Source: Chthoniobacterales bacterium
GTDB lineage: Bacteria > Verrucomicrobiota > Verrucomicrobiia > Chthoniobacterales > JAATET01
Direction of reading: 5' to 3'
DNA: 50,173 nt
NCBI GenBank assembly: GCA_036569045.1
Contig: DATCRI010000032.1
Span: 1 to 50,173, forward strand
Shown here: positions 1 to 50,173 of the stretch, piece by piece
Position numbering within the stretch: position 1 is the stretch's first letter
Layout of the letters: each line of letters starts with the position of its first letter
Position numbers and translations under genes: made by a program
The notes under the pieces: generated by a model
Told to the model about the DNA's origin: nothing
Database searches by the model: none
The model's input: the letters and a program-made list of their open reading frames with translations, nothing else

Positions 1-2
1 AA

Positions 3-2933
3 TATCAGCTGATTGCCACCAATTCCAACGGTCAGTCTCTTCCGACCAGAACGGCCATTGGACCCGCCACTCCACCCACTGCTCCGACTCCGACTCCGAC
101 TCCGACTCCGACTCCGACTCCGACTCCGACTCCGACTCCGACTCCGACCCCGACTCCGACCCCGTCTCCGAACGGTTGCTCGGCACCTTTGCCGAAAGTG
201 ACATCGTCTTCGCCGGAGGATTATGACATTTTGGTGGAGACCGAATCCGTAGCGTTTTCTAAATATGGATTCGAGCCTTATCAGCCGGATCCTGATCCAG
301 AAAAACCTCCCAAGCGGTTCTTAGTTGAAACAATCACCAATCAATATGTTGGCGGAAATGCGGAAAGTGGCCCTAACGGGGTCAATGGGACGCGAAAGAC
401 GACTATTGATCCTAAAACAGGCCAGTCGACTAGTACAGGTCAAAGCTATGTCTCGGGAGGTGGAGATCCGGTTTCCCCGACCAGGAAAACTGGAACTGTC
501 CATTTGAGCAGCTTTGATGATCCGCCAAATAAAGAGGGCGATGATGGCACGATGAGAACTACCTCACTGTTATCTAACGAAAACACCACGAAGAAACTTG
601 TGAGTAATGGTAAAAGTCTTCTTGAATCATTCGAGGATGACTTTACCCCCGGTCAAGTATTTGCTTATCGCTCTATATGCCCCGACGAACTGATGTTTTT
701 CTATCAGAAGGTGCAGTTCAAGTTTAAATGGCACGGGGAAGTGTCGCCAGAACAGCGGCATCCAATTACTTATCTGTTGGTGTTTACTCCTCAAGATGAC
801 CCCAAAACGCATGACATCGATGAAAGCGAAAAGCCTGAAGTTTTAGAGTCGGTTCAGTGGAATGGACAAACAACAGAGTCTCAAGTCTGGACTGTGGACC
901 CAGATTCTAGAAAAGCGGACACCAATGGACAGTATGAGTTGATTCCGGTTGAATTGATTCGCGACGACGCATTGCGAACTGACGACGATGATCTAAAGAC
1001 TAAGTTGGATGATTGGCCGGAATCCGGGCCTGAGCCAAGGTCGCCTAAGTATCTATTTGCGCAAGATGATAACATCTTCGTGAGAGTGACAGGACCGCAG
1101 GGGATGGGTAATGACAAAATTAAGGTGAAGGTCACCAGCGAGAGCGATACGTCGGGGATTACTTTCGACTTAGCGGAAGCATCATCGGGAGTTTATATCA
1201 ATAAATCGCCAGCCAAACCGCTGAGATTGGGAGACAAGACAGAAACCAAATCCGATTGCGTTACCATCAAAGTGGTGGATGAAGAGGTACTGACGTTTAC
1301 GCTTATATTTAACGGAGTGGATACTGGCAAATTCGCTGATGTGATGGTAGATCGCGGCGAATTTGCATCCTGCGGTATCAATGTATTTTATGGCAATTCA
1401 ACGGGCGATAGGACAACGATGCGCACGCAAGCGATCACGAATACAAAATTGTTCGATGTCGGCGATGGAAATTATCCCGACAATGTCGTTGCCCAAGGCA
1501 ACGCGATGAAGACCTTTATCAAGAATGCCGGTGAAAATAAGGCAGAGAATAAAGAAGCTGATCTATTAAGTGTTAGCAGTCATGGCGAACCGAGTGGCGA
1601 TTTAGGAGACAATGACTCCAATAACTCACATACATACACAGGGAATACCTGCACGATCGGCAATCTTACATTCACGCATGGAGACACCTTTGGTGGCGGA
1701 AGAATCATCAGCCCTAGTGACATTAGCAACTCCGCGGACTGGAATAACGATGTCGAGTGGGTAATGCTTTTATCATGCTTGCAACTAAATCCGGCAGGCG
1801 GTGGCAGCGGAAACTGGGATGATGCTCTCTATGGAAACCCCCGCCGCATACATGCCATTCTAGGAGCATATAAACCCTTTTCCGGCGATTTGCGTTCTCG
1901 GCTGACCGACTTCTGGACAGACCTTCGTGACAACCGAGCATATATTATTGACGCATATACCAAGGCATTGGGTTCAGGAAGCAACCCGGAGCCTTGGGCA
2001 TACGTAGCCGTCTCATCAAATATGAAAGATAGGCTGAAAGAACTCACGCGTGACAGAAACCAAGTAGTTCAATTCAGTTATTTGGATGCAACTTCCATTT
2101 GTGGACGTGCCGGCGCAGAAAACGGCCCATTCACACAGGTTATTGACGGCGGACGAGGACTACTTAGAACAGATATACCCTCTGTTCAAGGGCGAGTTGT
2201 GCGGAAGGGATTGCATTTGTCCCTGCCAAGAAATCCGCTGAAGCCCAGGACATCCGCCATTGGAAAAATGATGCCTCGCACTCCGGGCGGCCGTCAGGAC
2301 TTTATTGGGCGGACAACCATTGAAACTGCGAGTATTAAATCCAGCTTAGCGCAGGAAGAAGCGGCAAAATTAGCCGAGAACTACATTAGTGCGCAGTTCC
2401 CCGAACTCGCAACGCAGATTCAACTGAAGGAAGTTAGCTCTCGGGTCAGCGGAACATGGCAAAAAGATGGAAAAAGGAAATCTTGGACGAACGGATATTT
2501 GGTTCAATTTTCGTTAATGAAGGATGACCTTCCAATTTTCGATAGCTATGTGAATGTCACTATTAACGGCAATAGCGTGGACGGAATCAGCTTCCGTGCT
2601 TACAATGTAAGTGGAACGGGAGTTGCCAATACTGCATCCCTCGGCAATGACATTGCCCAACCGATGGATGCTCGAGTTTGCATGTCCGCCGCCATGTCAA
2701 AGTTGAGGCCAGCGCTGGATATTCAGGACAAATATGAAGTGCTGTCGGCGGAGTTGTGTTATGTAAATCAATCTGTCGCCGAAGGAGGCGAAGCTGATCT
2801 TAATCGTGAATTCGTCCCGGCATGGCATTACGTAATAAACACCGCATACAAAGGACCGGAATTTCGACCAAAGCTTTTTCATGTATGGTTAGATCCGGCA
2901 ACTGGAAATCTAATAGGCAAGAAGCCATATTAA
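3..2933 (+). CDS. Large extracellular protein, 5'-truncated; Pro-Thr linker, possible clan-CD-like peptidase core
   Basis: The frame is open from the window edge, so the start lies upstream. The first residues (YQLIATNSNGQSLP) look like the last strand of an Ig- or fibronectin-like domain, followed by a linker of about 27 residues of alternating Pro and Thr, then about 900 residues. Residue numbers count from the TTG at 189, which is only a possible internal start. Near the middle a strand ending LLSVSSHGE (His465) is followed about 65 residues later by WVMLLSCLQL (Cys530). Hydrophobic-His-Gly and hydrophobic-Ser/Ala-Cys are hallmarks of clan CD peptidases such as gingipain and caspase, so a protease-like fold is plausible but unproven. 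The C-terminal 200 residues resemble a PepSY-like region. The gene is followed after one base by a lipoprotein gene and is visibly AT-richer than the rest of the window. It may be an uncharacterised DUF family. Confidence 0.7.
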   Translation, partial: YQLIATNSNGQSLPTRTAIGPATPPTAPTPTPTPTPTPTPTPTPTPTPTPTPTPSPNGCSAPLPKVTSSSPEDYDILVETESVAFSKYGFEPYQPDPDPEKPPKRFLVETITNQYVGGNAESGPNGVNGTRKTTIDPKTGQSTSTGQSYVSGGGDPVSPTRKTGTVHLSSFDDPPNKEGDDGTMRTTSLLSNENTTKKLVSNGKSLLESFEDDFTPGQVFAYRSICPDELMFFYQKVQFKFKWHGEVSPEQRHPITYLLVFTPQDDPKTHDIDESEKPEVLESVQWNGQTTESQVWTVDPDSRKADTNGQYELIPVELIRDDALRTDDDDLKTKLDDWPESGPEPRSPKYLFAQDDNIFVRVTGPQGMGNDKIKVKVTSESDTSGITFDLAEASSGVYINKSPAKPLRLGDKTETKSDCVTIKVVDEEVLTFTLIFNGVDTGKFADVMVDRGEFASCGINVFYGNSTGDRTTMRTQAITNTKLFDVGDGNYPDNVVAQGNAMKTFIKNAGENKAENKEADLLSVSSHGEPSGDLGDNDSNNSHTYTGNTCTIGNLTFTHGDTFGGGRIISPSDISNSADWNNDVEWVMLLSCLQLNPAGGGSGNWDDALYGNPRRIHAILGAYKPFSGDLRSRLTDFWTDLRDNRAYIIDAYTKALGSGSNPEPWAYVAVSSNMKDRLKELTRDRNQVVQFSYLDATSICGRAGAENGPFTQVIDGGRGLLRTDIPSVQGRVVRKGLHLSLPRNPLKPRTSAIGKMMPRTPGGRQDFIGRTTIETASIKSSLAQEEAAKLAENYISAQFPELATQIQLKEVSSRVSGTWQKDGKRKSWTNGYLVQFSLMKDDLPIFDSYVNVTINGNSVDGISFRAYNVSGTGVANTASLGNDIAQPMDARVCMSAAMSKLRPALDIQDKYEVLSAELCYVNQSVAEGGEADLNREFVPAWHYVINTAYKGPEFRPKLFHVWLDPATGNLIGKKPY
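84..164 (+). repeat. Hexanucleotide repeat (CCGACT)n encoding a Pro-Thr linker
   Basis: About thirteen copies of CCGACT, with some CCGACC variants near the end, encode alternating Pro-Thr in the frame of the first gene. Such linkers separate extracellular domains. Six-base units keep the reading frame, so copy-number change would alter linker length but not switch the gene off. Confidence 0.9.
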
Positions 2934-2934
2934 A

Positions 2935-3441
2935 ATGAATCTATTAACACTCTCATTAACATTCATCATTGCTTGCGCTTCGTGCGGACATGGCAAAAGC
3001 GGTGACTGGGAATATCAATACGAAGTCATAAATCCTGGAACGCGAAGCGAATATGTAAGCGGAACCTTGCTCTATAAAGGCTCCCTAATTTCAGAGAAGC
3101 TTCAGCATGTGATCACACCTGTTGGAGAATTCGTTTTTAGACCAGCAAAGGGCTGGGGAGGATCAGTGCCATTCAAATGGCTGCCGGCAACTTTAGATCA
3201 GAACGGAGCTGTCACAACAGTAGCGCGTGAAGCGGAAGTTAAGAATTTACTGGCAAATAAAGGCAAAGGGTTTCGAGTGACGGAGGTCAAGGGAGCCGGC
3301 CCGGTCTCCTCCGAAGCCGCTCTTTCGGGGGCGTTGGAACAACCGCCCAAGGGTGTGGGAACAGATTGGCTTTATGCAGTCGGCACCAGTCAATGGGTTA
3401 ATCCCACAAAAATCCCGCAGGCCCTCAAAGAGAATCCCTGA
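2935..3441 (+). CDS. Small predicted lipoprotein, unknown function
   Basis: This 168-residue protein starts one base after the stop of the preceding gene, so the two are probably co-transcribed. The N-terminus (MNLLTLSLTFIIACASCG) is a short hydrophobic signal with Cys residues placed like a lipobox. The mature part (GDWEYQYEVINPGTRSEYVSG onward) reads like a compact beta-rich domain. I recognise no family. The tight coupling suggests a role with the neighbouring large secreted protein, perhaps as anchor or partner; that is inference. Confidence 0.7.
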   Translation: MNLLTLSLTFIIACASCGHGKSGDWEYQYEVINPGTRSEYVSGTLLYKGSLISEKLQHVITPVGEFVFRPAKGWGGSVPFKWLPATLDQNGAVTTVAREAEVKNLLANKGKGFRVTEVKGAGPVSSEAALSGALEQPPKGVGTDWLYAVGTSQWVNPTKIPQALKENP

Positions 3442-3504
3442 AGATACGTAGCGTTGCGCATCTTCTTAACCGGGGCCTCGCCTACGTCAACTCGGCATGC
3501 TCCA

Positions 3505-3717
3505 ATGAAAACCAAACGGGGGAAAGCGATCTGGCTTTGCTGCATCACCGCCATTGCCGTCGTTGCGGGTTGGGCTGTCCTGACGTTGACTCCGGTTCAA
3601 GAGGGGCCGGGAGCGATTACGGCACTGGCAAATATCCCCAACTACATCGCGTTACTGCTCTGCTTTTTTGCAGCGACAGCCTGTGTGATCTTCCGACCAC
3701 GACATCCCCAAAAATAA
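3505..3717 (+). CDS. Small membrane protein with two predicted TM segments
   Basis: The ATG at 3505 gives 70 residues. A basic N-terminus (MKTKRGKA) precedes a first hydrophobic helix around residues 8-28 (IWLCCITAIAVVAGWAVLTL) and a second around 45-62 (YIALLLCFFAATACVIF), ending in a basic tail. The reading frame stays open upstream to 3454, but that part looks non-coding. No family is recognised. It lies 63 bases after the lipoprotein gene on the same strand. Confidence 0.45.
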   Translation: MKTKRGKAIWLCCITAIAVVAGWAVLTLTPVQEGPGAITALANIPNYIALLLCFFAATACVIFRPRHPQK

Positions 3718-3796
3718 ATTACCGCTTCCCACCGCGGGGTGCAGTAGCGGCGTGCTCATGCACGGTCAAAAATGCTTCGGCCATCTCGATGACCTT

Positions 3797-4120
3797 CTAC
3801 TGCTGGCGGCGGGGCAGTTTGGAAACGCGGTCGAAAACCTGACCGAAACGGCCGTCGGCGGGTTGCGCTCGACGCGTCTTCACCTCGCCGACTAAATCGG
3901 CAACGGTGACGCCGAGAATTTTCGACATGGGCACCAGCACTTTTGAATTCGGCAGGTTGCCGGTGGGTTCCCAGAATCCAACATTTGAGTGATGCTCGCC
4001 GAGCAATCGGGCGAGTTCACGCTGCGAAATCCCTGCGGCTTGACGCAGAGTTTTGAGATGAGATGCGGCTTGGGCTATGTCGCGATCATCGTAAGAGACG
4101 AGCATAAAACTGGCTTGCAT
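3797..4120 (-). CDS. XRE-family helix-turn-helix regulator
   Basis: This 107-residue protein has an XRE/Cro-type DNA-binding domain, with the helix-turn-helix in AAGISQRELARLLGEHHSNV followed by the usual third and fourth helices (KVLVPMSKILGVTVADLVG). The start at 4120 was chosen because the HTH begins about 30 residues in and the extra N-terminal part of the longer frame (to 4249) is not family-like; a second ATG at 4105 is possible. The C-terminus is a basic tail. An inverted repeat lies three bases upstream of the start, suggesting self-repression. Such regulators are typical of mobile elements and toxin-antitoxin modules, but I see no clear toxin next to it. Confidence 0.75.
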   Translation of the reverse strand: MQASFMLVSYDDRDIAQAASHLKTLRQAAGISQRELARLLGEHHSNVGFWEPTGNLPNSKVLVPMSKILGVTVADLVGEVKTRRAQPADGRFGQVFDRVSKLPRRQQ

Positions 4121-4122
4121 GC

Positions 4123-4138
4123 GGCTATTGTAATAGCC
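4123..4138. promoter_or_regulatory. Inverted repeat GGCTATT-gt-AATAGCC, candidate XRE operator
   Basis: Perfect seven-base arms separated by two bases lie just before the start codon of the XRE regulator, in the space between it and the divergent gene at 4211. The size, symmetry and place match operators of self-regulating Cro/XRE repressors. Binding by the neighbour is inferred. Confidence 0.5.
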
Positions 4139-4210
4139 ATACGCGGAAGGAGAATTTAATCTTGACGCTTTTTTGAATACAACCGGACTTCGAAGTAGTA
4201 AAATCGATCC

Positions 4211-4507
4211 ATGCGAAAGCGGGCTGAGCGTTCTCCCAACGAACAGCAACAGTATGTTCTGATCGCACGCTGGCTTGATTACATGACCTGCCGGTTTTCA
4301 CGCCCCGGTCGAATCCAGAGGGCACGACGCGGTGTTCCAAGTAACGGCAATACGGACGTAGAGGAGGCTACCGCGGAAGAGATCGTGAGCTATCCCGAGC
4401 TTCTCCCACTGGTGAAAGAGACTCTGTTTGAGAAGTGGTTTTGGGTAGGGGTTTGTGTAGTCGCCAACATTGTTTTAGCCATTGTGAACGCGGTCAGCGG
4501 GTTCTGA
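4211..4507 (+). CDS. Small hypothetical protein with C-terminal TM helix
   Basis: This 98-residue frame is divergent from the XRE gene. The N-terminal half is basic, the middle acidic (VEEATAEEIVSYPELLPLVKE), and the end is one clear hydrophobic helix (FWVGVCVVANIVLAIVNAV). The acidic helix followed by a TM anchor looks protein-like, whereas residues 20-45 are compositionally odd, so a later start is possible. Its stop is adjacent to the first possible start of the next gene (4508). No family is recognised. Confidence 0.45.
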   Translation: MRKRAERSPNEQQQYVLIARWLDYMTCRFSRPGRIQRARRGVPSNGNTDVEEATAEEIVSYPELLPLVKETLFEKWFWVGVCVVANIVLAIVNAVSGF

Positions 4508-4540
4508 ATGCGGCGCGGGACTTGCTCTCCAATTCGGCCC

Positions 4541-5368
4541 ATGCGTTTCGTCCTTCTCGCCCTCTGGCTTTTTTCGATTTCATCCACGATAGCCGCTCCG
4601 CTGACCGTCGTGACGTGGAATACGAAATGGCTTCCAGGCGGAAAGCCGAATGCCACCGCAGAGGCTCAGGCCACACAAATGAAGGTGGCGCAGGAGGTCG
4701 TCAAGAAGCTGAACCCCGACATCCTGTTTTTGCAGGAGGTCCGGGATTACAAGGCCGCCGAGGAACTATGTTCGGTTGTGCCTGGCCTGACGGTGGCGGC
4801 CGCGAGCAATTTCAGCGGTCGGCCGCAAAATTGCATCATTGCGTCGAAGCTCCCGGCGGATTCGGGGTGGTATGCGCTGTGGAAGCCCTCGTTGGGAGCA
4901 GATAACCCTCCGCGTGGTTATGCGTTCGCGGCCTTCAAGCTACCCTCAAGCGGTCTCCTGCTAACGTATTCGGTGCACATGAAGAGCAACCTAGGCGGGA
5001 TCGAAAGGAACATTGCAGCTCGTGAGGAATCGGCCAAGCAGCTGCTCGAACATGCCAAAGAAATGATGCGGCTTTACTGGCCCCGGGGCGGAAAAAGAAT
5101 CATCATTGCCGGTGATTTCAACGCCGACATTGGCGGACCGAGATTCGGCAAGGATCGCAGCGTCGAATCGCTGCAGAAGGCTGGCCTCCAATGGGTCTGG
5201 AAAGGCGTTTCCCCGTCCGCCCGCGTCACCATCCCCGGCAATGGGAAATATCCTGCTGACTGTTTCGACCACATGCTATTTTCCGGACTCAAGCTCGCGA
5301 GCGTTTCCGTCGTGAAAGCTGTTCCTCCCTCGGATCACAACGCCGTTCTGGCGACATTCAATCCGTGA
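4541..5368 (+). CDS. Secreted endonuclease/exonuclease/phosphatase (EEP) family protein
   Basis: This 275-residue protein has a signal peptide (RFVLLALWLFSISSTIAA) and then the EEP fold shared by DNase I, exonuclease III and some phosphodiesterases. The key motifs appear in order: VTWNTKWL (metal-site Asn), ILFLQEV (metal-binding Glu), TYSVHMKS (a catalytic-site His), IIAGDFNAD (Asp/Asn pair) and the C-terminal SDHNAV (Asp-His). All appear intact, so it is probably an active, exported metal-dependent hydrolase. DNA, RNA and phospholipid are all possible substrates. ATG 4541 places the hydrophobic core directly after MR; ATG 4508 would add eleven residues. Confidence 0.85.
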   Translation: MRFVLLALWLFSISSTIAAPLTVVTWNTKWLPGGKPNATAEAQATQMKVAQEVVKKLNPDILFLQEVRDYKAAEELCSVVPGLTVAAASNFSGRPQNCIIASKLPADSGWYALWKPSLGADNPPRGYAFAAFKLPSSGLLLTYSVHMKSNLGGIERNIAAREESAKQLLEHAKEMMRLYWPRGGKRIIIAGDFNADIGGPRFGKDRSVESLQKAGLQWVWKGVSPSARVTIPGNGKYPADCFDHMLFSGLKLASVSVVKAVPPSDHNAVLATFNP

Positions 5369-5718
5369 ACACGCGCCCGCTGGCGCTGCAGGCTGGGCAA
5401 ACTGCGTGGATCGCCCGTCGCGAAAACGACGGCCTGCCCGACGAACTTTTGCACAATGCACCGGTCCTCGTCCTTTTCCTGGAGGGGCACTGGGCCTTTA
5501 TCCGTGACGGGGCGAGGAGACAACGACGCCTCGCCGTCAGCGCGCTAGACGCGGGCAGCGAATACCAAGGGCGAAGTGGCCACTGGTATGCCGAGGATCA
5601 CCCTCAAGTTCAGAGCGCACTCGTCACTTATAATCGAGAAGCTCGAAAGCGAGAGAGGCAACGAGGCCGAAGTCGCCCGGCTTCGGGGGATTCTCGACGC
5701 CACCCGGAAATCGACTAG
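5365..5718 (+). CDS. Hypothetical protein overlapping the EEP gene
   Basis: The GTG start overlaps the stop of the EEP gene by four bases, a layout typical of translational coupling. Residues 18-90 look protein-like (NDGLPDELLHNAPVLVLFLE, GHWYAEDHPQVQ), while the last 30 residues are basic and low in complexity. No family is recognised. A terminator-like structure lies about 80 bases downstream, consistent with this being the last gene of a unit with the nuclease. The reading frame could instead be a chance opening. Confidence 0.4.
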   Translation: MNTRPLALQAGQTAWIARRENDGLPDELLHNAPVLVLFLEGHWAFIRDGARRQRRLAVSALDAGSEYQGRSGHWYAEDHPQVQSALVTYNREARKRERQRGRSRPASGDSRRHPEID

Positions 5719-5780
5719 CCGTTCAGGAATATCTCCGGAACCCCGTTGCGAAGGTCGGAGACCTCTGGCATTGTTGCCTC

Positions 5781-5838
5781 TGTTCCGGGGGGAACAGTAG
5801 GCCGTCGTGGCATTCGTCGCGGCGGCCTACAATTTTTC
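5781..5838 (+). terminator. Double hairpin with T-run, likely rho-independent terminator
   Basis: A first hairpin TGTTCC-gggg-GGAACA (5781-5796) is followed directly by a second with arms GTAGGCCG (5797-5804) and CGGCCTAC (5823-5830), then AATTTTTCTT. The run of T on the plus strand suits termination of the genes starting at 4541 and 5365. The rest of 5719-6039 shows no convincing gene. Confidence 0.65.
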
Positions 5839-6039
5839 TTCCCTAGCCGCGCGTCGGGGAAGTGCCTGATTGGCAAGGCACTGTGAAGCAGTCACGATCA
5901 CTTCATATTTCCTCCCCACGCGAACGGCGCGACCGGGTCATGCAATCCTCGGCTCGCGCCGTCTTTCTTCTGGAAAGCGTCACGCTCAAAGATGCCCTTG
6001 CCACACCGATGTCCAAGGTCCTGCGCTATCATCTCGACC

Positions 6040-6321
6040 ATGAGCAGAATGAGCAAAGCCGCTCGCCTCGAGCTAATCCGGCGCATTCGTGAAGACGGAC
6101 CGAAGGCGTATCTCGATCCCCGCAAGCCGGTTCACTTGATTGCCGAACAGCTTCCTCCGGAGGGGGAGCAGGTCAAGGTGTGGTGGGAATCGGGGAATGG
6201 CACCGGAGGTGTCTGGCTTGGTGATCGCTGGGAACTTCGGGATGAAGGCGATTTTTCGGCCTTCGGAGAACTCGTGAAGTGGCAGAGGATTCCACCGGCG
6301 CATTCAACGCCTTCCCCCTAA
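6040..6321 (+). CDS. Small DUF551-like protein, first of two
   Basis: This frame gives 93 residues from ATG 6040 (ATG 6049 is also possible). The start region is charged and helical (SKAARLELIRRIREDG), and the second half is a compact domain (VWLGDRWELRDEGDF) ending in KWQRIPP. The ending W-Q-R-I-x-P is shared with the next plus-strand gene (HWQRIGP) and resembles the end of DUF551 proteins, which occur mostly in phages and mobile elements. Function is unknown. It sits in the integrase-proximal part of the element. Confidence 0.5.
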   Translation: MSRMSKAARLELIRRIREDGPKAYLDPRKPVHLIAEQLPPEGEQVKVWWESGNGTGGVWLGDRWELRDEGDFSAFGELVKWQRIPPAHSTPSP

Positions 6322-6398
6322 ATTTGGACTCCGCTGCACCCGCGTATCTGACGTAGGGACCCGTCCAAAGATGACGGGCACCTCGAACCTTGAGCAGC

Positions 6399-6635
6399 AT
6401 GGCTTGGATTTCTGCCGCAATTCCTCCCCCATCTACCGGCCGCTGCGCTCTATGGCTTTATCGCGCGGGCGTTATTTTCGAAGGCGGCTATTCGGGGGTG
6501 AAGTTTGTCGGGCATGATGGCGCTGAAGTGCCCGGGATCACGCATTGGCAGCGCATCGGCCCGACTGGTCGGCCACCGTCGTCCCGACCTCTTCGGAAAT
6601 GGCACAAGGTGCGGCAATCGCATTTCTCGTTTTGA
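6399..6635 (+). CDS. Small DUF551-like protein, second of two
   Basis: This 78-residue frame begins MAWISAAIPPP and reaches GITHWQRIGP after about 50 residues. A start with W-I-S, a proline-containing turn, and an I-T-H-W-x-x-x-P end are the pattern I associate with DUF551. A TTG at 6390 would add three residues. The tail after the domain is basic and may be non-family. It is convergent with the Cys-rich gene at 6688. Together with the preceding gene it suggests a duplicated small family in this element. Confidence 0.5.
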   Translation: MAWISAAIPPPSTGRCALWLYRAGVIFEGGYSGVKFVGHDGAEVPGITHWQRIGPTGRPPSSRPLRKWHKVRQSHFSF

Positions 6636-6687
6636 GCTGAGATTGCGATCGATGTAGCTCGCCAGCATCTCCCTCAAAGCATGCGCT

Positions 6688-6879
6688 TTACCACGGTCGG
6701 CAAACGCTGCAAGTGCCGCCGCTTTTCGCGCAGTGACCGCATGAGCTGCAGCTCGTGCAAGCTGAACATGGCCCACTATTTCCGACGCACTTCCCGGCGA
6801 AGGCAGCGGGGGAGATGAGGAAAACCGAAGCGGCAATTGTGCACGCTACCGGTTTCTCTTTCTCCGCCTCTTTGCCCAT
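6688..6879 (-). CDS. Cys-rich small secreted protein, coupled to the integrase
   Basis: This 63-residue protein has a charged start (MGKEAEKEKP), a hydrophobic signal-like segment ending SPAAFA, and a mature part of about 35 residues with eight cysteines, mostly spaced C-x2-C or C-x4-C, plus a GGTCSVC end. The regular cysteine pattern would not be expected by chance. The start codon lies inside the last 34 bases of the integrase gene and is preceded by an AGAGG motif ten bases upstream, so it is probably translated from the same message. I have a vague memory of similar Cys-rich secreted peptides in other environmental bacteria but cannot name a family. Metal binding or a disulfide-knotted peptide are possible roles. 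Confidence 0.6.
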   Translation of the reverse strand: MGKEAEKEKPVACTIAASVFLISPAAFAGKCVGNSGPCSACTSCSSCGHCAKSGGTCSVCRPW

Positions 6880-8342
6880 GCTGTTTCTACCTCTTCATCA
6901 GATGAGCTTTCCCCCAAACTGAGTATTTGACGCATTTGCTCGACAGTGAAGGCACTCACTTCGACGGCTGGTGGGCGAATGTCATAATACGCTGCGGCAG
7001 CCGAAGGCATCACGAGGTTCAGATAGTGCTCGGCAATTACCGCGGGGCTATTGCCGGATTCCGTGGCAACCTTGGCAATATCACGAGTTAACGCCACTTT
7101 GTAGGAAATAGCGGAATGCCTCAGCCCATTGTTCGGCCAGGGCTTCAACACGATGCCTTTTTCGGACACGTCCCGCAGCAAGGCTTGAAGTTGTGCGCTG
7201 TGTCGGCCTGGTGCTGTTGCCGTAAAACCGGACTTCACCCGTGCGATGTCGAAACGATACCGGAAATCTGTAGGGACGACCGGGCCGGATTTGCGGGCGT
7301 AGGGGAGCAGCCACTCTACCGCATTTTCGGGAATCTCGACCGTGCGGCGCTTTTTCGTTTTCGCGAGCTTGGCACCCACAACAACAACGCGCTCGTCAAG
7401 GTGGACGTCCGACCAGTCCAACCGGAGAAGCTGCCCGGTTTTTTCCCCCGGTTTCTTGTTCGCTCGTTTGATGAGTTCCGATTGCCGGAGGTTGGAAAAT
7501 CCTGCGATCACCGTGCCGGGAATGGTATGCTCGTCGCCGTTGAGGAGGAGAGATTGAACTTCCTTCACGGCCAGTATTTCAATTTCCTCGAACTCCTCCC
7601 CGCTCTCGACGATTTCGATGTCCGTTGCAACGGAGGCGTCACACCATTTGCGAGCGTTGGCGCTGCCGAAGCTCCAAAGCGTGCACAGATCGCGGCGAAA
7701 TGTGTTGCGAGTGCCGGGTTGCTCGAATTGTGAGAGGAAGCTTTCAAGATCTTCCGTTGTGTAGGCGGAAAGCGCCTTGCCCACATTCACCGCCTGCTCG
7801 GGGTCGTCGCTCACAGCGAGCTTCGGGAAAATCTTTTTCAAATCCAAAATCTGTTCACGGGTACGCGTTTCTTCGACAGGGTAGGCAGTCAGCAATCGTC
7901 CGGGGCGATAGGCTAGCCGCTGGCAATAGTCGTCTGACTTTCCAGCCAGCCTCTTCGAGCGTACAAGCTCTGCAATCGCGTCGATGAGGGGGACCGAAGA
8001 GTAAAGACGACGGAAGTGAGCGGTTCCAATTTCCAGCGCGTCAGCAATGGTCTTTCCGTATCCCCGCAACTCGTGGAAATAGCGTTCGTGGAGGTCGAGG
8101 GCAAACTTGATGGCATCTCGCGGTTGCAGGTCGAACGCCGCCAATGCCGGTTCTTCAAAGCTCTTTGTGCCATGCGTGGCAAGGTCCGTACGGAAAGTTT
8201 CCGCCCATTCTTCTGCCTGCTTTTTCGTCGGGAAGAACTGACGTGGGCCAATGCCATTTTTTCGAGCGTCAGCAAGCCAGACTGGCTTGCCGTGGTTGAT
8301 TGTCCTTTTGACCTTCGGCCATGCGTTTTTCGCCTTCGACAT
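6846..8342 (-). CDS. Tyrosine-type recombinase/integrase
   Basis: This 498-residue protein begins with a short basic region (KAKNAWPKVKRTI), followed by an arm/core-binding part and a C-terminal catalytic domain. Catalytic landmarks are the first Arg in AGFSNLRQSEL, a Lys-rich beta hairpin (AKTKKRRTVEIP), the second Arg in NGLRHSAISY, and the nucleophile Tyr in AEHYLNL. Both usual histidines are Asn (the HxxR box reads NGLR, and GNSP replaces GH), a variant I know from integrases of PVC bacteria. ATG 8342 was preferred over 8378 because the sequence from there is basic and integrase-like. The gene starts about 55 bases from the tRNA-Glu fragment, as expected for an integrase beside its attachment site. 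Confidence 0.92.
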   Translation of the reverse strand: MSKAKNAWPKVKRTINHGKPVWLADARKNGIGPRQFFPTKKQAEEWAETFRTDLATHGTKSFEEPALAAFDLQPRDAIKFALDLHERYFHELRGYGKTIADALEIGTAHFRRLYSSVPLIDAIAELVRSKRLAGKSDDYCQRLAYRPGRLLTAYPVEETRTREQILDLKKIFPKLAVSDDPEQAVNVGKALSAYTTEDLESFLSQFEQPGTRNTFRRDLCTLWSFGSANARKWCDASVATDIEIVESGEEFEEIEILAVKEVQSLLLNGDEHTIPGTVIAGFSNLRQSELIKRANKKPGEKTGQLLRLDWSDVHLDERVVVVGAKLAKTKKRRTVEIPENAVEWLLPYARKSGPVVPTDFRYRFDIARVKSGFTATAPGRHSAQLQALLRDVSEKGIVLKPWPNNGLRHSAISYKVALTRDIAKVATESGNSPAVIAEHYLNLVMPSAAAAYYDIRPPAVEVSAFTVEQMRQILSLGESSSDEEVETAWAKRRRKRNR

Positions 8343-8396
8343 GATTCGAATGTTGGCAGCAAATTGGCAGCAAATCAACAGTTACTCTGTTAATCA

Positions 8397-8445
8397 TGGC
8401 CCTCTCAAGGCCGGTGCACGGGTTCGATTCCCGTAGGCGCTGCCA
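8397..8445 (+). other. Orphan 3' half of tRNA-Glu(CTC), likely attachment site
   Basis: The sequence folds as the 3' half of a tRNA: anticodon stem TGGCC/GGCCG around the loop CTCTCAA (anticodon CTC, Glu), variable loop GTGC, T-arm ACGGG-TTCGATT-CCCGT, acceptor strand AGGCGCT, discriminator G and encoded CCA. No matching 5' acceptor (AGCGCCT or a near match) or D-arm exists upstream, so this is not a working tRNA. A fragment of this exact extent beside an integrase is the usual signature of attR. An inverted repeat CCACTC/GAGTGG (8443-8464) follows and may be the old tRNA terminator. Confidence 0.75.
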
Positions 8446-8744
8446 CTCTTCTCTCGGGGAGTGGACTTCCAAAATCTCCGCATTGCCCGTGTGATTTTCG
8501 GATGCGTCATCCGGTGCAATCCCGCACTTTCCCAGATGCTGCCGGTGGGCGCGAGGCCCCGATCGTCACTTTGCTCCATTCCCTGCTGGCGCGCGAAGCC
8601 GGCTGCCGAGTCGAATTGCGGCAGATCCAGCCAAGTCGACGGAGTCATCGCAATCCTGAACGTGTCGTTCGATGAGAACTCCATAGTCACAAAAGCGACC
8701 TCGCGTTGAGAGCCGATGGCACCCCCGAGACGATTGAAAGAGGG
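8446..8744. other. Intergenic stretch with no convincing gene
   Basis: Apart from the short hairpin at its left edge, this stretch between the tRNA-Glu fragment and tRNA-Cys shows no gene I can support. Open frames exist on both strands but run into tRNA sequence or lack a recognisable start and composition. It could hold remnants of an older insertion. Confidence 0.5.
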
Positions 8745-8816
8745 AGGCGGAGACCGGAATCGAACCGGTGGATGGAGCTTTTGCAGAGCTCTGCCTTACC
8801 ACTTGGCTACTCCGCC
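8745..8816 (-). tRNA. tRNA-Cys(GCA)
   Basis: The minus strand reads GGCGGAG at the 5' acceptor, a D-arm TAGCCAAGTGGTAAGGC, an anticodon loop CTGCAAA (GCA), and a T-arm CCGGTTCGAATCCGG closed by CTCCGCC with discriminator U, which is the identity base for Cys. CCA is not encoded. All stems pair. Confidence 0.95.
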
Positions 8817-8858
8817 GTTCCCTTCGGATTCGTGAGAGACTTCCCACGAAACGAGCGG

Positions 8859-9587
8859 CTACCAATACACGACGATCGGCGGGGCGACAATAGTTGTTTC
8901 GTTCCCGGTGAGAATCGTGCCCTCGGATTGATCGATCGCGTCGACGATGTCGTCCTTGAACGTGATGGTGATCTGGCCGATCGGCTTTTTGATGTAGGTC
9001 GTTGCGACGCTGACCACGCCGCCGGGGCCAATGACGTTCGTGCTCTGCGGGATGGTCGCGTATTTGACGTATTCCCAGATCTGCTCGGGTGCCTTGTCCG
9101 AGCTCGCCCGGGCGGTGCGCTTCTGCGGCTTGCCGATGCTTTGCTCGACTTCCGCGGGAGTCATTCCCATGGCGACCTGATTCCTCGCGATAAGATCGGT
9201 GACGACCTTGCGGCGTTCCTCGGCCTTTCGGAGCGCGGTGAGGGTTTCCTCGGCGATGGGCTGGAGATATTTTTTGTCGACCCAGCCGAGCACCTGACCC
9301 TGCTGCGCCTTGCCCCGCACGCGGTAGGCGACATCGGAAACGGCCTGCACCTCGACGATCTGCGGGACGCGCAGCGTGCCGACGTAGCGGGTGCCGGCGA
9401 AGTCGAAATACGCCGGTGCGGGGGCGAGCACCTTCAGCTTCATCGGTTTCTCCTCGAAGTCGGAGAGGTAGATCGCGCCGGCTTCACGAACGATCGGGGT
9501 CGCGCGAAGCGATGAAAATCCCGCGGAGATCACCAGGATGACAAGAAGAGTAGCCCAGGTCGCTCCGGGGGCGGTGGGGAATTTCAT
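8859..9587 (-). CDS. Secreted protein with SmpA/OmlA-like motif
   Basis: This 242-residue protein has a signal-like N-terminus (ATLLVILVISAGFSSLRA), a beta-rich region around residues 40-110 that could be an SH3-like fold (the GQVLGWVDKKYL motif is typical), a charged helix, and then NQVAMGMTPAEVEQSIGKP. Hydrophobic-G-M-T-x-x-E-V-x-x-x-x-G-x-P is the pattern of BamE/SmpA-like domains, in which a small alpha-beta unit binds partner proteins or peptidoglycan-linked targets. The exact family is uncertain. It stands alone, divergent from the gene at 9648. Confidence 0.65.
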   Translation of the reverse strand: MKFPTAPGATWATLLVILVISAGFSSLRATPIVREAGAIYLSDFEEKPMKLKVLAPAPAYFDFAGTRYVGTLRVPQIVEVQAVSDVAYRVRGKAQQGQVLGWVDKKYLQPIAEETLTALRKAEERRKVVTDLIARNQVAMGMTPAEVEQSIGKPQKRTARASSDKAPEQIWEYVKYATIPQSTNVIGPGGVVSVATTYIKKPIGQITITFKDDIVDAIDQSEGTILTGNETTIVAPPIVVYW

Positions 9588-9647
9588 GGACGCAACTTAG
9601 GCGCGGGGTGGTAGGATTTCCAGCATGCCTCATGGGCAGTCTGTATT

Positions 9648-10055
9648 ATGAGCCACGACATTCAGGATTTTGTCACTCGCGGCGGGCAACGGGTGACGCC
9701 GGCCGCCATCGTTCGGCTGGAGCAGGAGTTGCCCCTTGTGCTCGCAAAACTCACGACGGCGGATCCTCCGCAGCAACCGCACCTCCTCGATCAGGCACAG
9801 TTCCTCGTGCGTTTCGTGGAGGATTGCCTGGAGAATCACTATTCGCCCGCGGATCTCGCGGCGCTCACGGAGTCCATCTTTGCGCTGATCTATCTGCACA
9901 AGGGCACGGACATCATTCCCGACGAAATTCCCGAGATCGGCTACGAGGACGATTCGGCAGTGATGCGGGCGGTCCTGCTCGGGCATCGGGCGGAGTTCGC
10001 GCGATTCGCCGGCCACAATGGCATGCCGGTGCCGTTGCCGTCGGTCGAGCCCTAG
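9648..10055 (+). CDS. DUF1232-type (YkvA-like) protein
   Basis: This protein has 135 residues. The region ALIYLHKGTDIIPDEIPEIG, followed by YEDDSAVMRAVL, matches the DUF1232 signature (a short helix, D-x-I-P-D-x-I-P, Gly, then an acidic D-D). Members are small, often membrane-associated, and of unknown function. The N-terminal half is helical and soluble. It is the first of three same-strand genes leading to the FHA-ABC transporter. Confidence 0.6.
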   Translation: MSHDIQDFVTRGGQRVTPAAIVRLEQELPLVLAKLTTADPPQQPHLLDQAQFLVRFVEDCLENHYSPADLAALTESIFALIYLHKGTDIIPDEIPEIGYEDDSAVMRAVLLGHRAEFARFAGHNGMPVPLPSVEP

Positions 10056-10128
10056 GCGCCGCGCAATTTGGGGAGCGATGCATCCGCGCATTGCCAATAC
10101 CGGCTGAAACCTGCGATTTGTGGACCCC

Positions 10129-10791
10129 ATGAAGCGGCTCCTGATTCTCACCGGACTCCTCGCGCTCACCGCCTGCGGCAAAAAGCCTGCCCTGTCGCCG
10201 GCCGTTGCTTCCCCGACTCCTGTCGCGGCCGCGCCGGCCGCGTCGCCGAGCCCGTCCGCACCTCCGCCTGCCGAGGTGGGCGTGGAGACCACGGAGCCCG
10301 TCGAGGCTCCCGCGCAGGTCGATCTCGATCCGAAAGCGGTGGAAAACCAGCGCGTGAAGGAGGAAGTGCTCAAGCGCATCGACCTCATGCCGGACCTCAG
10401 CGCCGATACGAAGGACAAGCTCTACGTGCAGGTCGATCGCGCGCGCGCCATGGGCAAGGTGATCACGATTCCGTTCCCCTCGGGGCGCAAGGCGCTGAAT
10501 GCCTCGGAGATCGCGGCGATCGGTGAGAAGCTCCAGCTTCCGCAGGTGCGCGAGCTCACGGATGATCCGACGGTGATTTTTGTCGTGCTGGGATTCGCCG
10601 ACAAGAAGGGCGATCCGAAGCAGAACCAGGAGATCTCGCTGGCCCGGGCGAATGCCGTGCTCGGCGTGTTGCAGAGCCGCTTCCAGCTCATGAACGTGAT
10701 GCATTCCGTCGGCATGGGGAGCTCGGAAATGTTCGACGCGCAGAATCTCGACAAGAACCGCGTGGTCGAGCTGTGGGCCGTGCTGCCTTGA
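10129..10791 (+). CDS. Lipoprotein with OmpA-like C-terminal region
   Basis: The protein (220 residues from ATG 10129) starts MKRLLILTGLLALTACGKK, a textbook signal peptide with an L-T-A-C lipobox. A Pro/Ala/Ser-rich stretch of about 40 residues acts as a linker. The C-terminal part (VIFVVLGFADKKGDPKQNQE, SLARANAVLGVL) resembles an OmpA-type peptidoglycan-binding domain, with G-x-A-D-x-x-G and S-x-x-R-A. It overlaps the next gene, an FHA-ABC transporter, so the two are probably co-expressed. The domain call is moderate because the family is divergent here. Confidence 0.7.
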   Translation: MKRLLILTGLLALTACGKKPALSPAVASPTPVAAAPAASPSPSAPPPAEVGVETTEPVEAPAQVDLDPKAVENQRVKEEVLKRIDLMPDLSADTKDKLYVQVDRARAMGKVITIPFPSGRKALNASEIAAIGEKLQLPQVRELTDDPTVIFVVLGFADKKGDPKQNQEISLARANAVLGVLQSRFQLMNVMHSVGMGSSEMFDAQNLDKNRVVELWAVLP

Positions 10792-12695
10792 GCGAGGCGG
10801 GCGAGTCCGTCGCGGGGCCCGGGCCGGTTGCGCTGCGCGATGGTCTTGTTTTCGGACGTTCGGCCGAAGCGGACATTGTGCTTTCCGATCCATCGGTTTC
10901 CCGTCGGCACCTGGCATTGCGCGCGCTGCGCGATGGCTGGTGCGTCGAGGATCTCGGCAGCAAGAGCGGCAGCTATCTCAATGGCCGCCTCTTCCAGCGC
11001 GAACCGCTCGCTTACGGCGACATCATCGGGCTGGGGCCATTTGCGTTTCGCTTCGACGGCTGCCGGCTCGTGCCCGCGCAGGACGGGGCGGGAGCCGCCG
11101 TTCGGGCGATCGGTCTGACGAAGAACGCCGGGGCGACGCGCGTGCTCGATGGCATTTCGCTCGCGATCGAGCCCGGGCAGTTCGTTGGCGTGATCGGCCC
11201 GAGCGGCGCGGGAAAATCCACGCTGCTCGATGCGCTTTGCGCGCTGCGTCCGGCCGACGCGGGCGCCGTCTTCATCGATGGCCGCAGCCTCTACGAGAAT
11301 ACCGGCCTGCTGCGTGACGAGTTCGGCTACGTGCCGCAGGACGACATCGTGCCGCTCGATCTCTCGGTCGAGACGGCGCTCGGCTACAGCGCGCGGTTGC
11401 GTCTGCCGAAGGGAACGCCGTCTGCGGAACGGCGCCGGCTCGTGGCGCAGACGATCGAGGCGCTCGGCCTCTCGGGGCGGGCGGGCACGCGGGTCGGCCA
11501 GCTTTCCGGGGGGCAGCGCAAGCGCGTGAGCGTGGCGGCGGAATTGCTGAGCCGGCCGCGGCTTCTGTTTCTCGATGAACCGACGTCGGGACTCGATCCG
11601 GCGGCGGAATTCGCGCTGATGGAGCTCCTGCGAAGGCTGGCGGCGAACGGCTGCACGATCGTCTGCACGACGCATGTGATGGAAAATGCCTACCTGATGG
11701 ATCGGCTCGCGATCCTCCACGCCGGCCGGCTGGCCTTCTACGGAACGCCGGAGGAGGCGCGGGCGCATTTCGGAGTCGAGCGGCTCACGCAGATTCACGA
11801 GCGCCTCGGCGAGGGGGCGGCGGATTGGGTCGCGCCCTTCGTCGAGAAGCCGCCGCCCGCGCGCCTGGCGCAGATGGCGAAGGCGTCGCGGAGACCGCCG
11901 GCGCTGCCGATCCTGCTGCGGCGCGAGTGGGCGATCCTGTGCGCGGATTGGAAGAACCTCGGTCTGGTGCTCGGGCAGCCGATGCTGATCGCCGTGCTGG
12001 TGACGTGGGTGAGTCGCGATGCCTCGCTCATCCTGTTCTTCGCGTATATCGCGACGCTGTGGTTCGGCTGCGGCAATGCGGCCCAGGAAATCGTGAAGGA
12101 GCTGCCGATGTTTCGCCGGGAGCGTTTGATCGGGCTTGGCCGGAATGCCTACCTGCTCGCGAAATACGTGTCGATCGCCCGGGTGACCGTCGCGCAGAGC
12201 CTGCTGGCGTATGGCGTGATGCAGGCTTGCACGGGAGGAATCGGCGGTTCGGTGGGCTGGCAGATCGGGGGATTGATTGCGACGAGCTTCGCGGCGGTGG
12301 GTATTGGTCTGGCGATCTCGGCGCTGGCGCGATCCGTCCTGCAGGCGGTGATGATCGTGCCGCTCGTGCTGATCCCGCAGATTCTCTTCTCCGGCTTCTC
12401 GCCGCCGGCGGGCGACATGAAGGTCGGGCCGTATGCGGTGTCGCGTGTGATGCCGAGCGCCGCGGTGCAGAGCGTGATGGACGTAAGCCTGTTCTGGGAT
12501 CGAAAGATCGCGGGCGCGTTGCGGGTGGACTACCCGTCGGCGTTCTCGAATCTCAATCGCGACCGCTCGCTGCGAAACGGGCAGGTGTTTCGCGCAGGAG
12601 CGGCGGCATGGCAGGGCCTGGCGACGCTGCTGGCGTGGTCGCTGGGAACCTACGGCATTGCCTGGGCCTCGCTGCGGAAACGCGAGCGCGGCTGA
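10773..12695 (+). CDS. FHA domain-fused ABC-2 type exporter (ABCG-like half-transporter)
   Basis: This 640-residue protein has three parts. Residues 20-95 are an FHA domain (FGRSAEADIVLSDPSVSRRH, then LGSKSGSYLNG), which binds phosphothreonine. Residues 110-330 are an ATPase with Walker A GPSGAGKST, signature LSGGQRKR, Walker B LLFLDEPTSGLDP and the H-loop THV. Residues 385-635 are an ABC-2 membrane domain with about six hydrophobic helices. The order ATPase-membrane matches White/ABCG exporters. The start is GTG 10773, inside the previous gene; TTG 10788 is an alternative. The substrate is unknown; the FHA domain suggests control by Ser/Thr phosphorylation. It ends three bases from a convergent FHA-cyclase. 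Confidence 0.9.
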   Translation: MGRAALSEAGESVAGPGPVALRDGLVFGRSAEADIVLSDPSVSRRHLALRALRDGWCVEDLGSKSGSYLNGRLFQREPLAYGDIIGLGPFAFRFDGCRLVPAQDGAGAAVRAIGLTKNAGATRVLDGISLAIEPGQFVGVIGPSGAGKSTLLDALCALRPADAGAVFIDGRSLYENTGLLRDEFGYVPQDDIVPLDLSVETALGYSARLRLPKGTPSAERRRLVAQTIEALGLSGRAGTRVGQLSGGQRKRVSVAAELLSRPRLLFLDEPTSGLDPAAEFALMELLRRLAANGCTIVCTTHVMENAYLMDRLAILHAGRLAFYGTPEEARAHFGVERLTQIHERLGEGAADWVAPFVEKPPPARLAQMAKASRRPPALPILLRREWAILCADWKNLGLVLGQPMLIAVLVTWVSRDASLILFFAYIATLWFGCGNAAQEIVKELPMFRRERLIGLGRNAYLLAKYVSIARVTVAQSLLAYGVMQACTGGIGGSVGWQIGGLIATSFAAVGIGLAISALARSVLQAVMIVPLVLIPQILFSGFSPPAGDMKVGPYAVSRVMPSAAVQSVMDVSLFWDRKIAGALRVDYPSAFSNLNRDRSLRNGQVFRAGAAAWQGLATLLAWSLGTYGIAWASLRKRERG

Positions 12696-12698
12696 CGG

Positions 12699-13610
12699 CT
12701 ACCTGAGGCCGTAGAGCCGCACGTGCTCCTTCTTGCCCTTGAGCTCGTGCGTGCCAAGGTCGAGGTAACTCTCGGCGGGCTCGGCGAGCTGCGCGAGGAA
12801 GTCGTTCGAGAGCACGAGGGCCTGACCGAGCGGCTTCATGATGCCTTCGATGCGGAAGGCGGTATTCACGGCATCGCCGATGATCGTGGCGTCGCGCTGC
12901 GCAACGAGGCCGATGTTTCCGCAGGTGACCGTGCCATGGTGCAAGGCGACGGCGATGCGGAAGGGCGGCGCGCCATCCAGCGGCCAGCGCATGCCGTCGG
13001 CGAGTTCGAGAAGTTTGCGTCCGACGGAGAGGGCGGCGCGGGTGTCTTCGCCGGGTTCACCGGTGCACACCCAGTAGGCGAGGATGGCGTCGCCGATGAA
13101 CTTGTCGATGGTGCCATTGCTTTGCTGCACAAGGTTCCCGGCGGTGCGGAACCATTCGCCAAGCGTGCGGGCGAGGGTCTCCTCGGGCAGTTGCTCGCTC
13201 ATCGTCGAGAAGCCGCGGAGGTCGCACACCATGATGGCGACGTCGCAGGCCTCCTCCATGCCGGTGTCGGTGCCGACGAGGGTGACGTCGTAGCCGCTGT
13301 CGTGCGCGGCGTCCTCGATCTGCTCGAAATGCAGTTCGTTCGTCGTGATACGAATGACGGAGCCGTGCCGGAGCGTGATCGGTGTGATGACGCGGCGTCC
13401 GTCGACGAACGTGCCGTTCCGGCTGCCGAGATCCATGATCTGATACTCGTAGGCGTTGTGGCAGCGGATGATGGCGTGCTGGCGGGAAACGTGGGGGCTG
13501 AAGTGCAGCGAGACGGTGTTGTCCCGGCTGCGGCCGATGGTCGCGGTATTCGCGATCTCGACTTCGAAGGGCTCGCCGCCCGGCGGATGGATTTTCAACT
13601 TCGCACGCAT
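12699..13610 (-). CDS. FHA domain plus class III adenylate/guanylate cyclase
   Basis: This 303-residue protein carries an N-terminal FHA domain (IGRSRDN, SPHVSRQHAII, LGSRNGTFVDG; residues 20-90) and a C-terminal class III nucleotide cyclase domain. Metal-binding Asp occurs in VAIMVCDLRGFS and in DKFIGDAILAYW, and the Asn/Arg pair in GDAVNTAFRIEG, so it looks catalytically competent; cAMP is the likelier product. ATG 13610 was chosen because the longer frame upstream is low in complexity and overlaps the divergent gene. FHA-cyclase fusions are a known architecture in large-genome bacteria. It converges with the FHA-ABC transporter, which suggests both respond to one kinase; that is inference. 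Confidence 0.9.
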   Translation of the reverse strand: MRAKLKIHPPGGEPFEVEIANTATIGRSRDNTVSLHFSPHVSRQHAIIRCHNAYEYQIMDLGSRNGTFVDGRRVITPITLRHGSVIRITTNELHFEQIEDAAHDSGYDVTLVGTDTGMEEACDVAIMVCDLRGFSTMSEQLPEETLARTLGEWFRTAGNLVQQSNGTIDKFIGDAILAYWVCTGEPGEDTRAALSVGRKLLELADGMRWPLDGAPPFRIAVALHHGTVTCGNIGLVAQRDATIIGDAVNTAFRIEGIMKPLGQALVLSNDFLAQLAEPAESYLDLGTHELKGKKEHVRLYGLR

Positions 13611-13708
13611 GGGAACGACAGGTTTACCACGAAGAGCAGCGATGGGGGCAGGAAGAAAACTCGCGGCTGCGCGCTTGCGGCGCGGTGGCGCGGAGCTACG
13701 ATTTTGAA

Positions 13709-14209
13709 ATGATTCGCCCGTTCCTCCTCGCCGCTGTCCTCCTGGGTTCCGCCTCGATTCTCCGCGCCGAAGACGCCCCGGCGGCGCTGGCCGGGACACC
13801 TCCGGTCGTGCAGGCCGCGAGCAAGGATGAGGTGATGGCGCTGGCCGGCAAGGTGGCGACGGTGATGGGCAAGATCACGCGCGTGGGCAGCACGACCGCG
13901 GGAGGCATCACGTTCCTGAATTTTGCGGGACCGGCGAATGGCTTCGTGGCTGTCGTCTACAAGTCGAACTACGCCGGGTTCCCCGACGGCTTCGACAAAT
14001 ACAAGGGCCAGACCGTGCGCGTGACCGGCAAGGTCGTTATCTACAAGGAGACGACGCCGCAGATCGTCCTCAGGGAGGCGAAGGAACTCGAGGTCGTCGC
14101 AGCTGCGGAGGCCGCGCCTTCGCCGGAAGCTTCGGCGACCCCTGAAGCCCCGGCGAAACCGGAAGCTTCGGCCACGCCGATGGGCGGCCTCATCAGCCCG
14201 GTGAATTAA
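13709..14209 (+). CDS. Secreted OB-fold-like protein
   Basis: The protein (166 residues from ATG 13709) begins with a signal peptide (MIRPFLLAAVLLGSASILRA). Residues 45-130 form a beta pattern, VATVMGKITRVGST, then FLNFAG, FVAVVYKSN, GQTVRVTGKVVIYK, TPQIVLREA, which matches small OB-fold nucleic-acid-binding domains seen in exported proteins. The last 35 residues are an Ala/Pro/Glu repeat ending in GGLISPVN. It runs divergent from the cyclase gene and overlaps the convergent riboflavin synthase by four bases. Confidence 0.65.
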   Translation: MIRPFLLAAVLLGSASILRAEDAPAALAGTPPVVQAASKDEVMALAGKVATVMGKITRVGSTTAGGITFLNFAGPANGFVAVVYKSNYAGFPDGFDKYKGQTVRVTGKVVIYKETTPQIVLREAKELEVVAAAEAAPSPEASATPEAPAKPEASATPMGGLISPVN

Positions 14210-14799
14210 GCGCGCGCGGCGAGCAGGCGCTCGGCGTATTTTGCGAGCAGGTCGAACTCGAGATTCACCTGCTCGCCCGGCAACAAATCTCCGAGATTCG
14301 TTTCCGCGCGCGTGTGCGGAATGATCCAGATGGAGAAGCGATCTTCCGAGAGATTTCCGACCGTGAGCGACACGCCGTTCACGGCGATGGAGCCCTTGAC
14401 CACGAGGTAGCGGGCGAAGGCGGGCCGCAGCTCGAAGGTGAGGCCGAGGTCCGGCCCGGAGGTGTCGACGTCGAGCACGGCAGCGGTGCAATCGACATGT
14501 CCCTGCACGAAGTGGCCGCCGAGACGGGCATTGGCGGCGAGGGCGCGTTCGAGATTGACCCGGGAATCTGGCGCGAGGCGGCCGAGGTTGGTCGCCCGCA
14601 GGGTCTCGGCGAGCAGGTCGAAGCGCAGGGTGTCTCCGAGAATTTCCGCGACGGTCAGGCAGCAGCCGTTCGTGGCGATGCTTTCGCCGAGCACGGCCTG
14701 CGCGGCGAGCGCGGGAGTTTCAATGAAGAGTTGGCCGCCTGCGGGCGTGTTCTCAAAGTTGCGGAGGTATCCGGTGGTTTCGACGAGGCCGGTGAACAT
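14206..14799 (-). CDS. ribE: Riboflavin synthase alpha chain
   Basis: This 197-residue enzyme dismutates two 6,7-dimethyl-8-ribityllumazines into riboflavin and the pyrimidinedione. It shows the family start MFTGLVE, and the two homologous barrels are visible: first half NGCCLTV and GHFVQGHVD, second half IAVNGVSLTV and a C-terminal NLEFDLLAKYAERLL. Length is normal. The gene lies just upstream of the antiporter gene with four bases between, so the two share a transcript. No other riboflavin gene is nearby. Confidence 0.95.
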   Translation of the reverse strand: MFTGLVETTGYLRNFENTPAGGQLFIETPALAAQAVLGESIATNGCCLTVAEILGDTLRFDLLAETLRATNLGRLAPDSRVNLERALAANARLGGHFVQGHVDCTAAVLDVDTSGPDLGLTFELRPAFARYLVVKGSIAVNGVSLTVGNLSEDRFSIWIIPHTRAETNLGDLLPGEQVNLEFDLLAKYAERLLAARA

Positions 14800-14803
14800 G
14801 GGG

Positions 14804-16117
14804 CTAAAAGACTCTCCAGCGGGAGAAGAACAGGAGCGCGATGAGGGCGAAGACGGGGATCAGGATGGGGATGGCGAAGAAGAACAGGTAGGGGAAGAAG
14901 CCGGGCACGCGGACGCCGAGTTGCTGCGAGATGCTCTTCACCATGAGATTTGGCCCGTTGCCGATGTAGGTGAGCGCGCCGAAAAAAACGGCGCCGAGCG
15001 AGATGGCGACGAGGAAGTGATTGTCGGTCTCGATGAATTTCAGGATGTCGGCGGGAGAGTTGATGTCGAGGCCCTGCGCGCCAGTCGCGGCGGCGAGGAA
15101 GGTGAGGTAGGTCGGGGCGTTGTCGAGGAAGCCGGAGAGCAACCCGGTGAACCAGTAGAACTGCATGGGCTCGGTGAGGCCGAGGCTCTTCGAGTGCAGC
15201 GAGAGGTAGTCGAGCGCGGGCACCATCGTCGCAAAAATGCCGATGAAGAGCCAGCCGACCTCCTTGATGGGCGCAAAGCTGAAATGGTTCGACGCGTGCA
15301 CGTCGGGCTTCGTCGTGTAGTAGGACGCCACCGCGGCGGCGATCATGATGAGATCGGGAATCGGGAAGGGCAGCAGCTTGTGGAGGAAGACGCCGGCAAG
15401 GATGAGCACGAGGAAGAAGATGTTGTGCAGTCCGTCGAAGCGCCATTCCTCGTGAGCGGTCTCGCGCTGGCGGACATCCACCGGCGCGCGGCGGAAGTTG
15501 ATCGCGTCGAAAATCGTAAAAATGCCGATGAGCAAGGCGAGGGCGATAGCCCAGGCGACCCAGCAATGCTCGAGCACCCAGAGAAAGGGGACGCCTTTCA
15601 GAAAGCCAAGGAACAGAGGCGGATCGCCGATCGGCGTGAGGCAGCCGCCGACATTGCTGACGATGAAAATGAAGAAGACGATGTGGAAGGCGGTGATGCG
15701 GTATCTGTTCATCCGGATCCAGGGGCGGATGAGGAGCATCGACGCGCCGGTGGTGCCGATGAGATTCGCGATGATCGCGCCAACGAACAGAAAGACGGCA
15801 TTGATCCACGGCCGCGCCTCGCCCTTGACCGTGATGTGGATGCCGCCGGCGACGATGAACAGCGAACCGATCAGCGAAATGAAGCTAAAATACTCGTGCG
15901 CGACTTCGGCCATGCGCGCGGGATTCTTCAGGACGAAGAGGTAATAGACGGTGGTGACGGCGCCGAGTGCGACCGCGACTTTCGGGTAATGGTGCTCCCA
16001 CCAATGCGCGTGGATGAAGGGCATCAACGCGATGCTCAGAAGCATTGCGGCAAACGGCAGGATCATCCAGGGATTCGGGTCGGAGGCGTGCGCCGCCGCG
16101 GCGAGAAGGAGCTGCAT
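14804..16117 (-). CDS. NhaD-type sodium/proton antiporter
   Basis: This 437-residue polytopic membrane protein belongs to the ion transporter superfamily, NhaD branch, close to the antiporter annotated in Chlamydiae. Diagnostic stretches are IGTTGASMLLIRPWIR, SNVGGCLTPIGDPPLFLGFL and TYIGNGPNLMVKSI, the re-entrant and substrate-site motifs of this family. About eleven hydrophobic segments are evident. It exchanges cytoplasmic sodium for protons, supporting pH and salt balance. The short N-terminus before the first helix supports the start at 16117. It is followed by ribE after four bases. Confidence 0.85.
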   Translation of the reverse strand: MQLLLAAAAHASDPNPWMILPFAAMLLSIALMPFIHAHWWEHHYPKVAVALGAVTTVYYLFVLKNPARMAEVAHEYFSFISLIGSLFIVAGGIHITVKGEARPWINAVFLFVGAIIANLIGTTGASMLLIRPWIRMNRYRITAFHIVFFIFIVSNVGGCLTPIGDPPLFLGFLKGVPFLWVLEHCWVAWAIALALLIGIFTIFDAINFRRAPVDVRQRETAHEEWRFDGLHNIFFLVLILAGVFLHKLLPFPIPDLIMIAAAVASYYTTKPDVHASNHFSFAPIKEVGWLFIGIFATMVPALDYLSLHSKSLGLTEPMQFYWFTGLLSGFLDNAPTYLTFLAAATGAQGLDINSPADILKFIETDNHFLVAISLGAVFFGALTYIGNGPNLMVKSISQQLGVRVPGFFPYLFFFAIPILIPVFALIALLFFSRWRVF

Positions 16118-16173
16118 CGGGCGTTTTTATTGGACAGATCGTCGATGCATAACAAGCTCCTTCCCCCAAACTC

Positions 16174-16857
16174 ATGTTGCGCACACTGCCAATCCTCATT
16201 CTTGTCGCCGTCGCGTTCCTTTCGGGATGCGCGTCCGTAAGCGTGGACCGGGTGCATCGTCCGGAGGAAAAGGTTTCCGCGCCGTCAGTCATTTACGTGC
16301 AGGAATTCTCCGCACCACGAAATGTCTTCCGGGTCGATCGCGGCAAGCGCGACGCGAGAAAGTTCCGGCAGGACATGGCCGCCCAGCTCGCCAGGGCGAC
16401 GGCTCTTCGGGCGACCAGGCGACTGGTTCCCGCGAAGCCCCTCGAGCGCACCGCGGCGATCCCGTCCGGCCACGCGTGGCTCGTGACCGGACGCTTCGTG
16501 CGGGTGAACCAGGGCAGCCGCGCGCTGCGCACCGTGCTGGGCTTCGGGCTTGGCGGCACGAAGCTGGAAACGGAGGTTGTTGTCTATGAGATCGACGGTC
16601 GGTCGAGACGAGAGATCCTGCGTTTCCGCACCACGGGCGGATCGAATGCCGGCCCGGGTGTGGCGCCGGGGCTCATCGTGCCGAATCTGTGGCTGATCAG
16701 TCTCGACGTGCTTGTAAAAATTGGCCCGGGGCTGAGCCATGACGTGATTCGGACTTCCCGGGAGATCGTTGCTGTGCTTTCTGAATATATGGCACGGGAG
16801 GGTTTCATCTCACCGAAGAAGGTCTATCGTGCGAAGAAACTCGGCCAATGGCCATAA
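16174..16857 (+). CDS. DUF4410-type lipoprotein
   Basis: This 227-residue protein has a lipoprotein signal (LPILILVAVAFLSGCAS) with clear L-S-G-C lipobox. The central part VRVNQGSRALRTVLGFGLGG, followed by TKLETEVVVYE, matches my recollection of DUF4410, a family of exported proteins of unknown function in which a gate-like glycine-rich segment precedes a beta hairpin. It is followed six bases later by the REC-GGDEF-EAL gene on the same strand. Confidence 0.75.
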   Translation: MLRTLPILILVAVAFLSGCASVSVDRVHRPEEKVSAPSVIYVQEFSAPRNVFRVDRGKRDARKFRQDMAAQLARATALRATRRLVPAKPLERTAAIPSGHAWLVTGRFVRVNQGSRALRTVLGFGLGGTKLETEVVVYEIDGRSRREILRFRTTGGSNAGPGVAPGLIVPNLWLISLDVLVKIGPGLSHDVIRTSREIVAVLSEYMAREGFISPKKVYRAKKLGQWP

Positions 16858-16863
16858 GACTGA

Positions 16864-18594
16864 ATGAGTAGTTCCCTCCCGATCCCCTCCGCTCTCGACC
16901 AGCTTTCGGAGATCGACGTTTTGATTGTCGAAGACGATGCGGTGACCCGGGCTTTGCTCGATCGGCAGATCAAAAAACGCGGCCATCACTCGACGCTTTG
17001 CGACAGCGCGGAGATCGCGCTCGCGCGACTGCTCGAGCGCTTCTATCCGATCATCCTGCTCGACGTGCAGCTGCCGGGAATGAGCGGACTCGAGCTCTGC
17101 CGGCACCTCCGTGCGCAGACCGACGGCGACCAGTATTACATCCTTGTCGGCACCGGCAACGACAAGCCCGAGGACCTGCGCGACATTCTCGATGCCGGCG
17201 CCAGTGACTACGTCGCGAAGCCCTACCACCCCGATTTTCTGAACGTCCGTCTCACGGTTGCCGAGAAACAGGTGAAGGAAATCGCCGCGAGAAAGCGGCT
17301 CGAGCGCGAGCTGAAATTCCTCGCCACGCGCGATCCGCTCACGAAGCTATTGAACCGCAGCCAGCTCGAGCCCGCGCTCGCCGCCGCGATCAATGCCTCG
17401 ATGGAAGGCCGTCCGGCCGCGGTGCTCTACCTCGATCTCGACAATTTCAAGGTCGTCAACGACACGCTCGGCCACGACGCCGGCGATCGTCTCCTGCTCA
17501 CGCTCTCCTCGCTTATCAAGACCGTCACGCGGCCGCAGGACGAGCTCGTGCGGTTCGGCGGCGACGAGTTCATCATGATTCTCACTGACGCGACCGTGGA
17601 GCAGGCCATGGCCGTCGCCGGGCGGTTGCGGGAGAAGTTCGACGAGTTTCGCTTCCTCGATTCCGGAATGAGTTTTCGCGTGGGGGCGTCCATCGGCGTC
17701 GCGCCGGTGAATCCCTTGCTCTCGCCCGCGGAGATCCTCGTGGCGGCGGATTCCGCCTGCTACGCGGCGAAGGCGCACGGCCGTAATCGCGTCGAGCTCC
17801 ACAGCGAAAGCGACAGCGCGATCGCCAAGCTCATCGCCGATACCGACTGGGCCACGCGCATCGGCGAGGCCATGCGGGATGGCAGTCTCGAGCTCTGGTT
17901 CCAGCCCGTTGTTTCCGCCGCCACCGGTAAGCTGCTCTATCAGGAGGCGCTGCTGCGTTACATGGCACCGGGGCAGACGATCATCATCAGCCCGGGGGCG
18001 TTCCTGAGTTCCGCCCAGCGTTCCGGGCAGGGCGCCAAGCTCGATCGGTTCGTGATCGACGCGGCCTTCAGGATCCTCGCCGCCCACCCCGATCTTGTTC
18101 TCGGCGTGAATCTTTCCGCGCCGTCGTTCAACGATCACGAACTCATCCATCACCTCGAGGGGGCGCTCTCCGCGAATCCGGTGAACCCCTCGCAGCTCCT
18201 TTTCGAGATCACCGAGACGGAGATCATGTCGAATCTCGACAAGGCTCGAGAGGTCCTCAAGGAGATGAGTCGCATGGGCTTCAAAACGGCCCTCGACGAT
18301 TTCGGCGCCGGCTTCTCGTCGCTGGCGTATTTGAAGAACCTTCCCGTCGATCACCTCAAGATCGACTGCACGTTCATTCGCGACCTGCCGAACAATCACT
18401 TCAACCAGGCCATCCTGCGCGCCATTCGGGAAGTGGCCCGGATTCGGAATATCAAGACCGTAGCGGAGTGCGTAGAGACGCGGGAGCAATACGATCTGCT
18501 CGGCGAACTCGGCATCGACTACGCCCAGGGCTTCATCATCGGTCGCCCGCGGGCAACGCCCTACGTCGCGAGCGAAATCGTCATCCCGCAGTAA
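16864..18594 (+). CDS. Response regulator with GGDEF and EAL domains
   Basis: This 576-residue protein combines three signalling modules. Residues 18-135 are a receiver domain with acidic pocket E23/D24/D25, phospho-acceptor D67 in ILLDVQLPG and K119. A diguanylate cyclase domain follows with intact GGDEF at 232-236. The C-terminal EAL phosphodiesterase has E361-A-L, the Asn of GVNLSA, FEITETE, DDFGAGFSS, a catalytic Lys in LKIDCTFI and YAQGFIIG. All key residues are present, so both synthesis and breakdown of cyclic di-GMP are possible, probably switched by phosphorylation. No histidine kinase is adjacent. Confidence 0.95.
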   Translation: MSSSLPIPSALDQLSEIDVLIVEDDAVTRALLDRQIKKRGHHSTLCDSAEIALARLLERFYPIILLDVQLPGMSGLELCRHLRAQTDGDQYYILVGTGNDKPEDLRDILDAGASDYVAKPYHPDFLNVRLTVAEKQVKEIAARKRLERELKFLATRDPLTKLLNRSQLEPALAAAINASMEGRPAAVLYLDLDNFKVVNDTLGHDAGDRLLLTLSSLIKTVTRPQDELVRFGGDEFIMILTDATVEQAMAVAGRLREKFDEFRFLDSGMSFRVGASIGVAPVNPLLSPAEILVAADSACYAAKAHGRNRVELHSESDSAIAKLIADTDWATRIGEAMRDGSLELWFQPVVSAATGKLLYQEALLRYMAPGQTIIISPGAFLSSAQRSGQGAKLDRFVIDAAFRILAAHPDLVLGVNLSAPSFNDHELIHHLEGALSANPVNPSQLLFEITETEIMSNLDKAREVLKEMSRMGFKTALDDFGAGFSSLAYLKNLPVDHLKIDCTFIRDLPNNHFNQAILRAIREVARIRNIKTVAECVETREQYDLLGELGIDYAQGFIIGRPRATPYVASEIVIPQ

Positions 18595-18685
18595 CTGGAG
18601 GCGGCGGGATGAAAGCCCCCATCTCCTGCCAAAATGGTGGGGTTCAATCGCGACGCGTGGTCGCTGGTGCAAAAGCGGACGTTGC

Positions 18686-19351
18686 TCAAGCTTGCTGAAA
18701 GATTTGCGCGTAATGAACCAGAAGGTCGTGCGGGTCGTCGAAAATCTCTGCACACCCGCTGCTTCGTAAGGCGTCCTCGGGGAATCCCCCGCAGCGCAGC
18801 CCGATGCAGCGAAGGCCCAGCTTCCGGGCGGCGATTGCATCCCACGGCGAATCGCCGATCACGAAAACGTGGTTCAACGACGGATTTCCAAGCTTGTCCA
18901 TGGCCGCCGCGAAGATGTCGGGGTGGGGCTTGGATTGTCTGACCTCGTCCTTCGAGGTTTCCTCCCGCACAAGATCCGCGATTCCCGCCTTATTCTTGTA
19001 AATGTCGAGTTCGTCCGCGGCAGCCGAGGATGCGAGGGCGATCAGGATGCCATCCGTCGTTAGACGTTTGAAGAGGTCGGCAACGGCGGGGAATCCGACG
19101 ATTCCGTCGAGATAGCTGCTTCGAAAAATCTGCTTTCGCTTTTCCTCGATTTGGTCGCCTTTGGCCTCGATCTCGGATTCGGACAAAAATTCTTTCAGCA
19201 ACTGATCGCCACCTTTGCCGATCTGCATGCGCACTTCGGGATAGGGAATCTCGTGCCCAGAATCTGCCAGTGCTGCGCGCCATGATTTCGCATGGGCATC
19301 GACGGAATCGACGAGAGTCCCATCCACATCGAAAATCACCGCCTTGATCAT
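18686..19351 (-). CDS. HAD-superfamily phosphatase (phosphoglycolate phosphatase-like)
   Basis: This 221-residue protein has the HAD motifs: FDVDGTLVDS (nucleophile and acid/base Asp), LASSA (motif II Ser), KPHPDIF (Lys) and VIGDSPWDAIAARKLG (acidic motif IV). The helical cap between residues 15 and 80 marks subfamily I, with members acting on phosphoglycolate, sugar phosphates or similar small compounds. The true substrate cannot be told from sequence. It stands alone, convergent with the gene at 16864. Confidence 0.88.
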   Translation of the reverse strand: MIKAVIFDVDGTLVDSVDAHAKSWRAALADSGHEIPYPEVRMQIGKGGDQLLKEFLSESEIEAKGDQIEEKRKQIFRSSYLDGIVGFPAVADLFKRLTTDGILIALASSAAADELDIYKNKAGIADLVREETSKDEVRQSKPHPDIFAAAMDKLGNPSLNHVFVIGDSPWDAIAARKLGLRCIGLRCGGFPEDALRSSGCAEIFDDPHDLLVHYAQIFQQA

Positions 19352-19439
19352 GAATTTGAGAAAGGTTCTCCGGAGTCTGTTTTCTTCGCACGCTGCGGCC
19401 AGGGGCTCTTCAATGCTCCGTCTCCGTTGAAAGCGATCT

Positions 19440-20348
19440 TCACTGTGGGGGGCGCAGAAAAAACAGGGCCGATGGCTGCACGCTCACGCGAATAAGGCTG
19501 GAGGGCGCATGCCGATTCTCATTGGGCCAGAGGTGGTCGTCGAAGTGGAGATATTCATCGCGCGAGCGCAGTTCGAGTTCCCGAAATCGGCGGACGGGGA
19601 AGGGAAATGGCTGCTCGTTTCCTTCGGCATGGGCAGTGAGCAGGTCGCAAAAGGTTTCGATTTCGTCAGGGCCGAGGGTGACAAGGTCGAGAAATCCGTC
19701 GCCAGGATCGGCGCGCGGGGCGAGTTCCGAGAACGGACCGATGCATTTGGTGTTGAGAGCTTCGACGAGAAAGAAATCGCCACGAATCGGGTTGCCATCG
19801 ACGCGCAGGTCCCACCCGCGTGACTCGTAGCCGGCGAGGAGTTGAGGCAGAAAAACATAATCGCGATGCAAACCTTGCTCGTCACGCAGGGCTTCCATCC
19901 AATCACGATGGCCCGGCGTATCGAGTGCGGAGAGGTAGTCGGCGAAAAGTCCCGCACCGAAGCCTTCCATGAACACGAATTTCCCCCACGGACCGATCGC
20001 GATCCCAAGGTCGAAGCCGCACGGGCGATACGAGTCGAGGTTCGCGATGATTTCTGGAACGGGCCGCTCCAGTTCGAGCGAATGGGCGAGATTGTTGGCT
20101 GTTCCCAAAGGAAGCACGCCCACGGGGACTTTGCTGCCGGCCATGGCGAGCGCCACTTTGCGCACGGTGCCATCGCCACCCGCTGCGAGCACGAGATCTG
20201 TCTCTTGCAAGGAAGGGGGCTTGCGATGGATGGCCTCGAGGTCGCCGTCGATGGCCTCATGCCCCGCCCGACGGAGGCTGGCGAGGATTTCTTCGAGGCG
20301 ATGATCGGCAACGCCCGCGGTGGGATTGTGAACAAGCGTGATGCGCAT
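19440..20348 (-). CDS. Diacylglycerol/lipid kinase-like protein
   Basis: From ATG 20348 this is a 302-residue protein with the DAGK/LCB5 fold. The N-terminus [11 protein letters not shown] is the nucleotide-binding start, and [20 protein letters not shown] and [13 protein letters not shown] are the conserved G-G-D-G-T and G-T-x-N-x-L-A motifs. The C-terminal beta domain contains [14 protein letters not shown]. Such enzymes phosphorylate membrane lipids such as diacylglycerol. The open frame runs upstream well beyond the start, but that part is not protein-like and overlaps surE on the other strand. Confidence 0.87.
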
Positions 20349-20441
20349 GGCTGGAAGCGGATCGTTTCTCACCAGCATGGGACGCTTGTGCCAGGACATC
20401 TTCAGGTCGGCCGGATTGACGATTGCGTGCGAATCCTCCTC

Positions 20442-21203
20442 ATGAGCACACGGATTCTGATTGCGAACGACGATGGGATTTACAGCCCTGGCATTGCCGC
20501 GCTGGCGAGGATTGCCTCCGGCTTCGGCACGGTGCGGATCGTCGCGCCGGACGTCGAGCAGTCCTCGATGGGCCACGCCATCACGGCGTCGCGGCCACTT
20601 CGCTACCGGCGCACACCGATCGGCGAGTTCGACGCGTATCGAGTGAATGGCACTCCGGCCGACTGCGTGGCACTTGGGCTCCACAATTGGGAAAAAGTCG
20701 ATCTCGTGCTGTCGGGGATCAACCTTGGCTCGAATCTTGGCCATTCGTGCTGGCATTCCGGCACGCTGGCGGCCGCGAAACAGGCCGCCCTTTTCGGATC
20801 TCGCGGGGTTGCGCTCAGCACTCCGGCCACCGAAGACGAACCGGACTTCGAGCGCCTGACTCCCTACGTGGAGAAAGTGCTGGAAACACTTCTTGGAGAG
20901 CGGGACCTGCCTCTCGTGAACGTCAATTTCCCCGCCGACCCAAAGGGCATTCGATGGACGAGACAGGCCGTGCAGCAATACGATGGCGAGATTTTTCCCG
21001 CTTCGGATCCTTACGGGCGTAGCGTGTATTGGTTCACGGTGAAACCGCTGACAAATCCTGAGAAAGGCACCGATCGTTGGGCGGTCGACAATGGCTGGGT
21101 CTCGATGACCCCGCTACGGCTTGACCTCACGGATGAGCCGGCTCTGGCGCGAATGGGTGCGAAGGTCGACGAGTCGGATCAGGCCATCCTGGTTCCAGCC
21201 TGA
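20442..21203 (+). CDS. surE: 5'/3'-nucleotidase SurE
   Basis: This 253-residue enzyme removes phosphate from nucleoside monophosphates and is linked to stationary-phase survival. The family landmarks are present: ILIANDDGI (metal-binding D-D), [26 protein letters not shown], and [12 protein letters not shown]. The metal site ligands in these motifs are intact. Length is normal. ATG 20442 directly precedes the family start; longer upstream openings are chance. It is divergent from the lipid-kinase gene, with about 90 bases between. Confidence 0.93.
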
Positions 21204-21607
21204 TCCCTGTGACGGGCGCGAGCGTATTCGAGGCGTGGCGATATGGCGAACCGGTCCATCGGCTCGGGATGACAAGTGGGTTGCCGTTGTTGATCGTTTA
21301 TCTGAGCTGGGGGTGCGACATCGGGATTCTTTTCATTCTTACGAGAATCTGGCGAGCCGATCCGACGAATTGCCCTGACGTCGGAATCGGGGAAACTCCC
21401 GGCCTCTTCGAGCCTGCGTGAGCGCGATCTCCTTCCGGTATGAGCGCGATCAAGTCGATGTTTGAAAATTCAGTCACGCCCCGCTCGAACAAGGTGAAGG
21501 CGATCGAATATCTCACGGCGCGGCGTCGTTGCGGGGATGCCAGCGAAGATCTTTTGCGGGAGTCCGCGGAGCTCGAGGAACCGCGCGCGTAGGGGAAAAA
21601 TTGAAAG
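21204..21607. other. Intergenic stretch with only weak small frames
   Basis: Between surE and the small gene at 21608 I see only short possible frames. One at 21209-21421 (70 residues) contains a hydrophobic segment (LPLLIVYLSWGCDIGILFIL), and another at 21440-21592 is listed separately. Neither has a clear ribosome-binding site. Confidence 0.4.
21440..21592 (+). CDS. Possible 50-residue small protein
   Basis: The frame from ATG 21440 encodes MSAIKSMFENSVTPRSNKVK and continues with AIEYLTARRRCGDASEDLLRESAELEEPRA. Its charged helical composition, with an acidic C-terminus, looks protein-like, but no family is recognised and the upstream sequence has no evident Shine-Dalgarno motif. It could be a chance frame. 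Confidence 0.3.
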   Translation: MSAIKSMFENSVTPRSNKVKAIEYLTARRRCGDASEDLLRESAELEEPRA

Positions 21608-21895
21608 ATGCAAACGGCCCCTATTGTTCTCATTCCCCCGACGCACGAGCTATCGACGCCGAGCTTCCACGTGCAGGAAGTGTGGTTCGATCCGTTCCTG
21701 AAGTTTCTGAACACTCGTGGCGTGCACGTCACCGAAGAGCCGGGAAATCTGGGGTGTCTCGGACCCCATGGCGTTCAATTGCGAGAGATTCGCGTGGAAG
21801 CGGGCACGCCGATGCCTCGTCTGGAGACCGTCCTTCGGGATTTTCTGACGGAGCCTCACGCCCTGGGAACAACAGGCGCTCGGGCGAATTCCTGA
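21608..21895 (+). CDS. Small hypothetical protein
   Basis: This 95-residue frame starts at an ATG preceded by AGGGG about fourteen bases upstream. The sequence is balanced in composition (PIVLIPPTHELSTPSFHVQE, then VWFDPFLKFLNTRGVHV) and looks like a small soluble domain. No signal or membrane segment is seen. I recognise no family. It is isolated between surE and tRNA-Ala. Confidence 0.45.
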   Translation: MQTAPIVLIPPTHELSTPSFHVQEVWFDPFLKFLNTRGVHVTEEPGNLGCLGPHGVQLREIRVEAGTPMPRLETVLRDFLTEPHALGTTGARANS

Positions 21896-22040
21896 AAAAT
21901 CGTGGCTTGCGCGATGGCGTCCGCTTCTTCGGTTTTTGCCGCCGACACTATGGCCGATCAAAAGTTTGCCTAGAAAACTGCCGGAGGCGGCACGTTCGAA
22001 GGTCAGGCCGGCCAACTGGCCGAGAAACGGGCATGAAATC

Positions 22041-22113
<73 letters not shown>

Positions 22114-22258
22114 GAAGAGGACGGCGAACTTATCGCCGGAGATTTCGAGATTCAAGGGGATTTCGTCCTTCGCGAGGCGACTCGGGCGGATGGCGTTTCG
22201 GGCACGAGCCGAAAAATATGCCGCGGAGCAGCTTCCAGACAGGATCGGGACCGCCAAA

Positions 22259-23083
22259 TTAGTAGAGGTAGGTATCCTCGGGTGGGTCGGTCTTTTCGAT
22301 CGAGGCCTCGTCAATGAGCGGCATTCGCTGGCCGCTGATGACGGGGAAGGTCGCGCGCCCGCGAATTTTCACCCACGTCATTTCGGCGAGCTTCGATTTC
22401 TCGCGAGGCTGGATCGAGACGGCCAGGGGTTGGGCGTCGGCCGCGCAGCACGTCATGAACATCCGGATGACATCGAAGCGATCTCCGTGGGGGTTGTTCG
22501 ACTTCGCGGGCATGAGCTGGCCAATGACCTCGACGGGCTTGCCCTCGAGCTGGCTCCGCACATCGGGGAGCTGTGCCGCGTAAAGAAAATCGACGACCTG
22601 CGCCTGGAGATCGCCGGCGGCGTTTTTCGGGAATTCGGGCGGCTGGTCCGCGGGCGAAGCGGTGTCGCCGGGGCCGGTGGTGGATCCATCGTCGGGAAGC
22701 GCCGGGTCGGCTGCCGTCGGCGGGAGGGCGGCGGGGAGCTGGGCGATGTCCTGCACGTAGGTGCGGTTCGCAACCGTGCTGGCGCCGAAGCTATCCTGCG
22801 AATTTGCGAAGGCGAAGAGCAGCGGGCCCACGAGCACGAGCGCCAGCAGCACGCCGTGGACGGACGATCGGGGGGCGCTGGCGCCGCAGGAGGCGTCGAG
22901 ATTGGGCGCGAGGAGGGTGAGCAGGGCGAAGGCGACGAGCACGCACCCCGCGGCGAGGGCGAAGGGTTGGAAGGTTGGGTGCAGGTAGGCGGTGATGCGA
23001 CCGGTGAAATAGAAGGCGCAAAGAACGGCCCCCCAGACGATGAGAACGCCGGAGGTCAGGAGGCGGTGGGCGATCGAGTTCAT
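22259..23083 (-). CDS. YcgQ-like membrane protein (DUF1980/TIGR03943 family)
   Basis: This 274-residue protein has three or four hydrophobic helices in its N-terminal 100 residues (LLTSGVLIVWGAVLCAFYF, FALAAGCVLVAFALLTLLAP, VLLALVLVGPLLFAF), a Pro/Asp-rich linker, and a soluble C-terminal domain with FMTCCAADAQPLAV. The C-C-A-A-D motif and the pairing with a DUF318 permease are typical of the YcgQ/YcgR pair of Bacillus, linked to metal handling. Its start overlaps the stop of the permease gene by four bases (ATGA), so the two are translationally coupled. Confidence 0.88.
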   Translation of the reverse strand: MNSIAHRLLTSGVLIVWGAVLCAFYFTGRITAYLHPTFQPFALAAGCVLVAFALLTLLAPNLDASCGASAPRSSVHGVLLALVLVGPLLFAFANSQDSFGASTVANRTYVQDIAQLPAALPPTAADPALPDDGSTTGPGDTASPADQPPEFPKNAAGDLQAQVVDFLYAAQLPDVRSQLEGKPVEVIGQLMPAKSNNPHGDRFDVIRMFMTCCAADAQPLAVSIQPREKSKLAEMTWVKIRGRATFPVISGQRMPLIDEASIEKTDPPEDTYLY

Positions 23084-24021
23084 GGCATGGTGAAGTTGGG
23101 GCCGAAGATCACTTGCAGGCGGATGCAGACGAGACCGACCAGAACGAACAGGCCGACAACGAGGCCGACGACGAAGCGTTTCCGGAAGACCGAGGAGTAG
23201 ATGAAAATGAGCTTGAGGTCGACCATGGGCCCGAAGACGAGGAAGGCCAGTTTGGATACGGTGGGGAACATGGCGAACGTCGCGGCGATAAAGGCGTCCG
23301 TCGTGCTGCACAGGCAGAGCGCGGCGGCGAGCGCCATCAACGACCCGGTGGCGAGCCAGTCGTTCGTCGCCAGCGGCAGGATGATCTCCTGATTGACCGA
23401 TGTGTTGAAGAGGGCTGCGGCGGCGGCGCCGAGCACGAAATAGACGGTCATGTTGAGGAAGTCGCCGACGCAGACCGAGAGCGCGCCCCACAATTTTTGC
23501 CCGAACCCGATCGCGGAGCTGCCGCCGCTAAGCCCTTGCGGATGCGCGATGTCGGCGATCACCTGCGGCCGCAGCACGTGGCGCAACGGAAGATTGTGCA
23601 CGGCCATGCCAATGACAACGGCGATGACGTAGCCGATCCCGAGGCGCAGCAGGGTGATGTCCAGTGGCGCCTGCCCCTTGAATGCCGCGTAGGTGCTGAG
23701 CGCGACGATGGGATTCACGATCGGTGCTGCGAGCATGTAGGTGATCGCGTTTGCGGGAGGCAGTCCCTTGGCCATGAGACGCCGGATGATCGGCACGACG
23801 CCGCATTCGCACATGGGAAAGATGATGCCGAGAAGTCCGCTGACGAGCGCGCCCGCGTAGGCATTGCGCGGCAGCAGGCGCGTCATCAATCGCGCAGGCA
23901 GAAACTGGTCGATCACCCCGGAGATCATCGTGCCGAGCAGCAGGAACGGCACCCCCTCGAGCAGAATGCTCAGAAAGGCGTAGCTGAAATCGGGAAGGCT
24001 GAAGCGAAACGCGCCGGTCAT
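23080..24021 (-). CDS. DUF318/YcgR-type permease
   Basis: This 313-residue polytopic protein belongs to the DUF318 permease family, which includes ArsP and the SO_0444-like metal exporters. The motif MCECGVVPIIRRL (C-x-C), the repeat-like APIVNPIVALSTY and, in the second half, CLCSTTDAFIAATF are hallmarks; the Cys residues are candidates for metal binding. About eight TM helices are seen. It is flanked by a CobW GTPase and its YcgQ partner, so zinc or a related divalent metal is a more likely cargo than arsenic. That is inference. Confidence 0.88.
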   Translation of the reverse strand: MTGAFRFSLPDFSYAFLSILLEGVPFLLLGTMISGVIDQFLPARLMTRLLPRNAYAGALVSGLLGIIFPMCECGVVPIIRRLMAKGLPPANAITYMLAAPIVNPIVALSTYAAFKGQAPLDITLLRLGIGYVIAVVIGMAVHNLPLRHVLRPQVIADIAHPQGLSGGSSAIGFGQKLWGALSVCVGDFLNMTVYFVLGAAAAALFNTSVNQEIILPLATNDWLATGSLMALAAALCLCSTTDAFIAATFAMFPTVSKLAFLVFGPMVDLKLIFIYSSVFRKRFVVGLVVGLFVLVGLVCIRLQVIFGPNFTMP

Positions 24022-24024
24022 GCC

Positions 24025-25029
24025 CTACGCGGAAACGAGCCCGAAGATCTGCGTGGCGCGGGTCTGGAGCGACGCCGCATCCATGCCAGCGCCGATCAGA
24101 ACCATCAATGGGTGCTCGAGCCGGGAGTTCGCTCCAATGGGCAGCCATTGCACGGGGCCGGATTCCACGCGCTGGAAGACATGGTATTCTTCGGGAAACT
24201 CCCGCAGACGGGCGAGGCCTTTCACCCGGATGACTTCGGGCGGGAGCTCGGTCAGAAAAAGTGCGACGGCGCCCCGGGGAACGATGCCCGGCAGGTCGAT
24301 CTGCAGCGACGCGAAGTGATGGACGTCATCGTGCGAATGGGCGTGCGCCGCGTGGTCGTGATGGTCGTGATGGTCGTGATGGTCGTGATGGTGGCCGCAA
24401 TCGCAATCGGCATCGTGGGCCACCCGGCTGCGACCCGGGAGATCGCGCACAATGGCCGCGATGCCGGTGACCTTGAGGGCGAACTCGGACGGAGTGGCGT
24501 GAACGGCCCGAACTTCGTGATCCGCAAGCGAGGCCACGACGGCGGCGAGGCGCCTGGCGTCGATTTCTTCGCGGCGCGAGATGAAGACGAAGCCCGCGGT
24601 GCGGGTCTGCGCGAGTTCCAGCGCATTGTGCCAGAATCGTTTTTGCCAGCGCTTGCCGTCGATGACGGAGAGCTGGATCGGCTGCGTGAATCGCTCGAGC
24701 GCGGGCTCCAGGGCGAGGAGCTCGATGAGTTCCTCGGCGTCGGTGGTGCCGTTGGTTTCAACGACGAGCACGCGACCGGACGCGGCCTCGAATTTTTCCA
24801 GAGCGCCGAGCAATTCCTCGCGCGACCCGCAGCAGACGCAGCTGCCGCTGATGGGGACGATCGAGTTGGTCAGCTCGCGCAGCAGCTCTGCGTCGACGCG
24901 GGCGTTCTGGTAGTCGTTGATGATGACGTGGGGATCGAGTCCCTGCGCGCGGAGTTCGGGCAGGAGCTGGCGGAGATAAGTGGTCTTGCCCGCGCCGAGA
25001 AAGCCGACGAGCAGGATGAGCGGAGTCAT
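24025..25029 (-). CDS. CobW/COG0523-family GTPase, His-rich
   Basis: This 334-residue protein has a Walker A GFLGAGKTT at residues 9-17, the metal-binding C-x-C-C motif (C64-C66-C67), and a C-terminal CobW_C domain. Between the two domains lies a His/Asp-rich loop encoded by a nine-base tandem repeat. CobW-family GTPases deliver metals, commonly zinc, to client proteins or act in metal storage. The His-rich loop and neighbours point to zinc or a similar metal. The gene ends four bases before the DUF318 permease start. Confidence 0.9.
   Translation of the reverse strand: MTPLILLVGFLGAGKTTYLRQLLPELRAQGLDPHVIINDYQNARVDAELLRELTNSIVPISGSCVCCGSREELLGALEKFEAASGRVLVVETNGTTDAEELIELLALEPALERFTQPIQLSVIDGKRWQKRFWHNALELAQTRTAGFVFISRREEIDARRLAAVVASLADHEVRAVHATPSEFALKVTGIAAIVRDLPGRSRVAHDADCDCGHHHDHHDHHDHHDHAAHAHSHDDVHHFASLQIDLPGIVPRGAVALFLTELPPEVIRVKGLARLREFPEEYHVFQRVESGPVQWLPIGANSRLEHPLMVLIGAGMDAASLQTRATQIFGLVSA
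24354..24389 (-). repeat. Nine-base tandem repeat encoding the His-rich loop of the CobW protein
   Basis: Four exact copies of GGTCGTGAT (plus strand) encode repeated His-Asp-His on the minus strand. Copy-number change would keep the frame and lengthen or shorten the metal-binding loop. The surrounding His codons extend the loop beyond the repeat. Confidence 0.9.
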
Positions 25030-25125
25030 GGATGAAAAATGGAAATGTGGAGGCGCGCCGATCTTCGGCGGGCGAGGAATTGGGATGGAAGCGTCCGGAT
25101 CGGACGACTGTGGCTGCGATGGGAC

Positions 25126-25434
25126 CTATCCAACCGGGGGAGCACGTTCCCGGCCACAATGCGGAATCGCGCCTTCGAGGCGGCATTCCTTCGCGAAAAA
25201 ATGAAGTTCGGCGCCGACGGCTGCCGGGGGAGTGGGCGAAACTGCGAGGATGCCGGGCTCGTCGATCTGTCCCGCAAGAATGGCGGTGATTGCGCAGGCA
25301 TGATCGGCACAATTCGCATCGTCGTGCGCCCAATGATGCAACCGGGGGCTCGCGGCCATCGCCACGGCGAGCAGGTGCCCGACGATGAGCGCGAGAGCGC
25401 AGGCTCGTTTCAGCGATGTGCAGGCACCCGGCAT
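25126..25434 (-). CDS. Small secreted His/Cys-rich protein of a metal locus
   Basis: The 102-residue protein has a signal-like start (KRACALALIVGHLLAVAMA) and a mature region with clustered His and Cys (LHHWAHDDANCADHACAI). I have seen short proteins of this type, often called DUF2946-like, beside metal transport genes; the family name is not certain. The His/Cys content suggests metal binding in the periplasm. It lies upstream of and reads toward the CobW gene and probably opens this operon. Confidence 0.65.
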   Translation of the reverse strand: MPGACTSLKRACALALIVGHLLAVAMAASPRLHHWAHDDANCADHACAITAILAGQIDEPGILAVSPTPPAAVGAELHFFAKECRLEGAIPHCGRERAPPVG

Positions 25435-25479
25435 TCTTGCTCTTCGCTCGGCTACCGGGAGCGATTTGTCAAACCGCCT

Positions 25480-25500
25480 CTTGTCGCAATTTGCGACGAG
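25480..25500. promoter_or_regulatory. Inverted repeat before the metal operon
   Basis: Arms CTTGTCGCAA and TTGCGACGAG flank a single T, giving a 10-base dyad with one wobble pair. It lies between the mntR stop (25501) and the start of the secreted His/Cys gene. It could be an operator for a metal sensor (Zur or MntR) or a weak hairpin terminator of mntR. No T-run follows, which favours the first view slightly. Confidence 0.35.
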
Positions 25501-25947
25501 TCATCGTGAGGGCTGGCGAATCCCGGCGTCCTTGGCCAGGGCGGCGCGGAGTTTCGCGGGAAAACGCTTCCAGTGGTCGACGAGGCGCTCGAGCTTTTCG
25601 AGGGTCTCGGGGCTCACGTGGTGCTCGATGCCCTCGACGTCGCGGGAGACGACGGCGCGGTCGAGATCGAGCATCCCGAGGAATTCCGTGAGGAGGACGT
25701 GGCGCGTGCGGATGCGTCGCGCCACATCGGCGCCGAGGTCGGTGAGGGTGAGTCCGCGATATTTTTCGTAGGCGATGTAACCGTCGCGGCTGAGCCGTTG
25801 CACCATGATGGAGACGGTCGGCCGGGTGATCCCCAGGAGTTCGGCGATGTCCGACACGCGGGCATAGCCTTTCGTTTCGATCAGTTCGTAGATGCGTTCG
25901 AGGTAGTCCTCCGCGTTGACGGTGAGGGGCTTCGCGGGAGTGGGCAC
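25501..25947 (-). CDS. mntR: MntR-type manganese-dependent repressor
   Basis: This 148-residue protein belongs to the DtxR/MntR family. A winged helix (residues 14-75, with VSDIAELLGITRPTVSIMVQ as recognition region) is followed by a dimerisation domain. All metal ligands of Bacillus MntR are present with the correct spacing: D14, E17, H83, E105, E108 and H109 correspond to D8, E11, H77, E99, E102, H103. The Asp at the D8 position favours manganese over iron. It represses manganese uptake genes when metal is plentiful, so the Ytg/Nramp operon nearby is an obvious target. The SH3-like third domain is absent, as in MntR. Confidence 0.92.
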   Translation of the reverse strand: MPTPAKPLTVNAEDYLERIYELIETKGYARVSDIAELLGITRPTVSIMVQRLSRDGYIAYEKYRGLTLTDLGADVARRIRTRHVLLTEFLGMLDLDRAVVSRDVEGIEHHVSPETLEKLERLVDHWKRFPAKLRAALAKDAGIRQPSR

Positions 25948-25994
25948 GAGGCAGATTTAAGCAGCGAACCGCCCCGTGGCGCAACGGCGAAGGG

Positions 25995-26876
25995 CTAGAC
26001 GAGGTGGCCGCTTTCGCGAAGGGCGGTGACGATCTCGGCGGCGGCGGTGCTGCGGTTCAGCGCATAAAGGTGAAGACCCGGGGCGCCGGCTTCGAGCAAG
26101 TCGCGACAAAATTCGATGGTGAAGGCGATGCCGCGCTTGCGCATTTCGACCCGATCTTCAGAGACCGGCTCCAGTCGCTCACGGAGGGATTCGGGCACGG
26201 AAGCGCCGCAGATTTTGCAAAAGCGCACGACGGCCTGCCAGTCGGTGATCGGCAGAACGCCGGGAAGGATACGGGGGACGCGACCGAGCGAGGCCGTAAG
26301 GTGATCGCGCAGCTCCACGTAGAGCCGCGGCTCGAAAAAACACTGGGTGATCGCGGCGCAGGCGCCCTTTTCGAATTTGCGGCGAAGATTCTCCCAGTCG
26401 GCCTCGCGAGAGACGGCGTCGGGGTGTTTCTCGGGAAAGGCGGCGCAGAGCACGGCGAAGCGGCCATCCTCGCGAATGAGGTCGATGAGGTCGCTTGCGT
26501 ATTCGCAGCCGCCGTCGGTCGGCGTGAAGCGGACCTGGCCCTTGGGCGGGTCTCCGCGCAGCGCGAGGAGGTTCTCGATGCCGTGCGCGGCGTATTCGTC
26601 GAACAGGCCCCGCAGCTCCGCCTTGGTGGCATTCACGCAGGTGAGATGGGCCATCGCCGGCACCGCGGCGCTGCGCGAAATGTGCTCGATCACTTCGCGG
26701 GTCTTCTCGCGGGTGCTGCCGCCAGCGCCGTAGGTCACCGAGACAAAATCGGGGCCAAGGGGCATGAGCTGCTCGATCGTGTCCTCCAGGGTGTGCCAGC
26801 CGCGCTCGTTGCGCGGTGGGAAGAATTCGAAGGAAAGGGTGCGCGCTTTTTGCGCAAGCAGGTCGTCGAGTCGCAT
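25995..26876 (-). CDS. metF: 5,10-methylenetetrahydrofolate reductase
   Basis: This 293-residue enzyme reduces methylene-tetrahydrofolate to methyl-tetrahydrofolate for methionine synthesis. The family start (LSFEFFPPRNERG with the catalytic Glu), the FVSVTYGAGGSTR motif, MAHLTCVNATKAEL and ALRGDPPKG are all recognisable. Length is normal for bacterial MetF. The gene precedes mntR by 47 bases on the same strand, an unusual pair that may share a transcript by chance. It is divergent from the ytg operon. Confidence 0.95.
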   Translation of the reverse strand: MRLDDLLAQKARTLSFEFFPPRNERGWHTLEDTIEQLMPLGPDFVSVTYGAGGSTREKTREVIEHISRSAAVPAMAHLTCVNATKAELRGLFDEYAAHGIENLLALRGDPPKGQVRFTPTDGGCEYASDLIDLIREDGRFAVLCAAFPEKHPDAVSREADWENLRRKFEKGACAAITQCFFEPRLYVELRDHLTASLGRVPRILPGVLPITDWQAVVRFCKICGASVPESLRERLEPVSEDRVEMRKRGIAFTIEFCRDLLEAGAPGLHLYALNRSTAAAEIVTALRESGHLV

Positions 26877-26957
26877 GGTGGGGCGCCATTATCCGCAGCG
26901 AGGTCCTTCGCGCAAGTCGCCGCGTGCGGCCCTTGGGACAGATGTTACAAAAAAAGT

Positions 26958-26984
26958 TTGACGAATCTATTTCAGCGGATAAAT
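26958..26984 (+). promoter_or_regulatory. Candidate promoter of the ytg operon
   Basis: The space between metF and the ytgA-like gene turns AT-rich just before ATG 26993. TTGACG (26958-26963) and ATAAAT (26979-26984) resemble -35 and -10 boxes with a 15-base spacer, slightly short. The start codon lies only eight bases after the -10-like box, so the message would be nearly leaderless, and no Shine-Dalgarno motif is visible. I see no clear MntR or DtxR palindrome here. Confidence 0.3.
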
Positions 26985-26992
26985 CCCGGCCT

Positions 26993-27898
26993 ATGAAAAC
27001 GGGGTTTGCAACGGTCATTGCGGGAGTTTTTCTGGTGCTTCCTTTCTGGGGAGCGGAAGGAAAGATCAAGGCGACGGCGACGACGGGAATGGTCGGGGAT
27101 CTGGTGGGGCAGGTGGGGGGAGACCGGGTGGAGGTGACGACGCTCATGGGCCCGGGAGTCGATCCGCACCTTTACAAGGCCACCGCCGGCGACGCCGGGA
27201 GGTTGTCGAGATCGGACGTGATTTTCTATTCGGGACTGATGCTCGAGGGGCGGATGGCCGACCTGTTCACCCAGCTCGGCCGGGCCGGTCGCAAGGTTTA
27301 TGCGATCACCGAGTCCGTGCCGAAGGACCGGCTGCTGGAGCCCGAGCAATTCGCCGGTCATTATGATCCGCATCTTTGGTTCGATGTCGCGCTTTGGGCC
27401 CAGACGGTGCCGACGATTGTCACGGCGTTGAGCGAGGTCGATCCCGAAGGAAGGTCGGAATACGAGAAGCGCGGGGCGGAGCTCCAGGCCCGCCTGGCGC
27501 AGCTCGATCAATGGTGTCGCGAGACCGCCGCGCAGCTACCCGAGGAGAAGCGCATCCTGGTGACCAGCCACGACGCCTATAATTATTTCGGCCGGGCCTA
27601 CGGTTTCAAGGTCGTGGGTTTGCAGGGCGTCTCGACCGTTTCCGAGGCGGCGCTCGCCGACATGGCGGGGTTGGTGGACTTCATCCGCCAGCAAAAGGTG
27701 AAGGCGATCTTCGTGGAGTCGAGCGTGAACCCCGCGGCGATCAAGCGCGTGGCGGACGATGCGAACATTTCCATCGGCGGCGAGCTGTATTCGGATGCGA
27801 TCGGCGCGCCGAATGAAATGAAGGGCGGCTTCGACACCGGGACCTACGATGGCGTGGTGCGCTACAATCTGACCACGATCGTTGATGCCCTGAAATGA
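26993..27898 (+). CDS. Metal ABC transporter substrate-binding protein (YtgA/TroA-like)
   Basis: This 301-residue exported protein belongs to the cluster A-I (ZnuA/TroA/MntA) binding proteins. A signal peptide (MKTGFATVIAGVFLVLP) precedes the metal site: H in GPGVDPHLYKAT, H in HYDPHLWFDV, E in IFVESSVNPAA and D in GELYSDAIG, the four usual ligands. The absence of a His-rich loop fits manganese/iron rather than zinc. It begins a four-gene operon with four-base overlaps. Confidence 0.9.
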   Translation: MKTGFATVIAGVFLVLPFWGAEGKIKATATTGMVGDLVGQVGGDRVEVTTLMGPGVDPHLYKATAGDAGRLSRSDVIFYSGLMLEGRMADLFTQLGRAGRKVYAITESVPKDRLLEPEQFAGHYDPHLWFDVALWAQTVPTIVTALSEVDPEGRSEYEKRGAELQARLAQLDQWCRETAAQLPEEKRILVTSHDAYNYFGRAYGFKVVGLQGVSTVSEAALADMAGLVDFIRQQKVKAIFVESSVNPAAIKRVADDANISIGGELYSDAIGAPNEMKGGFDTGTYDGVVRYNLTTIVDALK

Positions 27899-28671
27899 AC
27901 GCGACAAACGACATCTCCACGCCGCTCGAGGTGCACGACCTCACGGTGGCCTACCATCGCAAGCCCGTGCTCTACGGCATCGACCTCGCGGTGCCGGCGG
28001 GACAGTTGATCGGAATCGTCGGGCCGAACGGCGCGGGCAAGTCGACGCTCATCAAGGCGATCATGGGCCTGCTGCCGACTTCGAGCGGGTGGATCAAGGT
28101 TTTCGACCGCCCCTATCGCGAGAGTTGTCATCGCGTGGGTTATGTGCCGCAGCGCGAATCGGTGGACTGGGATTTTCCGGTGAGCGTGATGGATGTCGTG
28201 CTCATGGGCCGCTACGGGCGTTTGCGGCTCGGGCAGCGGCCGGCGAAATCGGATCGTGAAGTCGCGCGTGAGTGCCTGGAGAAGGTCAAGATGCTGCCGT
28301 TCGCCAATCGCCAGATCGGGAATCTCTCCGGCGGCCAGCAGCAGCGCGTCTTCCTTGCCCGGGCGCTGGCCCAGGAGAGCGACCTTTATCTCATGGACGA
28401 GCCCTTTGTCGGGGTGGACGCGGCGACGGAGGCGGCGATCATCACGCTGCTGCGCGAGTTGAAGTCGCGGGGGAAGACGCTGCTCGTCGTTCATCACGAT
28501 CTCGCCAGCGCGCGCGAGTATTTCGACATGCTCATCCTGCTGAACATGCGGCTCGTGGCCTTCGGGCCGACGAACGAAGTTTTCACGCCGGAGAATTTGC
28601 AGACGACCTACGGAGGAAGGCTGACCATCCTCTCCGATGTGGTGCAGGCGCTGGGGGCGCAGCGCGAATGA
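27895..28671 (+). CDS. Metal ABC transporter ATPase (YtgB/TroB-like)
   Basis: This 258-residue ATPase shows Walker A GPNGAGKST, Q-loop YVPQRESVDW, signature LSGGQQQRV, Walker B LYLMDEPFVGVD and H-loop VVHHDL. The pattern GRYGRLRL after DVVLMG is typical of Mn/Zn importers. Its ATG overlaps the ytgA-like stop (ATGA), so the genes are coupled. Confidence 0.93.
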   Translation: MNATNDISTPLEVHDLTVAYHRKPVLYGIDLAVPAGQLIGIVGPNGAGKSTLIKAIMGLLPTSSGWIKVFDRPYRESCHRVGYVPQRESVDWDFPVSVMDVVLMGRYGRLRLGQRPAKSDREVARECLEKVKMLPFANRQIGNLSGGQQQRVFLARALAQESDLYLMDEPFVGVDAATEAAIITLLRELKSRGKTLLVVHHDLASAREYFDMLILLNMRLVAFGPTNEVFTPENLQTTYGGRLTILSDVVQALGAQRE

Positions 28672-30140
28672 AGGTGCGTCGGGGTATTTTTCTGCTCGGC
28701 CTGCTGGCCGTCCTCCTCCTCGCGCCCGAGGCCGCTCATGCCGCGCGCATCAACGAGCTGACCGAATCCACGATGGGCGAGCGGGCGGTGCGGTTTTTCA
28801 CGTTTCAGGATCCGTCCCTTCGCAACGCCCTGGCCGGCTCGATGCTGCTCGGCATCTGCTGCGGGTTGATGGGGGCCTTTCTGGTCGTGCGGAAGCTCGC
28901 GCTGATGGGGGATGCCCTGTCGCACGCCGTGCTGCCGGGCGTGGCGCTGGGGTTTTTGTGGAACATGACGAAGGACCCGGTGGCGATCTTCATCGGTGCG
29001 ACCGTCGTGGGGTTGCTCGGCGCGGGGACGGTGCAATTGATCCGCAGCACGACGAAACACAAGGAGGACGCGGCCCTCGGCTTCGTGCTGGCGTCGTTTT
29101 TCGCGGTGGGCATCTGCCTGTTCACGATGATCCAGAATCTGCCGGGCGGAAACAAAAGCGGCCTCGACAAGTTCATGTTCGGACAGGCGGCGTCTCTGAG
29201 CGGCGGCGACGTGATGCTCCTCGCGGTGGTCACAATTCTGTCGCTCGGCGTAATCGTCGTTTTCTACAAGGAATACCTGCTCACGAGCTTCGATGCCGGG
29301 TTTGCGCGGGCCATCGGGCTGCCGGTGAAGATTTTTCACTACAGCCTGATGCTGATGCTGGCCTTCGCGATCGTCTCCTCGCTCCAGGCGGTCGGCGTGG
29401 TGCTGGTGTCGGCCATGTTGGTGATCCCGGCGGCGGCGGCGTTCCTGTTGACGGACCGACTGGGCATGATGCTGCTGCTTTCTGCAATCTTCGGGCTGTG
29501 CTCGGGCGGCGCCGGCGCGTTCTTTTCGTTTGTCGGGCGCAATCTTCCCACCGGGCCCTTCATGGTGCTGGCGGCCGCGGGACTTTTCGCCGGCGCACTG
29601 TTTTTCGGCCCGCGCCACGGCATCGCCTCGCGCTGGTGGCGGCAATGGTCGCGCTCGGCCCGCATCCAGCGCGAGAATGCGCTCAAGGCCATCTATCACG
29701 AACTCGAAAGCGGGGACTTCGTCACCGAGCATGTCGCTCTGCAGGCTCTCGCCGAGCGCCGGCGCGAGACGCTGGAGGAAGTTCGACGGCAGGTCGCGAA
29801 GCTGGGCGCGCACCGGCAGGCCTCGCTCTCGGCCGATGGCGAGACCGTCTCGCTCACGCCCGAGGGCTGGCAGCGCGCCTGTGAGATCGTCCGCAACCAC
29901 CGGCTTTGGGAGCTCTATCTCACGAACGAAGCCCAGGTCGCCTCGGACCACGTGCATGAAGACGCGGAGATCATCGAGCATGTGCTCGGCGAGGCGAGCG
30001 TGCTGCAACTCGAGAAACGATTGAACTACGCGCGCCGCGACCCGCACGGGAAACTGATTCCCGGCTTGAACGACATCCGCCGGGGCCACGCCGCGGTGAC
30101 GGGCACCCGCGCGACCGGCTTCGGCTCCTCCGCCTCATGA
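28668..30140 (+). CDS. Metal ABC permease fused to DtxR-like repressor domain (YtgCR-like)
   Basis: This 490-residue protein starts with a signal-like segment and an ABC-3 permease (residues 50-315, about eight helices, with GDALSHAVLPGVALG and the C-terminal ABC-3 helices). Residues 330-465 are a DtxR/MntR-type module: a winged helix (NALKAIYHELESGDFVTEHV) and metal/dimer part (RNHRLWELYLTNEAQVASDH). H411, E434, E437 and H438 line up with MntR H77, E99, E102, H103, while the D8 and E11 positions read N337 and K340. In Chlamydia the same fusion, YtgCR, is cleaved to release YtgR, an iron-dependent repressor of its own operon. The operon order here is also ytgA-B-CR-D. Cleavage is inferred by analogy. 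Confidence 0.9.
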   Translation: MKVRRGIFLLGLLAVLLLAPEAAHAARINELTESTMGERAVRFFTFQDPSLRNALAGSMLLGICCGLMGAFLVVRKLALMGDALSHAVLPGVALGFLWNMTKDPVAIFIGATVVGLLGAGTVQLIRSTTKHKEDAALGFVLASFFAVGICLFTMIQNLPGGNKSGLDKFMFGQAASLSGGDVMLLAVVTILSLGVIVVFYKEYLLTSFDAGFARAIGLPVKIFHYSLMLMLAFAIVSSLQAVGVVLVSAMLVIPAAAAFLLTDRLGMMLLLSAIFGLCSGGAGAFFSFVGRNLPTGPFMVLAAAGLFAGALFFGPRHGIASRWWRQWSRSARIQRENALKAIYHELESGDFVTEHVALQALAERRRETLEEVRRQVAKLGAHRQASLSADGETVSLTPEGWQRACEIVRNHRLWELYLTNEAQVASDHVHEDAEIIEHVLGEASVLQLEKRLNYARRDPHGKLIPGLNDIRRGHAAVTGTRATGFGSSAS

Positions 30141-31096
30141 ACAGCCTCTTTCCACCCTTCGACTGGCATCGCGTCGTCGTGCAGCCCTGGAGTGAGGACT
30201 TCGCGCTCAATATCTGGATCGTCGTGATGGGATTCCTCGTCGCGGCGGCCTGCGGCCTTGTCGGCAATTACCTGCTGCTGCGGCGCATGGCGCTCGTCGG
30301 CGACGCGATCAGCCACAGCATCCTGCCCGGCCTGGTGGTGGCATTCCTCATTTTCAGGGAGGCTTCAACCTGGGCGATGTTCGGCGGGGCGCTGGCGGCA
30401 GGCATGGTGACCGTCGCGCTGATCGAGTTCATCCACAAGCAGTCGCGAGTGAAGCCCGACGCGGCGATCTGCATCGCCTTCACGGTGCTGTTCGCGATCG
30501 GCGTCGTGATGATGAGCGCGCTCGAGTCACGTGGTTCGTTTCATATCGATGCGGACTGCGTGCTGTATGGCGAGATCGCATTTGTCTCGCTCGAACCGCC
30601 CGTGGTGTGGAACGGCTGGGAGCTGGGCCCCCCGTCGGTGCTGCGAATGGCGGGGCTTTTCGTCGCGGCGGTGGCGGCCATTCTGGTCTTCTACAAGGAG
30701 CTGCTGGTCACTTCTTTCGATCCGGGGCTCGCGAAGTCGCTCGGGATGCGGGCCGGCGTGTGGCATTACGGCCTGATGGCGGCGCTGGCGCTCGTCGTGG
30801 TGGGAGCGTTCGAGTCGGTGGGCGCGATCCTGGCGGTGGCGATGTTGATCGTGCCGCCCATGTTCGCCGCGCAACTGGCGGGGCGCCTGCCCGGCCGGCT
30901 GCTCCTGACCGTGGCCCATGCGGCGCTCTCCACGTTGCTCGGACTACACCTTTCGGTCTGGCTGAATTGCTCCGCCGCCGGCGCGATGGTCGTCGCTGGG
31001 AGCCTGCTCTTCGTCGCGGCCTGGATCGGCACTGCCGTGCGCGCGAAACTCGTGCGCATCGAGGCCGCTGCGCCGCAAATCAAACATGCATTCTGA
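30137..31096 (+). CDS. Metal ABC transporter permease (YtgD/TroD-like)
   Basis: This 319-residue ABC-3 family permease has about eight TM helices, with the conserved [15 protein letters not shown] near the N-terminus and [18 protein letters not shown] in the C-terminal half. Its ATG overlaps the stop of the fused permease-repressor gene. Two permeases in one operon are typical of Tro/Ytg systems, where they form a heterodimer. Unlike the neighbour it carries no extra domain. Confidence 0.92.
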
Positions 31097-32495
31097 CAAC
31101 TCACAACGGGTGGACGCGATGAAACGAGATGACCGCGCGTGGCGGCGCGAGGCAGCCGCGATGAGCCTGCCGGAGGTGCATCGCAGCATCGTGGTGCCGA
31201 GTGACGCCCCCTTCTGGCGGAAGATGCTCGCGTTTGCCGGGCCGGGATTCCTCGTCGCGGTCGGCTACATGGATCCCGGCAACTGGGCGACCGACCTCGC
31301 GGGCGGCGCGCAGTTTGGCTACACGCTGCTGTCGGTCATCCTGATCTCGAATCTGATGGCGATCCTGCTCCAGCACCTCTGCGTGAAGCTGGGCGTGGCC
31401 ACCGGGCGTGACCTCGCGCAGGCCTGCCGGGACCATTACTCGAGGCCGACGGTCTGGCTCCTCTGGGTGCTTTGCGAACTGGCGATCGCGGCCTGCGATC
31501 TGGCCGAGGTGATCGGCTCCGCGATCGCGCTGCAGCTGCTTTTTGGCATTCCGCTCGTCTGGGGCTGCATCATCACGTGCCTCGATGTGCTCGCGGTGCT
31601 GTATCTGCAGAACAAGGGGTTCCGCTACGTCGAGGCGCTTGTCGTCGTGCTCATCGCGACCATCGGCACGTGTTTCGCCGCCGAGTTGTTCTTTGCAAAG
31701 CCGAGCCTGACGGGCGTGATGCTTGGCTTCGTGCCGTCGGCAGACATCCTCAAGGACCAGAGCAAGCTCTACGTGGCCATCGGCATCCTCGGCGCGACCG
31801 TGATGCCGCATAATCTCTACCTGCACTCGTCCATCGTGCAGACGCGCAACTTCGAGCGCACCCCGCAGGGCAAGCGCGAGGCGATCAGGTTCGCGACGAT
31901 CGATTCGTCCGCTGCGCTGATGTTCGCGCTCTTCATCAACGCGGCGATCCTCATCCTCGCGGCCGCGGTTTTCCACGGCACGGAGCACCAGGACGTCGCG
32001 GAGATTCAGGACGCCTATCATCTGCTCAGTCCCACGCTCGGCGTCGGCATCGCGAGCACGCTCTTCGCCCTCGCGCTGCTCGCCTCGGGCCAGAATGCGA
32101 CGCTCACCGGCACGCTCGCCGGCCAGATCGTGATGGAGGGCTTCCTGAATTTTCGGATCACGCCGTGGCTGCGGCGGCTCGTTACTCGCGGCATTGCGAT
32201 CGTTCCGGCGGTGTGCGTGATCGGCTTCTACGGCGAGAAGCACGCGACCGATCTGCTTGTTGCCAGCCAGGTGGTGCTGAGCATGCAGCTTGGCTTCGCG
32301 GTGTGGCCGCTGCTGCGGTTCACCGGCGCAAAGACCAAGATGGGTGAGTTTGTGAATCCGCTCTGGATCAAGATCCTCGGCTGGACGACGGCATTCATCA
32401 TCATCACGCTGAATCTCAAGCTGCTCTTCGATTTTTTCGCGCCGGAAGTCGTCCGCCGTGCGGTTTACGGCCCGCTCGGCATCCCCCTCGAATAA
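31086..32495 (+). CDS. mntH: Nramp-type manganese/iron transporter
   Basis: This 469-residue proton-coupled divalent metal importer has eleven to twelve TM helices. The first helix carries the metal-site motif DPGNW (in [15 protein letters not shown]), and helix 6 carries [11 protein letters not shown], the second metal motif. Both are intact, so Mn2+/Fe2+ transport is likely. The N-terminus overlaps the ytgD stop by 11 bases, placing it in the same operon as the ABC importer; the cell can thus use two energy sources for one metal. Confidence 0.93.
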
Positions 32496-32499
32496 GGTC

Positions 32500-32931
32500 A
32501 TGTATCGCACCATCCTCATCCCTGTCGAAAACGGACCCGCGGACGAAACGATCCTCGCGCACATGCGGTCGCTCGCGAAACTCACCGACGCCAACCTTAT
32601 TCTCATCCACGTCGCCGACGGCTGGGCGGCGCGAAACTTTCAGCAGCTCAATCTCGCCGAGAGCGAGGAGATCAAGGCCGATCGCGCCTACCTCGAGCGC
32701 CGCGCGGAGGAACTGCGGACTGAGGGATTCACGGTGGAATATGTGCTCGCGATGGGGGAGCCGTCCGCACAGATCGTGAAGTTCGTGCAGGAAAACGACG
32801 TCGATCTCGTGGCAATGGCGACGCACGGCCATCGGTTGCTGGGCGACATCATCCACGGCAGCACCGCGGACAAGGTGCGGCATCTCGTGAGCGTGCCGGT
32901 GCTGTTGCTGAAGGCGCCGAACGCGGCGTGA
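32500..32931 (+). CDS. Universal stress protein (UspA family)
   Basis: From ATG 32500 this is a 143-residue single-domain Usp. TILIPVENGPADET is the family start, and MATHGHRLLGDIIHGSTADK with LVSVPVLLLK gives the ATP-binding G-x2-G-x-(9)-G-S/T motif. AAGG eight bases upstream is a good ribosome-binding site. It follows mntH after four bases and probably ends the metal operon. Usp proteins bind nucleotides and help cells resist stress; a direct role in transport is not implied. Confidence 0.85.
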   Translation: MYRTILIPVENGPADETILAHMRSLAKLTDANLILIHVADGWAARNFQQLNLAESEEIKADRAYLERRAEELRTEGFTVEYVLAMGEPSAQIVKFVQENDVDLVAMATHGHRLLGDIIHGSTADKVRHLVSVPVLLLKAPNAA

Positions 32932-32932
32932 A

Positions 32933-33643
32933 TCAATCCGCGCCGAGGTAGGCGGCGCGAATCTCGTCGTTCGCGCGGAGGGCGGCGCAGTCGTCCTGGA
33001 GCACGATGCGGCCGGTCTCGAGCACGTAGCCGTAGTGCGAGATTTCCAGGGCGAGGTTGGCGTTCTGTTCGACGAGCAGGATGGTGAGGCCGGTTTGCCG
33101 GTTGATCTCGACGATCTTGGAAAAGATCGTCTGGACGAGGATCGGCGCGATGCCGAGCGAGGGCTCGTCGAGCATGAGGCACTTCGGCCGGCTCATGAGC
33201 GCGCGACCGATGGCAAGCATCTGCTGCTCGCCTCCGCTCAGCGTGCCGGCGCTTTGTTTGGCGCGTTCCTTGAGGCGGGGAAAGACGGTGAAGATGCCGT
33301 CGAGGTCGGCGGGAAAATTCTTTTTGTCGCGCCGGAGGTAGGCGCCCATCTGGAGATTTTCCAACACGGTGAGATTGGAAAAGACCATGCGCCCCTCGGG
33401 GGATTGGGCGATGCCGCGGGCGACGATTTCGTGGGGCGGGAGATTCGTGATCGGAACGCCGTCGAACATGATGCTGCCGGACTTTGCCTTGATGAGGCCG
33501 GAGATCGTGCGGAGCGTCGTGGATTTTCCCGCGCCGTTCGCGCCGATGAGCGTGACGATCTTCCCGGCGGGCACGTCGAGCGAGATGCCGTGGAGGGCGG
33601 CAATGGAACCGTAGTGGACGTGAAGGTCGCGGATCTCAAGCAT
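32933..33643 (-). CDS. livF: Branched-chain amino acid ABC transporter ATPase LivF
   Basis: This 236-residue ATPase has Walker A GANGAGKST, the family's SPEGRMVFSNLTVLENLQMG segment, signature LSGGEQQMLA, Walker B CLMLDEPSLGIAP and an H-like switch before the end (LLVEQN, with Gln as in most LivF). It is the last gene of the liv cluster, and its start overlaps livG by eight bases. Confidence 0.92.
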   Translation of the reverse strand: MLEIRDLHVHYGSIAALHGISLDVPAGKIVTLIGANGAGKSTTLRTISGLIKAKSGSIMFDGVPITNLPPHEIVARGIAQSPEGRMVFSNLTVLENLQMGAYLRRDKKNFPADLDGIFTVFPRLKERAKQSAGTLSGGEQQMLAIGRALMSRPKCLMLDEPSLGIAPILVQTIFSKIVEINRQTGLTILLVEQNANLALEISHYGYVLETGRIVLQDDCAALRANDEIRAAYLGAD

Positions 33644-34412
33644 GGCTGGCTTCCTTGCCGAGGTAGGCCTCGATGACCTTCGGATTGCTTTTGATTTCCG
33701 CGGGGGTGCCTTCGGCGATCTTGATGCCGTAATCGAGCACGGCGATGCGCTGGCAGATTCCCATGACGACTTTCATGTCGTGTTCGACGAGCAGGACGGC
33801 GATGCGGAATTTTTCCTGCACGAAACGGATGAGGTTCATGAGCTCGACCTTTTCCGTGGGGTTCATTCCCGCGGCGGGTTCGTCGAGGAGGAGGAGTTTC
33901 GGCCGGGTGGCGAGGGCGCGAACGATTTCCAATCGGCGTTGGTCGCCGTAGGGCAGGCTCTTGCTGGGGGCATCGTGGAGGTCGGCGAGGCCAAAGATGC
34001 CGAGCAGCTCCATGGTCTTCGCGCGGATTTCCTCCTCCTCGCGGTGGAAGCCGGGGCCGCGGACGAGCGCGTGGGCGATGCCGTGGCGCAGGTGCATGTT
34101 CAAAGCGGTGCGAACGTTGTCGAAGACGCTGAGCGAGCCGAAGAGGCGGATGTTCTGGAACGTGCGGGCGATGCCGCGCGAGGTGATGCGGTAGGGGCGG
34201 CGGCCGGCGACGGGATGGCCGGCAAAGGAAATGGCGCCGGCGGTGGGTCGGTAGACGCCGGTGATGAGATTGAAGGCGGTGGTCTTGCCGGCGCCATTGG
34301 GACCGATGAGGCCGACCATCTCGCCGTCGTCGATGGTGAAATCGAGATCGGTGACGGCTTTCAGGCCGCCGAACTGGATCGTGACCTTGTCGAGTTGCAG
34401 CAGCCGGCTCAT
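33636..34412 (-). CDS. livG: Branched-chain amino acid ABC transporter ATPase LivG
   Basis: From ATG 34412 this is a 258-residue ATPase with Walker A GPNGAGKTT, the LivG marker GIARTFQNIRLFGSLSVFDN, signature LPYGDQRRLEIVRALA, Walker B LLLLDEPAAGMNPTE and H-loop VEHDM. The signature Y-G-D-Q-R-R is common in LivG. Its start overlaps livM by four bases. The frame stays open far upstream, but that region is livM on another frame. Confidence 0.92.
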   Translation of the reverse strand: MSRLLQLDKVTIQFGGLKAVTDLDFTIDDGEMVGLIGPNGAGKTTAFNLITGVYRPTAGAISFAGHPVAGRRPYRITSRGIARTFQNIRLFGSLSVFDNVRTALNMHLRHGIAHALVRGPGFHREEEEIRAKTMELLGIFGLADLHDAPSKSLPYGDQRRLEIVRALATRPKLLLLDEPAAGMNPTEKVELMNLIRFVQEKFRIAVLLVEHDMKVVMGICQRIAVLDYGIKIAEGTPAEIKSNPKVIEAYLGKEASHA

Positions 34413-35377
34413 GTCTCGGGCGCGGGCCGCGGCTTGCGGCGGAACGGAAGGCGGAAGCCGCCGAGCAGGCCCTGCGGGCGAAGGATCATCATGACGATGA
34501 GCAGCAGGGAGAAGATGATCATGCGATACTCTTCGAACTGGCGGAGAAATTCGTTGAGGATGGTGAGCAGGATGGCCGCAAGCACGACGCCGAAGGTGCT
34601 GCCCATGCCGCCGAGGATGACCATGACGACGACGTCCACGGACTTGAGAAAATTGAAGCCCTCGGGGGTGATGTAGGTGATGAAGTGTGCGTAGAGGCCG
34701 CCCGCGATGCCGGCGAAGAACGCTCCGATGACGAAGGCGTTGACCTTGTATTTGGTCGTGTTGATGCCCATGGCCTCGGCGGCAATCTCGTCGTCGCGCA
34801 CTGCGAGGAAGCCGCGGCCGTAGGTGGAGTTCACGAGGTTCGCGATCACGTAGATCGTGAGGGCGGCGAGCGTATAGGTCCAAAAAAACGTCGTATAGGC
34901 GGGAATGCCGCCGATGCCGCGCGGGCCGCCGACGGCGTCGGTATTCTGGATGACGACGCGGATAATCTCGCCGAAGCCCAGCGTGACGATGGCGAGGTAG
35001 TCGCCACGCAACCGCAGCGAGGGGACGCCGACGAGGAGGCCGGTGAAGGCGGCCGCGCCGCCGCCGACCGCGAGCGCAAGCAGGAAGAGGACGGAGATGG
35101 CTGCGGTGCCGCTGCCGATCGCGTGGAGGATCGGGGGGCCGGCGAACATCGTGACGGCGCTCGATGCGTAGGCGCCGACAGCCATGAAGCCGGCGTGGCC
35201 GAGCGAAAACTGGCCGGTGTGGCCATTCACGAGATTCAGGCTTACCGCGAGGATGATGTTGATCCCGATGAGCATGAGGATGTTCATCGCGTAGTCGTCG
35301 ATCTGGTCGGAGATCATCGACACGCCAAGGCTGGCGGCGATGGCGGCGAGGAGTGCGGCGTGGGACCAGTATTTCAT
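34409..35377 (-). CDS. livM: Branched-chain amino acid ABC transporter permease LivM
   Basis: This 322-residue permease has about nine TM helices. The LivM signature LVNGHTGQFSLGHAGFMAVG lies after the second helix, and the EAA-like loop RDDEIAAEAMGINTTKYK contacts the ATPases. The C-terminus is basic and soluble (RLPFRRKPRP). Its start overlaps the livH stop by one base. Confidence 0.92.
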   Translation of the reverse strand: MKYWSHAALLAAIAASLGVSMISDQIDDYAMNILMLIGINIILAVSLNLVNGHTGQFSLGHAGFMAVGAYASSAVTMFAGPPILHAIGSGTAAISVLFLLALAVGGGAAAFTGLLVGVPSLRLRGDYLAIVTLGFGEIIRVVIQNTDAVGGPRGIGGIPAYTTFFWTYTLAALTIYVIANLVNSTYGRGFLAVRDDEIAAEAMGINTTKYKVNAFVIGAFFAGIAGGLYAHFITYITPEGFNFLKSVDVVVMVILGGMGSTFGVVLAAILLTILNEFLRQFEEYRMIIFSLLLIVMMILRPQGLLGGFRLPFRRKPRPAPET

Positions 35378-36306
35378 CAGACCTTTTCGCGCTCCGCCTT
35401 GCCGAGGAGGCCGGAGGGTTTGACGAGCAGGATGAGGATGAGGATGACGAACGCGACGGCGTCGCGGTAGCCGGGCGGGATGCCGATGTTCTTGCTGTAG
35501 CCGACGCAGAGCGTCTCGATCACGCCGAGGAGGATGCCGCCGAGGGCCGCGCCGGGGATGTTGCCGATGCCGCCGAGCACGGCGGCGACGAAGGCCTTGA
35601 TGCCGGGCAGCACGCCCATGAAGGGATCGATGGCCGAGTAGAGCAGCGCGTAGAAAATGCCGGCCGCGCCGGCGAGGGCGGAGCCTAGGCCGAAGGTGAA
35701 GGAGATGACAACGCTGTTATTCACGCCCATGAGCGCGGCGGCGGTGGGATTGAGCGAGAGCGCGCGCATTGCGAGGCCCATGCGGGTCTTCATCACGATG
35801 AAGCGCAGGCCGACGAGCAGCGCGAGGGTGACGCCGAGGACGATGAGTTGCTCCGCAGTGACCGCCGGCACGCCGTTGCCGCCGAAGGTGCGGTTCTCGA
35901 CGAGATTCGGGAAGCCGCGCGGCGCCGCGCCGAAGACCAGCTGCGCGGTGTATTCGAGGAAGAGCGAGACGCCGATGGCGGTGATGAGGACGATGAGGCG
36001 CGGGCGGCTGCGGAGCGGCTTATACGCGAGCTTCTCGATGAGAATGCCGAGCGCGGCGCAGGCGGCCATCGCGCCGACGAGAATGATCAGGGCGCTGAGG
36101 ATTGGCGGCACGCCGACGAGCAGCGGGGACAGCCATTTGAAGAAATACAGACCGGCGAAGGCGCCGACCATGAAGACGTCGCCGTGCGCGAAGTTGATGA
36201 AGCGCAGGACGCCATACACCATCGTGTAGCCGAGGGCGATGAGGGCGTAGATGGAGCCGAGGGAAAGCCCGTTGATGAGTTGCTGCCCGAGATTTTCCCA
36301 GTTCAC
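35377..36306 (-). CDS. livH: Branched-chain amino acid ABC transporter permease LivH
   Basis: This 309-residue permease shows the LivH start (LINGLSLGSIYALIALGYTMVYG), FINFAHGDVFMVGAFAG, the RALSLNPTAAALMGVN loop and a conserved GGIGNIPGAALGGILLGVIE stretch. About eight TM helices are present. It lies between the binding protein gene (12 bases upstream) and livM. Confidence 0.93.
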   Translation of the reverse strand: MNWENLGQQLINGLSLGSIYALIALGYTMVYGVLRFINFAHGDVFMVGAFAGLYFFKWLSPLLVGVPPILSALIILVGAMAACAALGILIEKLAYKPLRSRPRLIVLITAIGVSLFLEYTAQLVFGAAPRGFPNLVENRTFGGNGVPAVTAEQLIVLGVTLALLVGLRFIVMKTRMGLAMRALSLNPTAAALMGVNNSVVISFTFGLGSALAGAAGIFYALLYSAIDPFMGVLPGIKAFVAAVLGGIGNIPGAALGGILLGVIETLCVGYSKNIGIPPGYRDAVAFVILILILLVKPSGLLGKAEREKV

Positions 36307-36318
36307 GCGCGGCTCGGC

Positions 36319-37455
36319 TCAGGGCTTCACGGTCTCGACGTAGCGGAACTTGCCGTCCTTGATCGTGAGGATGACGGCGGGCTTGTTCGCGTTGCGTTCG
36401 GCGTCGAGCGTGATGGAGCCGGTGACCGCAGGGTAATCTTTCGTAGCGGCGATGGCGTCGCGGAGCGGCTTCGAGTCGGTCGTGCCGGCAGTCTTGATCG
36501 CATTCGCGAGGATCATCGCGGAGTCGTAGCCGAGCGCGGCCATGGCGTCGGGTTCCTCTTTATACCTGGCCTTGAAGCGTTTGATGAATTCCTGGATGAC
36601 GGGCGACTGGTCCTCAGCGGAGAAGTGGTTCGAGAAGAAGTTGCCTTCCATCGCGGCGCCGGCGACCTCGACGAGCGAGGGGGAGTCCCAGCCGTCGCCG
36701 CCGAGGAGCGGGACGTTGAGTCCGAGCTCGCGGGCCTGGCTGGCGATGAGGCCGGCTTCGTTGTAATAGCCCGCGACGAGGATGGCCTGCGGATTCGTGC
36801 CGGCGATGGAGGTGAGCTGCGCCTTGAAGTCCTTGTCGCCGGAGCTGTAGCTCTGCTCGCTGACGATCGTGCCGCCGTTCGCGGTGAAGTATTTCTTGAA
36901 GAACTCGGCGAGTCCAACGGCGTAATCCTGCTTCACGTCGGTGAGGACGGCGACGTTCTTCCAGCCTTTCGCCAGGGCGAACTTTGCCAGCACGGTGCCC
37001 TGAAAGGGATCGATGAAGCAGATGCGGAAGATATAATCGCCGACCTGGGTGACCTTGGGATTCGTCGATGCCGGGGAGATCATGGGGATCTTGTTCTGCT
37101 GGGCGATCGGGCCGGCCTCGAGCGAGCGGGAGGACGCGACCTCACCGAGCAGGGCGACAATGCCGTCGCGGGAGATCATCTTGCGGACGACGGTGGCGGG
37201 CTCGCCGGCCTTGGATTGATCGTCCTCGGTGACGAGTTTCACCTTCTTGCCGAGCAGGCCGCCGGCAGCGTTGATCTCGTCGATGGCCATCTGCGTGCCC
37301 TTGTGAGAAGACTGGCCAAAGCTGGCGGTGCCGCCGGTGAGGGCGGCGAATTCACCGACGACGATCTCGTTGGCGGGGGCTTTCGGGCCGGTTTTCTTGC
37401 AGCCGGCGAGCAGCGCGGCGGCGAGGAGGGTGGCGACGACGAACGTCTGTTTCAT
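36319..37455 (-). CDS. Branched-chain amino acid-type ABC binding lipoprotein (LivJ-like)
   Basis: From ATG 37455 this is a 378-residue lipoprotein with signal and lipobox LLAGC. Periplasmic type I binding-protein features follow: IVVGEFAALTGGTASFGQSS, INAAGGLLGKKVKLVTEDDQ, an inter-domain hinge, and ALGYDSAMILANAIKTAG. The SFGQSS ligand loop suits a branched-chain or similar amino acid, but the ligand cannot be fixed by sequence; such systems also carry amides or urea. It is the first gene of the operon, which is complete with livH, livM, livG and livF. Confidence 0.88.
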   Translation of the reverse strand: MKQTFVVATLLAAALLAGCKKTGPKAPANEIVVGEFAALTGGTASFGQSSHKGTQMAIDEINAAGGLLGKKVKLVTEDDQSKAGEPATVVRKMISRDGIVALLGEVASSRSLEAGPIAQQNKIPMISPASTNPKVTQVGDYIFRICFIDPFQGTVLAKFALAKGWKNVAVLTDVKQDYAVGLAEFFKKYFTANGGTIVSEQSYSSGDKDFKAQLTSIAGTNPQAILVAGYYNEAGLIASQARELGLNVPLLGGDGWDSPSLVEVAGAAMEGNFFSNHFSAEDQSPVIQEFIKRFKARYKEEPDAMAALGYDSAMILANAIKTAGTTDSKPLRDAIAATKDYPAVTGSITLDAERNANKPAVILTIKDGKFRYVETVKP

Positions 37456-37519
37456 TGCGCGGAACGTAGGAAGTCGCCCGCGACAGATCAACGGTTAAGT
37501 GCCAGTCGGCGGGAAACTT

Positions 37520-38950
37520 TCAGCCCATCTGTCGCTTGACGAGGTGCCCGAGGATGGCGATGGCCTGGTCGATCTTCCGGGACCAGGGGAAGCCGCAGCT
37601 CAGACGGATGAAATTCCCGTAGCAGCGCGCGGTGGAGAAAATCGGACCGGGCACGATACTGACGTTCTCGGCGAGGGATTCCCGGTGCAGGCGGACGGCG
37701 TCCACGCGGCGGTCCATTTCCACCCAGAGAACGAAGCCGCCCTCGGGCCGGGTGATGCGCACGCCCTCGGGGAAGCACTCGGCGACGGCCTCGCTGACAC
37801 GGGCGACCTGCGAGGCATAGGTGCGGCGAATGGCGCGCAAATGATGGTCGTAGCCGCCCTCGGTGAGAAACGAATCGATTGCCAGCTGCGTGGGCGCGGT
37901 GGCGGAGACGGTGGAGGCGAACTGGCGGCGCTTGATGTCCTCGAACCACCGGCCGGGGCAGATCCAGCCGACGCGGTAGCCGGGGGCGAGCGTCTTCGAG
38001 AACGAGCTGCAGAGCAGCACGAGGCCCTTCCGGTCGTAGCTCTTCGCGGTGCGGGGGCGATTGCCGTGATGAACGAGGTCGCCGTAGATGTCGTCCTCGA
38101 TGAGGGGGATCTCACGCTTCGCCAGCAGGGTGACGAGGCGCTCCTTGTGCGAATCCGGCATGCAGCTGCCGAGCGGGTTGCTGAAATTCGAGACGACGAG
38201 CACCGCGGCGGGGCGCGTGGTTTTCAACTCCGTTTCGAGCGCGTCGAGGTCGAGGCCGGTCTTCGGATCGGTCGGAATTTCGACAGCTTTCAGGCCGAGA
38301 TTCGCGAGCTGCTCGACGATGCCGTAGTAAACGGGCGACTCCACCACGACGGTGTCGCCGGGTTTCGCCACGGCCTGGAGCGCGAGGTTCAGGGCGTCCA
38401 TGCAGCCGTTCGTGATGATCACCTCCTCTGGGCCGAGCGCGCAGCCGGAGTCGGAACTGCGCTGGGCGATGTGGCGCCGAAGAGGCTCGTAGCCGGGCGG
38501 CATGGCATAGGAAATCGCCTCGGCGCCACGTTCGCGGGCGGCGCGGGAAAGCAGGCGCGAGAGCCGGGCGACCGGCAGCAGCTCCGGGCTCGGGCAGGCG
38601 GCGCCAAGCGGAATGATGTCCGGCCGCGAGGCGGCCTCGAAGATGAGATTGAGGATTTTCTTGTCCTCCGCGGCGTTGGCGCGGAGCGCCGGCAGGGTCG
38701 CCGCGGGCAGGGCAATGCGGTCCTGCCAGCGATTCCGCACGAAAAATCCGGATTTCGGCCGCGCCTCGATCAGGCCGCGGTTCTCCAGCTCGAGATAGGC
38801 GCGCACCGCGGTCGTGAGGCTGACGCCGTGCGCCGTGGCCGTGCGTCTCACGGAGGGGACGCGTTCGCCGGCGCGCAGCGTGCCGGACTCGATCATGTGG
38901 CCGATCTTGTCGGTGAGAGATTGGTGGAGGAAGCGAGGTTTTCCGGGCAT
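37520..38950 (-). CDS. MocR-type GntR/aminotransferase transcriptional regulator
   Basis: This 476-residue protein has an N-terminal GntR winged helix (residues 10-75, with GERVPSVRRTATAHGVSLTT) and a C-terminal type I aminotransferase domain. The PLP-binding lysine sits in LLCSSFSKTLAPGYRVGWI, and the substrate-binding Arg near the end in GNFIRLSC. MocR proteins sense PLP or amino acids and usually control a neighbouring gene. The start is followed upstream by a perfect 24-bp palindrome. It lies between the liv operon and a divergent DUF2917 gene; either could be the target. Confidence 0.92.
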   Translation of the reverse strand: MPGKPRFLHQSLTDKIGHMIESGTLRAGERVPSVRRTATAHGVSLTTAVRAYLELENRGLIEARPKSGFFVRNRWQDRIALPAATLPALRANAAEDKKILNLIFEAASRPDIIPLGAACPSPELLPVARLSRLLSRAARERGAEAISYAMPPGYEPLRRHIAQRSSDSGCALGPEEVIITNGCMDALNLALQAVAKPGDTVVVESPVYYGIVEQLANLGLKAVEIPTDPKTGLDLDALETELKTTRPAAVLVVSNFSNPLGSCMPDSHKERLVTLLAKREIPLIEDDIYGDLVHHGNRPRTAKSYDRKGLVLLCSSFSKTLAPGYRVGWICPGRWFEDIKRRQFASTVSATAPTQLAIDSFLTEGGYDHHLRAIRRTYASQVARVSEAVAECFPEGVRITRPEGGFVLWVEMDRRVDAVRLHRESLAENVSIVPGPIFSTARCYGNFIRLSCGFPWSRKIDQAIAILGHLVKRQMG

Positions 38951-38953
38951 GGC

Positions 38954-38977
38954 ACAGATTTCAGATCTGAAATCTGT
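38954..38977. promoter_or_regulatory. 24-bp perfect palindrome before mocR
   Basis: The half-site ACAGATTTCAGA is followed by its exact reverse complement. It begins four bases upstream of the MocR start codon. The adjacent TATATA (38977-38982) suits a -10 box on either strand. Its length and exactness make it a strong candidate operator for MocR autoregulation and control of the divergent DUF2917 gene. Confidence 0.6.
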
Positions 38978-38987
38978 ATATATGAAA

Positions 38988-39007
38988 GATTCTGAATTCT
39001 GAATCTG
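38988..39007. promoter_or_regulatory. Imperfect palindrome with ATTCTGA repeats
   Basis: AGATTCTGAATTCTGAATCT is a near-palindrome with a mismatch in each arm and contains direct repeats of ATTCTGA. It shares CTGAA/TTCAG-type words with the perfect palindrome eleven bases away and may be a second binding site for the same regulator. Confidence 0.4.
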
Positions 39008-39039
39008 TATTTATTTTTTATTTCAACGAGGATGGTTCC

Positions 39040-39324
39040 ATGAGCACTTTTGAACTGCCGACCGAAGAGGGAACCCGGAGCTGGGCTGCGCTGCGCCATG
39101 CGGCCGTGGCCCGGGGAGCGCGCGGCCTGGCCCGGGGCGGGTTGATCCATGCCGAGATCCCGGCCGGCGGACACGCTCGCTGTCAGGAAGGATGTGTCTG
39201 GGTGACCGCGGATACGGTTTCGGGCGACATCATCTTGCACGCCGGCGAGTCGCGGCAATTTGCGCGGCATTCGCGCGTGCTGGTGGAGGCTCTGGAAGAC
39301 TCTCGCGTGCGGCTTGGGGCCTAG
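39040..39324 (+). CDS. DUF2917-type small protein
   Basis: This 94-residue protein is divergent from the MocR gene. Its pattern (IPAGGHARCQEGCVWVTADT, then DIILHAGESRQF) matches DUF2917, a small cupin-like family of unknown function with a C-x3-C-x-W-V-T core. GAGG ten bases upstream of the ATG is a good ribosome-binding site. The divergent regulator and palindromes suggest this gene is controlled by MocR. It overlaps the convergent DUF309 gene by four bases. Confidence 0.75.
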   Translation: MSTFELPTEEGTRSWAALRHAAVARGARGLARGGLIHAEIPAGGHARCQEGCVWVTADTVSGDIILHAGESRQFARHSRVLVEALEDSRVRLGA

Positions 39325-39773
39325 ACGGGCCTCAGCTCGGGGAGGGCGTCGGGATTCCAGGGATTCACGGTGCAGCCGGAGGCGCGGATCGCTTCGGCGG
39401 TGCCGCGGGCGAGGCCGAGCACGGTATCCACGTCGAGATGCAGATGCTGCGGGGCGTAGGGGGCGAGGTTTGCCGCCGCGAGATCGAAAAGCCGTGAAGC
39501 CGGCGGGAGGCGGCGGCCATGCTTCGCGTGGGAGGGGTGCTCGTAATGCTTGCGGAGGTGGACGAAGCCGCCCGCGAGCTGGATGAGGCCCTTGTAGAAA
39601 AGCTCGTTTTCGTCCGAACACTGGAGCCAGAGGTGCTCGAGGACATCGTGCGCTTCGTAATACTCGCCGCGATTGAAGCAGGTGAAGTAGCCGGCGTAGC
39701 ACGGGTGCAGCCCGGTGGCCTCGCCGGTGTGCAGCGAGGTGACGAACTCCTCCATGCGATCGAATTTTTTCAT
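39321..39773 (-). CDS. DUF309 family protein
   Basis: From ATG 39773 this is a 150-residue helical protein. FNRGEYYEAHDVLEHLWLQ, followed by a charged helix and YKGLIQLAGGFVHLRKH, is the DUF309 signature (E-A-H-D-x-L-E-x-x-W, then K-G-L-I-Q). The His and Glu residues could bind metal, but no activity is known for the family. The longer opening upstream is out of context and covers the CNNM gene on the other strand. Confidence 0.88.
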   Translation of the reverse strand: MKKFDRMEEFVTSLHTGEATGLHPCYAGYFTCFNRGEYYEAHDVLEHLWLQCSDENELFYKGLIQLAGGFVHLRKHYEHPSHAKHGRRLPPASRLFDLAAANLAPYAPQHLHLDVDTVLGLARGTAEAIRASGCTVNPWNPDALPELRPV

Positions 39774-39872
39774 GCGTCGGCGGGGCAAAGTATGTGCTAT
39801 CTCGTGGGGTTTGCAGAATTCTTTTCGCTCCCAACTTCCATGCGGCCCGGCGTCGCAACAAGGAGATCGCCC

Positions 39873-41147
39873 ATGAATGGCTGGGCCTGGGGGGTGCTTG
39901 TGCTTGGAATTCTTCTCGCCGTGGCCTCGGCGGGGCTGTCGGCCGTCGAGATGGCGATCTTCTCGATGAACGATGAGCGCCGGCGCAAATTGCGCCTCCG
40001 CGACGCCGGTCGCGCCGAGCTTTTTGGAAAATTGATCCGGCATCCGGACGAGTTGGCGAACACGCTGTTGCTGGCGAACACGCTGATGAACCTGCCGCTG
40101 CTCGTTCTCCTGCTCGTGCTCGTCGAGATGCTCGGGTATGCGGACACGCTCTCGGGTTGGGGCATGCTCGGCGTGGGATTCGGTGTGGTCGTCGTGCTGT
40201 GCGATCTCCTCCCGAAACTCGTCGCGCTGGCGGCGCCGGTGCGCACGACGCGGCTCGGCCTGCCCTTCGTGAAGGCGCTGCTGCCGGCGCTGGAACCCGC
40301 CACAGCCTTTCTTCAGCGGCTGAGCGAGGCGGTCGTGCGTCGCATCGTGCCGCGGAAAGTCGCGCCGTTGAAATATCTCACCGACGAGGAGCTCGAGACG
40401 CTCGTGAAGATTGGGCGCGAGGAGGGAACGTTCGACGAGGTCGAGAGCCGGCTGCTGCGCGAGGTGATGAAGCTCCGGGGCGAGTCGGCCCGGCATTGCA
40501 TGACGCCGCGCGTCGACGCCTTCACGCTGCCCGACAATCTCACCAATGCCGAGGCGGCGGAGGCGGTCCGCCGCAAGCGCTACCGCTTCGTGCCGGTGCG
40601 TGGCGAGACGCCGGACGACATCCTTGGCCTGCTGAACGTGAAGGATTTCCTGCTTCACCCGAGCGCGTCGCATTACACGGAGCGGCTGCTGCCGCCGTCG
40701 TTCGTGCCGGAGACGACCAAGGCGCTCGACCTGCTGCGCGGATTCCTGAATCACCGCCAGCACCTCGCCATCCTGCTCGATGAATATGGCGGCATCGAGG
40801 GGCTCGTGACGCTCTCGGATCTCACCGAGGAGTTGCTCGGCGAGGCTGGGCCGAGCGCGCGAAACGAACTTTACATCGAGCGTCTCGGCGAAGATCGCCT
40901 GCTCGCCGCAGGTGGCGCGGGCATCGACGATGTCGCCGAGCAGATCGGCATCGAGCTGGGCGGAAAGGACATCGAGACGGTGGGCGGCCTCGTGGTCGAG
41001 CATTTTGGAAACGTGCCGCCGCCCGGGCAGTCGTTCCTCGTCGAGGACTGGCGATTCACCGTGCGCCGGGCCACCCGCAAGCGCGTGCGCGAGGTGCTCA
41101 TCGAGCGGGTTCCGTCCGCGGGAGCCGGAGGAGGGGAGGGCGTATGA
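39873..41147 (+). CDS. CNNM/CorC-type membrane protein, full length
   Basis: From ATG 39873, preceded by AAGGAG at eight bases, this is a 424-residue protein. Residues 1-150 hold a CNNM/DUF21 membrane domain with three or four TM helices (AGLSAVEMAIFSMNDERRR, LLANTLMNLPLLVLLLVLVE). Two CBS domains follow (MTPRVDAFTL, ILLDEYGGIEGLVTLSDLTE), then a CorC/HlyC domain (GGLVVEHFGNVPPPGQSF). Such proteins handle magnesium or related ions. It is coupled to a second, shorter relative by a four-base overlap. Confidence 0.9.
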   Translation: MNGWAWGVLVLGILLAVASAGLSAVEMAIFSMNDERRRKLRLRDAGRAELFGKLIRHPDELANTLLLANTLMNLPLLVLLLVLVEMLGYADTLSGWGMLGVGFGVVVVLCDLLPKLVALAAPVRTTRLGLPFVKALLPALEPATAFLQRLSEAVVRRIVPRKVAPLKYLTDEELETLVKIGREEGTFDEVESRLLREVMKLRGESARHCMTPRVDAFTLPDNLTNAEAAEAVRRKRYRFVPVRGETPDDILGLLNVKDFLLHPSASHYTERLLPPSFVPETTKALDLLRGFLNHRQHLAILLDEYGGIEGLVTLSDLTEELLGEAGPSARNELYIERLGEDRLLAAGGAGIDDVAEQIGIELGGKDIETVGGLVVEHFGNVPPPGQSFLVEDWRFTVRRATRKRVREVLIERVPSAGAGGGEGV

Positions 41148-42094
41148 TCTGGATGATCTTCGGGCTCTGCCTGCTCGTGTCGTTTGTTTTCTCGGGCATC
41201 GAATCCGGCGTGTTGTCGGTGAATCGCGTGCGGCTGCGCCACCATGCCCTCAACGGCGAGGAGGCGGCGCAAAAACTCGACGATCTGCTCCGGCACATGG
41301 AGCGGTTGATGACGACGGTCGTGCTCATCACCAACGGCGCGAATGTCGTGGCCATCACGGTGCTCTACATGCAGCTCACGGATGGCCTTGGGCCGCTCGG
41401 CGCCGTGGTCGCGCTCCTGGTGGCGCTGCCCCTGTTCGTGTTCGGACTCGAGTTCCTGCCGAAGGCGTTTTTCCGGCGATTCCCGTATCGGACGCTGGTC
41501 GTCTTCGCTCGCATTCTCACGGTGGCCGACTGGCTGCTCGCGCCGGTGGTGAAGCCGGGCATGATGTTGCTCCGGCCGTTCCTGCGCGCGAGCCGCGAGG
41601 CCGAGAGCGGACGCATCGTTTCCATCGAGGCTCTCAAGCGCACGATGCAGAATACGGAGGCGCTCGGCCTGCGTTCCACCGCGGAACGGCTCATGATCGA
41701 GCACATCGTGGATTTCCGGCCGCTCAAGGCTGGCGATCTCATGCTGCCGCTCGATCGCGTGCCGCAGGTCGGCCCCGATACGCTCGTCGCGGATCTCCTG
41801 CGACAGGCCTCGAGCCTCGACGCCAGCCGCTTTCTCGTCGTCGAGCCCGACGGCGCCGTGAGCGGCATCGTGCGGGTGATCGATCTGCTCTTCGACGGCG
41901 TTCGCACCGGCCGGGTGCAATCCTCCATGCGCCGCGTCGTCACGGTCGACCGCGACGAGCGCGCCATGGAGGCGCTTCAGCGGCTCCGCGCGGCCCGCCT
42001 GCCCCTGGCGGTGGTGCTCGATGCGGCCCGCCGCCCGATCGGGGAATTGACGAGCGAACACCTCGTGCAGCGCTTGCTCGGCGGCGCCCGGTAA
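41144..42094 (+). CDS. CNNM-type membrane protein, short form without CorC domain
   Basis: This 316-residue protein has a CNNM/DUF21 domain (VFSGIESGVLSVNRVRLRHH, about four TM helices) and a degenerate CBS pair (DLMLPLDRVPQVGPDTLVAD and MRRVVTVDRDERAMEALQ), then ends without the CorC/HlyC domain of its neighbour. The adjacent genes look like a duplicated pair forming a heteromeric complex. Its ATG overlaps the preceding stop, so the two are translated together. Confidence 0.85.
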   Translation: MIWMIFGLCLLVSFVFSGIESGVLSVNRVRLRHHALNGEEAAQKLDDLLRHMERLMTTVVLITNGANVVAITVLYMQLTDGLGPLGAVVALLVALPLFVFGLEFLPKAFFRRFPYRTLVVFARILTVADWLLAPVVKPGMMLLRPFLRASREAESGRIVSIEALKRTMQNTEALGLRSTAERLMIEHIVDFRPLKAGDLMLPLDRVPQVGPDTLVADLLRQASSLDASRFLVVEPDGAVSGIVRVIDLLFDGVRTGRVQSSMRRVVTVDRDERAMEALQRLRAARLPLAVVLDAARRPIGELTSEHLVQRLLGGAR

Positions 42095-42161
42095 AAATCC
42101 CGGCGGAAATCGGGCGGAGTCGGCTTGCCTCGCGCGGGCGGTTGCCATTTACTCCCCGATC

Positions 42162-43304
42162 ATGTCCACCGACGGTCTCTATTCGCGCAAAAATCCCTTC
42201 CCCGCCACCATGACGGTCAACCGCAAGCTCACGCTGGGCGGATCGGAGAAGGACACGCGGCATTTCGAGATTTCGCTCGCCGGGTCGGGCCTCGATTACG
42301 AAGTCGGCGACTCCCTCGGGGTTTTCCCGAAAAATGACCCCGCGCTCGTCGAGAAGCTGCTCGAGACCCTCGGTTTCAGTGGTGACGAAGTCGTGCCGAG
42401 CGCCGACAAGGTCGAGATGCCGCTGCGGAAGGCGCTTTCCGAGAGCTACATCATCACCGCGCCGGACAAGAAGCTCCTCGGCGCCATCGCGGAGAAGGAT
42501 TCCTCGGCCACGTTCCTCAAGGACCTCCTCGATCCCGCCTTCAAGACGAATCTCGACGAATACCTCTGGGGCCGTGACGTCCTCGATCCGCTCCTCGAGT
42601 TCACCGCGGCGAAGTTCGAGCCGCTGGAATTCGTGAGCTACCTGCGCAAGCTCCAGCCGCGCCTCTACTCGATTTCTTCGTCGCGCAAGGTCGTCGGCGA
42701 AAACGTCCACCTCACCGTTGCCGTGGTGCGTTACAACGCCTTCAACCGTCCCCGTGGCGGTGTGGCTTCGACGTTCCTGGCCGAACGCTCCGACGGTGAG
42801 GGCGCGATTCCCGTCTTCTACCACACCGCGAAGCACTTCCGCGTGCCAGAGGATCCCGCGACGAACATGATCATGGTCGGGCCCGGCACGGGCATCGCGC
42901 CGTTCCGCGCGATGATCCAGGAGCGCGCGGCTTCCGGCGCGACCGGCGAGAACTGGCTCTTCTTCGGCGAGCAGCGCTCGTCGAGCGATTTCTTCTACCG
43001 CGACGAATTCGAGAAATACCAGGCCGACGGTGTGCTCACGAAATTCGACACCGCGTTCTCGCGGGATCAGGACTTCAAGATCTACGTGCAGCACCGCATC
43101 CTCGAGCGCGCGCAGGAGCTCTACGACTGGTTCGAGAAGGGCGCCATCTTCTACATCTGCGGCGACGCGTCGCGCATGGCGAAGGATGTCGACGCCGCGC
43201 TGCACGAGGTCGTGCAGAAGGCCGGCGGCAAGACGCCCGAGCAGGCGATCGAATACATCGACGCCCTCAAGAAAGCGAAGCGTTACCGCAAGGACGTGTA
43301 TTGA
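42162..43304 (+). CDS. Sulfite reductase alpha-like flavoprotein (FAD/NADPH part only)
   Basis: This 380-residue protein resembles the C-terminal two-thirds of CysJ/cytochrome P450 reductase. FAD-binding LQPRLYSISSS, the NADPH-site GPGTGIAPFRAMIQER, WLFFGEQR and YICGDASRMAKDVDAAL are all in place, and the final residue is an aromatic Tyr, as in this family. There is no flavodoxin-like FMN domain, so it must pass electrons to another protein, such as a separate flavodoxin, ferredoxin or a hemoprotein subunit. No sulfite reductase beta gene is adjacent. Confidence 0.9.
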   Translation: MSTDGLYSRKNPFPATMTVNRKLTLGGSEKDTRHFEISLAGSGLDYEVGDSLGVFPKNDPALVEKLLETLGFSGDEVVPSADKVEMPLRKALSESYIITAPDKKLLGAIAEKDSSATFLKDLLDPAFKTNLDEYLWGRDVLDPLLEFTAAKFEPLEFVSYLRKLQPRLYSISSSRKVVGENVHLTVAVVRYNAFNRPRGGVASTFLAERSDGEGAIPVFYHTAKHFRVPEDPATNMIMVGPGTGIAPFRAMIQERAASGATGENWLFFGEQRSSSDFFYRDEFEKYQADGVLTKFDTAFSRDQDFKIYVQHRILERAQELYDWFEKGAIFYICGDASRMAKDVDAALHEVVQKAGGKTPEQAIEYIDALKKAKRYRKDVY

Positions 43305-43313
43305 GTTTTTTTG

Positions 43314-43382
43314 GACAGAATTAACGGAATTGAGGGAATGGGTTTTCTCTCCCCGCATTCCGTTAATTCCGTAAATTCTGTC
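43314..43382. repeat. Long near-perfect inverted repeat, AT-rich
   Basis: A left arm starting GACAGAATTAACGGAATT and a right arm ending in AATTCCGTAAATTCTGTC pair over about 27 bases with a few mismatches and a short pyrimidine-rich loop (43341-43354). The composition (AATTAACGGAATT words) is quite unlike the flanking genes. It lies between two same-strand genes and could act as a terminator, or be a copy of a dispersed palindromic repeat; I have a general memory of similar words in other environmental genomes. Confidence 0.75.
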
Positions 43383-43388
43383 TAAGTT

Positions 43389-44762
43389 GTGAAACACATT
43401 CATTTTCTCGGCATCTGCGGCACGGCCATGGGGGCGGTCGCCGCAGGAATGCGCGAGCGCGGATTCACCGTCACCGGACAGGACGACAACGTCTATCCAC
43501 CGATGTCCACCTTCCTCGAGGAACAGGGCATCACGATCACCAGGGGATTCGCACCGGAAGACATCCCGGCCAGCGCCGATCTCGTCGTCGTCGGAAACGC
43601 GATGACGCGCGGCAAGCCCGCCGTCGAGGCCGTCCTCAATCGCAAACTCAGCTACCTCTCGCTTCCCGAGACGCTGAAGCAGTATTTTCTTCGCGGTCGC
43701 CACAACCTTGTTGTCACCGGCACGCATGGCAAGACGACGACGACCTCGCTGCTCGCCTGGATCCTCGAGCACGCTGGCCTCGAGCCCGGCTGGCTGATCG
43801 GCGGCATTCCCGCGAATCTCGGCACGGGCTGCAACCTTCGCGATTCGAAATACTTCGTGATCGAGGGTGACGAATACGACACCGCATTTTTCGACAAGCG
43901 CTCGAAGTTCGTGCACTACATGCCGGAGCTCGTGATCGTGAACAACATCGAGTTCGATCACGCGGACATCTTCCGCGATCTCGACGAGATCAAGACGAGC
44001 TTCCGCCGGCTGCTGAACATCGTGCCCAGCGAGGGCATGGTCCTGCTCAACGCCGACGATCCGAACTGCCTCGATGTCGCCAGGACCTGCCCTGCGCCGA
44101 TCGTCGAGGTCGGCTTCTCGCCGAACGCGGCGAACCAGATCCGCAACGTCGAGCACCACGGCGCCCACACGATCTTCGAGTTGTTCGGCGAGCGCTTCGA
44201 GATTCCGCTGCTTGGCGACTTCAACATTCGCAACGCCGCGATGGCCGCAAGCGCGGCGCATTTCTACGGCGTGCCGCTGGAAAAAATTCGCGAGGCGTTG
44301 CGCACGTTTGCGGGCATCAAGCGGCGCCAGGAAGTGCGCGGAGTCGTGCGCGGCATCACCGTGATCGACGATTTCGGGCATCATCCGACGGCCATTCGCG
44401 AGACGCTGGCCGGCTTGCGTCAGCGCTATGCGGGATCCCGCCTGTGGGCGATCTTTGAGCCTCGGTCGAATACGACGCGTCGGGCCGTGTTCCAGGAATC
44501 CCTGCCCGCGGCCTTCGTCGAGGCTGACGGCGTGTTCATCGCGCAGATCGCGCGGCTCGAGCAGATTCCCGAGACGGATCGCCTGAATCCCGAACGGGTC
44601 GTGGCGGATATTGCAGCGACGGGGCGGCCGGCGTTTTACGAACCGACGGCTGATGCCATTGTCGCGCGCTTGAAGCCGCTGGCAGCCGAAGGCGACGTTG
44701 TGGTCGTCTTCAGCAATGGCGGCTTCGACGGCATCCACGCAAAATTGCTGGAGCGCCTGTAA
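43389..44762 (+). CDS. mpl: UDP-MurNAc:L-Ala-gamma-D-Glu-meso-DAP ligase
   Basis: This 457-residue Mur ligase re-attaches recycled tripeptide to UDP-MurNAc during peptidoglycan recycling. The start HIHFLGICGTAMGAVAAGMR with DDNVYPPMSTFLEEQGI marks Mpl rather than MurC. The ATP-binding loop GTHGKTTTTSLLAWIL, central IEGDEYDTAFFDKRSKF and C-terminal DDFGHHPTAIRETL are intact. The start codon is GTG. Its presence implies meso-DAP peptidoglycan and an active recycling pathway. Confidence 0.95.
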   Translation: MKHIHFLGICGTAMGAVAAGMRERGFTVTGQDDNVYPPMSTFLEEQGITITRGFAPEDIPASADLVVVGNAMTRGKPAVEAVLNRKLSYLSLPETLKQYFLRGRHNLVVTGTHGKTTTTSLLAWILEHAGLEPGWLIGGIPANLGTGCNLRDSKYFVIEGDEYDTAFFDKRSKFVHYMPELVIVNNIEFDHADIFRDLDEIKTSFRRLLNIVPSEGMVLLNADDPNCLDVARTCPAPIVEVGFSPNAANQIRNVEHHGAHTIFELFGERFEIPLLGDFNIRNAAMAASAAHFYGVPLEKIREALRTFAGIKRRQEVRGVVRGITVIDDFGHHPTAIRETLAGLRQRYAGSRLWAIFEPRSNTTRRAVFQESLPAAFVEADGVFIAQIARLEQIPETDRLNPERVVADIAATGRPAFYEPTADAIVARLKPLAAEGDVVVVFSNGGFDGIHAKLLERL

Positions 44763-44766
44763 TCTC

Positions 44767-44783
44767 GGCGGTCCCCGACCGCC
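44767..44783. terminator. GGCGGTC/GACCGCC hairpin between convergent mpl and infA
   Basis: Seven-base arms around CCC form a very stable short hairpin in the 29 bases between the convergent genes, so it could terminate both. No T-run follows on either strand. The same stem recurs after the last gene of the window (50154-50170), which suggests a repeated motif. Confidence 0.55.
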
Positions 44784-44791
44784 GGGACGAA

Positions 44792-45010
44792 CTACCCGAG
44801 ACGGTAGACGATGCGGGCCTTGCTGAGGTCGTAGGGGGACATTTCCATCTTCACGCGGTCGCCGTTCGTGAGGCGGATGAAGCGCTTGCGCATCTTGCCC
44901 GAGATGTGGGCGAGGACGGTGTGCTTGTTCGCGAGTTCGACATGAAACATCGTGCCCGCGAGGACGGACGTAATCTTGCCTTCGACTTCGATTGCTTGTT
45001 CTTGAGCCAT
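44792..45010 (-). CDS. infA: Translation initiation factor IF-1
   Basis: From ATG 45010 this is exactly the usual 72 residues. The S1-like OB fold is clear: [60 protein letters not shown]. It occupies the ribosomal A site during initiation. It is a single-copy core gene, convergent with mpl. Confidence 0.97.
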
Positions 45011-45351
45011 AGAGGATGTCGCGACGGCACGGCCCAAAGGGTTTTTCCGAGTGGCCGCGGGTCGGTCGAATTCGTTTCGAAAGCGGGAGGAGCGATCCCG
45101 CCCCAACGCCTCGCCGCACGATGTGCAGCGCTCTGACCCAAACCGTCGAGACAGGCACTCTCGCCGATTTTGTCAGTTTGGCAACTGCTTTGTTGCGCAG
45201 GGTTTGCCGAAAAACGGGAGGGGGTGTTCCCGACATTGACAAGAAGGTCCCTACAGACCACCTTGCGTCCGCTCTTGCGCCTTACGGCAGTTCGTTCGCG
45301 AGAAAGCAACCACCAAAGACAACTGCCAACCTCCATCTCCTTTTTTCTTTC
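45011..45351. other. Intergenic region between divergent infA and desaturase
   Basis: About 340 bases hold the promoters of two divergent genes. A frame open through the whole stretch joins the desaturase, but its translation (for example [16 protein letters not shown]) is not domain-like, so I treat it as non-coding. A TTGACA at 45236 could be a -35 box, but no good -10 box follows at the right distance. Confidence 0.4.
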
Positions 45352-46479
45352 ATGCGTATTCCCTGGGGCTACTTCCGCTGGCAAAACACTCTCTTTCTGG
45401 GGACGACCCTCCTGGCGACCCTCACCGTGGTGCCCTGGTATCTCTGGACACACGGTCTCGATCTCTTCCAGTTCTGTCTGTTCATCTTCTTTTTCTTTGC
45501 CACCGGGATGAGCATCACGCTCGGCTACCACCGGTATTTCTCGCACCTCACCTTCCAGGCGAACTGGTCGGTCAAACTCTTCACGCTCCTCTTTGGCGCC
45601 GCGGCTTTCGAAGGTTCCGCGGTCGCCTGGTCGGCGGATCACCGCCGACATCACAAGCATGTCGATCACGACGAGGATCCCTACGACATCTCCAAGGGCC
45701 TTTTCCATGCCCACATCGGCTGGCTGCTTTTCCGCACCGGTCCCGATACGCCGCTCACCTGGGTGCGCGACCTGCAGAAGGACAAGCTTGCCATGTGGCA
45801 GCACCGTCACTACGTCCCGCTCGCCTTCCTCATGAGCTTCGGTCTGCCGACCCTCGTTGGATATCTTGTCGGGGGAGGCTCGGCCGCGCTTGGCGCGTTC
45901 CTGCTCTCCGGCGTCGCTCGCGTGGTTGCCGTGCACCACATGACCTTCTGCATCAACTCGCTCTGCCACTGGATCGGCGACCGGCCCTACTCGAGCAAGG
46001 TCAGCGCCCGCGACAGCTTCTTCATGGCGCTCTTCACCTTTGGCGAGGGCTATCACAACTATCACCACGAGTTCCAATACGACTACCGCAACGGCGTGAA
46101 GCCCTGGCAGTATGACCCCACCAAGTGGGCGATCTGGACGCTCAACAAGCTCGGTCTCGTGCGCAACCTCCGCACCGTCGACGAGGAGAAGATCCTCAAG
46201 GCGCAGATCGTCGAGCAGCAGCGGCGCCTCGCCGCAAAGCTCGAGAAGCGCGGCACGCCGGTCGGCGAGTCGCTCCAGGCTCTGCTTCACAGCGCGCAGG
46301 AGCGTCTGCACGAGGCTATCGCCCATTGGGAAAAAGCGATGGGCGAATGGCGCGCCGCCGCCGAGCGTCGCCACGAGCTCTCGCGCGAACATCGCCGCGA
46401 ACTCAAGCGCGAACTCGACGACGCCACGCAGCGTCTGCGCGAAGCGCTCCGCCATTTGCGCTACGCCCACGAGGCCTGA
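45352..46479 (+). CDS. Fatty acid desaturase with coiled-coil C-terminal extension
   Basis: The protein (375 residues from ATG 45352) has the acyl-CoA/acyl-lipid desaturase pattern: four TM helices in pairs and three histidine boxes, H60-RYFS-H65, H97-RR-H100-H101 and H235-NY-H238-H239, which bind the di-iron centre. It probably makes delta-9 unsaturated fatty acids for membrane fluidity. After about residue 285 an extra 90 residues are highly charged and rich in Glu, Arg and Ala, strongly suggesting a coiled coil. I do not know this tail as a common feature of bacterial desaturases. Confidence 0.9.
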   Translation: MRIPWGYFRWQNTLFLGTTLLATLTVVPWYLWTHGLDLFQFCLFIFFFFATGMSITLGYHRYFSHLTFQANWSVKLFTLLFGAAAFEGSAVAWSADHRRHHKHVDHDEDPYDISKGLFHAHIGWLLFRTGPDTPLTWVRDLQKDKLAMWQHRHYVPLAFLMSFGLPTLVGYLVGGGSAALGAFLLSGVARVVAVHHMTFCINSLCHWIGDRPYSSKVSARDSFFMALFTFGEGYHNYHHEFQYDYRNGVKPWQYDPTKWAIWTLNKLGLVRNLRTVDEEKILKAQIVEQQRRLAAKLEKRGTPVGESLQALLHSAQERLHEAIAHWEKAMGEWRAAAERRHELSREHRRELKRELDDATQRLREALRHLRYAHEA

Positions 46480-46495
46480 TTTCGGGGATTTGTCC

Positions 46496-46530
46496 TTCGC
46501 CACGCCGTCCCGGAATGATGGTGTGGCGAA
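46496..46530 (+). terminator. Hairpin after the desaturase gene
   Basis: Arms TTCGCCACGCC and GGTGTGGCGAA, with one G-U pair, enclose a 13-base loop and are followed by TATTTCCTC. The hairpin lies between the desaturase stop and the greA-like start, so it likely ends the first transcript. The T-run is poor. Confidence 0.6.
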
Positions 46531-46577
46531 TATTTCCTCGCCAGTGGCCGGGCTCCTCCTAATTTGGGAGTCTTTTC

Positions 46578-49791
<3,214 letters not shown>

Positions 49792-49797
49792 GATTCG

Positions 49798-50145
49798 ATG
49801 AGGACCGCCCACGCCAGAGCCCAGATCCGGCAACGTCGCGAGACGGACTTTTGGCGCGCGGTCAATCGGTTCCTCATCGTCCTCATCGGGCTCGGCACGA
49901 TCGTGATGATCGTGCTGGCCTTCGTGCCGGAGCTTCGCCGCATCACCGAGATGCGCGAGACTCTGGCCGGCCTCGAGAAGGATCTGGAAGGCCAGAAACT
50001 CCTCCTTTTGCAGCAGCAGCGGGAGGAGAAATGGCTGAACGAGGATCCTGCCTACGTGGAAACGCTGGCGCGGGATCGCCTGGGTGTGATGAAGGAAGGC
50101 GAGACCATCCTTCGGCTCGAGGAACCCGCTCCCGCGGCAAAGTAA
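49798..50145 (+). CDS. FtsB/DivIC-type septum formation protein
   Basis: This 115-residue protein has a basic N-terminus, one TM helix (FLIVLIGLGTIVMIVLAFVP) and a coiled coil (MRETLAGLEKDLEGQKLLLL) followed by the conserved DPAYVETLARDRLGVMKEGE. That end motif is diagnostic of FtsB/DivIC, a bitopic part of the FtsQLB divisome complex. It lies six bases after eno, probably in one operon. Confidence 0.88.
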   Translation: MRTAHARAQIRQRRETDFWRAVNRFLIVLIGLGTIVMIVLAFVPELRRITEMRETLAGLEKDLEGQKLLLLQQQREEKWLNEDPAYVETLARDRLGVMKEGETILRLEEPAPAAK

Positions 50146-50153
50146 TTTTTTGA

Positions 50154-50170
50154 GGCGGTCCGCGACCGCC
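50154..50170. terminator. GGCGGTC/GACCGCC hairpin after the ftsB-like gene
   Basis: Seven-base arms around CGC form a hairpin eight bases after the stop codon and just after a run of six T. On the minus strand the A-run would read as T-run after the hairpin, so it suits termination from the right. The stem is identical to that at 44767-44783. Confidence 0.55.
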
Positions 50171-50173
50171 GCT

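Follow-up and report, generated by a model that had tools for sequence, protein, structure and literature searches.

A divergent DUF6345 protein of a Chthoniobacterales bacterium with a predicted clan CD peptidase core and a C-terminal FTP-PepSY module

Results and discussion

At the left end of a 50,173-nucleotide stretch of DNA from a Chthoniobacterales bacterium (contig DATCRI010000032.1; hereafter the window) lies a truncated gene whose predicted product joins two parts: a core for which a caspase/haemoglobinase fold with a His/Cys dyad is well supported by structure prediction, and a C-terminus resembling the propeptides of M4 and M36 metalloproteases. By its sequence matches, the core is a divergent DUF6345 domain (PF19872). 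We consider it fairly probable that the protein is an exported clan CD peptidase that is kept latent by, or folded together with, a dedicated FTP-PepSY module. The wider proposal, which we favour only slightly, is that DUF6345 proteins are in general exported clan CD peptidases under FTP-PepSY control, with the module fused C-terminally, fused N-terminally or encoded by a separate overlapping downstream gene, and that a metalloprotease propeptide has here been reused both in cis and in trans.

Gene structure and genomic setting

The reading frame (Table 1) lacks its 5' end: the first base of the window is base 1 of contig C32, and the contig edge cuts off the 5' part of the gene. The first-pass annotation, made from the sequence letters, had described a truncated gene with an Ig-like part, a Pro-Thr linker and the motifs LLSVSSHGE and WVMLLSCLQL, coupled to a lipoprotein gene. 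This description holds: the frame is real and runs past the contig end, both motifs are found in the translation, a (PT)n stretch preceded by the end of an Ig/FN3-like repeat can be read in the sequence, and a lipoprotein-like frame follows the stop codon directly. The residues named His465 and Cys530 in that annotation were counted from a TTG at 189, and in full-frame numbering they become His527 and Cys592.

Table 1. Features of the protease gene and the adjoining gene in the window
Feature	Position	Strand	Remarks
Open frame	3..2933	+	976 aa; truncated at the 5' end by the contig edge
End of Ig/FN3-like repeat	3..74	+	YQLIATNSNGQS...; from sequence
Pro-Thr repeat linker	72..170	+	about residues 24-56; from sequence
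Residues 60-340, without recognised domain	180..1022	+	Pfam scan
Probable beta-sandwich (Ig-like) region before the core	1035..1337	+	alignment; partly common to relative L006/L007; fold tentatively read from sequence
DUF6345 core, clan CD (caspase/haemoglobinase) fold	1338..2045	+	residues 446-681; PF19872, AF2, fold searches
Predicted catalytic His527	1581..1583	+	His-Gly after strand 3; invariant column; model residue 88
Predicted catalytic Cys592	1776..1778	+	Ser-Cys after strand 4; invariant column; model residue 153
FTP-PepSY (M4/M36 propeptide-like) module	2238..2930	+	about residues 746-976; Pfam, VIA, Foldseek
Small predicted lipoprotein gene	2935..3441	+	1 nt after stop; MNLLTLSLTFIIACASC, lipobox by eye

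A Pfam scan of positions 60-1350 matched no domain. The NCBIfam matches to internalin and ClfB were caused by the low complexity of the PT-rich linker and were rejected. PT repeats also occur in two genes unrelated to this one, on contigs C86 and C55 of the same genome; these (PT)n matches were considered as the missing 5' end and discarded as parts of other genes. On C86, positions 62186-62310 belong to a protein that has a signal peptide, a probable cellulose-binding-like domain and a PT linker, and it too is broken inside PT repeats at a contig end.

The small gene behind the protease gene matched no Pfam family and had no relatives in the 37 others of 38 relative genomes; this orphan predicted lipoprotein could be a third component of the system. 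The protease gene has a GC content of 48%, against 64% for the window to the right of 8830. It sits to the left of an integrase-like gene beside a tRNA-Cys (6846-8816, minus strand; Phage_integrase E 5e-5, below the cut-off), in which the tRNA-Cys occupies 8743-8816 and the DNA to the left of the integrase-like gene is richer in AT. Moreover, the protease gene was not found in three congeners. The low GC content, the integrase-like gene beside the tRNA and the absence from the congeners are consistent with a genomic island, which probably carries the protease gene; a search of the tRNA region found no exact repeat of at least 12 bases in the window. Near the island genes, a Cro/CI-type helix-turn-helix regulator is encoded at 3797-4249 on the minus strand (HTH_3, E 8e-8). 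The gene at 4508-5368 on the plus strand encodes a secreted-looking protein of the endonuclease/exonuclease/phosphatase family (PF03372, E 6e-13).

The DUF6345 core and its invariant residues

Membership of a DUF6345-type family had been suspected, and PF19872 matches the core above the cut-off of 26.9 bits both when residues 440-712 are scanned alone (27.8 bits) and in the genome search (27.1); with the whole 976 residues scanned, the score falls just below it (23.7 bits, E 3.8e-5). In an alignment of 24 diverse DUF6345 domains, which are 11-36% identical to the window protein, the only invariant columns are those of His527, Cys592 and Leu595, and the Gly beside the His is shared by the window protein and most members. 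A separate alignment method (E-INS-i) recovered the His in 24 of 25 and the Cys in 25 of 25 sequences. Within six window-type sequences the His, Gly and Cys of both motifs are invariant. These features agree with the definition of clan CD, namely a His/Cys dyad ending strands 3 and 4 with a Gly beside the His (PMC4357240).

One DUF6345 protein (L027 / L078) retains the Cys and seemingly lacks the conserved His, and it is possibly an inactive member.

The core could instead have a caspase fold that has lost catalysis and serves in binding, with the PepSY-like module serving a structural or adhesive purpose. Such a reading can draw on the seeming loss of the His in that one member and on the fact that a fold alone does not prove activity, but the His and the Cys are the sole invariant polar residues among the 24 domains, which is hard to account for without catalysis, and we regard a dead fold as quite improbable.

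The first-pass annotation had also placed the dyad at the spacing of gingipains and caspases. This holds only approximately. In several relatives the two residues are about 36-55 positions apart; in the window protein they are 65 apart, farther than in clan CD enzymes that have been characterised (42 in caspase-7 and 49 in MARTX-CPD; PMC4357240), because of a poorly modelled insert.

Sequence comparisons with the named clan CD families give weaker evidence than the fold. The Pfam scan of the 24 members produced a weak Peptidase_C25 match in two of them (best E 0.025) and no match to CHAT, so that membership of either family missed the cut-off; no C25 or CHAT match was found in the bacterium's own genome, and the core profile matched nothing among the PDB sequences. 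In a profile alignment with CHAT, the two His residues pair up, as do the two Cys residues (P = 0.03). The comparison with one C25 protein (P = 0.14) aligned the His-Gly region alone and was set aside. The assignment to clan CD is therefore a prediction based on the fold and the invariant dyad, and not on sequence homology.

Fold of the core

The AF2 model of residues 440-712, built from an alignment of 24 sequences, reached a pLDDT of 73.3 and a pTM of 0.78, with poor loops at model residues 103-107, 122-132 and 248-273. An earlier job with residues 401-976 and six sequences had given a good C-terminus and a poor core (pLDDT 47). The elements of the model follow the order b1-a-b2-a-b3-His-b4-Cys-a-b5-a-a-b6, which is the strand order of clan CD. 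The His and the Cys had been proposed to follow hydrophobic strands, and in the model His 88 comes after strand 3 (residues 82-86) and Cys 153 after strand 4 (147-150).

Fold searches place the predicted core among the clan CD peptidases. Foldseek returned SAVED-CHAT first (8tl0; E 4e-5, probability 1.00) and then caspase-1, and all 50 of the 50 best VIA-align matches listed belong to clan CD, with Z between 11 and 14. For instance, SAVED-CHAT was aligned with Z 14.1 (182 residues, rmsd 3.5), gingipain RgpB with Z 13.3 (192 residues, rmsd 3.5), MALT1 with Z 12.1 (181 residues, rmsd 3.5) and caspase-8 with Z 12.0 (183 residues, rmsd 3.4). Together with the dyad, present in 24 of 24 domains, the model thus supports the clan-CD-like core that had been suggested as a possibility.

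The GPI transamidase PIGK is also among the matches (Z 11.2), and DUF6345 occurs together with Ig, PKD and LCAT domains in surface proteins that are exported and built of several domains. Both observations would suit a role in attaching or processing surface proteins and not in general proteolysis, with the core acting as a clan CD transpeptidase or a sortase-like enzyme, comparable to GPI transamidase and PorU. However, neither a sorting-type partner nor a recurring substrate tail was observed, and the fold scores give C13 no preference over C14, C25 or CHAT; we consider this reading improbable.

The C-terminal module and its recurrence beside DUF6345

For the C-terminus, a PepSY-like domain had been proposed, and both sequence and structure point to it. 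DUF4901, the YcdB/YcdC domain, matches at E 4e-5 (24.1 bits, below the cut-off of 27) and is seen in five of six family members, and FTP is detected in three of the six (best E 0.013), in both cases below the cut-off. With the last 200 residues, VIA retrieved the propeptides of fungalysin (4k90_B, Z 10.8) and vibriolysin (3nqz_A, Z 10.5) and the PepSY domain of YpeB (5boi, Z 10.3), and Foldseek agrees (E 5.9e-5 and 3.4e-4). An M4/M36 propeptide-like fold of the predicted C-terminus is supported by these results. The module is C-terminal in six of the seven window-type proteins (the window protein, L007, L008, L009, L010, L011 and L038), the window protein included, while L010 ends without it.

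With this C-terminus as the query, a profile search hit the N-terminal half of one canonical DUF6345 protein and, at another locus, the gene adjoining a second. We then considered 20 other DUF6345 neighbourhoods, taken by their DUF6345 score alone, and a PepSY/FTP-like partner occurs at all 20. At six loci it is fused N-terminally (family A11), and at 14 it is an adjacent downstream gene (family A10), whose product of about 320 aa seems, judged by eye, to carry a signal peptide; the gene ends usually overlap. The partners at L087 and L074, two of the 14, were outside the A10 profile and were recovered by it at 3e-40 and 6e-40.

The three forms are linked to each other by profile comparison (P = 1.2e-4 for C-fused and separate, P = 6.9e-5 for C-fused and N-fused, P = 1.2e-5 for separate and N-fused; controls P = 0.47 and 0.65), and among 2165 ORFs the cross-form matches below E 0.05 were partner modules only. 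The separate and N-fused families have no Pfam FTP/PepSY match, and hence the label FTP-PepSY-like depends for them on these profile links. The same two parts in three arrangements suggest an unrecognised pair of protease and regulator, and the earlier idea of a built-in regulator is strengthened because the pairing recurs in this way.

Taxonomic distribution

The window gene is rare. The core had no match among 96 further genomes from the same genus and order, and a class sample of 384 genomes gave one match besides the window's own; further relatives of the core occur in the family of that match. One relative, in the Verrucomicrobia MAG LaPlata_bin-1618, is the same locus as G513 and was the sole find of the contig scan. 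No relatives were found in the plasmid and viral collections. Of 320 genomes from a related order, 22 contain DUF6345 genes, and a match to the family also occurs in the archaeon Methanosarcina acetivorans. In the relative at locus L012, a frame open at its 5' end (1-7446, plus strand; 2482 aa) combines an LCAT-like lipase, PKD, the DUF6345 core and an FTP-PepSY module, and the gene directly after it encodes a very large surface protein.

Proposed mechanism

In our preferred reading, the gene product would be an exported, surface-type clan CD cysteine peptidase with His527 and Cys592 as its dyad and the FTP-PepSY module at its C-terminus. By analogy with M4/M36 propeptides, the module may fold with the core and cover or distort the active site, and the peptidase would stay latent until the module is removed after export, either autocatalytically or by a second protease. 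Elsewhere among DUF6345 proteins, an N-terminal module or a separately exported product of the next gene could act in cis or in trans. Export of the window protein, its proteolytic activity, its inhibition or chaperoning by the module and its activation by cleavage are all inferred, and we know of no DUF6345 protein with demonstrated activity. Two members count against this reading, namely L010, a window-type protein without the module, and L027 with its seemingly missing His.

FTP/PepSY-like modules may also be adaptors or chaperones instead of inhibitors. An active peptidase whose module serves folding or targeting only, with no regulation, would be in keeping with M4 propeptides, which double as intramolecular chaperones. 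However, the module is retained in every arrangement, the separate gene included, and in M4 enzymes FTP and PepSY block premature activation (PMC5078317); a purely chaperoning or targeting module therefore seems to us rather unlikely, though worth keeping in view. For the preferred reading of a latent peptidase, there is precedent in both component families: FTP keeps M4/M36 proteases from becoming active too early and PepSY is believed to be a protease inhibitor (PMC5078317), and the clan CD enzyme legumain carries a self-inhibiting C-terminal domain (PMC4357240).

On this reading, DUF6345 acquires a function that can be tested; the Pfam copy that we searched lists none for it, and among open-access papers we found none on DUF6345 or PF19872. 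MEROPS has eight families in clan CD, none of them named DUF6345 (PMC12445089), and DUF6345 is probably a further one. The reading further suggests a regulatory role of PepSY/FTP modules for proteases other than zinc enzymes. Pairs for tests of binding and inhibition are at hand in the three arrangements, and the separate-gene partner makes inhibition in trans directly measurable.

Comparison with known systems

The kind of enzyme is already known, whereas the assignment of the DUF6345 family to it and the pairing with a propeptide of the metalloprotease type seem to be new. With other DUF6345 proteins, the window core has the invariant His and Cys in common; its subgroup differs by its divergence, by inserts around the core and by a module that is C-terminal and not N-terminal or separate. 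With CHAT, gingipain (C25), caspase and paracaspase (C14) and legumain (C13), the core shares the fold, the strand order, the His and then the Cys ending strands 3 and 4, and the Gly beside the His, but identity is about 10% and the window core has no sequence match to any PDB chain. To our knowledge, none of these four families uses an FTP-PepSY module. Legumain resembles the window protein in having a C-terminal domain on a clan CD enzyme, which in legumain is a self-inhibiting prodomain; we do not know this domain to be FTP-PepSY-like. The closest likeness of the window C-terminus is to the FTP and PepSY propeptides of M4/M36 enzymes such as vibriolysin MCP-02 and fungalysin (Z 10.5-10.8). 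There the module stands at the N-terminus and the protease under its control is a zinc enzyme, whereas in the window protein and other DUF6345 proteins it accompanies a predicted cysteine peptidase and may be C-terminal or encoded by a gene of its own.
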